Origin: a virus | Length of the DNA stretch: 39,138 nt | Strand: one strand, 5' to 3' | IMG/VR virus record: IMGVR_UViG_3300043468_000854 | Location: 1-39,138 of that record | Shown here: positions 1 to 39,138 of the stretch, piece by piece | Numbering within the stretch: the stretch's first letter is position 1 | How the letters are laid out: each line of letters starts with the position of its first letter | Made by a program: the position numbers and the translations under genes | Notes under the pieces: generated by a model | Databases searched by the model: none | Told to the model about the DNA's origin: nothing | Seen by the model: the letters and a program-made list of their open reading frames with translations, nothing else

Positions 1-871
1 GATGCAGGTGGAGCGACAACAGCGCAACGACTGCCAGGGGAACGCAACCGCAAACGGGGAAGAGGTGCGGTCGTGGTATTGCAGTGGTCGGCAGCGCATG
101 CCGGTGCTGTCTGAGATTTACGCGTATAATGCGTCGGAGTACGTGATGCAGCCGTCAAACGTGGGCGGCGACCGTGGCACGTCGATTCACTCGGGTGTCA
201 GAGTGCTGTGCGAGGGAATTCCCGGCCTGCAGGTGAATCCCGGATTGCCCACAGAGTCTGTCTGGCCTTACGAACAATATTGCCGGAGGGCGTCGGAATT
301 CGTGCGGTGTTGTCAGGGGCTGCAGATTCAGGCACCGCATGTGACCGAGGTCAAAGACTTGCCCCCGTGGGATGATATGCTGGCCGCATTGGCTGCAGGT
401 TCAACGGGGCACATTGGCACCTTTTGGGGCGTGAGCTGGCGGACGGTGCCCGGTGCACCGAAGCGAGTCATGGATCAGGCACCGCGGTCTGGCGGCGGAC
501 ATGCTACCGAAATCATCTGGGCTATCGAGGTCGGCAGCGATTGGTATCTGGCCGTCTGGAATTCTCACGGCGATGGTTACTATCTGATGTCACGGCGATG
601 CTACGAACAACTGTGCAGGAATAGCTGGGAGCCGTTTGGTGGCTACCTTTTGACGCCTGACAGGATGGTTGAGAGATACGACAGAATCACGCAGGGTGGA
701 GGGTATTTCGCATGATCAGGACATGGTCAGTGCTTGCGGCGGCGGGGCTCTTTGCAGTGGTATCTGCGGTGCCACTGGCGGCAATGATGCACGGCGACGA
801 ACCGCCCGCTTCCGTCAACGACATACTGCAGAAAATTTGCGCACGACTGGACGCGATTGAAAAACGACTCG
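1..871. repeat. 5' copy of imperfect terminal redundancy
   Basis: Aligns without indels to 38268-39138 (constant offset 38267). I count about 90 mismatches: none in 1-66, 86 to 88 in 67-676, a few to position 744, then 127 identical bases at 745-871. Differences in the peptidase gene are mostly synonymous, so the copies are diverged alleles and not read errors. Best explained as two strain variants of one locus at the ends of a contig from a circular or circularly permuted genome of 38,267 bp. A true imperfect terminal duplication cannot be excluded. Confidence 0.9.
2..715 (+). CDS. Papain-like (C1A-type) cysteine peptidase, 5'-truncated variant allele
   Basis: Truncated by the window edge; the complete allele is at 38125-38982. 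This copy holds 237 residues starting at an internal methionine equivalent to residue 49 of the full protein. The catalytic-type features are all present: Cys in the NDCQGNA motif near the start, His in SGGGHATE, and Asn in WNSHGDG. It differs from the other copy at 11 residues, none in these motifs, although about 87 bases differ, so the fold is under purifying selection. Its TGA overlaps the ATG at 712 (ATGA). Probably not a second gene but a strain variant carried at the contig end. Confidence 0.8.
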   Translation: MQVERQQRNDCQGNATANGEEVRSWYCSGRQRMPVLSEIYAYNASEYVMQPSNVGGDRGTSIHSGVRVLCEGIPGLQVNPGLPTESVWPYEQYCRRASEFVRCCQGLQIQAPHVTEVKDLPPWDDMLAALAAGSTGHIGTFWGVSWRTVPGAPKRVMDQAPRSGGGHATEIIWAIEVGSDWYLAVWNSHGDGYYLMSRRCYEQLCRNSWEPFGGYLLTPDRMVERYDRITQGGGYFA

Positions 872-1182
872 ACAAGCTGGACAAACGCCAATCGGCACCA
901 GTTGCAAAACCAGTCCTGCAAATTCAGGTGGCAAAATACGGATCGCCACAGTCTGACGCGCTGATGGATGATATTCGCAGGCTGAGCGACATGGACCACC
1001 CGGTCAAATTCGAGTTTGTGAGGTTTGGCGACACGGCACCAGCGTTTCGGTGGACCGATGAAGACGGAAACACCATAACGCGGCAGGGCTACAAGTCTGG
1101 CACGCTGCACAAGATCATAGAGGCGATAATCGGCAGGCCGTATCCAGTGGACTACGCTGGACCAATGTTTGGCAATGGTTGA
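712..1182 (+). CDS. Membrane-anchored or exported thioredoxin-fold protein lacking the active-site cysteines
   Basis: 156 residues. The N-terminus is a positively charged start plus a hydrophobic stretch (residues 4-25), typical of a signal peptide or signal anchor. Residues about 35-60 form a charged heptad-like helix (ILQKICARLDAIEKRLDKLDKR). The C-terminal part parallels the thioredoxin domain of the next gene: VKFEFVRFGDTAPAFRWTDEDG matches its VAIKWVRFSDRVPAMRWTGPDG in spacing. Where the neighbour has WCGPC, this protein reads YGSPQ, so no redox-active CXXC remains. Start chosen at 712, behind GGAGGG and with ATGA overlap to the peptidase stop. Likely a paralogue with a binding or structural role; no enzymatic function can be claimed. 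The same gene restarts at 38979 at the other end of the window. Confidence 0.72.
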   Translation: MIRTWSVLAAAGLFAVVSAVPLAAMMHGDEPPASVNDILQKICARLDAIEKRLDKLDKRQSAPVAKPVLQIQVAKYGSPQSDALMDDIRRLSDMDHPVKFEFVRFGDTAPAFRWTDEDGNTITRQGYKSGTLHKIIEAIIGRPYPVDYAGPMFGNG

Positions 1183-1201
1183 GCTGCGGAGGGTATTTCG
1201 C

Positions 1202-1711
1202 ATGATTGGATTACTTGGCAAGTTACTGACAGCAGTGTCCGGAGAGTGTGTCGTGGGATGTTGTGTCGTGGCAGGCTTCGCGGTGCTCACGACAGAAACG
1301 TTCGACCAGCAACCGCTATTGGACGAACCGACTCCCGCAGCCGTGGCGGATCTGGCCACGCTGACAAGGCGGGTCACAGACCTCGAACAGCGGGTGCGGG
1401 ATCTTGAATCCGGACGGCCAGCACAACCGCCGGTGGTGTCCGCACCCGCTGCCGAGGATTTGCCGGTGCTGGAGATCCATTCAGAAACGTGGTGCGGTCC
1501 CTGCCAGGTGCTGAAGGCCGATTTGCAGGCACTGGGAGAATCAGGCGTGGCCATCAAATGGGTGCGGTTTAGCGACAGGGTTCCGGCGATGCGATGGACC
1601 GGGCCGGACGGCAAACAGGTGGTCCAGACAGGCTACACGCGGGGCACGATTGCGGGGCTGCTCGACCGGGTAAAGGCAGCGTATGTTGCACGACGGGGAA
1701 AAAATCTGTAG
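1202..1711 (+). CDS. Exported thioredoxin-like oxidoreductase with WCGPC motif
   Basis: 169 residues from ATG 1202. An in-frame ATG at 1169 exists, but 1202 sits behind the same GGAGGGTATTTCGC leader used by the gene at 712, so it is preferred. Residues 4-31 are hydrophobic (signal or anchor), 48-71 form a predicted coiled coil (LATLTRRVTDLEQRVRDLES), and the C-terminal 80 residues are thioredoxin-like, with the active site WCGPC at 97-101 after a beta strand (VLEIHSE). The domain would lie outside the cytoplasm, anchored by the N-terminus. Known thioredoxins exchange dithiols and disulfides. The substrate here is unknown; the adjacent cysteine peptidase is an obvious candidate by inference only. 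Confidence 0.8.
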   Translation: MIGLLGKLLTAVSGECVVGCCVVAGFAVLTTETFDQQPLLDEPTPAAVADLATLTRRVTDLEQRVRDLESGRPAQPPVVSAPAAEDLPVLEIHSETWCGPCQVLKADLQALGESGVAIKWVRFSDRVPAMRWTGPDGKQVVQTGYTRGTIAGLLDRVKAAYVARRGKNL

Positions 1712-1755
1712 GATTCTGGGAAGATTCCCGAAACGGACACAGGCCGGAAAATGCG

Positions 1756-1965
1756 ATGGCAGATGAGCGACAGTCTGACGATGACGCTGAGGACGACCGC
1801 GAGGTTGTTCATTTCACCATGCCCGGGCTGTCAATCCGCATTACGGAACGTACTCTTGAGACGGTGGGCAAATACACGGGCAAATCGTGGATGGCGGTTG
1901 TGTTTGCCATTGCCATCGCGATCATCATCTATGCAATCAACGGTTTTGTGAGAGGTAGTGTGTGA
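1756..1965 (+). CDS. Small single-pass membrane protein
   Basis: 69 residues. A very acidic N-terminus (residues 2-15), a short amphipathic middle, and one long hydrophobic segment near the C-terminus (residues 45-63, WMAVVFAIAIAIIIYAING) ending in a short basic tail. The start at 1756 has only a weak ribosome site (GGAAAA), so the exact start is uncertain. The stop overlaps the next start (TGATG). The size, single membrane segment and position beside other membrane proteins fit a lysis accessory protein such as a holin-like or antiholin-like peptide, but no family is recognised. Confidence 0.6.
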   Translation: MADERQSDDDAEDDREVVHFTMPGLSIRITERTLETVGKYTGKSWMAVVFAIAIAIIIYAINGFVRGSV

Positions 1966-2447
1966 TGGATTTCACCCAAGAATTCTGGCACACGGCAACG
2001 GTCGCTTGGGCCTGCGGGATCATCAGCGTTTTGTGTGCTGTCGAGGCATGGCGGCAGCGGGCGTTCCGCTGGCAATTGGCTGGCGGAGTACTGGCAGGTC
2101 TCACGGGTGTGTTGTGTCCCGCGACGTTGACTCGCGGGTATTACGAAATGGTGGTTGTCAATCAGGAACTGGCGGCTGTGGTGGCCGCAAAAAAGGCGGA
2201 GGGTGTTGATGATGAACACGTTGTACGGTTGGCTGCGGAGCATGTTTTCGAGTCTGCCGGAGGAATCCGACTTACGCGAAGCGAGTACACAGACGGCGGA
2301 CGATGCGAAGGGCTGTCAAATTTTCTCGGACGCACTGGAGCAGGCCGGGCTGGAGCTGGACGAGTTGACGGCCCGCATTGGCGATTTGATGGACCAGTAT
2401 TGGGCGTGCCAAAGAGAGAGAGTGCGAGCGGAATCAGTTGGCACTGA
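1965..2447 (+). CDS. Holin-like membrane protein with possible -1 frameshift
   Basis: The first 80 residues are convincing: two hydrophobic segments (about 9-27 and 38-56) separated by a basic loop, as in small holins. Beyond residue 77 the 0-frame overlaps the next gene by more than 230 bases and becomes Gly/Arg-rich and gene-unlike. A canonical A_AAA_AAG slip site at 2189-2195 is in the correct phase. A -1 shift there gives an 81-residue protein ending at TGA 2207-2209, overlapping the next start as TGATG, the junction style used throughout this phage. Either the shift is programmed or there is a one-base error in the A6 run. Function is inferred from topology and position only. Confidence 0.55.
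   Translation: MDFTQEFWHTATVAWACGIISVLCAVEAWRQRAFRWQLAGGVLAGLTGVLCPATLTRGYYEMVVVNQELAAVVAAKKAEGVDDEHVVRLAAEHVFESAGGIRLTRSEYTDGGRCEGLSNFLGRTGAGRAGAGRVDGPHWRFDGPVLGVPKRESASGISWH
2189..2195 (+). other. Slippery heptamer A_AAA_AAG
   Basis: In frame with the gene at 1965 the codons read GCA AAA AAG, so the tRNAs on AAA and AAG can re-pair one base back. The same heptamer is known from bacterial dnaX frameshifting. The shifted frame stops four codons later at 2207-2209, exactly at the downstream ATG. The SD-like GGAGGG at 2198-2203 lies just 3' of the site. Sequence fits; use is not shown. Confidence 0.5.
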
Positions 2448-2583
2448 GGACGGCAGGCTGCAGCGGCACAACGTCACGCAACAGAGCCTCAACGGGGCAA
2501 AACTGCTGCTGAAGACGGCGGCGAATCGAGTGCGGCAGGTGGTGGATGAAATCGAGATTGTGACACAGCAGGAACAACCATGA
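2209..2583 (+). CDS. Predicted helical protein of unknown function
   Basis: 124 residues from ATG 2209 (a second ATG at 2212 is equally possible), with GGAGGG at 2198-2203. No family recognised. The second half is a long amphipathic helix pattern (ALEQAGLELDELTARIGDLMDQYWACQRERVRAE continuing to a C-terminal helical segment), suggesting a coiled-coil or oligomeric protein. It overlaps the 0-frame reading of the upstream gene, but codon quality clearly favours this frame in the overlap. The stop overlaps the next start as ATGA. Its position between membrane proteins and tail proteins allows a lysis or tail accessory role; no stronger claim is possible. Confidence 0.6.
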   Translation: MMNTLYGWLRSMFSSLPEESDLREASTQTADDAKGCQIFSDALEQAGLELDELTARIGDLMDQYWACQRERVRAESVGTEDGRLQRHNVTQQSLNGAKLLLKTAANRVRQVVDEIEIVTQQEQP

Positions 2584-3038
2584 CAGACGCGGAACTATAC
2601 ACGCTGATTCAGGGCGACACGCAGGCGGCTGCCCTGTATGCCGAGGGCAACGATGAGGGGTGCGCGGTGCGATGTTCTGCCATTGCACCACCGATCCGGC
2701 AGCCGGTGGCAGCGGAGCGTGTTCAGGCCGCAGCAATCGCAAGCGGCTTGTGGGCAATCGTCAAGATTGCGGCGCAAAACGTGGGGCTGCCAAACCCTCC
2801 CCGAGGGGCTGCAATGTCGTTCGTGGATTGGATCGAGGCAGGGAGACCGATCGACATGGACGGCGGCACTGTGCAGGGCGTGGGGGCTGTGCTGCTCTCG
2901 TACAATCTGGCAACGCAGGAACAACTGGACGCGCTGCAGGTGCTGGCAGACAATCCGCAGACGATCACACAGCAGCAGGTGGGTGCGGCGAGAGAGTGGC
3001 ACAGAGTGACAGGAGGACTGAGCGATGGCACTACCTGA
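2580..3038 (+). CDS. Conserved-type phage protein of unknown function, tail module
   Basis: 152 residues. Begins MTDAELYTLIQGDTQAAALYAEGNDEGCA, a style I associate with small proteins encoded near phage tail genes, though I cannot name the family. Predominantly helical, with several turns that read like a packed helical bundle. ATGA overlap with the upstream gene and a 14-base overlap with the structural protein at 3025 place it in the same translation unit as the receptor-binding genes. Confidence 0.62.
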   Translation: MTDAELYTLIQGDTQAAALYAEGNDEGCAVRCSAIAPPIRQPVAAERVQAAAIASGLWAIVKIAAQNVGLPNPPRGAAMSFVDWIEAGRPIDMDGGTVQGVGAVLLSYNLATQEQLDALQVLADNPQTITQQQVGAAREWHRVTGGLSDGTT

Positions 3039-3555
3039 TTATGTCGAGATCGCGCAGGGCACCGCGATAGTGTGGGGTGAGGCCGGAGCGTCTGGCGTCA
3101 CTGCTACGCTGTCTCTCGATGCGCTGGCAAGCGGGGCAGCCCGGCAGGGTGCGTCAGTCGATCTGGGGGCAAATTTCGCGGATGAGTACATTGTCGAACT
3201 GCGAGTAGAAACCGGCACGGCACCGACAGCCGGAAACACGGTTGAGCTGTACCTGATCAGCAGCACGGACAACAGCAACTGGCCTGCCAAGGTCACGGGC
3301 AGCGACGGGGCTTACACGCTGGGAACATCGGACGCGAATTTGCGTCAGGCAGGCCCGCCGGTGGCTACGCTGGTGGCGACCAATGACGGCAACACGGTGT
3401 TGATCCAGAATCAGAGTATCTGGCGTCCTCGTGGGCGTTATGTGGTGCCGATTGTGGATAACAATCTGGGGCAGGCATTCCGAGACGAGACCACAGCGAC
3501 CGACAACGGCAGCCGTGTTATCCTGACACCACGCAGGACTGTAATCAATGACTAG
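3025..3555 (+). CDS. Beta-rich virion protein, probably tail or fibre associated
   Basis: 176 residues, rich in Thr, Ser, Gly and Val with alternating strand-like segments (EYIVELRVETGTAPTAGNTVELYLI) and no membrane segment or signal. This composition is typical of phage baseplate, fibre or decoration jelly-roll proteins. It lies immediately before a LamG-type protein and a repeat fibre, so a structural role in the adsorption apparatus is inferred. No catalytic motif was seen. Confidence 0.6.
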   Translation: MALPDYVEIAQGTAIVWGEAGASGVTATLSLDALASGAARQGASVDLGANFADEYIVELRVETGTAPTAGNTVELYLISSTDNSNWPAKVTGSDGAYTLGTSDANLRQAGPPVATLVATNDGNTVLIQNQSIWRPRGRYVVPIVDNNLGQAFRDETTATDNGSRVILTPRRTVIND

Positions 3556-4408
3556 GCCAAGTTGGCAGGACTTCGGCACCTTCGACGAATCAGCCTACCC
3601 CGAATTGTGGGATGGGGTGGTTGGCGCGTGGTGTCCGTCGTTGGGGCCGACAGGCCTGAGGCTGCATGATCACAGCAGACGCAACAATTGGGGCACGTTG
3701 ACGAATATGGACCCGGCGACCGACTGGGTTGGCAGCGGCGGGCAGTACGCACTGGATTTTGACGGGGTGAATGATTATGTCGGGCACGGAAACGTGCTTA
3801 ATGATGTAGTTGTCGGCACATCTGCACAGTTTACGATTTCGCAATGGATCAATGTTCGAGCAAACGTGAATCATTTTTCATGCAGCAAATTAGACAGCAG
3901 CCTAACTCAGCGGCAGTTCTTTTTGCGCGCAAATGATGATGGCCTTGATTTTGTTTGGTATGGTGCCCTTGATGCGACATCATTTCGCGTTATTCGTGCT
4001 GCGTATACGTTCACTGCTGCTGGATGGGCGCATATCGCCGCGACGTTTCATGCAGGTATTGCAGATGCAGATCAAAAGGTGTCGCTATTTATTAACGGTG
4101 CGAAAAAATCGCTTACGATCCCATTCACTGCCGGGTCGCCAGTTAGTATTCAGTCCGGCACCTCACAGTTTTTGCTCGGTGGCGCATTTACTTCCGGCGT
4201 CATCACGGCACCATTTTCAGGGTTAATATCGGAGACCGTTGTTCATCGTCGAGTTTTGGGTGACAACGAAATCCGCGAACTCTATCAACTCGGTCGCGGT
4301 GGCATGTTTCAGCGGCGACGAGTGCGTCGAGCGTATGTCAGTGAAGCGGCGGTCAAATCCTATCTGTTCGTGAATCGTGGTCAGGTGATCGGAGGCGGAA
4401 CGCTATGA
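3548..4408 (+). CDS. LamG/concanavalin-like tail protein, probable receptor-binding protein
   Basis: 286 residues. Residues about 65-245 carry the hallmarks of a LamG-type jelly roll: the opening ALDFDGVNDYV, the strand FTISQWINVRA, the central WAHIAATFHAG, a VSLFINGAKK strand, and the closing FSGLISETVVHRRVLGDNEIRELY, which matches the usual FSG-I-E-x-x-x-Y-x-R-x-L-x-x-x-E-I-x-x-L-Y pattern. Such domains in phage tail proteins bind sugars or surface proteins. The C-terminal 40 residues are Arg-rich and may join to a fibre. Base use is slightly more A+T-rich around 3800-4250 than in neighbouring genes, compatible with exchange of the binding domain between phages. Confidence 0.78.
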   Translation: MTRPSWQDFGTFDESAYPELWDGVVGAWCPSLGPTGLRLHDHSRRNNWGTLTNMDPATDWVGSGGQYALDFDGVNDYVGHGNVLNDVVVGTSAQFTISQWINVRANVNHFSCSKLDSSLTQRQFFLRANDDGLDFVWYGALDATSFRVIRAAYTFTAAGWAHIAATFHAGIADADQKVSLFINGAKKSLTIPFTAGSPVSIQSGTSQFLLGGAFTSGVITAPFSGLISETVVHRRVLGDNEIRELYQLGRGGMFQRRRVRRAYVSEAAVKSYLFVNRGQVIGGGTL

Positions 4409-5607
4409 GCTATCCCAGAAATGCAGCAACACCGCCAATCGTCGCAGTCGGGGCAATCTATCTGCTGGCTGACGGCACGATACAGACGACCGGGGCGAGC
4501 GTGCGAGTCAAGACAGGCACGGGGTCATGGGGCAGCGGGTCGGGCACGCTGGCGTGTGACACTGATTCAGGCATCTGGACGTACGCGCCAACGCAGGCAG
4601 AGACGGACGCGGAATCGTTTGTGGTCGGTGTTTACAAATCTGCCAGCACATCGGCACAAGTGACCGTGGTAACAACAGCATCGGCAACGGCGGGATATGC
4701 TGGGGTTGATTGGTCGAAGGTGACTGCAGCCACAACGACAGTGGACCTGAGCGGCACGACGATCAGCACGAGTCAGGCGGTGGCCAGTGTGTCCGGGGCG
4801 GTTGGGAGCGTTACAGGGGCTGTGGGGAGCGTTACGGCAGCGGTTACAGTGGGCACGAACAACGACAAGACGGGTTACAGTCTGACAGCAGGAACGGGGC
4901 TGGGGAATCAGACGGCAAACATCACAGGCAATCTGTCCGGCAGTGTGGGCAGTGTTACGTCTGGTGTGACTGTGACCACGAACAACGACAAAACAGGTTA
5001 CAGCCTAGCAACTGCACCACCGACAGCCGCAGCGATTGCGGATGCGGTGTGGGATGAGGCGTACAACCAGCACACCACAGCCGGCACATTCGGCAAGCTG
5101 ATGGATACGTTGCGCAAATCGAACAACATCATCGAGGGCACGATACTTGCGACGCCAACACCGACAACGACCGTGTTCAGAATCTCGGGTGCGAACTACC
5201 CAACAGGTGCGTTAGAGCACTCGGTTTTGTGGATGGGAAGCGGCGCCAGCCAAGAGCAGAACAGCCCGATTCTGACGACGATCAACAACGGCGACGGCAC
5301 GGTAACGGTGACACTGGAGGAACCACTGGTGACAGCACCGTCAGCAGGGGACACCGTATTGATCGACCCGACATCACACGTGCACGCAATCGCGGACATT
5401 CAGGCCGGACTTGCCACAGCCGCAAGCCTGTTGATTGTGAGTGATCGTGTCAGCTATTCGCTGGCCGTGTTGGTCGGAGCCTGCAGCACGGCACAAACGG
5501 CGACTGAAACGTATGTGCTGAGCATCGGTGGCAACACCTACACGGCAGCCTACAGCGGGCTGGATGGCAGCGGCAATCGGTCAACCACAACACTGACGAA
5601 GGCATGA
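4405..5607 (+). CDS. Repeat-containing tail fibre protein
   Basis: 400 residues, Thr/Ser/Ala/Gly-rich. The central region (about 120-205) is built of short tandem motifs GSVTGAVGSVT and NNDKTGYSLTAG followed later by GSVGSVTSGVTVTTNNDKTGYSL; the DNA for the NNDKTGYSL motif recurs near 4855 and 4978. These repeats are well known in phage side-tail fibres, where they form trimeric beta structures. The N-terminal 90 residues would attach to the virion, and the C-terminal 150 residues contain a second globular beta domain. ATGA overlap with the LamG gene suggests the two are co-translated parts of the adsorption machinery. Confidence 0.75.
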   Translation: MSYPRNAATPPIVAVGAIYLLADGTIQTTGASVRVKTGTGSWGSGSGTLACDTDSGIWTYAPTQAETDAESFVVGVYKSASTSAQVTVVTTASATAGYAGVDWSKVTAATTTVDLSGTTISTSQAVASVSGAVGSVTGAVGSVTAAVTVGTNNDKTGYSLTAGTGLGNQTANITGNLSGSVGSVTSGVTVTTNNDKTGYSLATAPPTAAAIADAVWDEAYNQHTTAGTFGKLMDTLRKSNNIIEGTILATPTPTTTVFRISGANYPTGALEHSVLWMGSGASQEQNSPILTTINNGDGTVTVTLEEPLVTAPSAGDTVLIDPTSHVHAIADIQAGLATAASLLIVSDRVSYSLAVLVGACSTAQTATETYVLSIGGNTYTAAYSGLDGSGNRSTTTLTKA

Positions 5608-5825
5608 GCATGAGCACAGGCCGATTTACGATGCGGGGTTGGGCCAGCCAGGGATACAGGGCTGCGGGGCGGGCATTGGCGGATCAGGGTGTTGCGCCGG
5701 TGCTGGTGTTCTCCGGTGGTGTGGTTGCTGAGTTCCGGGGCCGGTCATACGTGGTCGGATGTCGTGGCCGTGTTGGTGTGGCCGGTTACAGGTCGAGAGT
5801 CGTCACAATGGAGTCAGGCCGATGA
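5604..5825 (+). CDS. Small basic protein, unknown
   Basis: 73 residues from ATG 5604 (ATG 5610 is an alternative). Gly, Arg and Val rich, net basic, with no recognised domain. Overlaps the fibre stop as ATGA and the next start as ATGA, so it is very likely translated. Might be a minor structural or fibre-assembly protein; nothing in the sequence decides this. Confidence 0.5.
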   Translation: MSMSTGRFTMRGWASQGYRAAGRALADQGVAPVLVFSGGVVAEFRGRSYVVGCRGRVGVAGYRSRVVTMESGR

Positions 5826-6184
5826 CATGCTGTTTGACTGATCAGGTGTTGCTGCATTACACGACCGAGTCGAAAACATATTACGCTGATTTGGGGGAGG
5901 CCATCAGGGGCCGAACCATCACGGGTGTCACGTCGATCACGTCAGACGATGCACTGCTGACGATGTCCAGCCTGGCGGTGATTGGTACCGATGTCAGCGA
6001 GTATGACCAATTCGGCAATCCGATTACAATTGAGGCCAGTACGGGTGTTTCGTGGTCGATGTCAGGAGGCACTGCAGGCGATGAGGATGACGATTACAGT
6101 GCAACGATCCGAATCACGTTCACAACGTCTGCAGGGACTGAGGTTGCGCGTATCCGAGTGCTGGTCCTGAAGGCACTGCCATGA
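5822..6184 (+). CDS. Beta-rich virion-type protein, unknown
   Basis: 120 residues. Thr/Ser/Ile-rich strands (GRTITGVTSITSDDALLTMSSLAVI; SATIRITFTTSAGTEVARIRVLVLKALP) without membrane segments or motifs. It reads like a small immunoglobulin-like or jelly-roll structural subunit. It is the last gene before the non-coding block upstream of the terminase genes, so it closes the fibre module. Confidence 0.55.
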   Translation: MTCCLTDQVLLHYTTESKTYYADLGEAIRGRTITGVTSITSDDALLTMSSLAVIGTDVSEYDQFGNPITIEASTGVSWSMSGGTAGDEDDDYSATIRITFTTSAGTEVARIRVLVLKALP

Positions 6185-6189
6185 GACGC

Positions 6190-6285
6190 CACCCCTATGG
6201 GTGTGCCATAATGGCACCTGCCAAACTGGCATTCCCAAAACTGAGAATTCCCAAAAATGAGAAGGGTCCTCCGGGAGGGGGGGGG
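6190..6285. promoter_or_regulatory. Candidate DNA packaging (cos/pac) region
   Basis: Non-coding block directly upstream of the small terminase gene. From left to right: dyad CACCC-CTAT-GGGTG (6190-6203), dyad GTGCCAT-A-ATGGCAC (6203-6217), dyad TGCCA-AAC-TGGCA (6219-6231), a tandem 16-base repeat ATTCCCAAAACTGAGA/ATTCCCAAAAATGAGA (6231-6262, one mismatch), then CCTCC-G-GGAGG and a run of nine G (6277-6285). The TGCCA half sites recur with 15-base spacing. Lambda-type phages place cos and the Nu1 binding sites immediately before the small terminase gene, as here. Assignment is by position and structure; no cleavage site can be read. Confidence 0.5.
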
Positions 6286-6355
6286 TGGCAGCGAGCGGGC
6301 TTTGCCCATCCCTAAATTTTGATGTTTTCAGTGTGCGAATCTGGTAACTAAGACC

Positions 6356-6871
6356 ATGGGACACAAAAAACGATGCAATCAGGCTGAGCTTGCCCGTGTT
6401 TTGGGGGTGACTTCCCCCACCCTTACGAAGTTTAAGCACGACCCGACCTTCCCAGAGTTTGATTCAGACAACAACATCGAGATTTACGCCGGATGCGTCT
6501 GGTGGTACCTGCGCAAAGAGGCGCAGCCGGTCCCGTCAGATCCTGACATGCTGGCCGGCACCGAGTCCGATGGTCTGGAGCGGTACAGGCTGGCGCGAGC
6601 ACAACAGGAAGAAATCAAGCTGGCAGAACAGCGGGGGCAGATCGTCAAGCTGACCGACTTCGAGGAAACTGTGCAGGCGATTCTGGGACCGTATCGACGA
6701 TTCGCCGAACACCTGAAAAGGGTGGCTGGAAGCGACTTGTGGACAATGTTACAGGAAGCAAATGAGGAGGTCTTACAGGGATTGGAGCGTCTGACAAATG
6801 CACATGGCGACACCACAACACCAGATCCCGTGGGATCTGTACGCGAAGCCGTCAGCGGCGGCACTGCGTGA
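6356..6871 (+). CDS. Terminase small subunit, Nu1-like
   Basis: 171 residues. The N-terminus carries a winged helix-turn-helix as in Nu1-type small terminases (QAELARVLGVTSPTLTKFKHDPTFPEF, residues about 8-36, then a region resembling a wing). The middle (residues 80-100, RYRLARAQQEEIKLAEQRGQIV) is the charged helix typical of this family, which in lambda mediates assembly with the large subunit. It would recognise packaging sites, probably the repeats just upstream. The start lacks a strong Shine-Dalgarno sequence. The C-terminus overlaps the large subunit gene by 74 bases. Confidence 0.8.
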   Translation: MGHKKRCNQAELARVLGVTSPTLTKFKHDPTFPEFDSDNNIEIYAGCVWWYLRKEAQPVPSDPDMLAGTESDGLERYRLARAQQEEIKLAEQRGQIVKLTDFEETVQAILGPYRRFAEHLKRVAGSDLWTMLQEANEEVLQGLERLTNAHGDTTTPDPVGSVREAVSGGTA

Positions 6872-8819
6872 CGTATTTGCCCGGCATGTGGTGTTGAGAC
6901 CATACCGGACGATGCGGCAGTTTTCTGAGGACGAAATCATCCTGCCCGATGGACCCTACCAGGGGCAGCGTTTCCGAGTCGCACGCCAGCCGGCACACGG
7001 GTTATTTTTTGACGCGGTCGATGCCGGGCAGTTTTTCCGCTACGCCTGCACAGGTCCGCAGCAGTCGGGCAAGACACTTGCGTTTGTGGTGATTCCGATT
7101 CTGTACCACCTGTTTGAGCGAGTGCAGACGGTCCTGTTCGGGCTGCCGACGATGGACATGGCAGCGGACAAATGGAAGATGGACATCAGGCCGGCGATTG
7201 AGGCCAGCCGCTACGCACAATTCCTGCCACGCAAAGGCAGCGGATCTGGCGGTGGAACGCCGAGTTTGATTCAGTTCAACAACGGGGCCGCGCTCAAATT
7301 CATCAGCGCAGGTGGCGACGACAGCAAACGCGCCGGGTTCACGGGGCCGGTGCTGGTGGTCACGGAGGTGAGCCACTTGGACGAGGTCGGGGGCAAGTCC
7401 GACGAAGCCACGAAGCTGAAGCAAATGGAGGGCCGAGTGCGAGCCTACAGGGCGAGCGGACAAGCCCGGATCTATCTCGAATCGACGGTGACAGTGGAGA
7501 CGGGCCGAATCTGGCAGGAATGGAGCCAGGGTACAGCAGGCGAGGTTGTGTTTCCGTGCTTTTCCTGCGGTGAATTCATTGTGCCGAGTCGTGACAATCT
7601 GATTGGCTGGCACGATGCGACCACAGAGGCAGAGGCAGAGGCGGCGAGCCGTTGGGCCTGCCCTGCCTGCGGTATCCTGTTTGACGATGCACAGCGAATT
7701 CAGCAACTCACGCAGGCCAGGCTCAGGCACCGTGGCCAGATCATTCTGCCGGATGGATCGTTGCACGGCGAGATACCGGCGACGAAGACGATGGGTTTCC
7801 GCTATTCTGCAGCCACGAACACCTTTGTGACTGCCGGCATCGTCGGTGCGGATGAATGGCGTGGGATGCGTGAGGTTGACCGCGACAACTCAGAGCGGGA
7901 GATTCTCCAGTGGACCTGGGCACTGCCGGCGAAGCCAAAGGAAACGGCCGTTGAGCCACTGGACTGGAAGACCGTGATGCACCGCCAAAGCCAGTACAGG
8001 CGGGGGCTGGTCCCGGCAGATTGCAGCCGCATTGCAGCCGGTGTGGACGTGCGAGCGGCACAGTTGGACTGGTTCGTGATTGCAAAACACGACACGAGCG
8101 GGCAGCCGTTTTGTGTGGACTACGGATATGAGCCGATCCAGCGAGAATTGACGGACCTGCCGACAGCCATTCGGCAGGCTGTGCGGCTGCTGATGGAAAA
8201 ATTTGAGGCTGGCTGGGAGCTGGAGAACGGCGGACAACGCGGGGCGGAAATCGTCATGATTGACGCCGGCTGGGAAACGGATCTGATTCGGTCCATCGTC
8301 GCTACGAATGACACGTGGAACACGTGCAAGGGGTTCGGATTTAAGCAGCATTCAGGCACGACGTACCACGCACCGAAAGACAAAAGCAAAATCACACTCA
8401 GGATTGGCGAGGGCTGGCACGACGTGGCGTTTCTGGACGGCACGAAGCGTTATCGCGAGTATCAGAACAACGCGGACCACTGGAAGCGGCGAGTGCATCA
8501 GGCGTTGAGCGTGGAAGCCACAAGTGCGGCGGCATTGTTGCTGCCACGGACGGATAAGCCGGAAGGCCGGATGGAAGTGGCAAAACAACTGACCGCAGAG
8601 CGTGAGGTGCAGGAATTCCAGGTGGGCAAGGGCACGGTGACGAAGTGGACGCAAACATTTTCACGCAACCACCTGCTGGATGCGTGTTATCTGGCGTTTG
8701 TGGGGCATTCCGTGTTAGAATTCGAGCGAAAACGGGCCGAAAAAATCGCTGAAAATCGGCCACAAAACGGCGTTATTTCAGGCAAAAAGCCCGAAAAATT
8801 CGTGAAAGGTTGGAAATGA
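6798..8819 (+). CDS. terL: Terminase large subunit, lambda gpA family
   Basis: 673 residues, close to the gpA family length. N-terminal ATPase: adenine-binding and Walker A region GPQQSGKT at 86-93, Walker B VLVVTEVSHLDE at 185-196, and a zinc-ribbon-like insertion CFSC at 254-257 plus CPAC at 288-291, seen in gpA-type enzymes. C-terminal nuclease: acidic residues in GVDVRAAQLDW (415-425) and MIDAGWE (about 487-493), and the terminal NHLLDACYLAF motif. It cuts concatemers and drives DNA into the prohead through the portal. The start at 6798 has GGAG ten bases upstream; 6804 is possible. Overlap with the small subunit gene supports joint translation. Confidence 0.95.
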   Translation: MHMATPQHQIPWDLYAKPSAAALRDVFARHVVLRPYRTMRQFSEDEIILPDGPYQGQRFRVARQPAHGLFFDAVDAGQFFRYACTGPQQSGKTLAFVVIPILYHLFERVQTVLFGLPTMDMAADKWKMDIRPAIEASRYAQFLPRKGSGSGGGTPSLIQFNNGAALKFISAGGDDSKRAGFTGPVLVVTEVSHLDEVGGKSDEATKLKQMEGRVRAYRASGQARIYLESTVTVETGRIWQEWSQGTAGEVVFPCFSCGEFIVPSRDNLIGWHDATTEAEAEAASRWACPACGILFDDAQRIQQLTQARLRHRGQIILPDGSLHGEIPATKTMGFRYSAATNTFVTAGIVGADEWRGMREVDRDNSEREILQWTWALPAKPKETAVEPLDWKTVMHRQSQYRRGLVPADCSRIAAGVDVRAAQLDWFVIAKHDTSGQPFCVDYGYEPIQRELTDLPTAIRQAVRLLMEKFEAGWELENGGQRGAEIVMIDAGWETDLIRSIVATNDTWNTCKGFGFKQHSGTTYHAPKDKSKITLRIGEGWHDVAFLDGTKRYREYQNNADHWKRRVHQALSVEATSAAALLLPRTDKPEGRMEVAKQLTAEREVQEFQVGKGTVTKWTQTFSRNHLLDACYLAFVGHSVLEFERKRAEKIAENRPQNGVISGKKPEKFVKGWK

Positions 8820-9010
8820 AGCCACTGAAACCGCCGGGATACGTCAAACGCAATTACACGGCACCACACAGGGTTCCCGGCTGCGGTGCGTGTCCGCAGT
8901 GTGGCCAGTTTTCACCCGTCCAGCACACAGCGACCACAGGCGAGTTTTCGACACAGTACAGAGCCTGTGGGTGTGGCAATCGTTTTCAGACTGTGATCCG
9001 GAGGGGCTGA
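8816..9010 (+). CDS. Small zinc-ribbon-like protein
   Basis: 64 residues with CGACPQCGQF in the middle and a C-terminal CGCGNRF, giving the cysteine pairs expected of a zinc ribbon. Lys/Pro-rich N-terminus. Starts at the ATG overlapping the large terminase stop. Many phages carry short Cys-rich proteins of this type beside packaging or late genes; a nucleic-acid-binding or regulatory role (Com-like) is possible but not shown. Confidence 0.6.
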   Translation: MKPLKPPGYVKRNYTAPHRVPGCGACPQCGQFSPVQHTATTGEFSTQYRACGCGNRFQTVIRRG

Positions 9011-9013
9011 GAA

Positions 9014-9151
9014 ATGCCGATGAAAAAGGGCTACGGAAAACAGGCTATTGCGGAAAATATCCGGCTGCTGATTCGCGAAGGCAGACCGCCAAAGCAGGCG
9101 GCTGCCATTGCCTACGAAAAGGCACGCGAAGAACGACGAAAAGCAAAGTGA
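9014..9151 (+). CDS. Very small conserved basic phage protein (KGY...KQAAAIA type)
   Basis: 45 residues from ATG 9014, with GGAGG at 9000-9004. The pattern MPMKKGYGKQAIAENIRLLIREGRP then KQAAAIAYEKARE resembles a widespread family of tiny phage and plasmid proteins (KGYSKKTI-x-x-NI, GKPQKQAVAIA) found near packaging and head genes. Function is unknown in that family as well. Its closeness to the AGTCGCA array may be accidental. Confidence 0.7.
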   Translation: MPMKKGYGKQAIAENIRLLIREGRPPKQAAAIAYEKAREERRKAK

Positions 9152-9154
9152 TGC

Positions 9155-9203
9155 AGTCGCACGATAGTCGCAGCACAGTCGCAAACAGTCGCAATCAGTT
9201 TCA
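9155..9203. repeat. Helically phased AGTCGCA direct repeats
   Basis: Four perfect AGTCGCA copies start at 9155, 9166, 9177 and 9187, and a degenerate AGTTTCA starts at 9197. Spacings are 11, 11, 10 and 10 bases, one helical turn, so all sites lie on one face of the DNA. Such arrays are typical of cooperative protein binding (operator, partition-like or packaging site). They sit upstream of a promoter and a gene for a helix-turn-helix protein. Confidence 0.8.
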
Positions 9204-9220
9204 TTTGTGACGAAAATAAA

Positions 9221-9249
9221 TTGAAACAGGTTCAGTGCTGTGCAATACT
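9221..9249 (+). promoter_or_regulatory. Putative sigma70-type promoter for the HTH gene
   Basis: TTGAAA at 9221-9226, a 17-base spacer, AATACT at 9244-9249. An imperfect dyad GTTCAGT...ACTGTGAAC spans the spacer and -10 region, as an operator would. Just downstream of the AGTCGCA array and 35 bases upstream of the MerR-like gene. Moderate match only. Confidence 0.4.
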
Positions 9250-9283
9250 GTGAACGGCGTTAGAAGTCTGTGCAGCATCTGAA

Positions 9284-9487
9284 ATGGAACACAATATGGA
9301 AAAGCGTTATAGCATGTTGGAAATTGCGAGGTTGTTTGGCGTAGCCACGTCTACTGTGAACGGATGGATTGTTGCTGGAGTCTTGCCGGCAACAAACGTG
9401 GCTGGACCAAAAGCGAAGCGGAGGAGTTGGCGTATCACTGAAAGTGATATAGCTGAGTTTCAGAAAAAACGCAGTAACCAGAATTGA
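9284..9487 (+). CDS. MerR/excisionase-like helix-turn-helix protein
   Basis: 67 residues. YSMLEIARLFGVATSTVNGWIVAGVLPATNV is a clear HTH_17/MerR-type winged helix start, and the tail KRRSWRITESDIAEFQKKRS is the usual closing of this domain (wing plus final helix). Known members act as excisionases, transcription regulators or small terminase-like binders. The gene is more A+T-rich than its neighbours, has its own putative promoter and is followed by a hairpin, so it looks like an independently transcribed insertion (moron) in the late operon. It may bind the array or dyad upstream; inference only. Confidence 0.75.
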   Translation: MEHNMEKRYSMLEIARLFGVATSTVNGWIVAGVLPATNVAGPKAKRRSWRITESDIAEFQKKRSNQN

Positions 9488-9510
9488 TGCAGAAGCATTA
9501 AAAGCGAAGT

Positions 9511-9545
9511 GACTTCCAGACGACTGGAATATCCGTCTGGAAGTC
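9511..9545. terminator. Perfect 12-bp hairpin, possible terminator or processing site
   Basis: GACTTCCAGACG (9511-9522) pairs perfectly with CGTCTGGAAGTC (9534-9545) around an 11-base loop. No T run follows on the + strand (CCCGCC). On the - strand a TTTT lies about six bases after the stem. It may stop transcripts of the HTH gene weakly, act as a processing signal, or be a protein-binding palindrome. Confidence 0.45.
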
Positions 9546-9560
9546 CCGCCATCCTGCGAC

Positions 9561-9809
9561 ATGATTCGCAGCATGGCACGATCCGCTGCAGACCGTCTGG
9601 CACTGTTTGAGGGTATCCGCGACAAAGTCGAGGGTGCTTTGCTGTCCGGTGCGCCCGTGGTGAGCTACACCGTTGACGGGCAGATGGTGCAGAAGGAGCC
9701 GACGAGCACGTGGTTGGCAGAGCTGGACGCACGCATTGCAGACCTGCGCCGCCAGGCATCCGGCGGCATCGGACGGTCTCGGAATCTTGTGAGGTTCCGC
9801 AATGACTGA
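9561..9809 (+). CDS. gpW-like head-tail connector
   Basis: 82 residues (an alternative ATG at 9573 gives 78). Layout resembles lambda gpW (68 residues): an N-terminal helix (RSAADRLALFEGIRDKVEGALLSG), a beta hairpin (PVVSYTVDGQMVQKEP), a second helix (TSTWLAELDARIADLRRQ) and a basic tail. gpW completes the head after packaging and prepares tail joining. Its place directly before the portal gene is the lambda order (Nu1-A-W-B). No clear Shine-Dalgarno sequence. It overlaps the portal gene by 8 bases. Confidence 0.72.
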   Translation: MIRSMARSAADRLALFEGIRDKVEGALLSGAPVVSYTVDGQMVQKEPTSTWLAELDARIADLRRQASGGIGRSRNLVRFRND

Positions 9810-11781
9810 TCTACGCAAGCGAGTCGATGCAGCAGCACAGCAGACGCGACTGGACCGCGTTATTGCGACCGTAAGCCCTGCGTTGGCATCCAGACGAGTC
9901 AAAGCCCGTGTGGATCACGAAATCCGCCTGGCGATGGCACAGCGAGCCGCTGAGCGTTTCACAGCATGGGAAGCGGCGGACCATGACCGCCTGCGCGGCG
10001 AAAACTGGATCGCGCCAAAGACCACCAGCAACGACCAGTTGCAGGATGAACTGGAGCGGTTGGTTGATCGGGCCAACGACCTGTACCGAAACGACGTTTT
10101 CGCGGCGTCGGCAGTCAATGGCCGCGTGGACAACGTCATCGGGACCGGCATTCGACCGCAGTGCAGAGTTCAGGCCGAACGGGGCATTCTGACGCCACGG
10201 CAGGCGGAAGAATTCCGCAGCATGAGCGAGTGGTACTTCGCCAAGTGGGCCGAGTCGGAGCAGTTTTTCGCCAAGCAGCGACAGCTGGAACGCTGCAATG
10301 CGATTTTTGGCGAATCGTGGCTGCACATGGCTGACGACAACAGCCCGGACAAGCCTGTGACGCTGACGGTGCAGGTCATCAGCCCGGCACGAATCCCGGT
10401 TGTGACATACAGCAAGCTGCAGGCAAACGAGCGGCGACGGCTGGGCCTTCGGCTGGACGGCAACAACAAGCCGATTTCTGCGTTTGTGCGTCGCAGCCTG
10501 CCTTACGATTCATGGCAAGTGGACGTCAAAGAAGACGAAGTCAGCCTGGTGGATCTACTGCACTGTTACGAGGAGCTGACACCGGGCCAGCTGCGAGGCG
10601 TTCCGTGGTTGGCGCCTGCGATGGGTAAGCTGAAAGACCTGAAAGATTTCGTATATGCAAACCTGATTGCCGAACAGGTAGCAGCCTGCCACGGGGCATT
10701 CGTCACGGGTGTGACGGATCCTGTGACGTTGGCCGAAGCTGGACGAAGCCGGAGCAATCTTGAGGACCTGGCACCGGGCAGCATTCAATACTTGGCGGAC
10801 GGTGAAGGCATCACGTTCAGCGACCCGGCACGACCGGGCACCACGCTGGCACCCTACGTTGAGTGGTCATTGCATGGTGTGGCTGCCGCACTGCGATACC
10901 CGTATGAGTTGCTGGCAAAGCAGTTTACCAACAATTTCAGCGGCGGACGGTTGGCGTTGATTGATGGCAGAATCACGTTCAAAAATTGGCAGTATTGTCT
11001 GATTGAACAGGTGTTGCGTAAGGTCTGGGGTCGATTCATTGACCGGGCTGTCATGCAGGGTTTATTGCCGATTGACGCGATCACCTACGAAGAAAACCGC
11101 GACCATTTTTTGCAGCACCAATGGATTCCGCCAGGCTGGCCGTGGGTTGACCCCGAAAAGGAAGTCAAGGCGGACGTTGCTGCAATCTCTGCGGGACTGA
11201 CCACGCAGACCGAATCACTTGCGGCACGTGGTCGAGACTTTGACGAGACGTTGCAACAGATCGAGCGTGAGCAGTTCGTCAAAGCCGACATGGAGGCCCG
11301 CGTGGCAGCCTATCGGGCATCGTTGGGGCTGGACGACACGCAGGACACGCAGGACGACAGCGACAACACGGACGACGCGCCAGACATGGGGCAGATTGCA
11401 CGCGGTTCAGCACTGCTGGCTGCCCCGAAGAAATACGCCGGCATCGACTTCAGACCGCCCCAAGGCGTCAGAGATGAGGCACGGCAAGGCCTGGAATGGC
11501 GACGCGAGTACAAGCGCGGTGGCACTGCTGTTGGCGTTGCCAGAGCACGCGACTTGAGCAACGGCAAGGCGGTCAGCCCGAGCACGATTGGCCGTATGGT
11601 GCGATTCTTCGCACGTCACGAGGTTGACAAGCAGGGCGAAGGATTCAGCCCCGGTGAACCGGGCTATCCGTCAAACGGTCGGATTGCGTGGGCACTGTGG
11701 GGTGGAGATCCTGGGCAGGCATGGGCCGGCAAGGTTCAGAAACAAATGCGAGCGAGGGACGAAGCCAATGCAAACAATTGA
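9802..11781 (+). CDS. Portal protein, lambda gpB family, with extra C-terminal domain
   Basis: 659 residues; lambda gpB is about 530. The N-terminal 500 residues show the gpB-type order: LVDRANDLYRNDVFAASAVNGRVDNVIGTGIRPQ, then WAESEQFFAKQRQLERCNAIFGESWLHM, then LHCYEELTPGQLRGVPWLAPAM and EHSG-like NNFSGGRLALIDG near 375. It forms the dodecameric ring at the packaging vertex. Residues about 530-655 form an added domain (KKYAGIDFRPPQGVRDEARQGLEWRREYKRGGTAVGVARARDLSNG ... PSNGRIAWALWGGDPGQAWAGKV) that I recognise as a recurrent phage head-region module but cannot name. It is separated from the portal by an Asp/Thr-rich linker (residues about 510-525). Confidence 0.9.
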   Translation: MTDLRKRVDAAAQQTRLDRVIATVSPALASRRVKARVDHEIRLAMAQRAAERFTAWEAADHDRLRGENWIAPKTTSNDQLQDELERLVDRANDLYRNDVFAASAVNGRVDNVIGTGIRPQCRVQAERGILTPRQAEEFRSMSEWYFAKWAESEQFFAKQRQLERCNAIFGESWLHMADDNSPDKPVTLTVQVISPARIPVVTYSKLQANERRRLGLRLDGNNKPISAFVRRSLPYDSWQVDVKEDEVSLVDLLHCYEELTPGQLRGVPWLAPAMGKLKDLKDFVYANLIAEQVAACHGAFVTGVTDPVTLAEAGRSRSNLEDLAPGSIQYLADGEGITFSDPARPGTTLAPYVEWSLHGVAAALRYPYELLAKQFTNNFSGGRLALIDGRITFKNWQYCLIEQVLRKVWGRFIDRAVMQGLLPIDAITYEENRDHFLQHQWIPPGWPWVDPEKEVKADVAAISAGLTTQTESLAARGRDFDETLQQIEREQFVKADMEARVAAYRASLGLDDTQDTQDDSDNTDDAPDMGQIARGSALLAAPKKYAGIDFRPPQGVRDEARQGLEWRREYKRGGTAVGVARARDLSNGKAVSPSTIGRMVRFFARHEVDKQGEGFSPGEPGYPSNGRIAWALWGGDPGQAWAGKVQKQMRARDEANANN

Positions 11782-12904
11782 CACCGCACCAGCTGCAGGC
11801 ATGTTCCGGACGGACGCATCACGCACGGCACCACAGCGCGTTGACCGTCAGGGCAACGTCATCTACGGGGCATCCATCATGCAGGCCGGAAGCCTGAATG
11901 AAGGCGATGCGCGACCGTGGACAGCCGACATGCAGACATTGCAGCAGGTGGTGGACTTCGGGCAATCGTCCCGTGGCGGCATCAAAGCCCGATTCACGCA
12001 TCCGAATATGTCCAATGACGGCATGGGTTCGTATCTGGGCAGGTGGGCGAATTTCCGATTGGACGGCGACACCGTTCGAGCGGATCTGCACATTGCAGAC
12101 GCAGCATTCACGAGTCCGCAGGGCGATCTGGGAACCTATGTTCTGGACATGGCCGAACAAGATCCCGAAGCCTTCGGCGTGAGCATCGCGACGGCACTGG
12201 ACGAATCAAATCTGCAGCAGTGGCAGGACACATTGCCAGACATGGCACCGGCAGACCGGAAGGCAGCACGGTGGCCGATGCGATTCACGAGATTACGAGC
12301 GGCGGACGTGGTGGACACGCCAGCCGCAACGCGAACCGGGCTGTTCAGTCTGGCAGATGCGGACTTGCGGAATCTTCCGGCACAAGCAACCGCACTGCTG
12401 GACACATATTTTACCGATGCGCCGCCTGACGTGGTCCGGGCACGCATCGCAGGATTTTTGGACCGCTATTTTAGCTCGAAAGGAGCACCGATGGCCACGG
12501 AAACGCAGGCGGCGGAAGTTGTGAATTCGGAGACACCGGCACCAGTTCAGCCTGCTGCGGATCTGTCGGCGGTTGAGGCGCAGCCGGAAGTGGTGGAGAC
12601 GGCAACGGCGGATCTGGCACAGGTCGAGCGGCTGCGATGCAAACAGATCCGAGCGTTGTGCGATCTGGCTGGAGCCGGCGACAAGTTCAATGCGTTTGTT
12701 GATGCTGGATTCAGTGTTGAACAGACACAAACCGCATTGAGTGCGTTGGTGGTTGCACGAAATCCCGTGTTGGCGGCATCCGTCACACCGCAGGAAAGCG
12801 ACCCGCATTCCGGGCTGCGAGCCGAGTTTGCAGACCTGCAGAAACGCGGCATGACGTTCGGCATGACCGAAGAAGAGTACGTGAAGCACGCAAACAAAGC
12901 CTGA
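11768..12904 (+). CDS. Prohead serine protease fused to scaffold
   Basis: 378 residues from ATG 11768; longer in-frame starts upstream lie inside the portal gene and are rejected. Residues 27-165 form a prohead protease domain: KARFTHPNMSNDGMGSYLGR with His78 and DPEAFGVSIAT with Ser139 are the expected catalytic His and Ser, with a beta barrel between. Residues 240-378 are Ala/Pro/Glu-rich, then helical, typical of scaffold. An internal start at 12491 would make the scaffold alone, as lambda C and Nu3 do. The enzyme cleaves scaffold and portal after prohead assembly. Confidence 0.85.
   Translation: MQTIDTAPAAGMFRTDASRTAPQRVDRQGNVIYGASIMQAGSLNEGDARPWTADMQTLQQVVDFGQSSRGGIKARFTHPNMSNDGMGSYLGRWANFRLDGDTVRADLHIADAAFTSPQGDLGTYVLDMAEQDPEAFGVSIATALDESNLQQWQDTLPDMAPADRKAARWPMRFTRLRAADVVDTPAATRTGLFSLADADLRNLPAQATALLDTYFTDAPPDVVRARIAGFLDRYFSSKGAPMATETQAAEVVNSETPAPVQPAADLSAVEAQPEVVETATADLAQVERLRCKQIRALCDLAGAGDKFNAFVDAGFSVEQTQTALSALVVARNPVLAASVTPQESDPHSGLRAEFADLQKRGMTFGMTEEEYVKHANKA
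12491..12904 (+). CDS. Internal in-frame scaffold protein (Nu3-like)
   Basis: 137 residues in the same frame as the protease gene, starting at ATG 12491. A very good ribosome site AAAGGAG ends at 12485, five bases before the ATG, inside coding sequence. The product has an Ala/Pro/Glu-rich N-terminus, then helices (LAQVERLRCKQIRALCDLAGAGDKF; LRAEFADLQKRGMTFGMTEEEYVKHANK). Lambda makes Nu3 from the 3' part of gene C in exactly this way; internal use here is inferred from the ribosome site, phase and composition. Confidence 0.72.
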   Translation: MATETQAAEVVNSETPAPVQPAADLSAVEAQPEVVETATADLAQVERLRCKQIRALCDLAGAGDKFNAFVDAGFSVEQTQTALSALVVARNPVLAASVTPQESDPHSGLRAEFADLQKRGMTFGMTEEEYVKHANKA

Positions 12905-12950
12905 CGGTCAGGCGTGGTTTGAGTTGGTCTCAGTTTGAAAGGGCAGAACA

Positions 12951-13544
12951 ATGGCCGTCACGGCAAATCAGGTGATCGAGAAGCGAGAAGGGCGACGCAG
13001 CTACCCAGTGGCAGCGTCAGTGCACATTTACGAAGGCACGTTGGTATTCCTGACGGCTGCAGGCTACGCCACGGACGTGACAGCGACCGGCGTAAATGGA
13101 TTCGTTGGCGTTGCGGTCGGTGAAGCCGACAACGGCAGCGGCAGTGCCGGCGATCTGACTGTTGAGGTTTGGGCAGAGGGTGAATTCGTGCTGCAGGGCA
13201 CCGGATTCGCGCAGGCAGACGTGGGCAGCAAAGTCTACGCTGAGGACAATTTCACGGTTGGCGTCAGCATCAGCACCGCATCCGTGCCGATTGGCATGGT
13301 GACGGAGTACATCAGCAGCACGAAGATTCGTGTTGACATCGATCCGGTTGGCGTTGGGGCGTTGCCGGTGGCACCGCTGACGACGATCACTCACACATCG
13401 CCCGGCACACCGGACTATGCGATTGCCAACACGACCAACAGCAGCCCGTTCGGCTTTTCCACACAGGATGAAGCCAACACTGTGTTGAGCGTTATTCGCA
13501 ATCTTCAGATCCGTGTTGCCGATCTGGAAAACCGTGGTTCCTGA
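12951..13544 (+). CDS. Capsid decoration-type protein
   Basis: 197 residues. Beta-rich Val/Gly/Ala sequence with the pattern of DUF2190-like or gpD-position head proteins (GTLVFLTAAGYATDV ... GVAVGEADNGSGSAGDLTVEVWAEGEFVLQG ... ADVGSKVYAEDN). The last 30 residues are helical (TQDEANTVLSVIRNLQIRVADLENRG). It sits between scaffold and major capsid genes, the lambda D position, so it probably stabilises the expanded head. The ribosome site is AAAGGG 8 bases before ATG. Confidence 0.68.
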   Translation: MAVTANQVIEKREGRRSYPVAASVHIYEGTLVFLTAAGYATDVTATGVNGFVGVAVGEADNGSGSAGDLTVEVWAEGEFVLQGTGFAQADVGSKVYAEDNFTVGVSISTASVPIGMVTEYISSTKIRVDIDPVGVGALPVAPLTTITHTSPGTPDYAIANTTNSSPFGFSTQDEANTVLSVIRNLQIRVADLENRGS

Positions 13545-13590
13545 TTGTTTGGTTTGACCGCATTTCATTTCTGTTTGAGGAGTTTTCACA

Positions 13591-14520
13591 ATGGCACTTG
13601 ATACTGCCAAGGCAATCGCGGCAAGCCGAGCACTCACCGCGAAGTTCAACCGTGAAGCGTCTGCCGTGCAGACATTCTATCCGTCAATTTGTACCGTGAC
13701 GCCGTCCGATGGTGCAGACGAACAGTATGGCATTCTCGGTGCCATGCCGTCCATCCGCGAGTACCTCGGCGACCGCGTTTACAACAAGCTGCGCGGAGCC
13801 ACCTACACACTCGCCAACAAAGAGTGGGAAGGTTCGCTGGAGATCGAGAAAAAGGACGTTGCGGACGACCGACTGGGGCTGTATGACGGCGCGTTGACCA
13901 CACTGGCACAGCGAGCCGCACGACATCCGGATAAGCTGTTGATGAGCGCGATTGTCAACGGCGAATCGACAGCCTGTTTTGACGGCCAGTATTTCTTCGA
14001 CACCGACCACAGCTGGGGCAACAGCGGAAGCCAGGACAATGACCTGACCTATGCTGCCGCGACTGGCACCACTCCGACCATCGACGAGTTTCTGGGCAGC
14101 TACGAAGCCGCACGAAGCGCGATGATGGGATTCAAGGACGATAACGGCGAGCCTTTGCACGAGGACGTCATCACCGGTTTGAATTCCGGTATGCAGTTTG
14201 TGGCACTGGTTCCGCGTGGCCTTGAGACGATTGCCAAGAAGGCATTCAATCAGGTGCTCAACAACAGCGGTGGAACCAACGTTGTTCTCGATACGCCAGT
14301 TGTCGCGATGAGCACGCACCTGACGAACGCTGCCAAGTGGTATCTGCTGCGTGTTGACGTTCCTCTGCGACCGTTCATTTTCCAGCCGCGTGAAGCACTT
14401 GCTGCCAACGTCCAGGGCGCGGAAGACATGAACATGAAGCAGCTGCAGATGGGCACCTACGCACGCTACAACATCGGCTATGGTGCATGGTGGAACGCTG
14501 TGCTGACCACCTTCACATGA
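13591..14520 (+). CDS. Major capsid protein, Mu gpT family
   Basis: 309 residues, about the length of Mu gpT. Diagnostic stretches: EQYGILGAMPSIREYLGDRVYNKL (residues about 46-69), LANKEWEGSLEIEKKDVADDRLGLYD (about 74-99), RAARHPDKLLMSAIVNGE (about 109-126), and CFDGQYFFDTDHSW (about 130-143). It builds the HK97-fold shell. Strong ribosome site GAGGAG and its own 45-base leader. A hairpin terminator follows, as is common after capsid genes. Combined with lambda-type terminase and portal genes, this capsid shows mosaic head-gene ancestry. Confidence 0.92.
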   Translation: MALDTAKAIAASRALTAKFNREASAVQTFYPSICTVTPSDGADEQYGILGAMPSIREYLGDRVYNKLRGATYTLANKEWEGSLEIEKKDVADDRLGLYDGALTTLAQRAARHPDKLLMSAIVNGESTACFDGQYFFDTDHSWGNSGSQDNDLTYAAATGTTPTIDEFLGSYEAARSAMMGFKDDNGEPLHEDVITGLNSGMQFVALVPRGLETIAKKAFNQVLNNSGGTNVVLDTPVVAMSTHLTNAAKWYLLRVDVPLRPFIFQPREALAANVQGAEDMNMKQLQMGTYARYNIGYGAWWNAVLTTFT

Positions 14521-14562
14521 TGGCGGTTTGATGAGCAACACCGCAGCCGACGGGTTACGGTG

Positions 14563-14598
14563 GCCTGTCTGCTGTCCGCCACAGCGGGCAGGCATTTT
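14563..14598 (+). terminator. Terminator or attenuator after the capsid gene
   Basis: GCCTGTCTGCTGT (14563-14575), loop CCGCC, ACAGCGGGCAGGC (14581-14593): 13 pairs including two G-U, followed by ATTTTCT. Lies 43 bases after the capsid stop. The short T run suggests partial termination, lowering connector and tail transcripts relative to capsid. Confidence 0.65.
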
Positions 14599-14627
14599 CT
14601 GGCGGCGGAATTTGCAAAGGTGAAGAC

Positions 14628-14891
14628 ATGGCACTGAAAAGCATCACGGTGAAACGCGGACCTGCTGCGAGCGGCAAGACGTTCGGGTTTCGCATCGGAC
14701 CGAAAAAGCCGGGGAATCCATCTGCAGGCAAAATCGAGGTCGGTGAAGAACCGGTCAGGATTGACCTGCAGACCCCGCAGGCCTTGCGCATCAATCTGGA
14801 AAGCCAGGTCGGTGAATTGATTGTGAAGAAATATCTGGAGCGTGTGAGCGCCGAAGAAATGCCGGAGCAATCAGCGAGGGCCACGAAATGA
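14628..14891 (+). CDS. Small basic head-tail region protein, unknown
   Basis: 87 residues. Basic N-terminus (KSITVKRGPAASGKTFGFRIGPKKPG) is not a Walker motif in context. The C-terminus is helical (INLESQVGELIVKKYLERVSAEEMPEQ). By position it corresponds to the FI-like slot after the capsid gene. Function not recognised. Confidence 0.6.
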   Translation: MALKSITVKRGPAASGKTFGFRIGPKKPGNPSAGKIEVGEEPVRIDLQTPQALRINLESQVGELIVKKYLERVSAEEMPEQSARATK

Positions 14892-15505
14892 GCCTGCGAG
14901 ATCAGTTTGCACTGGACTGTGCAGCCATTCTGAACACCGACGAGCTGGGCGAAAACGCCACCTGGACAAAATCCAGTGGCGGCAGCCTGTCGCGGTGTGT
15001 CAGAGTGATTGAGCAGCCAGACCGGCAAACGATCCGCAGGGCGCACGTATGGACGCCTGCAGCGACAACCAGCGTATCTGTCGGCGATCTGTTTACGGTC
15101 AAGCGTGGAGCCGTTACGACGGTTTGGCGGGTGATGTTTACCGACCCGGCAGAGACGGCTTTGCAGCGGTCCTATTGCCACCTGCAGTTGAGTGAGTTTG
15201 TGACACTGAAGCAGCGACGGGCAGCCACAGGGCCGGCAAAGGCCGAGCGGCAGTTTGTTGATACCGAGGTGGCGCAGATCCGCGCGAAGTGGTTCCTGTC
15301 AAGTGCTGAGATATCCGCGACACAGTCCGGCAAACGTCGTGCAATGGCCGGGGAATACTACTGCATTCTGCAGAGCCTCAGAGACGTGAACGTGGCGGAC
15401 ACGGTCACAAATGCAGACGGGGAGAACTATCGGATTGATCGGGTCGAAAACCAGTTCAATCGGGTGGATTTGCCCTATCTGATTTGCAGCCGGTGTGACA
15501 CATGA
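14888..15505 (+). CDS. Head-tail joining (stopper-like) protein
   Basis: 205 residues. Starts SLRDQFALDCAAILNTDELGENATW, the typical opening of gpFII-like head-completion proteins (ALDLA-x-x-LNTDEFGE-x-x-x-Y). A beta-rich section follows (AATTSVSVGDLFTVKRGAVTTVWRVMFTDP). The second half (AKWFLSSAEISATQSGKRRAMAGEYYCILQSLRDVNVADTVTNADGENYRI) looks like a second domain of the same small-barrel kind, so the protein may be a duplicated stopper. It would close the portal-connector channel and form the tail docking site. ATGA overlaps at both ends. Confidence 0.62.
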   Translation: MSLRDQFALDCAAILNTDELGENATWTKSSGGSLSRCVRVIEQPDRQTIRRAHVWTPAATTSVSVGDLFTVKRGAVTTVWRVMFTDPAETALQRSYCHLQLSEFVTLKQRRAATGPAKAERQFVDTEVAQIRAKWFLSSAEISATQSGKRRAMAGEYYCILQSLRDVNVADTVTNADGENYRIDRVENQFNRVDLPYLICSRCDT

Positions 15506-15768
15506 GTGTGAGAATCAAAAAGAAGGACCGCAGGCCGGAGCTGATGCGGTCACTGGAGACAGCGACCGGCAAAAGTCTTGAGCGTGCGGCGAAGCTGTGC
15601 AGGTCCATTGCACAGCAGATGGTCAGCAGGAAATACACAGGGCCGAGTCGAGAGGAAAAGGACCGCAAGAACGCAAGGGCACGAGAAAAACGAGCGATGC
15701 TCAAAGCTGCAGCCAAAGACGCCTATCTGAAGAGGCTTTATGGGCCGACGTTCGGGGAAAAAGAGTAA
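15502..15768 (+). CDS. Small highly basic protein, unknown
   Basis: 88 residues, rich in Lys and Arg and probably helical (SLERAAKLCRSIAQQMVSRKYTG; KDRKNARAREKRAMLKAAAKDAY). Overlaps its downstream neighbour by 29 bases. The two basic proteins together occupy the gp10-like tail-completion slot, so this may be its N-terminal partner or the remnant of a split gene. Confidence 0.55.
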   Translation: MSVRIKKKDRRPELMRSLETATGKSLERAAKLCRSIAQQMVSRKYTGPSREEKDRKNARAREKRAMLKAAAKDAYLKRLYGPTFGEKE

Positions 15769-16471
15769 GTATGCAAAGTTGCGAGCCAAGGCCAACAAAG
15801 CCGTGGCGAAGCGAGTCAAGGCCGCGCGAAAACGTATTCAGCGAGTCGCACGCAAGACAGAAAAGGTTCTGGCCAGCAATACACTGGCAAGGGCTGGCAA
15901 GAAGACCGCAAAGCGGGCACGCAGAGCGGCGATAAGAGCAACAAAACGGACGGCGAAACAGACACGGCGAGCGGTCAAGCAAGCACGGAAAGCACGCAAG
16001 GCCGCTAAGCAGTTTGTGACACGGACGAAGCGGGCACTGAGGGACAGGCGGAGGCAGCAGAAGAAGGCGGCGACGCAGGCACGACGGGATCAGAGGGCGA
16101 GGGAACGAGAATTCAATCGGGTGACGTTGTCGGGTGATGCTGACACATCCGGTGCGGCGTTTGGAGACTTCAAGGAAGGCAGTGGGGCCAGCAAGCCCGG
16201 CGAGCCTCCAAAGATGCGGACAGGCAAGGGGCGAAAGTCGATCACGGCTGAACTGAGGATGAAGGGCAAGAAGCCACAGGCGAGGACATACGTTGACAAA
16301 AAGGTGGCCGGTTACATGGCCATGTGGGAGTTTCGGCAGGACGGCAAAGCACGACCATTCCTGAAGCCGGCAGTGGAAAACAATCTGAACATGTTCGGGG
16401 CTGAAATCGGGAACACGTTGAAGCAGCAACTGAGGCCACAGGCGGGCAAGAAAAAGGCGACGGTGCGATAA
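15740..16471 (+). CDS. HK97 gp10-like tail completion protein with Lys/Arg-rich N-terminus
   Basis: 243 residues. The first 125 are an extraordinary Lys/Arg/Ala repeat-like helix (for example RAGKKTAKRARRAAIRATKRTAKQTRRAVKQARKARK). The last 75 resemble gp10-type tail completion proteins: VAGYMAMWEFRQDGKARPFLKPAVENN matches the usual Y-x-x-x-x-EFG-x-x-x-x-A-x-PFLRPA motif. The family joins the tail tube to the connector. The basic arm could contact packaged DNA or RNA, or be disordered. The compositional extreme makes the arm suspect, but reading frame and overlaps are consistent. Confidence 0.62.
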   Translation: MGRRSGKKSKYAKLRAKANKAVAKRVKAARKRIQRVARKTEKVLASNTLARAGKKTAKRARRAAIRATKRTAKQTRRAVKQARKARKAAKQFVTRTKRALRDRRRQQKKAATQARRDQRAREREFNRVTLSGDADTSGAAFGDFKEGSGASKPGEPPKMRTGKGRKSITAELRMKGKKPQARTYVDKKVAGYMAMWEFRQDGKARPFLKPAVENNLNMFGAEIGNTLKQQLRPQAGKKKATVR

Positions 16472-16905
16472 TGGCAGAGACTGGCATTGATCGGGCAATA
16501 GGCGAATGGTGGGCCGCTACGGCTGCACTGTGCGACCTTGTCCCGGTTGAAAGGCTGGTTGCCAGTGTCGATCAGTACGCAGAGACACTGGAGGATGACG
16601 CGGACGACGATGGATACTTTGACGATCTGGTTGTGTTCGATGCTGTGAGTGAGCCAGCCTGGCGGACAAACAGTAGTCAGGGCTGGCGGACATCATTGAC
16701 GCTGGGTTGCATGTCGATCGATTACGACCGCAGCAAAGCCATCGCACAACAGGCCGTCACCAGTTGGCAGAATCAGGGATACACAGGCAGCGCGGTGGAG
16801 ATTGCGACCGCGAAGCCTTCCGGGCAAATGACGACAACACAGGACGACGCAACAGGCGTCTGGACGACGGCGGTTCAGTTCGATCTGATGCACGTGGGAG
16901 TGTGA
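16471..16905 (+). CDS. Tail terminator-like protein (gpU position)
   Basis: 144 residues, alpha/beta pattern: an N-terminal helix (IDRAIGEWWAATAALCDLVPVERLVAS), a central strand pair, a helix of DYDRSKAIAQQAVTSWQN and a final strand GVWTTAVQFDLMHV. Size, fold pattern and gene order (after gp10-like, before tail tube) fit the tail terminator slot. No diagnostic motif, so the name is positional. Confidence 0.5.
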   Translation: MAETGIDRAIGEWWAATAALCDLVPVERLVASVDQYAETLEDDADDDGYFDDLVVFDAVSEPAWRTNSSQGWRTSLTLGCMSIDYDRSKAIAQQAVTSWQNQGYTGSAVEIATAKPSGQMTTTQDDATGVWTTAVQFDLMHVGV

Positions 16906-16908
16906 GAC

Positions 16909-17319
16909 ATGGCTGACGTGAGTGTGACAGCGGCGAGCGTGGTGAAGACCGCTACCAGCCTGATTGGATATGGCACCGCCGGCGGGACTGTGACAGCCGG
17001 ACAGCCGGTGTATGCAGACACGACGGCCAGCAACAAACTGAAGCCATGTGATGCGGATGTCCTGGCATCATCCAAGGCCATTGGGATTGCATTGCACGGG
17101 GCAAGCGATGGGCAGCCGTTGCAATACTGCTATGGTGGAAACCTGACATTCAATTCGGCTTTCACTGTCGGTGAGGTCTATGTCTGCAGCGTGAATGCTG
17201 GAGGCATTGCACCTTATGCCGATCTGGCCACAGGCGACTTCGTCACAATCTTGGGCGTGGCCACAACCGCCACAAATCTGAAAATTGGTATTCTCTATTC
17301 CGCAACCGCAAAACCGTAA
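16909..17319 (+). CDS. Small beta-rich virion protein, decoration-type
   Basis: 136 residues of Ala/Thr/Gly-rich strands with the pattern of a DUF2190-like protein (TAGQPVYADTTASNKLKPCDADVLASSKAIGIALHGASDGQPLQYC; FTVGEVYVCSVNAGGIAPYADLATGDFVTILGVATTATNLKIGI). Similar in style to the protein at 12951. Within the tail region it may decorate the tail tube or head. No membrane segments. Confidence 0.6.
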   Translation: MADVSVTAASVVKTATSLIGYGTAGGTVTAGQPVYADTTASNKLKPCDADVLASSKAIGIALHGASDGQPLQYCYGGNLTFNSAFTVGEVYVCSVNAGGIAPYADLATGDFVTILGVATTATNLKIGILYSATAKP

Positions 17320-17334
17320 TCAGGAGCAAATACA

Positions 17335-17748
17335 ATGCCCGCAGGAACACCGTTCACCGGCAAGTCCATGACCTTCAAAACCGGCGGAACTCCGACCGAA
17401 GTTGACCACACAGGCAAGTGGGAACTGACGATCGGCGGAGCGTCTGCAAAGTACGCAACGAACAGCACAGGCGGCTGGCGCAAGACCACGGTTGGCGTGA
17501 GTGAGTGGTCCGGCACGGTTACCGTCATGTTGCACGCTGGCGGGGCGCAGCCACTGGCACGCGGTGACGAAGTGGCGGCACAGTTCCACGCAGACTCAGA
17601 CGACTACATCAGCGGCACCATCGTCATTACTGAGGTGGGGCCGATCACGTTTGACGCTGACAGTGGAGACCCGGTGGCGATTGATTACGCATTCGACGGG
17701 CAGGGCGCACCGTCGAAGTCGGGCACAGCGTTTGATATTATTGCATGA
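17335..17748 (+). CDS. Major tail tube protein
   Basis: 137 residues, TP901-1-like tail tube pattern: start MPAGTPFTGKSMTFKTGGTPTEVDHTGKWELTIGG, central TTVGVSEWSGTVTVML and C-terminal DYISGTIVITEVGPITFDADSGDPVAIDYAFDGQGA, which is the common tail-tube ending (a strand-helix-strand jelly-sandwich). Immediately precedes the frameshifted chaperones and tape measure, the position of lambda V. Confidence 0.78.
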   Translation: MPAGTPFTGKSMTFKTGGTPTEVDHTGKWELTIGGASAKYATNSTGGWRKTTVGVSEWSGTVTVMLHAGGAQPLARGDEVAAQFHADSDDYISGTIVITEVGPITFDADSGDPVAIDYAFDGQGAPSKSGTAFDIIA

Positions 17749-17771
17749 CCATTTTCTGAGGAGTAGAAACC

Positions 17772-18221
17772 GTGGCGGACGGGTTGTTCAATCTGATTGG
17801 CCGACGGGCCATCGAGCTGACAAAAGACGGGCGAGTGTATCGGCTGGCGGTTCGGACGCTGGCCGATCACGCGCTCAAAGAACAGGCCATCCTGCAGCGT
17901 ATGGGCAGCCCCTATGCAGGATTGGAGGAAATCAAAGATCCTGCACAGCGGCAAGCTGCATTCAGGATTGCAGCAGACGTGGCAGCACGTCCTTTGATTG
18001 CCACACTGCAGGACGAGGAACGGTTTGACGAATCGTTGCGCGGGATCGGGTATTCCGTTTGGCGGGCGTTGTCCGTGCATCATCCGGAGGAGTTTCCGCC
18101 TTCGCTGCCGATTGAACGCGGCATTCAGTTGGGCTGCGACTTCGTCGAGTGGTTCAACGATATCAAGGCCATCATTCACGCGCTGCACAAGGCGGAAGAA
18201 CGGCCAGAGCTGGGAAACTAA
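17772..18221 (+). CDS. Tail assembly chaperone G-like (unshifted product)
   Basis: 149 residues from GTG 17772 behind GAGGAG. No sequence hallmark, but position (between tube and tape measure), size, and the GGGAAAC slip site in its last codons identify it as the G-type chaperone. Residues 1-30 include GRRAIELTKDGRVYRLAVRTLADHALKEQ, the rest helical. G coats the tape measure while the tail is polymerised. Its stop TAA is at 18219-18221, right after the heptamer. Confidence 0.82.
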   Translation: MADGLFNLIGRRAIELTKDGRVYRLAVRTLADHALKEQAILQRMGSPYAGLEEIKDPAQRQAAFRIAADVAARPLIATLQDEERFDESLRGIGYSVWRALSVHHPEEFPPSLPIERGIQLGCDFVEWFNDIKAIIHALHKAEERPELGN

Positions 18222-18412
18222 AATCACCCGGTGGCGGGGGTGTCAATCTGCCGTCACGCAGAACCGTTCCGTGGGCCACGATTTTCCGGAACATGTCCGA
18301 GCGGTACGGATGGACGCCGGAGCAGATCGGCACACTGACGATGTACCAGGCATTGGCGTGGGCGGGAATGTGGTGCCCTGAAGACATCTGGCAGAAACAG
18401 GACGCGAAGTAA
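17772..18412 (+). CDS. Tail assembly chaperone G-T fusion via -1 frameshift
   Basis: Translation from 17772 slips back one base at 18218 and continues to 18412: 149 residues plus 64 (LKSPGGGGVNLPSRRTVPW ... YGWTPEQIGTLTMYQALAWAGMWCPEDIWQKQDAK), 213 in all. The 3' frame has no independent start with a ribosome site and contains a typical T-domain pattern (ERYGWTPEQIGTLTMYQALAW). In lambda, G-T recruits tail tube subunits to the tape measure and the G:G-T ratio is critical. The stop overlaps the tape measure start (18412). Confidence 0.85.
18212..18242 (+). other. Programmed -1 frameshift signal GGGAAAC plus stem-loop
   Basis: G_GGA_AAC at 18212-18218 is in the correct X_XXY_YYZ phase of the 17772 frame (CTG GGA AAC TAA). 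Six bases downstream CACCC (18225-18229) can pair with GGGTG (18238-18242) around an 8-base loop, the spacing usual for a stimulator. The 0-frame stop lies directly after the heptamer. Confidence 0.85.
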
Positions 18413-19902
18413 TGGCTGTGACAGTCCAGGAAGCACAGGTCATTTTTTCTGCCGACGGGATGCGGCAGGTAGACACGCAGGCGCGGCGTGCATCATCTGC
18501 AATGGACGGCATGACCGCAGCAGCGAAACGGACGGGCAGTGCCTTGTCCGGCATCCGCAGTGCATTCAGCGGCATCGGTGGAACGCTGGCGGCGTTGGGT
18601 GTAACTGCTGGCGCGGTGAAGATGGCACAACTGACGATGGACGCGGAGAAGACCGCGATATCGTTTGAGGTGCTGACGGGCAGCGCAGAGAAGGCGAAAA
18701 CTCTGCTGGATGATATGCGAAAACTGGACAAAAAAACCGTCTTCGGTCTGCAGGAGTTGTCCCAGGCTCAAAAGCTGATGATGAATTTTGGCGTGGGCAC
18801 TGAGGAAGCGTTCGGCATCCTGACAAATCTGACAGAAGTGGCACAGGGTGACGCGGAACAACTGATGCTGCTGGCGCGTGGTATGGCGCAGGTGAAGGCG
18901 GCTGGCCGGCTGATGGGGCAGGAAGCAAACCAGTTGATTAACAGCGGGTTTTCGCCGTTGTTTGAAATCAGCAAGTCCACAGGCCGGAGCATGGTGGACC
19001 TGAAGAAGGACATGGAAAACGGGTTGATTTCTTACGACATGGTGAGGCAGGCACTGGAGGGCCTGACCACGGGCGGCGGGCGATTGGCCGGAATGAACGA
19101 GCGAATTGCGCAGACAACAAGCGGGATGTTTGGCAAGCTGCAGACCAGTGTGCAGCAACTGGCCATTCAGATCGGCACGGCATTTCTGCCGATGGCGAAT
19201 CAGATGGTGTCAGCAATCCAAGGTATTGTGGAGCCGATCAATAACGCCAGTTCAGCGGCTGCTGTGTTCGCCGGGAATGCGATGGCGAAATGGACTGAGA
19301 TGAGGAACAACCTGGAGGATTTGGGGTTCGCAATCGGCTACATTTTTGGCAGCCTGAAAAATCTGGCGTCGAATGTCCTGAGCGACATTGGCAACAGTTT
19401 TTCGAATATGGCCACAATGGCCGTTGATACAGCAAAGGCGATTGCCCACAACATGAGTCCGGGCGTGTTGTTCGGTGGCGAAAAACGGATGGAGCTACCG
19501 ACGCTGCAGCAGTCCGCACTGAAAAGCAGCACGAGCGACCTGACAGGCATTCTGCCGGGACTGCAGGCCGAACTGGCATTGATCAGGCAGGGTCGCATCA
19601 CGGCAGCGCAGGAGGCCGGACGAGAGGCACAAAAGAGAAAAGACGGGCAGCAGATTGAGCGACCTCCGGCACCCGCTTTGATACCGATGGCCGAACAAAC
19701 GATGGCAGCCGCAGCGGAGCAAGTGCAGATCGAACGCGGCGGAGCCTTGCAGATGTTTCAGCGGCTGCAGGATCAACTGGCACCGAAGAAACAGGAAGAG
19801 ATGCAGAAACAGCAGATTGAACTGGCGAAGCAATCACTGGAAGTTCAGCGGGCAATCGCCACAGGAATCACGGGCCTGCCACTGGTTCCGATTTTGGGAT
19901 AA
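18412..19902 (+). CDS. Tape measure protein
   Basis: 496 residues. The N-terminal 200 residues match the tape-measure N-terminal domain pattern: LTMDAEKTAISFEVLTGSAEKAKTLLDDMRKL, then TEEAFGILTNLTEVAQGDAEQLMLLARGMAQVKAAGRLMGQEANQLINSGFSPLFEISK and GMFGKLQTSVQQLAIQIGTAF. No strongly predicted membrane segment. The rest is helical with Gln/Glu-rich repeats (residues 390-480). It sets tail length: at about 1.5 angstrom per residue this predicts a short tail near 70 nm, a rule from the family and not a measurement. Confidence 0.9.
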   Translation: MAVTVQEAQVIFSADGMRQVDTQARRASSAMDGMTAAAKRTGSALSGIRSAFSGIGGTLAALGVTAGAVKMAQLTMDAEKTAISFEVLTGSAEKAKTLLDDMRKLDKKTVFGLQELSQAQKLMMNFGVGTEEAFGILTNLTEVAQGDAEQLMLLARGMAQVKAAGRLMGQEANQLINSGFSPLFEISKSTGRSMVDLKKDMENGLISYDMVRQALEGLTTGGGRLAGMNERIAQTTSGMFGKLQTSVQQLAIQIGTAFLPMANQMVSAIQGIVEPINNASSAAAVFAGNAMAKWTEMRNNLEDLGFAIGYIFGSLKNLASNVLSDIGNSFSNMATMAVDTAKAIAHNMSPGVLFGGEKRMELPTLQQSALKSSTSDLTGILPGLQAELALIRQGRITAAQEAGREAQKRKDGQQIERPPAPALIPMAEQTMAAAAEQVQIERGGALQMFQRLQDQLAPKKQEEMQKQQIELAKQSLEVQRAIATGITGLPLVPILG

Positions 19903-19908
19903 ACGCAG

Positions 19909-20805
19909 ATGAGTTACCCGGCATTCGTCGAGCACGAAGACAGTCCGCAGGAATCCGGCGACAGGTCCGGCGAACTGTCATTCACGCGCATTTTTCTCAC
20001 GGCCTGGGATGACCGATGGACATTCATTGCAGCGCATTACAGCAGCGGCGTGTTTGGTAAACCGGCATCGTATTCGTCCTATTGGCCGACGGTGCGAGCC
20101 GACAAATTCACGATTGACAAACTGACACCAAAGCCCGTCGCCGAGTCCATCACGGACCCCAACACGCAGCAACTCAGGCATGACACGCTGGCGAAAATCA
20201 CAATCACTTACAGCCCGATGCAGATCGACGAAGAACAGCAGCAAGACCCGAACGACCCGACGCCACTACCAGCCGGCACGTGGTGCACTTACACGCAGCA
20301 GAGCAATCTGGAATTTCGGACGGTGCTGGGCAGAAGTTGCAAGTGGGAGACTGACAATAAGGCACTTCCGGCGGACGTCACTCCAGTCATACCGGAGGCA
20401 ATTAGCACGCACGAGCTGACATGGCATCAGGTTCAGACTGTCCCATGGGTTACGCTGGAGAGAATGAAGGGATGTGTCAACGACAGCAATTTTCGAATGC
20501 CGGGCAGCCCGCAGACATTCAGGCCGGAAACGCTGTTGTTCGAGGGTTTTTCAGATGAAATCACCCTCAGCACGAATGGGCAATTCAGTACACGGAAAAT
20601 CACACTGAGATTCTCTGCGAAGTCACAGAAGGCGTTGACGACATCACCCCGAGTGGCAAACGATCCGGAAGCCAATTTGGTGTACGGGTGGAACCACCAG
20701 TGGCGGGACGACACGGCAGATTATGACCGGGTGTTGTCGGCAGACTCGAATGATCCAATGTTCCAGACGTTCAATTTCAACACGTTGTGGACGGCGCAAG
20801 TATGA
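19909..20805 (+). CDS. Tail tip or distal tail structural protein
   Basis: 298 residues, beta-rich with several aromatic-rich loops (FTRIFLTAWDDRWTFIAAHYSSGVFGKPASYSSYWPTVRADKF). No recognised motif. It directly follows the tape measure, where lambda-like phages place tail-tip proteins (M, L) and other siphoviruses the distal tail protein. Carries Pro/Asp-rich linkers (DEEQQQDPNDPTPLPAG). Stop overlaps the next start as ATGA. Confidence 0.55.
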   Translation: MSYPAFVEHEDSPQESGDRSGELSFTRIFLTAWDDRWTFIAAHYSSGVFGKPASYSSYWPTVRADKFTIDKLTPKPVAESITDPNTQQLRHDTLAKITITYSPMQIDEEQQQDPNDPTPLPAGTWCTYTQQSNLEFRTVLGRSCKWETDNKALPADVTPVIPEAISTHELTWHQVQTVPWVTLERMKGCVNDSNFRMPGSPQTFRPETLLFEGFSDEITLSTNGQFSTRKITLRFSAKSQKALTTSPRVANDPEANLVYGWNHQWRDDTADYDRVLSADSNDPMFQTFNFNTLWTAQV

Positions 20806-21260
20806 CGCAGGGCGATAAACATCCGGAGAAGTTCGCCAAGGGGCAGCGGCTGACGGCTGCGGCGTTGAATTCGTTGGCGCAGTCGGTTGCGAGGATTATT
20901 GACCGGATGCAGGGAACGCAGGTCATTCAGCCTAAGCCACTGCAGGCCATTTTGGTGTCTGACCTTCTGGCGGCTGTTGATAGTCTGACAGATCCGAGCA
21001 CGGCACAGGCAAGAATCCTGGCGCGAAAAGCAAATGGGGATCTGGAAATCAGCACGCGCGAGGAAACCGTAGTCAACCGTTTCGAAAACATCTCGATTGA
21101 CGCTGACACGTACATCAAAATCGAATGGATTGATGGCGAGTGGCAACCATACGCAGCAGACTGCGGGCCGCAATCAGAGTCGTTCTCGTTTGGTTCTGCG
21201 TCTGCAGGATCTGCGAGCGACGGCGGGCCGTCTGCGTCTGCAGGCGTGGGAGGTCCGTGA
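20802..21260 (+). CDS. Tail-region protein with Ser/Ala/Gly-rich tail
   Basis: 152 residues from ATG 20802 (a longer in-frame start at 20787 is less likely because it lacks the ATGA coupling). N-terminal two thirds resemble small tail proteins (RLTAAALNSLAQSVARIIDRMQG ... DLEISTREETVVNRFENISIDADTYIKIEWIDGEWQPY). The last 30 residues are a low-complexity SASAGSAS and PSASAGVGGP stretch encoded by a duplicated TCTGCGTCTGCAGG. It may be the N-terminal part of a tail-tip assembly; unknown. Confidence 0.55.
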   Translation: MTQGDKHPEKFAKGQRLTAAALNSLAQSVARIIDRMQGTQVIQPKPLQAILVSDLLAAVDSLTDPSTAQARILARKANGDLEISTREETVVNRFENISIDADTYIKIEWIDGEWQPYAADCGPQSESFSFGSASAGSASDGGPSASAGVGGP

Positions 21261-21261
21261 G

Positions 21262-21996
21262 ATGCTGATTGGGTGCGGGTGTCAGTGCACGGACCAGGTC
21301 AGCGAATCCATTGTGGCGTCAGAGCCTTCGGTGGATACGCCGTCGAGTCTGGCACAGTCAAACAGTTCGGCATCGGTGGACGTGCCACCGCAGTATTGCG
21401 GGGCGTGTATCAATTTCCCGACGCGGTGGCGCGTGAACATTCCGCATTCGCTGTTCACGTTCAACAGCAACATCGTACCGCCACCGCTGGGCTATCCGTC
21501 ATTTCGCAATTGTACGCTGACCAGTCCGGGCAAAGGCTATCTGCTGACGGCTTACACAGGGCCTGTAGTTCGCAATGTGGTCAACGCCATTCATTGCCAG
21601 AGCTGGGCAAGCGCGGAAAAGCGAATCAACGTCAGCGCGTACAACTGCGATCTGGCAGCACCGTGCGCGAACGACCCGCTTAACAGGCCGCGAGTGCAAC
21701 TGGAGGCGTGGAGCATAGACGACGGCCAGCCAGGGTTCACAACGTTTTTTGCGCTATACTATGCATGGTCGTATTGCGTCAGTGCACCGGGTTCAACAAT
21801 CACTCAGCACAATTATTTTGCCTACCGCTGGAGTTGGTTGGTGCATCGCGACACGCCACCGCTGTACGTTTCATGCGTCAGACGGTTTTTCGCAGGCGAC
21901 ACCGTAGCGCAAACCAACTGGCCTAATCTGTTTTGGGATATGCCGTATCTGTTCGCGTCACCGCCACCGCCTACGCTGGAGGTGATTCCCGCATGA
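21262..21996 (+). CDS. Cys-containing tail-region protein, unknown
   Basis: 244 residues starting MLIGCGCQCTDQVS, with a second cysteine cluster YCGACINFP. The remainder is aromatic and Thr/Ser-rich (FALYYAWSYCVSAPGSTITQHNYFAYRWSWLVHRD). Proline-rich C-terminus. The two CxC/CxxC clusters could bind a metal at the tail tip, as iron-sulfur or zinc clusters do in some tail-tip proteins such as lambda gpL, by analogy only. One base separates it from the upstream stop. Confidence 0.55.
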   Translation: MLIGCGCQCTDQVSESIVASEPSVDTPSSLAQSNSSASVDVPPQYCGACINFPTRWRVNIPHSLFTFNSNIVPPPLGYPSFRNCTLTSPGKGYLLTAYTGPVVRNVVNAIHCQSWASAEKRINVSAYNCDLAAPCANDPLNRPRVQLEAWSIDDGQPGFTTFFALYYAWSYCVSAPGSTITQHNYFAYRWSWLVHRDTPPLYVSCVRRFFAGDTVAQTNWPNLFWDMPYLFASPPPPTLEVIPA

Positions 21997-23048
21997 GCCG
22001 GTGCAGGTGGCAAGGGCAGACGGTCGGCGATTTTATTGAGTGTGGCAACAGTCAGGACATGCTGCACAATGGACGGCTGCCGGTTTTGTTCTGTGCGACT
22101 GAATGCCCGTATCGACAGAACGCGGATTACCTGAGCGATTCGGCACGACTGGCTGCGGCGACATCTCAACCCTACCGCCCTGCCCCGCGTTCCTGCGGCA
22201 CCTGCGGCACCGTCAAACGCCGAACATCAGCGACCCAGTTCGTTTGGCCGTACTGGCACGGTGGCGCTTCCGGCGACGAACTACGCTGGAGCGTGCGCAG
22301 CGTGGAGCGATTCTTTGACGGGCCCGTGAAAACCACAATCGTCGGAGATCGTCCCCCGTGGTATCGTGGTCACGTCATTGACCAGCCACGAATCGGGCCG
22401 TGCGCGAATAGGGGATTCCGCGACATGCTGGCGAAGATGCGGACCATGTCCAGCCACCCCGAGATTGATCCGGAATTCGTCTGGATGATGGATGACGTGT
22501 ACTTGCTCCAGACGACTTCATGGGATGACCTGGACACACCGCGAGCGTACCCATGGACGCGCGACAATTCGAACCAATGGCAGCGCAGGAAGTGGCAGTC
22601 GATGGAAGTACTGCGGGCGAAGGGCAGGCCACAGCACGACTACGCAACACACCTTCCGCATACGGTCGAGCGGGCGAAGCTGGCGGCGTTGTTCACTGAG
22701 TTCGATTTGGACAATCAGACGTTGCTGTGGGAAGTTTTGTACGGCAATTCCTATCGCGGCAGACCATACGGGACGCGCGGGTTTTTTGCCCGCATTCAGC
22801 AGCGTTACAGCGTGGAGGAACTGACCAGACTGACGGCAGGTTGCCACGTCCTGAATCATTTGCAGCAATGCTGGACGCCGGAAATGCGGCAGTTTCTCGC
22901 CGGGCTTCTGCCCGATCCGGCGTCCAGCGAAACGACAGACAGCGGGTTTGTGCCAGCCTTTCGCAAGGTCGGCAGACCGCAGCGCAAGCCGGTGAAACGC
23001 AGGCATCCGTCAACGTGGAAGTGCAATCAGCCGCAGCCGGTCGAGTGA
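21993..23048 (+). CDS. Stealth-like sugar (phospho)transferase with Cys-rich N-terminus
   Basis: 351 residues from ATG 21993 (ATGA overlap). Residues 1-72 contain several cysteines (CRWQ, FIECGN, FCATECPY, CGTCG), a possible zinc module. Residues 95-225 follow the Stealth/nucleotide-sugar transferase layout: LRWSVRSVERFFDGPVKTTIVGDRPPWY, a mid-domain asparagine, FVWMMDDVYLL at 162-172 (metal-binding DD) and the His-rich QHDYATHLPHTVERA. The family moves hexose phosphates onto capsules or glycans. As the last gene of the tail module it may glycosylate a virion protein or alter host surface sugar; both are inference. Confidence 0.62.
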   Translation: MSRCRWQGQTVGDFIECGNSQDMLHNGRLPVLFCATECPYRQNADYLSDSARLAAATSQPYRPAPRSCGTCGTVKRRTSATQFVWPYWHGGASGDELRWSVRSVERFFDGPVKTTIVGDRPPWYRGHVIDQPRIGPCANRGFRDMLAKMRTMSSHPEIDPEFVWMMDDVYLLQTTSWDDLDTPRAYPWTRDNSNQWQRRKWQSMEVLRAKGRPQHDYATHLPHTVERAKLAALFTEFDLDNQTLLWEVLYGNSYRGRPYGTRGFFARIQQRYSVEELTRLTAGCHVLNHLQQCWTPEMRQFLAGLLPDPASSETTDSGFVPAFRKVGRPQRKPVKRRHPSTWKCNQPQPVE

Positions 23049-23084
23049 GTTTCCAAAAATCTTTCGAGATTCTGCTGAAGACCG

Positions 23085-23112
23085 TTGACACGTTGCGCCG
23101 ATAGTGTATTCT
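23085..23112 (+). promoter_or_regulatory. Strong sigma70-type promoter P1
   Basis: TTGACA at 23085-23090, 16-base spacer ending CGATAGTG, TATTCT at 23107-23112. Shares spacer end, -10 context and downstream leader with the promoter at 27563, so the two modules are copies. Drives the small genes that open the early region. Confidence 0.8.
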
Positions 23113-23119
23113 ACACCCA

Positions 23120-23137
23120 TCGCGGTAAGGGCCGCGA
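23120..23137 (+). promoter_or_regulatory. 5' leader hairpin with TAAGGG loop (P1)
   Basis: TCGCGG (23120-23125) pairs with CCGCGA (23132-23137) and displays the hexaloop TAAGGG. It starts at or near the predicted transcript 5' end. The counterpart at 27603-27618 has a different stem sequence but the same loop. Confidence 0.7.
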
Positions 23138-23164
23138 GACGAAACACTAACCGGGAGAACAGTG

Positions 23165-23341
23165 ATGACAAAGCAGCAAGTCGAATCAATGGTGTGCACG
23201 ATCCTTTCAAACGAACCACACGGTTCAGACCTGTCTGCACTGACTGATTTCCAGATTGGTTTCTATCTGGAAGGCAGCAACTACGAAGCATCAGCAGCAA
23301 ACATTCGCAAGATGCGAAAAGCAATGGGCAACTGGGGCTGA
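23165..23341 (+). CDS. 58-residue early protein, unknown
   Basis: ATG 23165 with GGGAG 8 bases upstream. Sequence MTKQQVESMVCTILSNEPHG, then ALTDFQIGFYLEG and NIRKMRKAMGNWG at the end: likely a small helical protein without membrane segment. First gene after promoter P1 and its hairpin leader, and followed directly by a terminator, so it is a strongly expressed single-gene unit. Small early proteins often bind host targets; no function can be assigned. Confidence 0.7.
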   Translation: MTKQQVESMVCTILSNEPHGSDLSALTDFQIGFYLEGSNYEASAANIRKMRKAMGNWG

Positions 23342-23357
23342 CACACCCACCCCAAAC

Positions 23358-23396
23358 ACCCGGCGGACTGTCTGCCGGGTTTCCGAGCGGTTTTTT
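23358..23396 (+). terminator. Intrinsic terminator
   Basis: ACCCGGC (23358-23364) pairs with GCCGGGT (23374-23380) around a 9-base loop, followed by TTTCC and, after GAGCGG, a run of six T (23391-23396). Confidence 0.65.
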
Positions 23397-23410
23397 GAGG
23401 GATCAGAATC

Positions 23411-23533
23411 ATGCAGTGGGCAGTCTGGATTAGGCTAAGCGACGGCAGCGGGTACCGGTTTGGGGTGTACGACAGCCGCGAGGAGGCAAACGCGATTGCG
23501 GCGTTGGTGGGCGGGGTGGTGGAGTTGGTGTGA
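23411..23533 (+). CDS. 40-residue small protein, unknown
   Basis: ATG 23411, GAGG(G) ribosome site at 23397-23401, stop 23531-23533. MQWAVWIRLSDGSGYRFGVYDSREEANAIAALVGG followed by a short hydrophobic end: a compact beta-alpha-like pattern without known family. Lies between two terminators, so it forms its own transcription slot within the early region. Confidence 0.6.
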   Translation: MQWAVWIRLSDGSGYRFGVYDSREEANAIAALVGGVVELV

Positions 23534-23538
23534 CATCA

Positions 23539-23563
23539 GCCCGCCAACCGGCGGGCGTTTTTT
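23539..23563 (+). terminator. Strong intrinsic terminator
   Basis: GCCCGCC (23539-23545), loop AACC, GGCGGGC (23550-23556), then G and six T. Perfect 7-bp G+C stem. Confidence 0.85.
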
Positions 23564-23575
23564 CGGAGGGGCACA

Positions 23576-24070
23576 ATGGGGCATTTGATAACAACAGCCG
23601 AGCAACTGGCAGAGGCAATCGTCACGGACCCGGAGCGGGTGGCGGCGTGCTTGGGCCGGATCAACCGATTTGGAGGACAGGTGCCACACTGCACTGTGCT
23701 GCGGCACAGTCTGGAGGTGTACTACAGGATTGACGCTGACCCGGATTCATCGGACGCGGCGCGGCTGTGGGCACTTTTGCACGACTGCCACGAGATACTG
23801 ACCGGGGACGTGGTGCGCCCCTACGTCACTGCACGTCTGCGGATGGATCAGCAGGCGATTGATGACGCAATTGTGCGGCGGTTGCCGTTGCTGTTGCCAC
23901 AGCCCGAGAGCATGGACTGGGAGTCTGTATCCGCAGCCGATCGGGCGGTAGGTGAATGGGAGATGCTGGAAATCGGGCAGGGACGGGTGCCCTATTACCT
24001 TTGCGGCTACGCGGAGGATTCGTGGGCAAGTCTGGTGTGTGAACTGATTACGATCGGGGGTGCGGCGTGA
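23576..24070 (+). CDS. HD-domain phosphohydrolase, YfbR-like
   Basis: 164 residues. The metal-binding set is in order: VPHCTVLRHSLEV with His38 and His44, LLHDCHEILTGD with His69-Asp70, His72-Glu73 and Asp78, and ADRAVGEWEM with Asp122, the distal Asp of the family. YfbR-type enzymes are 5'-deoxynucleotidases, and phage versions are common, usually thought to balance nucleotide pools. Preceded by a terminator and a good ribosome site (GGAGGGG). The next gene overlaps as GTGA. Confidence 0.82.
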   Translation: MGHLITTAEQLAEAIVTDPERVAACLGRINRFGGQVPHCTVLRHSLEVYYRIDADPDSSDAARLWALLHDCHEILTGDVVRPYVTARLRMDQQAIDDAIVRRLPLLLPQPESMDWESVSAADRAVGEWEMLEIGQGRVPYYLCGYAEDSWASLVCELITIGGAA

Positions 24071-24504
24071 GTGATTCACAACTGAAGTCTCTGAAGGCAT
24101 TTGCCGAGCGTGAGCGTGGCCACCTTCTGGAGCACTGTCCGCCAATCCCGGTGGTATCAGATTGGTTTCTGGAGGTCGATCGCGATGGCCGACTTACAGG
24201 CCAGGTGATCAGCGGAGCCTGCACCAGTCACGTGCAGTACGATCCGAGGTTCCGCGCCGTGTTCCGCCATGACTGCACATTCTACAGCTCGGGGCTGGGC
24301 GAGTGGCTGCATGTGGTCGAGACATTCTGGCGGCAGACTCTGAGGCAGTGGCAATCTTACAGGCGACTCGGCGAGGTGCTTCAGGCTGCTGAAGACTGCA
24401 CGCCGGAGACGCATGAGGAACGCTGGCGGGCGGTCTATGAATGTCTCGGGTGGAATCCTGACACAGCACGAGAGCAGTATTTGGAGCGGAGGGCTGCACA
24501 ATGA
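24067..24504 (+). CDS. Conserved-type phage protein, unknown
   Basis: 145 residues from GTG 24067 (GTGA overlap). Helical ends (LKSLKAFAERERGHLLEHCPP; YRRLGEVLQAAEDCTPETHEERWRAVYECLG) around a beta middle that mentions no motif. Co-translated with the HD hydrolase and the next gene, so a role in nucleotide or DNA metabolism is conceivable but unproven. Confidence 0.6.
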   Translation: MSDSQLKSLKAFAERERGHLLEHCPPIPVVSDWFLEVDRDGRLTGQVISGACTSHVQYDPRFRAVFRHDCTFYSSGLGEWLHVVETFWRQTLRQWQSYRRLGEVLQAAEDCTPETHEERWRAVYECLGWNPDTAREQYLERRAAQ

Positions 24505-25088
24505 TCCCATTGGCAATCCGACGTCACAGCCTGCAGGATCTGACGCTGGGGCAGTCCACACTTCTGACAGTCCCGTCCTGCGAGGAACGCCAGATCCGGC
24601 GAGCGGTTGGCGTGTTGAACGCAGGACGCAGCGACGGGCTGCGGCTGAAGACCCTGCGGACTCCTGACGGCCTGCGGGTGTGGCTGGTCGAGTCCGTGGA
24701 GGTTGCCGACTGTCCGGAGTGGAAGACGGGCAAGTCCCGGAGGTTTCCGGGGCGTGATCCGGTGGCCGTGCAGAAGTCCGTGGTCAAACTCAATGAATGG
24801 GCGAGGGTGCTGCGAAGGCCGTACAGGTTTCGCGTGGTTGTTCGTGGCGGTGTGCCGATCGTTTTGAAGCTGCCGAAAAACAAGACGATACGCATCCGAC
24901 GTGAGGCGGAATTGTCACGAGTGATGCGGGCCGTTGAGCGTCTGCGAGCGGGTCAGGGTACAGTCGTGCGGGGCGTCGAAAGGTGCGATATCGTCCGGGC
25001 AAAATGGCGGATGAAAAAACGCGGCATTCGGTTCATTGTGCGGTGTATCGGGGAGTCAGTTTGGAATGTGGAGATGGTGAGCGAATGA
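24501..25088 (+). CDS. Basic protein of unknown function
   Basis: 195 residues, strongly basic (many Arg/Lys such as KRPYR- and RRSRRFPG-like runs), with a C-terminal helix rich in Arg. The pattern LPKNKTIRIRREAELSRVMRAVERLRAGQG suggests nucleic-acid contact. No recognised domain. ATGA overlaps link it to both neighbours in the early cluster. Confidence 0.58.
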   Translation: MIPLAIRRHSLQDLTLGQSTLLTVPSCEERQIRRAVGVLNAGRSDGLRLKTLRTPDGLRVWLVESVEVADCPEWKTGKSRRFPGRDPVAVQKSVVKLNEWARVLRRPYRFRVVVRGGVPIVLKLPKNKTIRIRREAELSRVMRAVERLRAGQGTVVRGVERCDIVRAKWRMKKRGIRFIVRCIGESVWNVEMVSE

Positions 25089-25312
25089 GTGACCCAACAC
25101 AGCGGGCGTTAAGCGAGGCATCATCCATGATCGGCAGGCGTGAGGACCGCATTCAGCGGGCACTGAAGGTGCTGCAGAAGGCGCAGCGGTATGATCTGCA
25201 GTCGCTTGGCGATTATCAGGGCGAGGGCATGGTCCACAGCGATAGCGGTGACTATGTTGACGCAGACGACGTAGACCGAGCAATCCAGATTCTACAGGAG
25301 GGGCAAACATGA
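25085..25312 (+). CDS. Small acidic protein, possibly related to its neighbour
   Basis: 75 residues. A first helix (IQRALKVLQKAQRYDL) and a C-terminal VDADDVDRAIQILQEG. The latter resembles SQDVDGAIETLLRG in the gene at 25309, so the two may be diverged tandem paralogues. Function unknown. Translated by ATGA coupling. Confidence 0.58.
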   Translation: MSDPTQRALSEASSMIGRREDRIQRALKVLQKAQRYDLQSLGDYQGEGMVHSDSGDYVDADDVDRAIQILQEGQT

Positions 25313-25566
25313 GTGAGCTGGCAAAAACAATTGAACGTCTGGAGCTGTGGGCGGAGTATTGGACGCCGCACCAGCCTCCCGAATTCATCGCCGATTTGAA
25401 TGCGCTGATCGGCACGGCAAAGGCGGCGATGCGAGTGGCTGCGACGCTGGAAAACGCAGAGCGGATTATGCTGATGCACGAGGACGATGAAGTGGAATCA
25501 TACGCAGTACCATCGCAGGACGTGGACGGTGCGATTGAGACACTGTTGAGAGGGGACGTGCTATGA
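25309..25566 (+). CDS. Small protein, possible paralogue of the upstream gene
   Basis: 85 residues. N-terminal amphipathic helices (LAKTIERLELWAEYWTPHQ), Asp/Glu-rich middle, and the ending QDVDGAIETLLRG that parallels 25085-25312. No family recognised. ATGA overlaps at both ends tie it into one operon with the glycosyltransferase-methyltransferase gene. Confidence 0.58.
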   Translation: MSELAKTIERLELWAEYWTPHQPPEFIADLNALIGTAKAAMRVAATLENAERIMLMHEDDEVESYAVPSQDVDGAIETLLRGDVL

Positions 25567-26771
25567 CCAGTCCCCACATTCTCTGCATCATGTCCCATTA
25601 CACGGACCCCGTGTTGTCTTTGAGGCGTCTTGAGATCAGCCGGGCGACACTGCTGCCGTCATTGGCAGCACAGACGCGAAAGCCCACGCTGCACATCGTG
25701 GTGAGCCAGCATGATCCGTACTTGCGGCAGCGATTGATTGAATACGACGCGACAGGCTGCGAGTGCTTTTTTCTGTATCGGGACACGTGGAAGCTGTACG
25801 GCGAGAACTGGCAGATCCCGCAGACACACTGCATCGTCGGGCGTGTTGACGATGATGACGTTCTGCGGGCTGACTTCTGCGCGGTCGTTCATCACTGCGG
25901 AATGGTGCACCGTGAGCGGGCAATCATCTGGCCGCTTGGCCTGGTGTATTGGCGGGGGCAGATGTTCAGGCTGGAACACAACGGCAACCAGTACCTAACG
26001 CTGAGCACGTCTCGGGGAATTGATCCGCACCACAAGGCCCATGCCGTGATTCAGCGGGAATGGCGGAGCGTGCGAGCATCGTTCAAGCCGGGATGGATCT
26101 GGGTGAGACACGGGGATTCGGAGACATCGACACTGCCGAAGTATCGGGCGACACCTGCGGGCAATTGGCAGTCAGGCAAGTGGCCAGTGGATCTGCAGGC
26201 CGTCGATGCAGCGATTGCACCCAGCGGGCAGGCGTCTGCAGACTATCGCGAGCACGGGAAACGGGCGCGAGGAATGCGCGTCAGTCAGTGGCTGAGCGTG
26301 TACGGTTCGGACAAAGTCTCCGTGCACAACTACGGGTCATTCTACGACGATCTGTTTCAGCGGCTGAGACCGCAGGCACTGCTGGAGATTGGGGTATATC
26401 GCGGGGCCAGTTTGAGGGCGTGGCAGGCTGCTGGTGTGCCGAAGGCGATCGGGGTAGATAACGATCCGGCAACGGCATCACTCGACCGGCACGTGCTGCT
26501 GGCAGATATGCCGCGGCAGGCGTATGCTGTGGCGGAGCAGGTGGGATTGCTCGATGTCATCATTGACGATGGCAGCCACCTGTATTACGACTACACGGCG
26601 ACTGCTGACGTGCTCCTGCAGCGACTGAGACTCGGTGGAGTGTACGTGATCGAGGATATCCAGACGCAAGACAGTGTCGATGCACTGAGGGCTGCAGGAT
26701 GGCAGATTGAGGACTGGCGCGAATCAACGGGTAGGTACGATGATGTTATTGCGTGGAAAGAAAGGGTTTGA
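25563..26771 (+). CDS. Glycosyltransferase-like and SAM methyltransferase fusion
   Basis: 402 residues in two domains. Residues 1-215 look like a GT-A-type sugar transferase of the putative rhamnosyltransferase kind: HILCIMSHYTD, then LPSLAAQTRKPTLHIVVSQ, a DxD-like RVDDDD at 94-99, and KPGWIWVRHGDS. Residues 240-402 are a class I methyltransferase similar to sugar O-methyltransferases (macrocin type): YGSDKVSVHNYGSFYDDL, LLEIGVYRGASL (273-284), DVIIDDGSH (331-339) and GGVYVIEDI. One protein could add a sugar and methylate it. Phage substrate unknown. Ends in GRYDDVIAW, which recurs as a remnant at 27063. Confidence 0.75.
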   Translation: MTSPHILCIMSHYTDPVLSLRRLEISRATLLPSLAAQTRKPTLHIVVSQHDPYLRQRLIEYDATGCECFFLYRDTWKLYGENWQIPQTHCIVGRVDDDDVLRADFCAVVHHCGMVHRERAIIWPLGLVYWRGQMFRLEHNGNQYLTLSTSRGIDPHHKAHAVIQREWRSVRASFKPGWIWVRHGDSETSTLPKYRATPAGNWQSGKWPVDLQAVDAAIAPSGQASADYREHGKRARGMRVSQWLSVYGSDKVSVHNYGSFYDDLFQRLRPQALLEIGVYRGASLRAWQAAGVPKAIGVDNDPATASLDRHVLLADMPRQAYAVAEQVGLLDVIIDDGSHLYYDYTATADVLLQRLRLGGVYVIEDIQTQDSVDALRAAGWQIEDWRESTGRYDDVIAWKERV

Positions 26772-26773
26772 AA

Positions 26774-27073
26774 ATGAAGATCGGAAAATCAGACGTTCCA
26801 TATCGGTGTTTTGCTCGTACAATTATGCGGTGGGACAGCATTCAGAAAAAGCTGCGAGTGTTGCGAATTTGTTGGGCGAAACACGGAGGTCCGGTGGTGA
26901 ATGTTTCGCACGACGCGCCCCCATCTCCCAAGGGATACACAGCAGCACTGAGCGTTGCGTTGACCGCGCGGATGCGGCTGGTATCGTTTCATCGCGAGTG
27001 CTCTGGGTGGTGGCTGACAGTCGGCTCGGTACAAATACATTATGAGCGAAGCTACGGTGGCTGGCAGGTATGA
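26774..27073 (+). CDS. Inserted small gene, unknown
   Basis: 99 residues from ATG 26774 (two bases after the upstream stop; longer in-frame starts overlap that gene). Basic and aromatic sequence with no family (MKIGKSDVPYRCFARTIMRW, later RMRLVSFHRECSGWWLTVGS). The gene separates the fusion gene from a duplicated 3' end of that gene, so it probably arrived as an insertion. Its codon use is somewhat more A+T-rich near the 5' end. Function cannot be inferred. Confidence 0.58.
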   Translation: MKIGKSDVPYRCFARTIMRWDSIQKKLRVLRICWAKHGGPVVNVSHDAPPSPKGYTAALSVALTARMRLVSFHRECSGWWLTVGSVQIHYERSYGGWQV

Positions 27074-27104
27074 TGACGTGATTGCTTGGAGGGTGAAGGA
27101 ATGA
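27063..27104 (+). pseudogene. Duplicated 3' remnant of the methyltransferase-fusion gene
   Basis: Reading GGC AGG TAT GAT GAC and on, this stretch encodes GRYDDVIAWRVKE and a stop. The first nine residues equal the end of the gene at 25563 (26730-26756, GRYDDVIAW), with five synonymous differences in 27 bases. Its TGA overlaps the ATG at 27101 as ATGA. It marks where the ancestral fusion gene ended before 26774-27073 was inserted. Confidence 0.75.
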
Positions 27105-27307
27105 AAACGAGTGACCTGAGCAAAGGCGAACAGCGAATGCTGCAGATGATTGCAGGGGCGATGCAGCAGAGTACACCAGAGGAGCACGACGCTGAATTCG
27201 GTGAGGGTGGGCTGGAGGCGTTTTTGCGCGGCATCCTGATGCGGATTCAGAATGCACGCAACTCGGCACGGATGACGTTGCGGGATCTGGAGGGGCCACC
27301 AAGATGA
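27101..27307 (+). CDS. Small helical protein, unknown
   Basis: 68 residues, Met/Gln/Glu-rich helices (LSKGEQRMLQMIAGAMQQ; LEAFLRGILMRIQNARNSARMTLRDL). No membrane segment, no family. The start ATG lies in the ATGA junction left from the ancestral arrangement with the methyltransferase-fusion gene. ATGA overlap with the next gene. Confidence 0.6.
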   Translation: MKTSDLSKGEQRMLQMIAGAMQQSTPEEHDAEFGEGGLEAFLRGILMRIQNARNSARMTLRDLEGPPR

Positions 27308-27543
27308 GTGAGCAATTTTGGCTGTTTGCCGGTTGGCATCAGCGAGCAATGGGCGGCATTTACGATCTGATGGCACGGTATCAGACGCGCGACGCGGCAC
27401 TGGCTGCAGCCGAGGACGCGGCGACGCGGCTGCGCGTCAAATGGTGGCAGGTGGTCGATGCAGCATCCGCTACCATTGTTGCTCGATCCGACTGTCTGCC
27501 ATACGGTGGACAGCGGATTTGCCCGCCACCAGAAAAAAAATAA
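27304..27543 (+). CDS. Small protein, unknown
   Basis: 79 residues with Trp-rich start (SEQFWLFAGWHQRAM), a helix (RDAALAAAEDAATRLRVKWWQVVDA) and a Pro/Lys end. No recognised domain. Last gene before promoter P2. Confidence 0.58.
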   Translation: MSEQFWLFAGWHQRAMGGIYDLMARYQTRDAALAAAEDAATRLRVKWWQVVDAASATIVARSDCLPYGGQRICPPPEKK

Positions 27544-27562
27544 AAAAACAGACTGAATGGGA

Positions 27563-27590
27563 TTGACACCCCGTGTCGATAGTGTATACT
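27563..27590 (+). promoter_or_regulatory. Strong sigma70-type promoter P2
   Basis: TTGACA at 27563-27568, 16-base spacer ending CGATAGTG, TATACT at 27585-27590. It shares with P1 the TTGACAC start, the CGATAGTGTAT motif, and the leader below. Preceded by an A-rich stretch (27534-27550, 15 of 17 bases A) that may help as an UP element. Confidence 0.85.
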
Positions 27591-27602
27591 GTACCCATGC
27601 GA

Positions 27603-27618
27603 GCAACTAAGGGGTTGC
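27603..27618 (+). promoter_or_regulatory. 5' leader hairpin with TAAGGG loop (P2)
   Basis: GCAAC (27603-27607) pairs with GTTGC (27614-27618) around TAAGGG. All stem bases differ from the P1 hairpin but are again complementary and the loop is identical, so structure and loop are conserved. Confidence 0.72.
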
Positions 27619-27647
27619 GAGCGACACAAAAAACTGGGAGAACGACG

Positions 27648-27845
27648 ATGACTGGCAAGCTTGTAACTGTGACCTGCAAGGCGTTCGGTGGACGAATCGG
27701 CACACACACCTGCAGCGTTGACGCTGATGGCACTGTGCGAGTGTGGGACAGTGTGGCACAGTACTACACCACCTGCCACAGCCTGAGCGACCGCACGATG
27801 AAGCGACTTCGCAAACTGGCTGCAAAGTCTGGCATTGACGGCTGA
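27648..27845 (+). CDS. 65-residue early protein, unknown
   Basis: ATG 27648 with GGGAG as the ribosome site; the leader end GGGAGAACGACG resembles GGGAGAACAGTG before 23165. MTGKLVTVTCKAFGGRIGTHTCSVDADGTVRVWDSVAQYYTTCHSLS shows a beta-sandwich style with three cysteines, then a Lys/Arg helix (DRTMKRLRKLAAKSG). First gene behind P2 and followed by a terminator: a highly expressed early unit. Function unknown. Confidence 0.68.
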   Translation: MTGKLVTVTCKAFGGRIGTHTCSVDADGTVRVWDSVAQYYTTCHSLSDRTMKRLRKLAAKSGIDG

Positions 27846-27863
27846 GCGGCACAACAAACACAC

Positions 27864-27888
27864 ACCCGCTGCACAGTGCGGCGGGTTT
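27864..27888 (+). terminator. Intrinsic terminator
   Basis: ACCCGCTGCA (27864-27873) pairs with TGCGGCGGGT (27877-27886) with one T-G wobble around CAG, then TTTCT. Preceded by ACAACAAACACA, as in the terminator at 28204. Confidence 0.75.
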
Positions 27889-27917
27889 CTCTGGACAATC
27901 ATTGAAGGATCAGAACA

Positions 27918-28190
27918 ATGAGCGGAAAATACTACGCGGTTGCAGATGTTGGTGGCCCGATCAGCGTGCGGATTTATGCAGACTCTGCCTCACTGGCTGC
28001 GGTTTGGTTTGCGGCGCAGAAAACCAATTTCGCGGACGCAGGACGGACGGACGCTGAGGACGATCTGGAGATCGAGGGTGACGGAATGGACTCAGCAGAT
28101 TTCGCCGACGCAATGGGGGCTCTCGGGTGGAGTCCGATTTATTTGGACATCTGCGACGATGGTCAGTGGTCCCTGTGGGGCAAAGTCTGA
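27918..28190 (+). CDS. Small acidic protein, unknown
   Basis: 90 residues from ATG 27918. The leader GGATCAGAACA resembles GGATCAGAATC before the gene at 23411, so the ribosome-site cassettes are related. Beta-like N-terminus (KYYAVADVGGPISVRIYADSASLAAVWFAAQ) and Asp-rich middle. The opening resembles the style of MQWAVWIRLSDGSGYRF at 23411. Function unknown; it lies between two terminators. Confidence 0.6.
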   Translation: MSGKYYAVADVGGPISVRIYADSASLAAVWFAAQKTNFADAGRTDAEDDLEIEGDGMDSADFADAMGALGWSPIYLDICDDGQWSLWGKV

Positions 28191-28203
28191 CACAACAAAC
28201 ACA

Positions 28204-28232
28204 GCCCCGCTGCGAGTGCGGCGGGGCCTTTT
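28204..28232 (+). terminator. Strong intrinsic terminator
   Basis: GCCCCGCTGC (28204-28213), loop GAGT, GCGGCGGGGC (28218-28227): ten pairs with one T-G wobble, then CTTTT. Upstream ACAACAAACACA as before the terminator at 27864. Confidence 0.82.
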
Positions 28233-28247
28233 GCGGGAGGGTGTGCA

Positions 28248-28622
28248 ATGGACAACATGTTTGCAAATGTGGCACCGCGAAACCTCAGCCCGAGGCACTA
28301 CGGTGATTTTCCGTTCGGTGGCCATGACGTGAGTCATTGGGGCGTGCGGGCTGGCTGGTGGCAGTGTCGTGATGGTGTGTACCGTCATGTGCTTGCCCGG
28401 ATGTCGTCGAGCCACTGGCAGCACTGGGTGGGCCGCGACGGCAATGGCAGGATGGGGTGGGGTGACTGGGGGAACTATGTCCCGCAGCCGCAGGGTGCGA
28501 CTCCGCACCCATTTGACCTGATTGAGTTTGTCGGGCTGGATTGTGGCGGATCTGGTCTCCAGTGGAGGCCAGGAGCACGAATCGTGTCGTGCAGGTGTAA
28601 TCGTTGCCAGGAGGTGGAGTGA
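28248..28622 (+). CDS. Trp/His/Gly-rich protein, unknown
   Basis: 124 residues, rich in Trp, His and Gly (HDVSHWGVRAGWWQCRDGVYRHVL; SSSHWQHWVGRDGNGRMGWGDWGNYV), with a C-terminal CRCNRC cysteine cluster. It may be a small metal-binding or carbohydrate-binding protein; no family is recognised. Starts behind a GGGAGGG ribosome site after the terminator. TGATG overlap with the next gene. Confidence 0.58.
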   Translation: MDNMFANVAPRNLSPRHYGDFPFGGHDVSHWGVRAGWWQCRDGVYRHVLARMSSSHWQHWVGRDGNGRMGWGDWGNYVPQPQGATPHPFDLIEFVGLDCGGSGLQWRPGARIVSCRCNRCQEVE

Positions 28623-28699
28623 TGCAGACACTGATTGCGTGCCTGATTGCGGTGGCGTTTGGTGTGGCGGTGGCGTCACAGTTTGGGGGTGAGAGATGA
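28622..28699 (+). CDS. 25-residue hydrophobic peptide
   Basis: MQTLIACLIAVAFGVAVAS then a short charged end: essentially one membrane segment. Coupled to neighbours by TGATG at the start and ATGA at the end. Small membrane peptides in phage early regions often act in superinfection exclusion or regulation, but this is only a possibility. Confidence 0.5.
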   Translation: MQTLIACLIAVAFGVAVASQFGGER

Positions 28700-28893
28700 G
28701 CAACGAAGAAAAATGGCAGGTGCTCTGGAACCACGACGTGCAATTCGGGTTCACGTGCGGTGCGTTTGCCGGGGTCTTCGGATTGGTCCTGATGTTTTTT
28801 GCACTGGACTGGTTCGCCCGCATCGTGACAGGCAGCCGCAAGCAGCCGCAACGTCAGGCGGTCAGAGGACAAAACGGAGGCCGGGGGCAATGA
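28696..28893 (+). CDS. Small single-pass membrane protein
   Basis: 65 residues: charged N-terminus (SNEEKWQVLWNHDVQ), one hydrophobic segment (FTCGAFAGVFGLVLMFFALDWFARIV, residues 19-44) and a basic Gln/Arg tail (SRKQPQRQAVRGQNGG). ATGA overlap upstream and downstream. May form a pair with the 25-residue membrane peptide. Function unknown. Confidence 0.6.
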   Translation: MSNEEKWQVLWNHDVQFGFTCGAFAGVFGLVLMFFALDWFARIVTGSRKQPQRQAVRGQNGGRGQ

Positions 28894-29129
28894 TGGACAA
28901 GCGGTTGGAAATCGTCGAGCGGTTGAAGAGTCTGGAGGCGTATCTTTGCACTGGCAAGCGAACCAAACGCGAATGCTGCAATGCCTGCGGGTACGCATAT
29001 GAACGAGCATTCAGCCGGGATCTGGAAGATCTTGAAACGCTGGGGAGCGGCGTTGTGCGGGTGGTCGATCCCGGCAAGCGGTCACAGTATTACTGCCCAC
29101 GGGCGAAGGCAATTTTTCGACACAAGTGA
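28890..29129 (+). CDS. Small Cys-containing, possibly winged-helix protein
   Basis: 79 residues. LEIVERLKSLEAYLCTGKRTKRECCNACGYAYERAFSRDLEDLETLGSGVVRVVDPGKRSQYYCPR: an N-terminal helix, a Cys-rich segment CCNAC with a further Cys later, then a strand-turn-strand like a wing. Such layout suggests a small DNA-binding protein. Alternative start at 28893 removes one Met. Confidence 0.58.
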   Translation: MMDKRLEIVERLKSLEAYLCTGKRTKRECCNACGYAYERAFSRDLEDLETLGSGVVRVVDPGKRSQYYCPRAKAIFRHK

Positions 29130-29130
29130 G

Positions 29131-29217
29131 GCCCTTCGGGCGGCGGTAACGCTGTCCGGTCCCCTGGTCCTGCAGTCCGCAGCCACGAGCCTCGTGGCGA
29201 CTCCCGGTGACTGCAGG
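29131..29217 (+). ncRNA. Structured non-coding leader or small RNA candidate
   Basis: In a 165-base gap: GCCC-TTC-GGGC near 29132-29142, then a nested fold in which CCTGCAGTC (29169-29177) pairs perfectly with GACTGCAGG (29209-29217) and encloses GCCACGA-GCC-TCGTGGC (29182-29198). These perfect helices of 9 and 7 pairs exceed what chance readily gives. No terminator T run follows. It may be a leader element of the gene at 29295 or a stable small RNA. Confidence 0.45.
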
Positions 29218-29294
29218 GCCGGGGACGAATACACGATGCAGCGTATGGTGCGCTGCGGGTTTGGTTGGTTGGTTGATTTTCGGAGGGAACTGAG

Positions 29295-29627
29295 ATGAGC
29301 AAGATTACACGAAGCCGTCTGAACATGGGCCAGACGGTCACGGTTGGGCAGTGGTTGACACTGCACGCAGAGGAATGCAGTCAGGCAACTGTGCCGGAGA
29401 TCAGGAAGCGACTTGCAGCAGACACGGGAATCACAGTGGCGGAAAACGCACTGCGGTCGATGTTGCAGACGTGCAAGATTGTCCCGAAGCGGCAGAAGGT
29501 CAGCGGTGAGTTGACAGACAGGACCGGTGTTGTTGCAAGGTCGGTGATTGAGATTCTGCAGCAGCTGGGAATGCCAGTGCCTGACGATTTGCGGTCCGTG
29601 GCAATGCGGCGCAAGATTCAGGACTGA
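29295..29627 (+). CDS. Small DNA-binding-like regulator, unknown
   Basis: 110 residues. SQATVPEIRKRLAADTGITVAENALRSMLQTCKI (residues about 29-62) has the helix spacing of a winged helix-turn-helix. Basic N-terminus and a C-terminal helix pair. It lies behind the structured element and is followed by a terminator, so it seems a self-contained transcription unit. A regulatory role is inferred from fold pattern alone. Confidence 0.58.
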   Translation: MSKITRSRLNMGQTVTVGQWLTLHAEECSQATVPEIRKRLAADTGITVAENALRSMLQTCKIVPKRQKVSGELTDRTGVVARSVIEILQQLGMPVPDDLRSVAMRRKIQD

Positions 29628-29636
29628 GACAACAAC

Positions 29637-29708
29637 AAACCACCGCAGCACTCAACAGGTCCGCTGGCGGCTGATCCCCGCTGCGAATGATTCGCCGGTG
29701 GTTTTTTT
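29637..29708 (+). terminator. Terminator with long branched stem
   Basis: AAACCACCG (29637-29645) pairs with CGGTGGTTT (29696-29704), followed by T to 29708 (seven T in total). About 50 bases between can form an inner hairpin (GGCGG with CCCGC). Upstream is ACAACAACAAACC, like the other early terminators. Confidence 0.65.
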
Positions 29709-29722
29709 GGGAGGGGTGACGA

Positions 29723-30325
29723 ATGCAATACACGGTCAAAGCGATTGAAACAAGGTACAACCACGTTGTGTTTCGCTCCAGGCTGGAGGCAAAGTGGGCA
29801 GCCATGTTTGATCTGCTGGGCTGGCAGTGGACGTATGAGCCAACCGACTTCAATGGCTGGCTGCCAGACTTTGCAATCTGGGGCAACAAGCTGGTATACG
29901 TTGAAGTAAAACCAGTTGTTGAGTTTCCGCAGGATGTGGCGGACAAGATTGATGGAACCGGGTGCGTTGATGAAGTCCTGATCGTCGGCATAAGGGGACC
30001 GGCGACAAACGGTGAGTATTATGGAACAAATCCTACGTTTGGCTGGCTGCGGGAACGCTGTGAGGCTACGCAAGACGATATAACGCAAGAAATACGGTAT
30101 GGCTGGGATTGGGGTGCAGCGGTATTAGGAAGATGGACGGAAAAACTTAGCACAGAAAAACACACTTTGAACCAAATAGGGTTTTGCCATGAGGTGCAAA
30201 GTTATCGCGACCGCATTACGGGCCGGTATGACGGCGGCTGCGCCGGTAGAGGCGACATGCCGGACGAGGAGGCTGATTTGCTGTGGCGTGAGGCTGGTAA
30301 TCGTGTCCAGTGGAAGCCGAAGTAA
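29723..30325 (+). CDS. PD-(D/E)XK nuclease-like protein
   Basis: 200 residues. The N-terminal 70 carry the nuclease core: FRSRLEAKWAAMFDLLGWQWTYEP with Glu22, WLPDFAIW with Asp49, and VYVEVKP with Glu61 and Lys63, i.e. the E...PD...ExK pattern of phage nucleases related to Vsr and restriction enzymes. The C-terminal half is less clear. It may process recombination intermediates or degrade host DNA. It follows a terminator and a GGGAGGGG ribosome site. Confidence 0.72.
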   Translation: MQYTVKAIETRYNHVVFRSRLEAKWAAMFDLLGWQWTYEPTDFNGWLPDFAIWGNKLVYVEVKPVVEFPQDVADKIDGTGCVDEVLIVGIRGPATNGEYYGTNPTFGWLRERCEATQDDITQEIRYGWDWGAAVLGRWTEKLSTEKHTLNQIGFCHEVQSYRDRITGRYDGGCAGRGDMPDEEADLLWREAGNRVQWKPK

Positions 30326-30348
30326 GCACACAAATGGAAGGGTAAACA

Positions 30349-30723
30349 ATGCCGTTGAAATCAACGAAAATTCGCCAACTCGGGGAACGAGTGGTGGTCG
30401 AAATGGACATTCCCGACGACTGGCAGCCCGGACGAATTCACAGGGTACTGGCGGCGGTGCGCAAAGAGGATTACGAGTATATCGCCGAGATGGAAAGCGG
30501 CGAGTTTGTACAGGTGGGTCCGCATCGTCTGGCGTACCAGATGCCCGAGCGAGAGCCACGAATTCCGGAGGATGAATTCAAGCGGCGGTGTCTGGCGGTG
30601 CAGGCCACGTGGTCACCAGAGGAACGCGAGAAACGCTGGTGCGGACCGAAGCGCACATACGTTGAAATTCAGGTGGTGAAGAGCAACGGATTGGCGAAGG
30701 GGGCACCAGATTATGAGTTTTGA
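30349..30723 (+). CDS. Small basic/acidic mixed protein, unknown
   Basis: 124 residues, beta-rich N-terminus (STKIRQLGERVVVEMDIPDDW) with a later charged helix (PEDEFKRRCLAVQATWSPEEREKRW). No family. It overlaps the RusA gene by 11 bases, which suggests a shared role in DNA metabolism. Confidence 0.55.
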   Translation: MPLKSTKIRQLGERVVVEMDIPDDWQPGRIHRVLAAVRKEDYEYIAEMESGEFVQVGPHRLAYQMPEREPRIPEDEFKRRCLAVQATWSPEEREKRWCGPKRTYVEIQVVKSNGLAKGAPDYEF

Positions 30724-31138
30724 GCGACGATGGAGCGTATTTGTGCCCATCACGCCAGTGGCACAGCCACGGCAGCGGATATCGACAATCGGCGGACGGG
30801 CAAGATCCTACCTGCCGAAGAAACACCCGGTGCACGGGTACAAGCTGGCACTGCAGCACGCAGTGCGTGAGGCAGGTATCAAGGTTGGCGACGGTCCGCT
30901 GGCGTTCGGGCTGGTGTTTTATTTGCCGATGCCTGCCAGCTGGAGCAAGAAAAAACGCGCAGCACTGCTGCACAGTCCGCACTGTCAAAAACCGGATCTG
31001 GACAATCTGGCGAAGGCGGTGTTGGACGGGCTGCTGCCGGTGATTGGTGACGATAGCAGGGTGTGGCAGTTCGACGTCCTGCGGAAACTGTGGGCTGAGC
31101 ACGGTGGAGTTGGAATCACAATCGAGGAGCTAACATGA
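30713..31138 (+). CDS. rusA: RusA-like Holliday junction resolvase
   Basis: 141 residues. The family motif KPDLDNLAKAVLDGL is at 93-107, with the catalytic-type Asp95 and Asp97 and a later Asp113/Asp114 (VIGDDSRV), matching the Asp70, Asp72 and Asp91 pattern of E. coli RusA. The upstream part PVAQPRQRISTIGG shows the typical basic RusA start. It cuts four-way junctions before packaging. The ATGA overlap binds it to the CsrA-like gene. Confidence 0.88.
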   Translation: MSFERRWSVFVPITPVAQPRQRISTIGGRARSYLPKKHPVHGYKLALQHAVREAGIKVGDGPLAFGLVFYLPMPASWSKKKRAALLHSPHCQKPDLDNLAKAVLDGLLPVIGDDSRVWQFDVLRKLWAEHGGVGITIEELT

Positions 31139-31410
31139 AACGCAAAGTAGCAGCAGTGGCAGCGGTCCCGCATGATGCACCGAAGCCCGTCAAGCAGGTC
31201 AAGAAGTTCCGCACAAACGTGGACGGCAACGGCGGCTTAACGCTGGGGCGGAGGGCACAGGAGTCCGTGATCATCCGCTGTGGTGACGTAACAATTGAAG
31301 TGGTCATGGTCGAGATTCGGGGCGACAAAGCGCGTCTGTATTTCAGTGCACCGCGACACGTCGAGATCGTCAGAGCGGAGCTGGAGGGGAGGCCGAGTCA
31401 TGATGATTGA
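31135..31410 (+). CDS. csrA: CsrA-like RNA-binding protein with basic N-terminal extension
   Basis: 91 residues. Residues 35-82 align to CsrA without gaps at the key parts: GLTLGRRAQESVIIRCGDVTIEVVMVEIRG versus the family [26 protein letters not shown], and LYFSAPRHVEIVRAEL versus GVNAPKEVSVHREEI. The RNA-contact residues correspond to Leu37, Arg39 and Arg80 (CsrA Leu4, Arg6, Arg44) and are kept. The first 30 residues are a basic extension (MKRKVAAVAAVPHDAP..KQVKKF). CsrA dimers bind GGA in mRNA leaders and change translation or stability. Confidence 0.82.
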   Translation: MKRKVAAVAAVPHDAPKPVKQVKKFRTNVDGNGGLTLGRRAQESVIIRCGDVTIEVVMVEIRGDKARLYFSAPRHVEIVRAELEGRPSHDD

Positions 31411-31597
31411 CAGGCGACTGGTTGCGAGGTTGCAGGCACTGAAGCCAGGCGAGCGGTTGAAGTTGCCGGGCAAGTATCAGACGGAGCTGAACGTGCGACG
31501 ATTGCTGGCGGCGGCGGGTGCGCAGACGTGGGATCTGCTCCAGTATATTGACGCACAGAAACGCAGCCGGTGGATCGTCGGGAGGGTGGGGCCATGA
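31400..31597 (+). CDS. Small basic protein, unknown
   Basis: 65 residues from ATG 31400 (11-base overlap with the CsrA-like gene; ATG 31403 possible). LVARLQALKPGERLKLPGKYQTELNVRRLLAAAGAQTWDLL suggests a helical domain with one turn. No family known. It may act with its neighbours because all are translationally coupled. Confidence 0.55.
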   Translation: MMIDRRLVARLQALKPGERLKLPGKYQTELNVRRLLAAAGAQTWDLLQYIDAQKRSRWIVGRVGP

Positions 31598-31806
31598 CTG
31601 CTGAGATGCTTTTGCGGATCACCTGCGACTACTGCGACACACAAATCCTGTTGCCGGTGCGCGAGGCCGTCGATGGGGCTGAGGTGCTGCAGCAGGTCCG
31701 CCAGCATTCATGGACCGAACGTGCAGACGGTCACAGCCTGCAGCATCTTTGCCCGTGTTGCGTTGAGTTGCTGGAGGATCAGGGACCGCCGGAGGAAACG
31801 TGGTGA
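31594..31806 (+). CDS. Small zinc-finger-like protein
   Basis: 70 residues with two cysteine pairs, ITCDYCDTQ near residue 8 and HLCPCCVEL near residue 58, a spacing that could form one zinc site. ATGA overlap with the upstream gene. Function unknown. Confidence 0.6.
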   Translation: MTAEMLLRITCDYCDTQILLPVREAVDGAEVLQQVRQHSWTERADGHSLQHLCPCCVELLEDQGPPEETW

Positions 31807-32087
31807 GATACACAGAGCATGACTGTCAGGACCCGTGGTGCGACGTGGACAATGCAGCGACGCACGCGACGGATTTCAGGCAGTTCCGGGAGCGATACCC
31901 GCGATTGATACAGAGCACACCAGAGCAGACTGCGAAGGCCGATGCACTGGTTGCCAGTTGGAGAGCAGAAACGGACAGGACGCTGCAGCGGATCGAATCG
32001 ATGCAGCGGCACAACAGAGAACGTGAGGCGGTCAGTATGGTGCTGACTGCGGACGTAGTGAAGGCGTTTTTGGAGGGGTTGAGATGA
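31803..32087 (+). CDS. Small helical protein, unknown
   Basis: 94 residues from GTG 31803, preferred over GTG 31800 because the ribosome site GGAGG (31791-31795) is then 7 bases away. N-terminus contains HDCQDPWCDVDNAATH, then helices (PEQTAKADALVASWRAETDRTLQRIESMQRHNRE). No family. GTGA and ATGA overlaps. Confidence 0.55.
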   Translation: MRYTEHDCQDPWCDVDNAATHATDFRQFRERYPRLIQSTPEQTAKADALVASWRAETDRTLQRIESMQRHNREREAVSMVLTADVVKAFLEGLR

Positions 32088-33091
32088 GCAAGAACGGGAA
32101 CGAAGTGAAGGTGCTGACGGAGCAGGAAGCCACAGCGTTGGCTGTGCGGATCAAGGCGGGCGTCGAGCGTGTAAGGGCCGTGTCAGTGGCCACAGCAGAA
32201 GACGCAATGCATGCGAGTTTCAGCCGCGCTATGGCCTTGCGTGAATTCTATGCGGTCCTTAACCGTCCTGACGTGCAGGCGTTCGTCCTGCTGATCGGTC
32301 GTGAGTTCAAGGAGTTTGAAATTGCAGACTCCAAAGACTACTACATGCCTGACGGGTTGGTCATTCAGGGAGCAACGGAGGCACTGAAACGCGGGCTGCT
32401 GTTGAGTCACGAAGCGGGGCCGATGTTTACCTTGATTTCCGGGAAAGGCGGTGCGGTATCCGTCTTGATCAAAGAAAACGGGCTGCGGTACAAGCTGCGG
32501 CAGATTGGCGCGTCAGACGTGCGAGCGTCTGCCCTGAGTCTCGGATTGCGTCAGCGACCGAACAACGCCAGCCGGTCTGACATGGTGCTGATTGGTACGG
32601 CATCCTGCACGGTGAATGGACAGCAGTACAAGGTCGAGAGGACGAAGGAAGCCCCGCTGCTGTTGCCGGCATACGAATCAGACACGCCAGACAAAACGGA
32701 GGCACAGGCACGGCGCAGGCTCCTGCGGGATCTGTGGGTCCTCGTGTCCGGTGAGTGCGACGGCGAAGACGATGACCAACCGGAGCGAGTGCAGCAGGTT
32801 GAAACGATTGTTGCACGCATCCCAGAGCAGCAGATCAGCCCACAGGCACTGTATGACGGCACACGCAGCGAGCTGGTGGCGTATGCTGCCGGGATCAAAG
32901 ACGAGGGTATGCGGATTGCGTTTCAGTCCGCTCTGGATCTGATTGAGTTTGCCGACAATGCGAGCACATTGCGAGGGCAGAAGGACTCGGAAATCGTCCC
33001 GGTGCTCCGTCAGATTGGGGTCAGCAAAAAGATCGGTGAAAACGTCATGCGATTGCTCGAACAGCGGTGCAGCGTACTGGAGGCACCATGA
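32084..33091 (+). CDS. Possible RecT-like recombination protein
   Basis: 335 residues. The central part (about 75-180) resembles the alpha/beta region of phage single-strand annealing proteins: DSKDYYMPDGLVIQGATEALKRGLLLS, MFTLISGKGGAVSVLIKENGLRYKLRQIG and VLIGTASCTVNGQQYKVERTKEAPLL. I do not see the diagnostic RecT motifs cleanly, so the name is tentative. The C-terminus is acidic and helical (GECDGEDDDQPERVQQ). It lies beside RusA and nuclease genes, which favours a recombination role. Confidence 0.4.
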   Translation: MSKNGNEVKVLTEQEATALAVRIKAGVERVRAVSVATAEDAMHASFSRAMALREFYAVLNRPDVQAFVLLIGREFKEFEIADSKDYYMPDGLVIQGATEALKRGLLLSHEAGPMFTLISGKGGAVSVLIKENGLRYKLRQIGASDVRASALSLGLRQRPNNASRSDMVLIGTASCTVNGQQYKVERTKEAPLLLPAYESDTPDKTEAQARRRLLRDLWVLVSGECDGEDDDQPERVQQVETIVARIPEQQISPQALYDGTRSELVAYAAGIKDEGMRIAFQSALDLIEFADNASTLRGQKDSEIVPVLRQIGVSKKIGENVMRLLEQRCSVLEAP

Positions 33092-33417
33092 ACGTCAAAA
33101 CATGTTCGCTGCGAATCGTCGTCAATCCACAGGGGCAGCCGACGCTGCAATTCAGAGCACGGCGACTGATAGCCGGGGAGTCTGGTCTGGAAGACGCTGA
33201 TTGGTATCCGTGGGAATCGGTCCCGGTGATTGATGATTCTGAGGTCCGGGCAACAGGAGGGCGGCACACGTGCAGACAGATTTACAGCGGTGCGAGTGGC
33301 TGCGGGAGCACGGGTGGAAGGTCGAGGGAGAGGCAGTCATTGACAGGCAGCCCGTGCGATGGATCGAGCACGAGCGCGGCAGCCGGAGTGCCTGGCTGCG
33401 GATCGTGGACGGTCTGA
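33088..33417 (+). CDS. Small protein, unknown, 3' end overlaps next gene
   Basis: 109 residues. The first 60 (KTCSLRIVVNPQGQPTLQFRARRLIAGESGLEDADWYPWESVPVID) are gene-like. The last about 49, after GGRHTC, run in a frame overlapping 148 bases of the next gene and look like a shadow (Gly/Ser/Cys-rich). The reading may be true overlap, or the gene may have lost its stop by an upstream single-base change. Confidence 0.45.
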   Translation: MNVKTCSLRIVVNPQGQPTLQFRARRLIAGESGLEDADWYPWESVPVIDDSEVRATGGRHTCRQIYSGASGCGSTGGRSRERQSLTGSPCDGSSTSAAAGVPGCGSWTV

Positions 33418-33530
33418 TTCTGTGGCATGGTGCAGAGGATCAGGAGTGGGAGGCGTTCGTTGCAGAACAAACCAAACCAGCGAAGCCTGGTCAGAAATTG
33501 CGAACACTATTTGGAGACGATCATGACTGA
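33270..33530 (+). CDS. Small protein, unknown
   Basis: 86 residues from GTG 33270, AGGAGG at 33254-33259. Reads QTDLQRCEWLREHGWKVEGEAVIDRQPVRWIEHERGSRSAWLRIVDG: an alpha/beta pattern with many charges. No family recognised. Codon quality favours this frame over the overlapping upstream one. Overlaps the next gene by 8 bases. Confidence 0.58.
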   Translation: MQTDLQRCEWLREHGWKVEGEAVIDRQPVRWIEHERGSRSAWLRIVDGLILWHGAEDQEWEAFVAEQTKPAKPGQKLRTLFGDDHD

Positions 33531-34386
33531 GGACACGACAACCAGCGAGCAACTGGCGGAGATTGAGCCACAGGCCACGGACTACACACCACCCGAGGGC
33601 TGGCGGCTGCTGGAGGTGGGTGAGGAGGTCGATATACCCGGCAGGGATCAGTACGTTCGCGGGCCGAACCGGTACATCCGCCCGATCGAGCCACAGCCGG
33701 AGCTGCCGGCAGACACAGCCGAGGAGCTACGCAGCGAGGTTTCATATGTCCAGAATCTGCTGGGCGAATCACGGCAGCGAGTCACCCAGTTGGAAGAACT
33801 GGTCGCGAGCCTGCGGACGATCAACGCTGCGCAGGAGAAAGCGGTCGTGGATGCGGGCAAGGCCAACGATAAGCATGTTGATGCGATTGGGCAAATGCAG
33901 CGCGAGCTTCAGCAGCAGCACCGGGAGCTTCAAAAACGTGCGCTCCGCATCTTCGACTTGGACACCATCAACGCTGCGCAGGAGAAAGCGGTCGTGGATG
34001 CGGGCAAGGAGAACACTGCACTTCGCCGGCAACTGGCAGTAGTCAAGAAAGAATTGACAACTGCGGCAGCCGTTTCCCAGCAACTGCAAATCGAGCTGGA
34101 CGCGGCTCAGCAGGTGCCCGCAGACTCGCCAGAACTGCGGCGGGTGCGATTGCGTCTGGCCGACATGACACTGGACCGGGATCAGTGCAAAAACGCCTAC
34201 GACCAAATATTTGCGGATCTGGTAACCATCAGAGAGACCACAGCAGCGGAGACCGTGGAGGCCATTATCGAATGGCTGCAGCCTTTCCGGGGCTGCAACA
34301 GCTCGGCACTGGCACTGCTGTTACTGGAGGCACTGCCCCACATTATGCGTAGTCTTACGGGGCTGAACCCCGAAGAGATTGAATAG
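33523..34386 (+). CDS. Coiled-coil protein with internal duplicated repeat
   Basis: 287 residues from ATG 33523. The N-terminal 65 residues contain PEGWRLLEVGEEVDIPG and many prolines. Residues about 70-210 are a long coiled coil with a 49-residue repeat unit, TINAAQEKAVVDAGK occurring twice. The C-terminal helices are (AAETVEAIIEWLQPF). May be a structural or DNA-organising protein. Function unknown. It ends next to the promoter for the replication region. Confidence 0.62.
   Translation: MTEDTTTSEQLAEIEPQATDYTPPEGWRLLEVGEEVDIPGRDQYVRGPNRYIRPIEPQPELPADTAEELRSEVSYVQNLLGESRQRVTQLEELVASLRTINAAQEKAVVDAGKANDKHVDAIGQMQRELQQQHRELQKRALRIFDLDTINAAQEKAVVDAGKENTALRRQLAVVKKELTTAAAVSQQLQIELDAAQQVPADSPELRRVRLRLADMTLDRDQCKNAYDQIFADLVTIRETTAAETVEAIIEWLQPFRGCNSSALALLLLEALPHIMRSLTGLNPEEIE
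33820..34009 (+). repeat. Exact 43-bp direct repeat within the coiled-coil gene
   Basis: ATCAACGCTGCGCAGGAGAA and the following 23 bases (33820-33862) recur identically at 33967-34009, 147 bases (49 codons) apart. Identical DNA, not only identical protein, suggests recent duplication or gene conversion. Confidence 0.9.
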
Positions 34387-34407
34387 GCCGGCGGGGCGTG
34401 GTACAAT
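34379..34407 (+). promoter_or_regulatory. Putative sigma70-type promoter P3
   Basis: TTGAAT at 34379-34384, 17-base spacer, TACAAT at 34402-34407 with TGG just before it (extended -10 like). A direct repeat GCTGCAACAC at 34412-34421 and 34431-34440 lies just downstream and could be an operator. Confidence 0.55.
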
Positions 34408-34413
34408 GACGGC

Positions 34414-34518
34414 TGCAACACGGACGAGGTGCTGCAACACATACTGATTTCATCCGGAGTCAATCCGGATCTGCACCCGCAGGGTGGTAGCTCGTCCCTA
34501 TCATCCTGCGGGTTTTTT
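34414..34518 (+). ncRNA. Candidate small RNA or attenuated leader
   Basis: Between promoter P3 and a strong terminator there is no gene. The RNA of about 105 bases would contain a hairpin ATCCGG-AGTCAAT-CCGGAT (34452-34470) and the 16-pair terminator stem. A transcript starting here would end before the replication gene, so either it is a free small RNA or an attenuator controlling replication genes. Confidence 0.45.
34475..34518 (+). terminator. Very strong intrinsic terminator
   Basis: ACCCGCAGGGTGGTAG (34475-34490) pairs continuously (two G-U) with CTATCATCCTGCGGGT (34498-34513) around CTCGTCC, followed by six T (34513-34518). Confidence 0.88.
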
Positions 34519-34566
34519 CGTGCCCTGGGTGGAGGACAGACGCGATGGAAAGCTTAGGTGACTGTA

Positions 34567-35535
34567 ATGACTGCACACTGGATCAAGGTGGAAAAGGACA
34601 CGGCAACAAAGCCCGAGGTCATGCGACTTGCGGCACTGCTGGAGATTGATGAATTCACGGTGGTCGGACATCTGATCGCGTTTTGGAGTTGGGTTGATTC
34701 CAATTTGTCCCCAGAATGTCCCCGAACGCAGGGGACAATCAGGGGACTGGATCGGATTGCAGGCCGGACCGGATTTTGTGAGGCGATGATTGCGGTGGGT
34801 TGGCTGAGCCATGCGAACGGGATGTTTGAGATCCCGAAGATGGGCCGTCACATGGGCAAGTCTGCGAAACTCCGGGCGGAAGACACCGAAAAAAAGGCCA
34901 AAAAACGCAGCCGTCAAAAACTGTCCCCAGTTTGTCCCCCAGCGCAGGGGACAGAATCCGGACAGGAAGGGGACGAAAACGGGGACCAGAGAAGAGAAGA
35001 TGAGATTAGAAGAAAAGAGAGAGAGAACGGGCCACAGGGACAGCCATTCATTCCGGAACGAATGAACACTCCAGAGTGTCTTAAAGCCTTTGAGGATTGG
35101 TGCGACTATCTGGACGCTGCCGCGCTGGATTCAATTAACCCCCGATACAATGGGCCCCAGGCTGAGGCTGTCTGGAAACAGGCCCACAGGTTCGGGCCGG
35201 AGAAATGGCCGTTGTGTGTCCAGTTCAGCATCGCAAACGCCTACAAGTCAATCGTGGAGCCTTCTGAGCCTATCGCAAAGACACGAGCGAAGGCGAGTAA
35301 ACCGAAGCCCGATCAAGATCCCGAGTTTCTGAAGACGCTGGAAGCGTATCGGCGGTGGCCGGACGCAAGCGAGGAACACAGGCAGGCACGGGCCGGACAT
35401 CTCGGGGATACGCTGCTCAGAATAGCGAAGCGCATCGGCGGGGATCGATTCGTGGCGGTCACTGAATACACGTTGCCGAGATTGGCGGCTGAGTTCTCAC
35501 GAGTGAAAGAGGAGGTGCAAAATGAGCCTTTCTAA
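34567..35535 (+). CDS. Replication initiator, winged-helix type, hosting the candidate origin
   Basis: 322 residues from ATG 34567 (AGGTG ribosome site at 34555; GTG 34558 possible). N-terminus WIKVEKDTATKPEVMRLAALLEIDEFTVVGHLIAFWSWVD (residues about 5-45) is the winged-helix start of phage replication proteins, then a linker LSPECPRTQGT and LSPVCPPAQGT that is coded by the GTCCCC array, an Arg/Lys/Glu stretch, and a C-terminal helical domain (NTPECLKAFEDWCDYL, AHRFGPEKWPLCVQF). It precedes dnaB, so it probably loads the helicase at the origin as lambda O does. A 14-base overlap couples it to the helicase. Confidence 0.72.
   Translation: MTAHWIKVEKDTATKPEVMRLAALLEIDEFTVVGHLIAFWSWVDSNLSPECPRTQGTIRGLDRIAGRTGFCEAMIAVGWLSHANGMFEIPKMGRHMGKSAKLRAEDTEKKAKKRSRQKLSPVCPPAQGTESGQEGDENGDQRREDEIRRKERENGPQGQPFIPERMNTPECLKAFEDWCDYLDAAALDSINPRYNGPQAEAVWKQAHRFGPEKWPLCVQFSIANAYKSIVEPSEPIAKTRAKASKPKPDQDPEFLKTLEAYRRWPDASEEHRQARAGHLGDTLLRIAKRIGGDRFVAVTEYTLPRLAAEFSRVKEEVQNEPF
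34706..35030. other. Candidate replication origin: phased GTCCCC iteron array inside the initiator gene
   Basis: Cluster 1: TGTCCCC at 34706 and 34717 (11 apart), then GGGGACA at 34731 and GGGGACT at 34742 (11 apart), forming a dyad with a 7-base centre. Cluster 2: TGTCCCC at 34922 and 34933, the same 7-base centre, GGGGACA at 34947, CCGGACA at 34958, GGGGACG at 34969, GGGGACC at 34981. The A/G-rich, A-containing tract 34988-35030 (GAGAAGAGAAGATGAGATTA...) lies directly after, as an unwinding element would. Lambda has iterons and an AT-rich tract inside its O gene, the closest precedent. Confidence 0.68.
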
Positions 35536-36715
35536 CCGGGCGACGATTGAAAGCGGGCTGCTGTGCGCTGCATTGTGCGGGGATCACGTGGTGGCCGAAA
35601 TTCAGGCCACAGCGGGAGACCACCCATTCCGAGATCCTGACAGGCGGGCATACTGGGAGATCTTGACACGCAGGGCCGAAGCTGGTGAGCCTTTTGACGT
35701 CGATACGATGATGGATGAGCTGACCCGCAAGCGGTGCAATCTGCAGGTGCTCGTGGATCTGACTGCCCTGCAATTCGAGGTCACCCATATCGGATACTAC
35801 TGCAGCGAGCTGCGGAAGTTAAATGAGATTGACGACGCGCGGAGCTTGGGGGCTAAGCTACTGAAAGACACAGAGCCAGACGTTGACGACTACATCGCCA
35901 AACTCGACGAAATCCGGCAGACCGAACTGGCCAAGCTGTGCACGCAGCGCGAGGCCTTGGAGGCAATGGACGCCAGACATGCGAATCCGGCAGCCGTCCA
36001 CAAAACCGGCCTGCCGGATCTGGACGCGGCACTGGGAGGCGGACTGAAGGCCGGGCAACTGATTGTCGTGGGTGGCCGACCGGGCAGCGGGAAATCGGTC
36101 CTGATGCTGCAGATGTTGTTGGCGTCAGTCAGTCCTGCACAGGCTGGCGTGTTTGTCTCGCTGGAGATGATGGCAGCCGAAATCAGCGAGCGGCTGAGCA
36201 CGCGATTCAGACGGGACACGCTGCAGAATCTCAACCTGCACTATCTGGACAGCACCAGCAATCTCGGGGCAATCGTGGCACTGCTGAAGGTCACGGCACG
36301 GAGGAAAAATCTGTGCGGGATTGCGGTGGATTATCTGCAGTTGCTGGAGGTGGCCGTGAGCCGGGCAGACAACCGAGAGAGGGAAATCGCGAAGGCATCT
36401 CGGAGCCTGAAGCGGTTGGCATTGGACCTGCAGGTGCCGATTATCGTGGGCAGCCAGTTGAATCGAGACACAGAGAAGCGGGGGCAGCCGACGCTGGCGG
36501 ACTTGCGGGAGTCCGGAGCGATTGAGCAGGACGCGGACGTGGTGATTCTGATTCACCCGTCCAAGAATCTGGACGAAGGCGAGGGCGAAACCAAGCTGAT
36601 CGTGGCGAAGAATCGGGGTGGCAGACTCAGCACGGTTGACGTGCAACTGGACGGGCCGAGATACCATTTCAAGGCGAAGGCAAAGTTTGAGGAGTACGAC
36701 GCATGGCGGAATTGA
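35522..36715 (+). CDS. dnaB: DnaB-like replicative helicase
   Basis: 397 residues. N-terminal domain (about 1-100, ESGLLCAALCG ... FRDPDRRAYWEIL) for primase contact, then RecA-like motor: Walker A GGRPGSGKS (184-192), VFVSLEM, Walker B VDYLQLL (269-275), SQLNRDTEKR (311-320) and LRESGAIEQDADVV (328-341). It unwinds DNA at the fork; no primase gene is seen, so host primase is presumably used. Overlaps upstream initiator by 14 bases and the downstream gene by 13. Confidence 0.95.
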   Translation: MSLSNRATIESGLLCAALCGDHVVAEIQATAGDHPFRDPDRRAYWEILTRRAEAGEPFDVDTMMDELTRKRCNLQVLVDLTALQFEVTHIGYYCSELRKLNEIDDARSLGAKLLKDTEPDVDDYIAKLDEIRQTELAKLCTQREALEAMDARHANPAAVHKTGLPDLDAALGGGLKAGQLIVVGGRPGSGKSVLMLQMLLASVSPAQAGVFVSLEMMAAEISERLSTRFRRDTLQNLNLHYLDSTSNLGAIVALLKVTARRKNLCGIAVDYLQLLEVAVSRADNREREIAKASRSLKRLALDLQVPIIVGSQLNRDTEKRGQPTLADLRESGAIEQDADVVILIHPSKNLDEGEGETKLIVAKNRGGRLSTVDVQLDGPRYHFKAKAKFEEYDAWRN

Positions 36716-37449
36716 GTCAGGCAGACAGGGCATTCCTCCAGCAGGCACAGGAACGAGCGAGGGCACGAATGAGCGGACGAACGATCGACGAAACCGGCAA
36801 GGACGTGGTGAGACTCTTGAACCTGTTGACAATCCCGGATCCCGCGCCCACAATGACACGCAACGGAGGACGGCAGGACGCCACACAATCACAGGGCCAG
36901 GACGGCCGCGCGGCTGCCGCGACACCTCCGGTCGGCACCATCGGCAGCCGCGATTCTTATTCCTGTGGTGGGATTACGGAGGGCGTTATGGGTAAGGCGG
37001 TGCAGAAGTTCCAGGCATTGGTGGCGGCTGATTGTGGTGGGTTGACCGGCACGAACGAGGACGGCAAAACCGTTTCATTCGATCCGATTGCGTTCGGGAC
37101 CGTTTTTCAGCTTGTGTGGCCGATGTTCGAGTCGTGGTTGAAGCGATGTCGCGAGCGACGGCAGCAGCAGGACCAGACGCCGCAGCAGCATGTGGCGGCA
37201 ATCGTCGCGAATCCTGCAGAGCGGAACAAGGCCATTCAGGGCATGCAGACACGCATCCTGAAAGTCTGCGCGGACGGCAGAAAGGCCGAACGCAAGCGGG
37301 CGCAGAAAACCGGCATTCCGGCGGACATCGGGCGGTTCTCGCTCGACTATGATTCCGCTTGGCGTATGGCCGACAAGACTCTGACAAAAGCAGCTACAAT
37401 GCCAGCCAAGGACGCGGCTGCATTGTGTGCTGAATGCGGTGTGACATGA
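36703..37449 (+). CDS. Unknown protein, possible two-start gene
   Basis: 248 residues. The N-terminal 90 residues are charged then Gln/Ala/Gly-rich and low-complexity. From residue 96 an RBS GGAGG (36977-36981) and ATG 36988 could start a 153-residue protein MGKAVQKFQALVAADCGGL..., and this part (VFQLVWPMFESWLKRCRERRQQQDQ; AERNKAIQGMQTRILKVCADGRKAERK) reads as a compact helical domain. No family recognised. It lies between dnaB and the secreted cluster. Confidence 0.5.
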   Translation: MAELSQADRAFLQQAQERARARMSGRTIDETGKDVVRLLNLLTIPDPAPTMTRNGGRQDATQSQGQDGRAAAATPPVGTIGSRDSYSCGGITEGVMGKAVQKFQALVAADCGGLTGTNEDGKTVSFDPIAFGTVFQLVWPMFESWLKRCRERRQQQDQTPQQHVAAIVANPAERNKAIQGMQTRILKVCADGRKAERKRAQKTGIPADIGRFSLDYDSAWRMADKTLTKAATMPAKDAAALCAECGVT

Positions 37450-38159
37450 GGGCTATCCTGCTGCTGCTGACAATGCTGCAGGATGGCACGATCGAGTTCC
37501 CCGAGCCTCCTGCGCCTTCGCCGGTCATTCAGGACGACACAGCCCCACAGCCGAGCGTGGACACGTTCGCCACTGACCAGCTATACCTGATTCAGAGCGA
37601 TATCGCACTGGTGATTCTCGCGAGTCCTGCGGGAGTCCTGCAGGTCACTCCTGCCAAACAGGGAGCGGTCATTTTCAGCCGGTTCGCTGGCGGCAAGGGA
37701 CTGGAGGAACGGGCCGTCAGCCGGGTGCATGGGTACGTTGTGCGCGGCCTGGCTGCAGGCACTGCGGAGCTGCTGATTCTTCCAGCGGGGTCTGCGGATC
37801 TGACGGACCTGCGAAGGCGAATTCTGAACGTCACTGCAGCCGAGACAACACCACCGGACGGCAGGCCACAGCCTCCAGCCGATGACGTGGCAGCGGCGTT
37901 CCGAGCCTATGAAAAATCATGGCGAGCCGCGCAAGGCGAATTGGCAGACCGTCTTGAGTCGGGGGAAATCACGTCAGAGAAAGCGGCTGCGGACTGGTTC
38001 AGTGTGGCCGGACAGGAGGCCCGCAAGCAGGCGTTTTTGCCGTTGCTGCGGGCTGAGTCTGTCGTCTTCGGCGGCGAGGGTTGGACGGCGGAAAAACACG
38101 CACGATACGTGAGGAGGTACGCAGATGGTCAGCGTGGCAAATCTGCCCAGGCCCAGTGA
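37446..38159 (+). CDS. Secreted-type protein of unknown function
   Basis: 237 residues from ATG 37446 (a longer in-frame ATG at 37434 is less likely). A short hydrophobic start (MRAILLLLTMLQDG) may be a weak signal. Then a Pro/Asp-rich linker and a beta domain (LYLIQSDIALVILASPAGVLQVTPAKQGAVIFSRFAGGKG), followed by helices (DVAAAFRAYEKSWRAAQGELADRLESGEIT). It overlaps the peptidase gene by 35 bases, suggesting joint expression, perhaps as a partner or inhibitor of the peptidase; that is inference. Confidence 0.52.
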   Translation: MRAILLLLTMLQDGTIEFPEPPAPSPVIQDDTAPQPSVDTFATDQLYLIQSDIALVILASPAGVLQVTPAKQGAVIFSRFAGGKGLEERAVSRVHGYVVRGLAAGTAELLILPAGSADLTDLRRRILNVTAAETTPPDGRPQPPADDVAAAFRAYEKSWRAAQGELADRLESGEITSEKAAADWFSVAGQEARKQAFLPLLRAESVVFGGEGWTAEKHARYVRRYADGQRGKSAQAQ

Positions 38160-38982
38160 TGCAGAGCGTGAGGCGGTCGGGCGTCTTGTGGACATCGTTC
38201 CGAGGGCCGGGGATTTCCCTGGCTATCTGGACGTGCTTCGAGATCCCGCAAACAGCCCACTAACGCGGATGCAGGTGGAGCGACAACAGCGCAACGACTG
38301 CCAGGGGAACGCAACCGCAAACGGGGAAGAGGTCCGGTCGTGGTATTGCAGCGGTCGGCAGCGCATGCCGGTGCTGTCTGAGATGTACGCCTACAATGCG
38401 AGCGAATACGTGATGCAGCCGAGCAACGTGGGCGGCGACCGTGGCACGTCGATACACTCGGGCGTGCGGGTGCTGTGCGAGGGAATTCCCGGTCTGCAGG
38501 TCGATCCGGGATTGCCCACTGAGTCTGTCTGGCCTTACGCGCAGTATTGCCGGAGGGCGTCCGAGTTTGTGCGGTGTTGTCAGGGCCTGCAGGTTGAGGC
38601 ACCACACGTCACCGAGGTCAAAGACCTGCCAGAGTGGGACGATATGCTGGCCGCACTCGCGGCAGGCAGCACAGGGCACATTGGCACATTCTGGGGCGTA
38701 AGCTGGCGGACGGTACCCGGTGCACCGAAGCGAGTCATGGACAGCGCACCGAGGTCTGGCGGCGGACATGCCACAGAGATCATATGGGCCGTGGAAGTCG
38801 GTGCGGATTGGTATTTGGCGGTGTGGAATTCCCACGGGGATGGTTACTATCTGATGAGTCGGCGATGTTACGAACAACTGTGCACGAATAGCTGGGAGCC
38901 GTTTGGCGGGTTCCTGCTGACGCCGGATCGGATGGTTGAGCGATACGACAGAATCACGCAGGGTGGAGGGTATTTCGCATGA
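38125..38982 (+). CDS. Papain-like (C1A-type) cysteine peptidase, complete allele
   Basis: 285 residues. Catalytic pattern in order: RNDCQGNATANGEE with Cys59, GLPTESVWPYAQYC (equivalent to the family G-x-x-x-E-x-x-YPY), SGGGHATEI with His215, and WNSHGDGYYL with Asn235. The N-terminal 50 residues may be a propeptide-like or attachment arm; no signal peptide is seen. Phage papain-like peptidases are rare. Candidate functions are cell-wall cross-link cleavage at lysis, or processing of a virion or host protein. Several extra cysteines (76, 118, 142, 151, 152) may need a reduced environment. The next gene starts within its stop codon. Confidence 0.78.
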   Translation: MVSVANLPRPSDAEREAVGRLVDIVPRAGDFPGYLDVLRDPANSPLTRMQVERQQRNDCQGNATANGEEVRSWYCSGRQRMPVLSEMYAYNASEYVMQPSNVGGDRGTSIHSGVRVLCEGIPGLQVDPGLPTESVWPYAQYCRRASEFVRCCQGLQVEAPHVTEVKDLPEWDDMLAALAAGSTGHIGTFWGVSWRTVPGAPKRVMDSAPRSGGGHATEIIWAVEVGADWYLAVWNSHGDGYYLMSRRCYEQLCTNSWEPFGGFLLTPDRMVERYDRITQGGGYFA

Positions 38983-39138
38983 ACAGGACATGGTCAGTGC
39001 TTGCGGTGGCAGGGCTCTTTGCAGTGGTATCTGCGGTGCCACTGGCGGCAATGATGCACGGCGACGAACCGCCCGCTTCCGTCAACGACATACTGCAGAA
39101 AATTTGCGCACGACTGGACGCGATTGAAAAACGACTCG
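38268..39138. repeat. 3' copy of imperfect terminal redundancy
   Basis: Homologous to 1-871 with constant offset 38267; the last 127 bases (39012-39138) equal 745-871 exactly. See the 5' copy for the mismatch pattern. Removing either copy gives a 38,267-base unit. Confidence 0.9.
38979..39138 (+). CDS. Thioredoxin-fold protein lacking cysteines, 3'-truncated copy
   Basis: Start of the gene found complete at 712-1182; the first 53 residues are present before the window ends. It differs at residue 2 (Asn for Ile) and at residue 10 (Val for Ala) from the other copy. Same GGAGGGTATTTCGC ribosome-site leader and ATGA junction with the peptidase. Represents the same gene seen from the other end of the circular map. 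Confidence 0.8.
   Translation, partial: MNRTWSVLAVAGLFAVVSAVPLAAMMHGDEPPASVNDILQKICARLDAIEKRL

Follow-up and report, generated by a model that had tools for sequence, protein, structure and literature searches.

A four-site direct-repeat array and a MerR-like helix-turn-helix gene share one insert in the head operon of a virus contig

The window analysed here, a virus contig of 39,138 bases (IMG/VR record IMGVR_UViG_3300043468_000854), carries a 361-bp insert among its head genes. The insert opens with four exact copies of the heptamer AGTCGCA, spaced one helical turn apart, and encodes a small helix-turn-helix (HTH) protein; array and gene occur together in the one related record that has them. 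Tentatively, and as a reading that could well fail, we take the insert for a moron-like regulatory cassette in which the protein encoded there would bind the array as its cooperative operator.

Genomic context

The gene order in this part of the contig is terS, terL, p66, p45, the HTH gene, a gene in the gpW position and a lambda-family portal gene. Features around the insert are as follows.

6356-6871, terS, PHROG terminase small subunit
6798-8819, terL, GpA type
9014-9151, plus strand, p45, left neighbour of the insert, phrog_2423 (no assigned function)
9152-9512, plus strand, insert of 361 bp that holds the array, the promoter-like stretch, the HTH gene and, at its right end, a repeat of the p45 3' end, from gap comparison
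9492-9512, plus strand, p45 3'-end copy, EALKAK-stop (EARRKAK-stop in record L006), from direct repeat D2 and L006, by inspection
9514-9529, conserved 16-bp dyad TTCCAGACGACTGGAA, immediately to the right of the insert and varying by compensatory substitutions in relatives
9561-9809, plus strand, gpW-position (head-tail joining) gene, 82 aa, right neighbour, named for its position before the portal gene

The gpW-position gene has a marginal PHROG match to head-tail adaptors (E=0.022), and the start used by its relatives corresponds to 9573. Distant relatives of terL lie mostly within Planctomycetota genomes, which points to a planctomycete as the probable host of the phage.

Between 6356 and 11781 the window is a mosaic by best match: L011 for terS (99.4%), L001 for terL (100%) and for p66-p45 (99.4%), and L040 for the gpW-position gene (96%), with at most ~82% at the start of the portal gene. 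The window ends, 1-871 and 38268-39138, form an inexact 871-bp direct repeat (~90% identical), perhaps because two strains went into the assembly of one circular genome. In several relatives, whose contigs come from different samples, the contig begins at ~6297-6310, after the G-rich run GGGAGGGGGGGGG (region 6260-6310) and before terS; either the genome physically ends there or assembly broke off at the G run.

Two further elements lie to the right of the insert. The TTCCAGACGACTGGAA dyad stands ~45 nt before the gpW-position start and is found in nearly all relatives, once per sequence checked, with the arm pairs TTCCA/TGGAA, TACCA/TGGTA, TTCTA/TAGAA, TTACA/TGTAA and TTGCA/TGCAA; it is either an RNA hairpin or a co-evolving operator. 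A second short hairpin covers the gpW-position start (9553-9576), and by eye its arms differ among relatives: TGCGA-CATGAT-TCGCA in the window and CCATGCAA...TTGCATGG in L022. On paper, the array as RNA could pair with TGCGAC close to this start.

Boundaries of the insert

Among 27 relatives that carry p45, 59-69 nt separate the p45 stop from the gpW-position start; the window has 421 nt there and L006 (IMGVR_UViG_3300032050_009237) 425 nt. In L040, the empty site reads GCAAAGTGA, followed directly by CTTCCAGACGACTGG. The array and the HTH gene are therefore one insert, 9152-9512, which, as in phage morons, separates two genes that are direct neighbours in related records. The original prediction had set the gene in the middle of the late operon; its position in the head operon holds, but it belongs to an accessory insert and is not an ordinary late-operon gene.

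On its right side the insert closes with a repeat of the p45 end, and the downstream dyad is thus preceded, here too, by a p45-like end. The repeat could stem from target duplication, from insertion guided by homology or from a second p45 of which only this end is left, and the same pattern would result if other lineages had lost an ancestral cassette by deletion between the two p45-end repeats. A classical transposon was rejected, since no inverted termini were seen by eye. No integrase gene or att site was found in the 361-bp insert, in a scan that covered part of the phage's genes.

The repeat array

The array and the conserved block that contains it are placed as follows.

9155-9161, plus strand, AGTCGCA copy 1, exact heptamer
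9166-9172, plus strand, AGTCGCA copy 2, exact heptamer
9177-9183, plus strand, AGTCGCA copy 3, exact heptamer
9187-9193, plus strand, AGTCGCA copy 4, exact heptamer
9146-9196, plus strand, 51-bp block identical to L006, whole array with linkers, from sequence comparison

The spacings of 11, 11 and 10 nt each correspond to one helical turn, and the four sites therefore lie on one face of the helix, in agreement with what had been predicted. AGTCGCA is the sole heptamer in the window that forms a chain of at least three copies at 9-12 nt spacing. In simulated sequences (second-order Markov, with the window's own composition), chains of at least three copies arose at 0.017 places per window, and no four-copy chain arose in 300 simulated windows. 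The array is real, and the simulations exclude chance. A fifth, degenerate copy had also been proposed, and we do not retain it: AGTTTCA (9197-9203) agrees with the heptamer at 5 of 7 letters, is absent from the array-bearing relative L006, and is more plausibly the left arm of the dyad GTTTCA...TGAAAC.

Besides the window, the insert is present in 1 of ~65 related virus records, L006. It is also absent from the relatives without p45, and a p45-based scan, which also reached a few distant new loci, gave no further copy in the relatives already surveyed. In all relatives examined, the array and the HTH gene are present or absent together; neither was seen alone in any related record. The prediction was to be refuted by a missing array where the gene is conserved, and it passed: the sole other gene-bearing record found has an identical array. 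With n=2, this co-occurrence supports a functional link and fits autoregulation.

Over 9110-9196, which includes the end of p45, the window and L006 are identical at 86 of 87 positions. To the right of the 51-bp block their similarity is lost, and the DNA up to the HTH gene is unrelated. Judged against the 70% identity of the genes, an identical stretch of 46 bp would be very unlikely to persist by drift alone. A recent exchange of the array block is possible, because the adjoining p45 end is nearly identical and the window is mosaic; the terL-p45 part of the window is 99.4-100% identical to L001, an insert-free record.

When IMG/VR was scanned for three heptamers spaced as in the array, 19 contigs came up. 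Except for L006, their contexts looked unrelated and held no convincing relative of the HTH gene, and wide conservation of the array was rejected on this result. Contigs L042, L046, L052, L053, L056, L058 and L059 carry dense GTCGCA/TTGCGAC motifs in both orientations over ~200 bp with variable linkers, in what looks like a protein-binding cluster unrelated to the window phage.

Dyad and promoter-like site

Two elements follow the array.

9198-9227, imperfect dyad GTTTCA...TGAAAC (arms 9198-9203 and 9222-9227), overlapping the -35-like hexamer
9221-9249, plus strand, promoter-like TTGAAA-17-AATACT, sigma-70-like, a consensus match only

The promoter-like site matches the consensus at 9 of 12 positions, against ~0.5 such sites expected in the region, and is thus weak evidence of a promoter. 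In L006, the dyad was not found and the stretch from array to gene has no recognisable promoter match; a terminator-like hairpin lies there instead. No terminator match was found after the HTH gene in the window. The promoter-like region and operator-like dyad of the original prediction are thus present in the window but not conserved in L006.

The HTH protein

9296-9487, plus strand, single-domain HTH_17/MerR-like winged helix gene, 63 aa, from Pfam HTH_17, with the start taken from the L006 homologue

The reading frame can open at 9284, giving 67 aa (9284-9487); the homologous start in L006 suggests 9296 and 63 aa. The protein matches Pfam HTH_17 (PF12728) with E=1.4e-9 and 38.5 bits, above the curated cut-off of 27, which bears out the call of an HTH gene, and among PHROGs it matches an excisionase/regulator family best (E 1.3e-6). 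An AF2 model (pLDDT 77) gave the BldC-DNA complex and Pukovnik Xis as best Foldseek matches (E 6e-3), with VIA Z scores of 6.5-6.8, tied with other excisionases and MerR proteins. The description as MerR-like is thus right for the fold, and the model places the protein weakly, and in a tie, closest to BldC and the excisionases. At the sequence level, the match to BldC is very weak (E 0.24-1.3). The DNA-docking Trp31 of BldC and the wing arginines are kept; Arg30 and Lys26 are not, with Gly or Gln, and Ser, in their places.

Between the window and L006, the HTH proteins are 67% identical (70% as DNA), and changes in the C-terminal half are mostly conservative. At the positions of BldC Thr29/Arg30 one of the two proteins has N/G and the other I/Q. 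Relatives of the protein are found in 3 of 392 Planctomycetota genomes at E 1e-6, and the upstream DNA of four cellular homologues was inspected and has no array. No convincing copy of the gene was found elsewhere in the records of 15 relatives, and phage records yielded no relative of the region or of the protein. Plasmid records gave two short matches only, of 32-40 bp.

Proposed function and alternatives

In the model that we favour, the insert would be a regulatory cassette of moron type within the head operon. Its product, a MerR/HTH_17 winged helix protein of a single domain, would dock on the four AGTCGCA sites in up to four copies, head to tail and side by side. The resulting row would end near the promoter-like site and so set transcription of the cassette, and it might also affect read-through into the gpW-position gene and the portal gene. 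Binding to the array, its cooperativity, the autoregulation and the activity of the promoter are the predicted parts of this model. We propose it because the array is not a chance product and has one-turn spacing, because array and gene co-occur in all relatives examined, and because the 51 bp of the array are identical in two records whose HTH genes share 70% of their DNA and whose intervening DNA is unrelated. The fold, closest to Xis and to BldC as bound to the four-repeat smeA-sffA operator, the retained DNA-docking Trp and wing arginines, and the known precedents of head-to-tail binding to direct repeats (BldC) and of self-repression (RdfS) argue in the same direction.

Several observations argue against the operator model. 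The cassette is known in two copies only, the heptamer is unlike the BldC consensus AATTXXXXC, the array lies ~28 bp upstream of the -35-like hexamer, the four cellular homologues have no upstream array, and the stretch from array to gene in L006 shows a terminator-like hairpin where no promoter is recognisable. Although the arrays are identical, the two proteins differ at the Thr29/Arg30 positions (N/G against I/Q), and this argues against both of them reading the same bases through these residues; other contacts, or the indirect readout suggested for BldC and RdfS, could reconcile the difference with the identical arrays. The original interpretation is partly supported, by a single comparison: autoregulation fits the co-occurrence of array and gene (n=2), but less well the differing recognition helices and a dyad and promoter that are not conserved.

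The same helix difference, together with the array-free cellular homologues, would also be expected if another phage or host regulator of the cassette or operon bound the array and the cassette protein acted elsewhere. We consider this rather unlikely, as the array occurs only with the HTH gene and no candidate regulator was identified. The sharp boundary at which 51 bp of identity give way to unrelated DNA suits a somewhat less likely explanation, in which a mobile or exchangeable cassette has the array as its conserved left end, a recombination or exchange site with variable content behind it. The p45 3'-end copy bounding the insert on the right and the mosaic junction near the p45 end fit this as well; on the other side, the insert has no recombinase, inverted termini were not seen, and the gene family is the same in both known cassettes, which makes exchange of content at most putative. 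An improbable but related arrangement, a shade less credible than an array without function, is a minimal exchangeable cassette with a fixed four-site row and swapped regulators that differ in their DNA-reading helices, lodged at a structural gene's 3' end beside a covarying dyad as interchangeable control of the head operon.

Recent exchange could also account for the array if it has no function and is a chance or leftover repeat common to L006 and the window. The near identity of the adjoining p45 end (86 of 87 positions over 9110-9196) is consistent with this, and selection is not provable from two copies. We regard it as improbable, given that simulation excludes chance and that exact heptamers are joined by linkers varying in sequence and length, unlike a recent tandem duplication. 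Least probable by a wide step is a pac/cos packaging or assembly site for the terminase, as in lambda cosB. The array does lie between terminase and portal genes, and the fold also resembles small terminase DNA-binding domains (gpNu1 1j9i, 7lw0). Nearly all relatives, however, keep the same terminase-portal gene order without the array, on which ground the packaging site was rejected and the assembly site of the original prediction is not supported; the phage also has its own terS (6356-6871), and several relatives' contigs end near 6297-6310, not at the array.

Comparison with known systems

BldC of Streptomyces binds head to tail on rows of direct repeats, with one turn per subunit, and at smeA-sffA it occupies four repeats one turn apart (PDB 6AMA, 6AMK; PMC5859096). 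The phage protein is likewise a single-domain MerR-like winged helix of ~65 residues with no dimerisation or effector domain; the likeness is one of fold only, and the match to 6ama/6amk is tied with other MerR-like proteins. The repeats differ (AATTXXXXC for BldC, AGTCGCA in the window), the base-reading Arg30 and Lys26 of BldC are not kept in the phage protein, and BldC binds its repeats, whereas binding of the array by the phage protein is predicted only.

Excisionases, or recombination directionality factors, such as Pukovnik Xis (4J2N), RdfS (8DGL) and the GIsul2 excisionase (8C3T) share the HTH_17 group and the fold. They oligomerise on DNA, and RdfS, which like BldC assembles head to tail at one subunit per turn, represses its own promoter, a case of negative autoregulation (PMC11963761). 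In contrast, the phage insert has no integrase, its gene lies in the head operon and not beside an att site, and an excision function of the protein is at most putative. Like a moron, the insert places an extra gene, with its own promoter-like site, between two conserved head genes in few relatives; unlike one, it showed no terminator downstream of the gene (in L006 the terminator-like hairpin lies before the gene), and its right end repeats the 3' end of the gene upstream.

Both phage morons and small winged HTH proteins bound to rows of direct repeats, as in BldC and the excisionases, are already known; new here is that one insert combines them and carries a repeated gene end. In a phage cassette that joins such a small protein to four clean sites in a row, oligomerisation on DNA could be tested in a compact system, and the cassette would show how a regulator enters a phage structural operon.

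Follow-up and report, generated by a model that had tools for sequence, protein, structure and literature searches.

Cis-acting hairpins in mRNA leaders are a known kind of element. The 5′ stem-loop of ompA is an example of one that stabilizes its transcript, and the boxB hairpins of phage lambda have a conserved loop on a freer stem. In the repression of E. coli glgC, a CsrA dimer places one half on a hairpin loop and the other on the Shine-Dalgarno sequence, and CsrA stabilizes flhDC mRNA at sites near its 5′ end (PMC7652899). In Csr/Rsm complexes the protein backbone reads the bases of the A(N)GGAX motif, which are described as irreplaceable (PMC4005645); similarly, an A and a GGA were present in every ligand selected by SELEX with Campylobacter CsrA (PMC6692469). 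A csrA gene is present in 30 of 2,517 phage genomes (PMC7366521) and in phage JC1 (PMC9144972), with no known phage targets in either source. What is unusual about the phage leaders described here is their use, since one standard leader serves exchangeable accessory genes.

The window analysed here is a single virus record, IMGVR_UViG_3300043468_000854 (39,138 bases), from a tailed phage that encodes terminase, portal, capsid and tail proteins, a DnaB-type helicase and RusA. It contains two promoter-leader modules on the plus strand (23085-23167 and 27563-27650), each with a promoter, a hairpin at the predicted 5′ end of the transcript, an A/C-rich linker, a Shine-Dalgarno sequence, a small gene and a terminator, in that order. 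Promoter 1 (23085-23112), read from the sequence and recovered by pattern scan and in relatives, has TTGACA (23085-23090) and the -10 box TATTCT (23107-23112) on either side of a 16-nt spacer, N8-CGATAGTG. Promoter 2 (27563-27590), from sequence and pattern scan, has TTGACA (27563-27568) and TATACT (27585-27590) around a spacer of the same length, N8 and the same 3′ end. Hairpin 1 (23120-23137; folding and covariation) is formed by TCGCGG (23120-23125), the loop TAAGGG (23126-23131) and CCGCGA (23132-23137), and is followed by an unpaired A/C-rich linker with the Shine-Dalgarno sequence GGGAG (23138-23157, GGGAG at 23153-23157). Hairpin 2 (27598-27623) is formed by GCAAC (27603-27607), the loop TAAGGG (27608-27613) and GTTGC (27614-27618), and extends below a symmetric GA/GA internal loop by three more pairs, UGC (27598-27600) with GCG (27621-27623); its A/C-rich linker and GGGAG lie at 27624-27640 (GGGAG at 27636-27640). 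In both leaders, GGGAGAAC precedes the ATG (23165 and 27648) of a cargo gene on the plus strand, encoding 58 aa (23165-23341) and 65 aa (27648-27845), respectively, neither of a known family. Each gene is followed by a terminator-like hairpin read from the sequence: CCCGGCGGACTGTCTGCCGGG-TTTCC (23359-23383, plus strand), which is at the same position in relatives, and CCCGCTGCACAGTGCGGCGGG-TTT (27865-27888, plus strand). Both are missing from the list produced by a consensus terminator scan. A first-pass annotation had described twin modules with TTGACA, a 16-nt spacer with a common end and a shared leader end before the ATG, as well as an identical TAAGGG loop on differing, compensating stems (TCGCGG/CCGCGA and GCAAC/GTTGC), and direct reading confirms both descriptions.

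The pattern TTGACA-N14-20-TATNNT has two sites in the window, both of them in the modules, against 0.06 expected, and none of 100 shuffles had two. Bare TAAGGG occurs in the window at chance frequency (5 seen, 5.25 expected); the notable feature is TAAGGG in a hairpin behind this promoter pattern, not TAAGGG alone. RNA folding adds a U-G pair that closes the loop, and RNAfold places the GA/GA internal loop between two stem parts both in hairpin 2 and in some relatives. Upstream of promoter 1 is an AT-rich inverted repeat, AATCT-TTCG-AGATT (23058-23071; read from the sequence), and a near-identical one occupies the same slot upstream of the equivalents of promoter 1 in relatives. The distance from such repeats (AATTC-TTCC-GAATT in another slot) to the -35 boxes downstream of them is approximately 15-30 bp, and they may possibly be UP-elements or operators.

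Two paralogous copies in one genome are too few to establish covariation, and relatives were therefore required. A search with the 65-aa product of cargo gene 2 gave three contigs, L174, L175 (100%) and L176 (91%), the last with the leader hairpin TCGCAC-TGAGGG-GTGCGA, and the neighbouring methyltransferase, used as another query, led to L295, L297, and L299, each of which has two or three modules. The remaining modules were found with the pattern TTGAC-N10-GATAGTGTA-N8-38-TRAGGG, the promoter part of which is retained among relatives. There are approximately 30 further copies in 18 related viral contigs, and approximately 32 modules in 19 contigs with the window, the whole set comprising 25 distinct 28-nt hairpins and one variant. 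Long genomes carry two or three modules each, ahead of differing small genes. The slots are in two regions, with one or two units after the tail genes and one after the methyltransferase gene; the flanks upstream of the modules are similar by slot, while the cargo genes vary.

Comparative analysis of the 25 distinct hairpins (alignment A2), for which stem pairing was not used to select sequences, showed that all six pairs have changed on both sides, with 58 double-change cells and 94.7% of cells occupied by standard pairs. The covariation score was 0.991, compared to 0.284 (sd 0.040) for shuffled alignments, none of 500 of which reached it, and to at most 0.233 for slid partners. RNAalifold returned the same stem together with the U-G closing pair. 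For instance, a stepwise path can be followed at one pair of one genomic slot, which is G-C in most contigs, G-U in L307, and A-U in L311. The leader thus contains a conserved structured RNA element, with compensatory changes in a common stem. The covariation originally claimed for the two window copies does not stand on those copies, and it is the relatives that supply it, at all six pairs; the idea survived the search for additional instances that could have refuted it.

The loop of the covariation set is constant as U(A/G)AGGG among relatives, with A/G variation at the second position only, and the tally over 27 leaders is UGAGGG in 22, UAAGGG in four and CAAGGG in one. Since the loop was part of the search patterns, its conservation was re-tested with a promoter-only search of the tail-protein relatives and longer genomes, allowing up to two mismatches per half. 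This gave 25 true modules, 24 of which have a TRAGGG hairpin; the other matches lie within coding sequence and have no leader. The single exception, in L342, is GUC-GA-GGC(AAGGG)GCC-GA-GAC, which has an unrelated stem and the same RAGGG core, and it precedes an orthologue of an L297 gene whose own hairpin is TCGCGG(TGAGGG)CCGCGA. Additionally, among hairpins with a six-base loop and five or more pairs in 0.49 Mb of loci, most of them retrieved with the tail protein (three also came from motif searches), TGAGGG was the most frequent loop, at 14 distinct sites, the next loop having five.

The hairpin begins approximately 5-9 nt behind the -10 box, at the predicted start of the transcript, and is followed by an unstructured linker that is 80-100% A+C. 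The Shine-Dalgarno sequence is GGGAG in 26 of 27 leaders and GAAGGA in one, and the loop ends approximately 27-38 nt before the start codon. A GC-rich hairpin with a T-rich tail follows most cargo genes, sometimes directly before the next module. In G000-G003, hardly any sigma-70-like promoter followed by a Shine-Dalgarno sequence lies outside the modules; one further match, in G001, has no hairpin. Two other structural readings were tried and rejected: a loop-linker pseudoknot, which is possible in only five of the 27 leaders, and an intrinsic terminator or attenuator, as in all 27 the hairpin is followed by A/C-rich sequence and no T run.

With E below 0.05 as the limit, a covariance model of the hairpin recovered all 11 modules of G000-G003, gave no other match in these genomes, and gave none in 536 kb of unrelated viral contigs. 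Hairpin 2 matched at E 0.009 and hairpin 1 at E 3e-4, this window copy being among the 25 sequences used to build the model. No Rfam family reached its gathering score in the window, and elsewhere permissive filters gave only chance-level matches (E 0.7-0.8). In a broad scan of viral contigs with the promoter plus TAAGGG, matches outside the group had no comparable stem-loop leader and are therefore considered background; a scan with GATAGTGTAT...TAAGGG saw the full leader in this phage group only. The pattern TTGAC-N10-GATAGTGTA-N8-38-TRAGGG gave 13 scattered matches in 84,980 bacterial and archaeal genomes, with no host or prophage found; L323 and L326, which passed the stem check in the cellular-genome scan, have stems of 3-4 pairs and no leader downstream. 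Isolated-phage relatives, sought through terminase and capsid, share only 22-38% protein identity, from which a host is not inferable. The literature searched on phage leaders, RNA motifs and UAAGGG or UGAGGG contained no earlier description. In the more distant relatives G026 and L349, promoters at similar locations carry a CGGCA-N3-TGCCG palindrome within the spacer, and their leaders lack the hairpin; therefore, the element appears to be confined to one phage group in the sequences seen. A second leader type, (GAC)GCAGTGGTGA..., is present behind other promoters of the hairpin-bearing phages (L302, L308, and L299, downstream of cargo genes) and at G026:22054, G026:19931, and L349:14466; two of three G026/L349 promoters have the GCAGTGGTGA... 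leader.

Approximately 20 small proteins, unrelated to one another, make up the cargo, and a given protein can recur behind different stems or in another slot. For instance, the MSSKMTEVEF protein is encoded in the second unit of L302 and the first unit of L307, and the IETK.AQAEVEGYLVRRR protein is in both L305 and L319. Cargo gene 1 of the window has no relative among viral contigs. One cargo protein has an LPD29 domain (E 1e-17) and is in the same slot behind unrelated stems at L297:4201-4770, L305:4571-5140, and L342:5890-6213; the other cargo proteins have no Pfam family above cut-off. LPD29 takes its name from the polyvalent proteins that phages and conjugative elements encode (PMC5512222). 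As in phage morons, the units have their own promoter and terminator, lie between conserved phage genes and carry cargo that varies in close relatives, but here one promoter-leader with a structured RNA is common to all units of a phage, a feature that does not belong to how a moron is defined. Given the covarying stem, the fixed loop and the genes swapped between phages, the leader is a cis-acting RNA element that belongs to moron-like cassettes. At approximately 11491-11600 of L313, a degenerate promoterless leader (CGACTGCTGAGGGCATTCGCAGC...CCGGGAGA) links two cargo genes, a layout suggestive of fused cassettes.

Overall, we consider it somewhat better than an even bet that this is a cis-acting leader of accessory cassettes whose loop is bound by a protein, most likely the phage CsrA. 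A host-type sigma-70 promoter would start the transcript, and its first ~20 nt would fold into the U(A/G)AGGG hairpin, followed by the unstructured A/C-rich linker, the GGGAG Shine-Dalgarno sequence, one small gene and usually a terminator. A protein would read the loop, with its RAGGG core, on a stem whose sequence can vary, and would thereby set the translation or stability of all such mRNAs jointly, whatever gene follows. Because the same promoter and a hairpin with fixed loop and covarying stem stand ahead of many different small genes, the arrangement suggests one regulator for all cassettes, possibly the phage's own CsrA-type protein. Binding of the leader by a protein is likely; CsrA is the first candidate, tentatively, with a chance of about one in three. 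The identity of the binder, the direction of its effect and the link between CsrA and the leaders are what we infer here, and a CsrA dimer might be expected to hold the 5′ hairpin with one half and the GGA within the Shine-Dalgarno sequence with the other, as on E. coli glgC.

The window encodes a CsrA-family protein of 91 aa with an N-terminal extension (31135-31410, plus strand), a candidate trans-acting factor that matches Pfam PF02599 (E 5e-12; 45.9 bits, cut-off 27) and CsrA chains of the PDB (E 6e-5); a tblastn search of INPHARED gave no match. Every hairpin-bearing contig above 20 kb encodes CsrA, as do some shorter ones, the contigs without it being fragments below 20 kb. Counting against CsrA as the binder, relatives with no detected hairpin also encode it (G020, G021, G023, G024, G026, and G028). 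Alignment with further phage CsrA proteins and an E. coli CsrA sequence shows three invariant residues: a Leu and an Arg in the first strand, and another Arg close to where the fold ends. The hairpin phages' CsrA proteins differ in a common N-terminal extension of approximately 30 residues, MKRKxxAVAAVPxxAPxPxxxxKKFRxNxDGNG, which three hairpin-less relatives lack in their CsrA. The CsrA-family proteins of these phages (31135-31410; loci L376-L391) are highly divergent between relatives, and G026 matches at two separate places.

In comparison to CsrA/RsmA leaders such as that of glgC, the phage leaders share a 6-nt purine-rich hairpin loop upstream of a GGA-containing Shine-Dalgarno sequence, with dual-site spacing; similarly, the sites on flhDC are at the mRNA 5′ end (PMC7652899). 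As expected of a CsrA target, a GGA overlaps the Shine-Dalgarno sequence downstream of the hairpin, and a CsrA-family protein is available in the phage. The loop is URAGGG, in contrast to ANGGAN, and the leader is a repeated phage cassette ahead of unrelated genes, with CsrA a putative ligand. None of the 27 leaders has in its loop the A(N)GGA required of CsrA/RsmA targets (PMC4005645, PMC6692469). As the canonical motif is read by the protein backbone, canonical CsrA is not expected to bind a loop without GGA, and CsrA is thus a candidate and not a result. An alternative binder could be a conserved basic protein of 195 aa (24501-25088), which has no Pfam or PHROGs family and, among the compared genomes, is encoded in hairpin-bearing phages only. 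Its predicted structure, an uncertain model with repeated helix plus beta-hairpin units, reached at best pLDDT 86 and pTM 0.55, the five models disagreeing (60-86), and no confident fold was found in the PDB (best E 0.0045, TM 0.22).

If the hairpin were purely stabilizing, then it would block a pyrophosphohydrolase and a 5′-end-dependent RNase and give long-lived small mRNAs, and its loop would not be read. Its closeness to the expected start, only a few bases away, its stems, which are stable whatever their sequence, and the unstructured linker agree with this. Stem-loops of the ompA type likewise have a stem at or near the mRNA 5′ end. However, the loop is strictly conserved here, invariant except for A/G, while the stem varies freely, and stability alone needs no fixed loop; we therefore regard pure stabilization as unlikely. 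It is less probable again, and distinctly so, that the hairpin acts on RNA polymerase as an antitermination or anti-pausing element. Lambda nut boxB and HK022 put are also small hairpins near phage promoters (for put, PMC9378689), and a conserved loop on a variable stem, just behind the promoter and in several copies per genome, is what such an element would look like. A nut or put site consists, however, of boxA with boxB, or of two consecutive hairpins, before an operon in which terminators are crossed, whereas here a single hairpin lies at the transcript 5′ end, the A/C-rich linker has no boxA-like sequence, and most units, being a single gene followed by a terminator, offer little for read-through.

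The first-pass annotation had likened UAAGG to the start of a Shine-Dalgarno sequence, and the loop could then be a landing or standby site for the 30S subunit via the 3′ end of 16S rRNA. URAGGG could pair with 3′-AUUCCU-5′ using wobbles, but the last loop base is always G, never A, where a true Shine-Dalgarno sequence (GGAG) has A, so pairing with 16S rRNA is probably not what is optimized; moreover, the leaders already have a normal Shine-Dalgarno sequence, nearly always GGGAG, downstream. The likeness is thus disfavoured, and a standby site is improbable, marginally more so than antitermination. An element acting as DNA, either a repressor operator at +1 or a single-strand recombination hairpin for cassette exchange, would fit the position at the promoter start and the movement of cargo genes between slots, but operators conserve their half-sites and not their centre, the reverse of what is seen, and the orientation behind the promoter is always the same, which makes such an element very improbable. 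Finally, a chance likeness of two unrelated leaders might have been entertained for the two copies within the window, but approximately 30 further copies with covariation refute it and leave it a negligible probability.

The cis-acting leader bound by a protein may be part of something more specific, a dedicated post-transcriptional switch in which a diverged CsrA with an N-terminal extension and RAGGG specificity co-regulates exchangeable small host-directed or counter-defence genes through the one standard leader; this is possible, though on balance doubtful. A co-occurring, repeated and covarying leader would provide a phage CsrA with a candidate regulon that can be tested, and would also test whether CsrA specificity can depart from GGA. 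The leader flags fast-exchanging small phage genes by sequence alone and, as it marks such genes, offers a handle for accessory or counter-defence genes in uncultured phages.

The ends of the record (1-871 and 38268-39138) form a direct repeat of approximately 873 bp, in which two versions of one gene encode roughly 240-285 aa. Its identity is only 90%, and it is therefore not an exact terminal redundancy; either the gene has two copies that have diverged or the assembly mixes strains.
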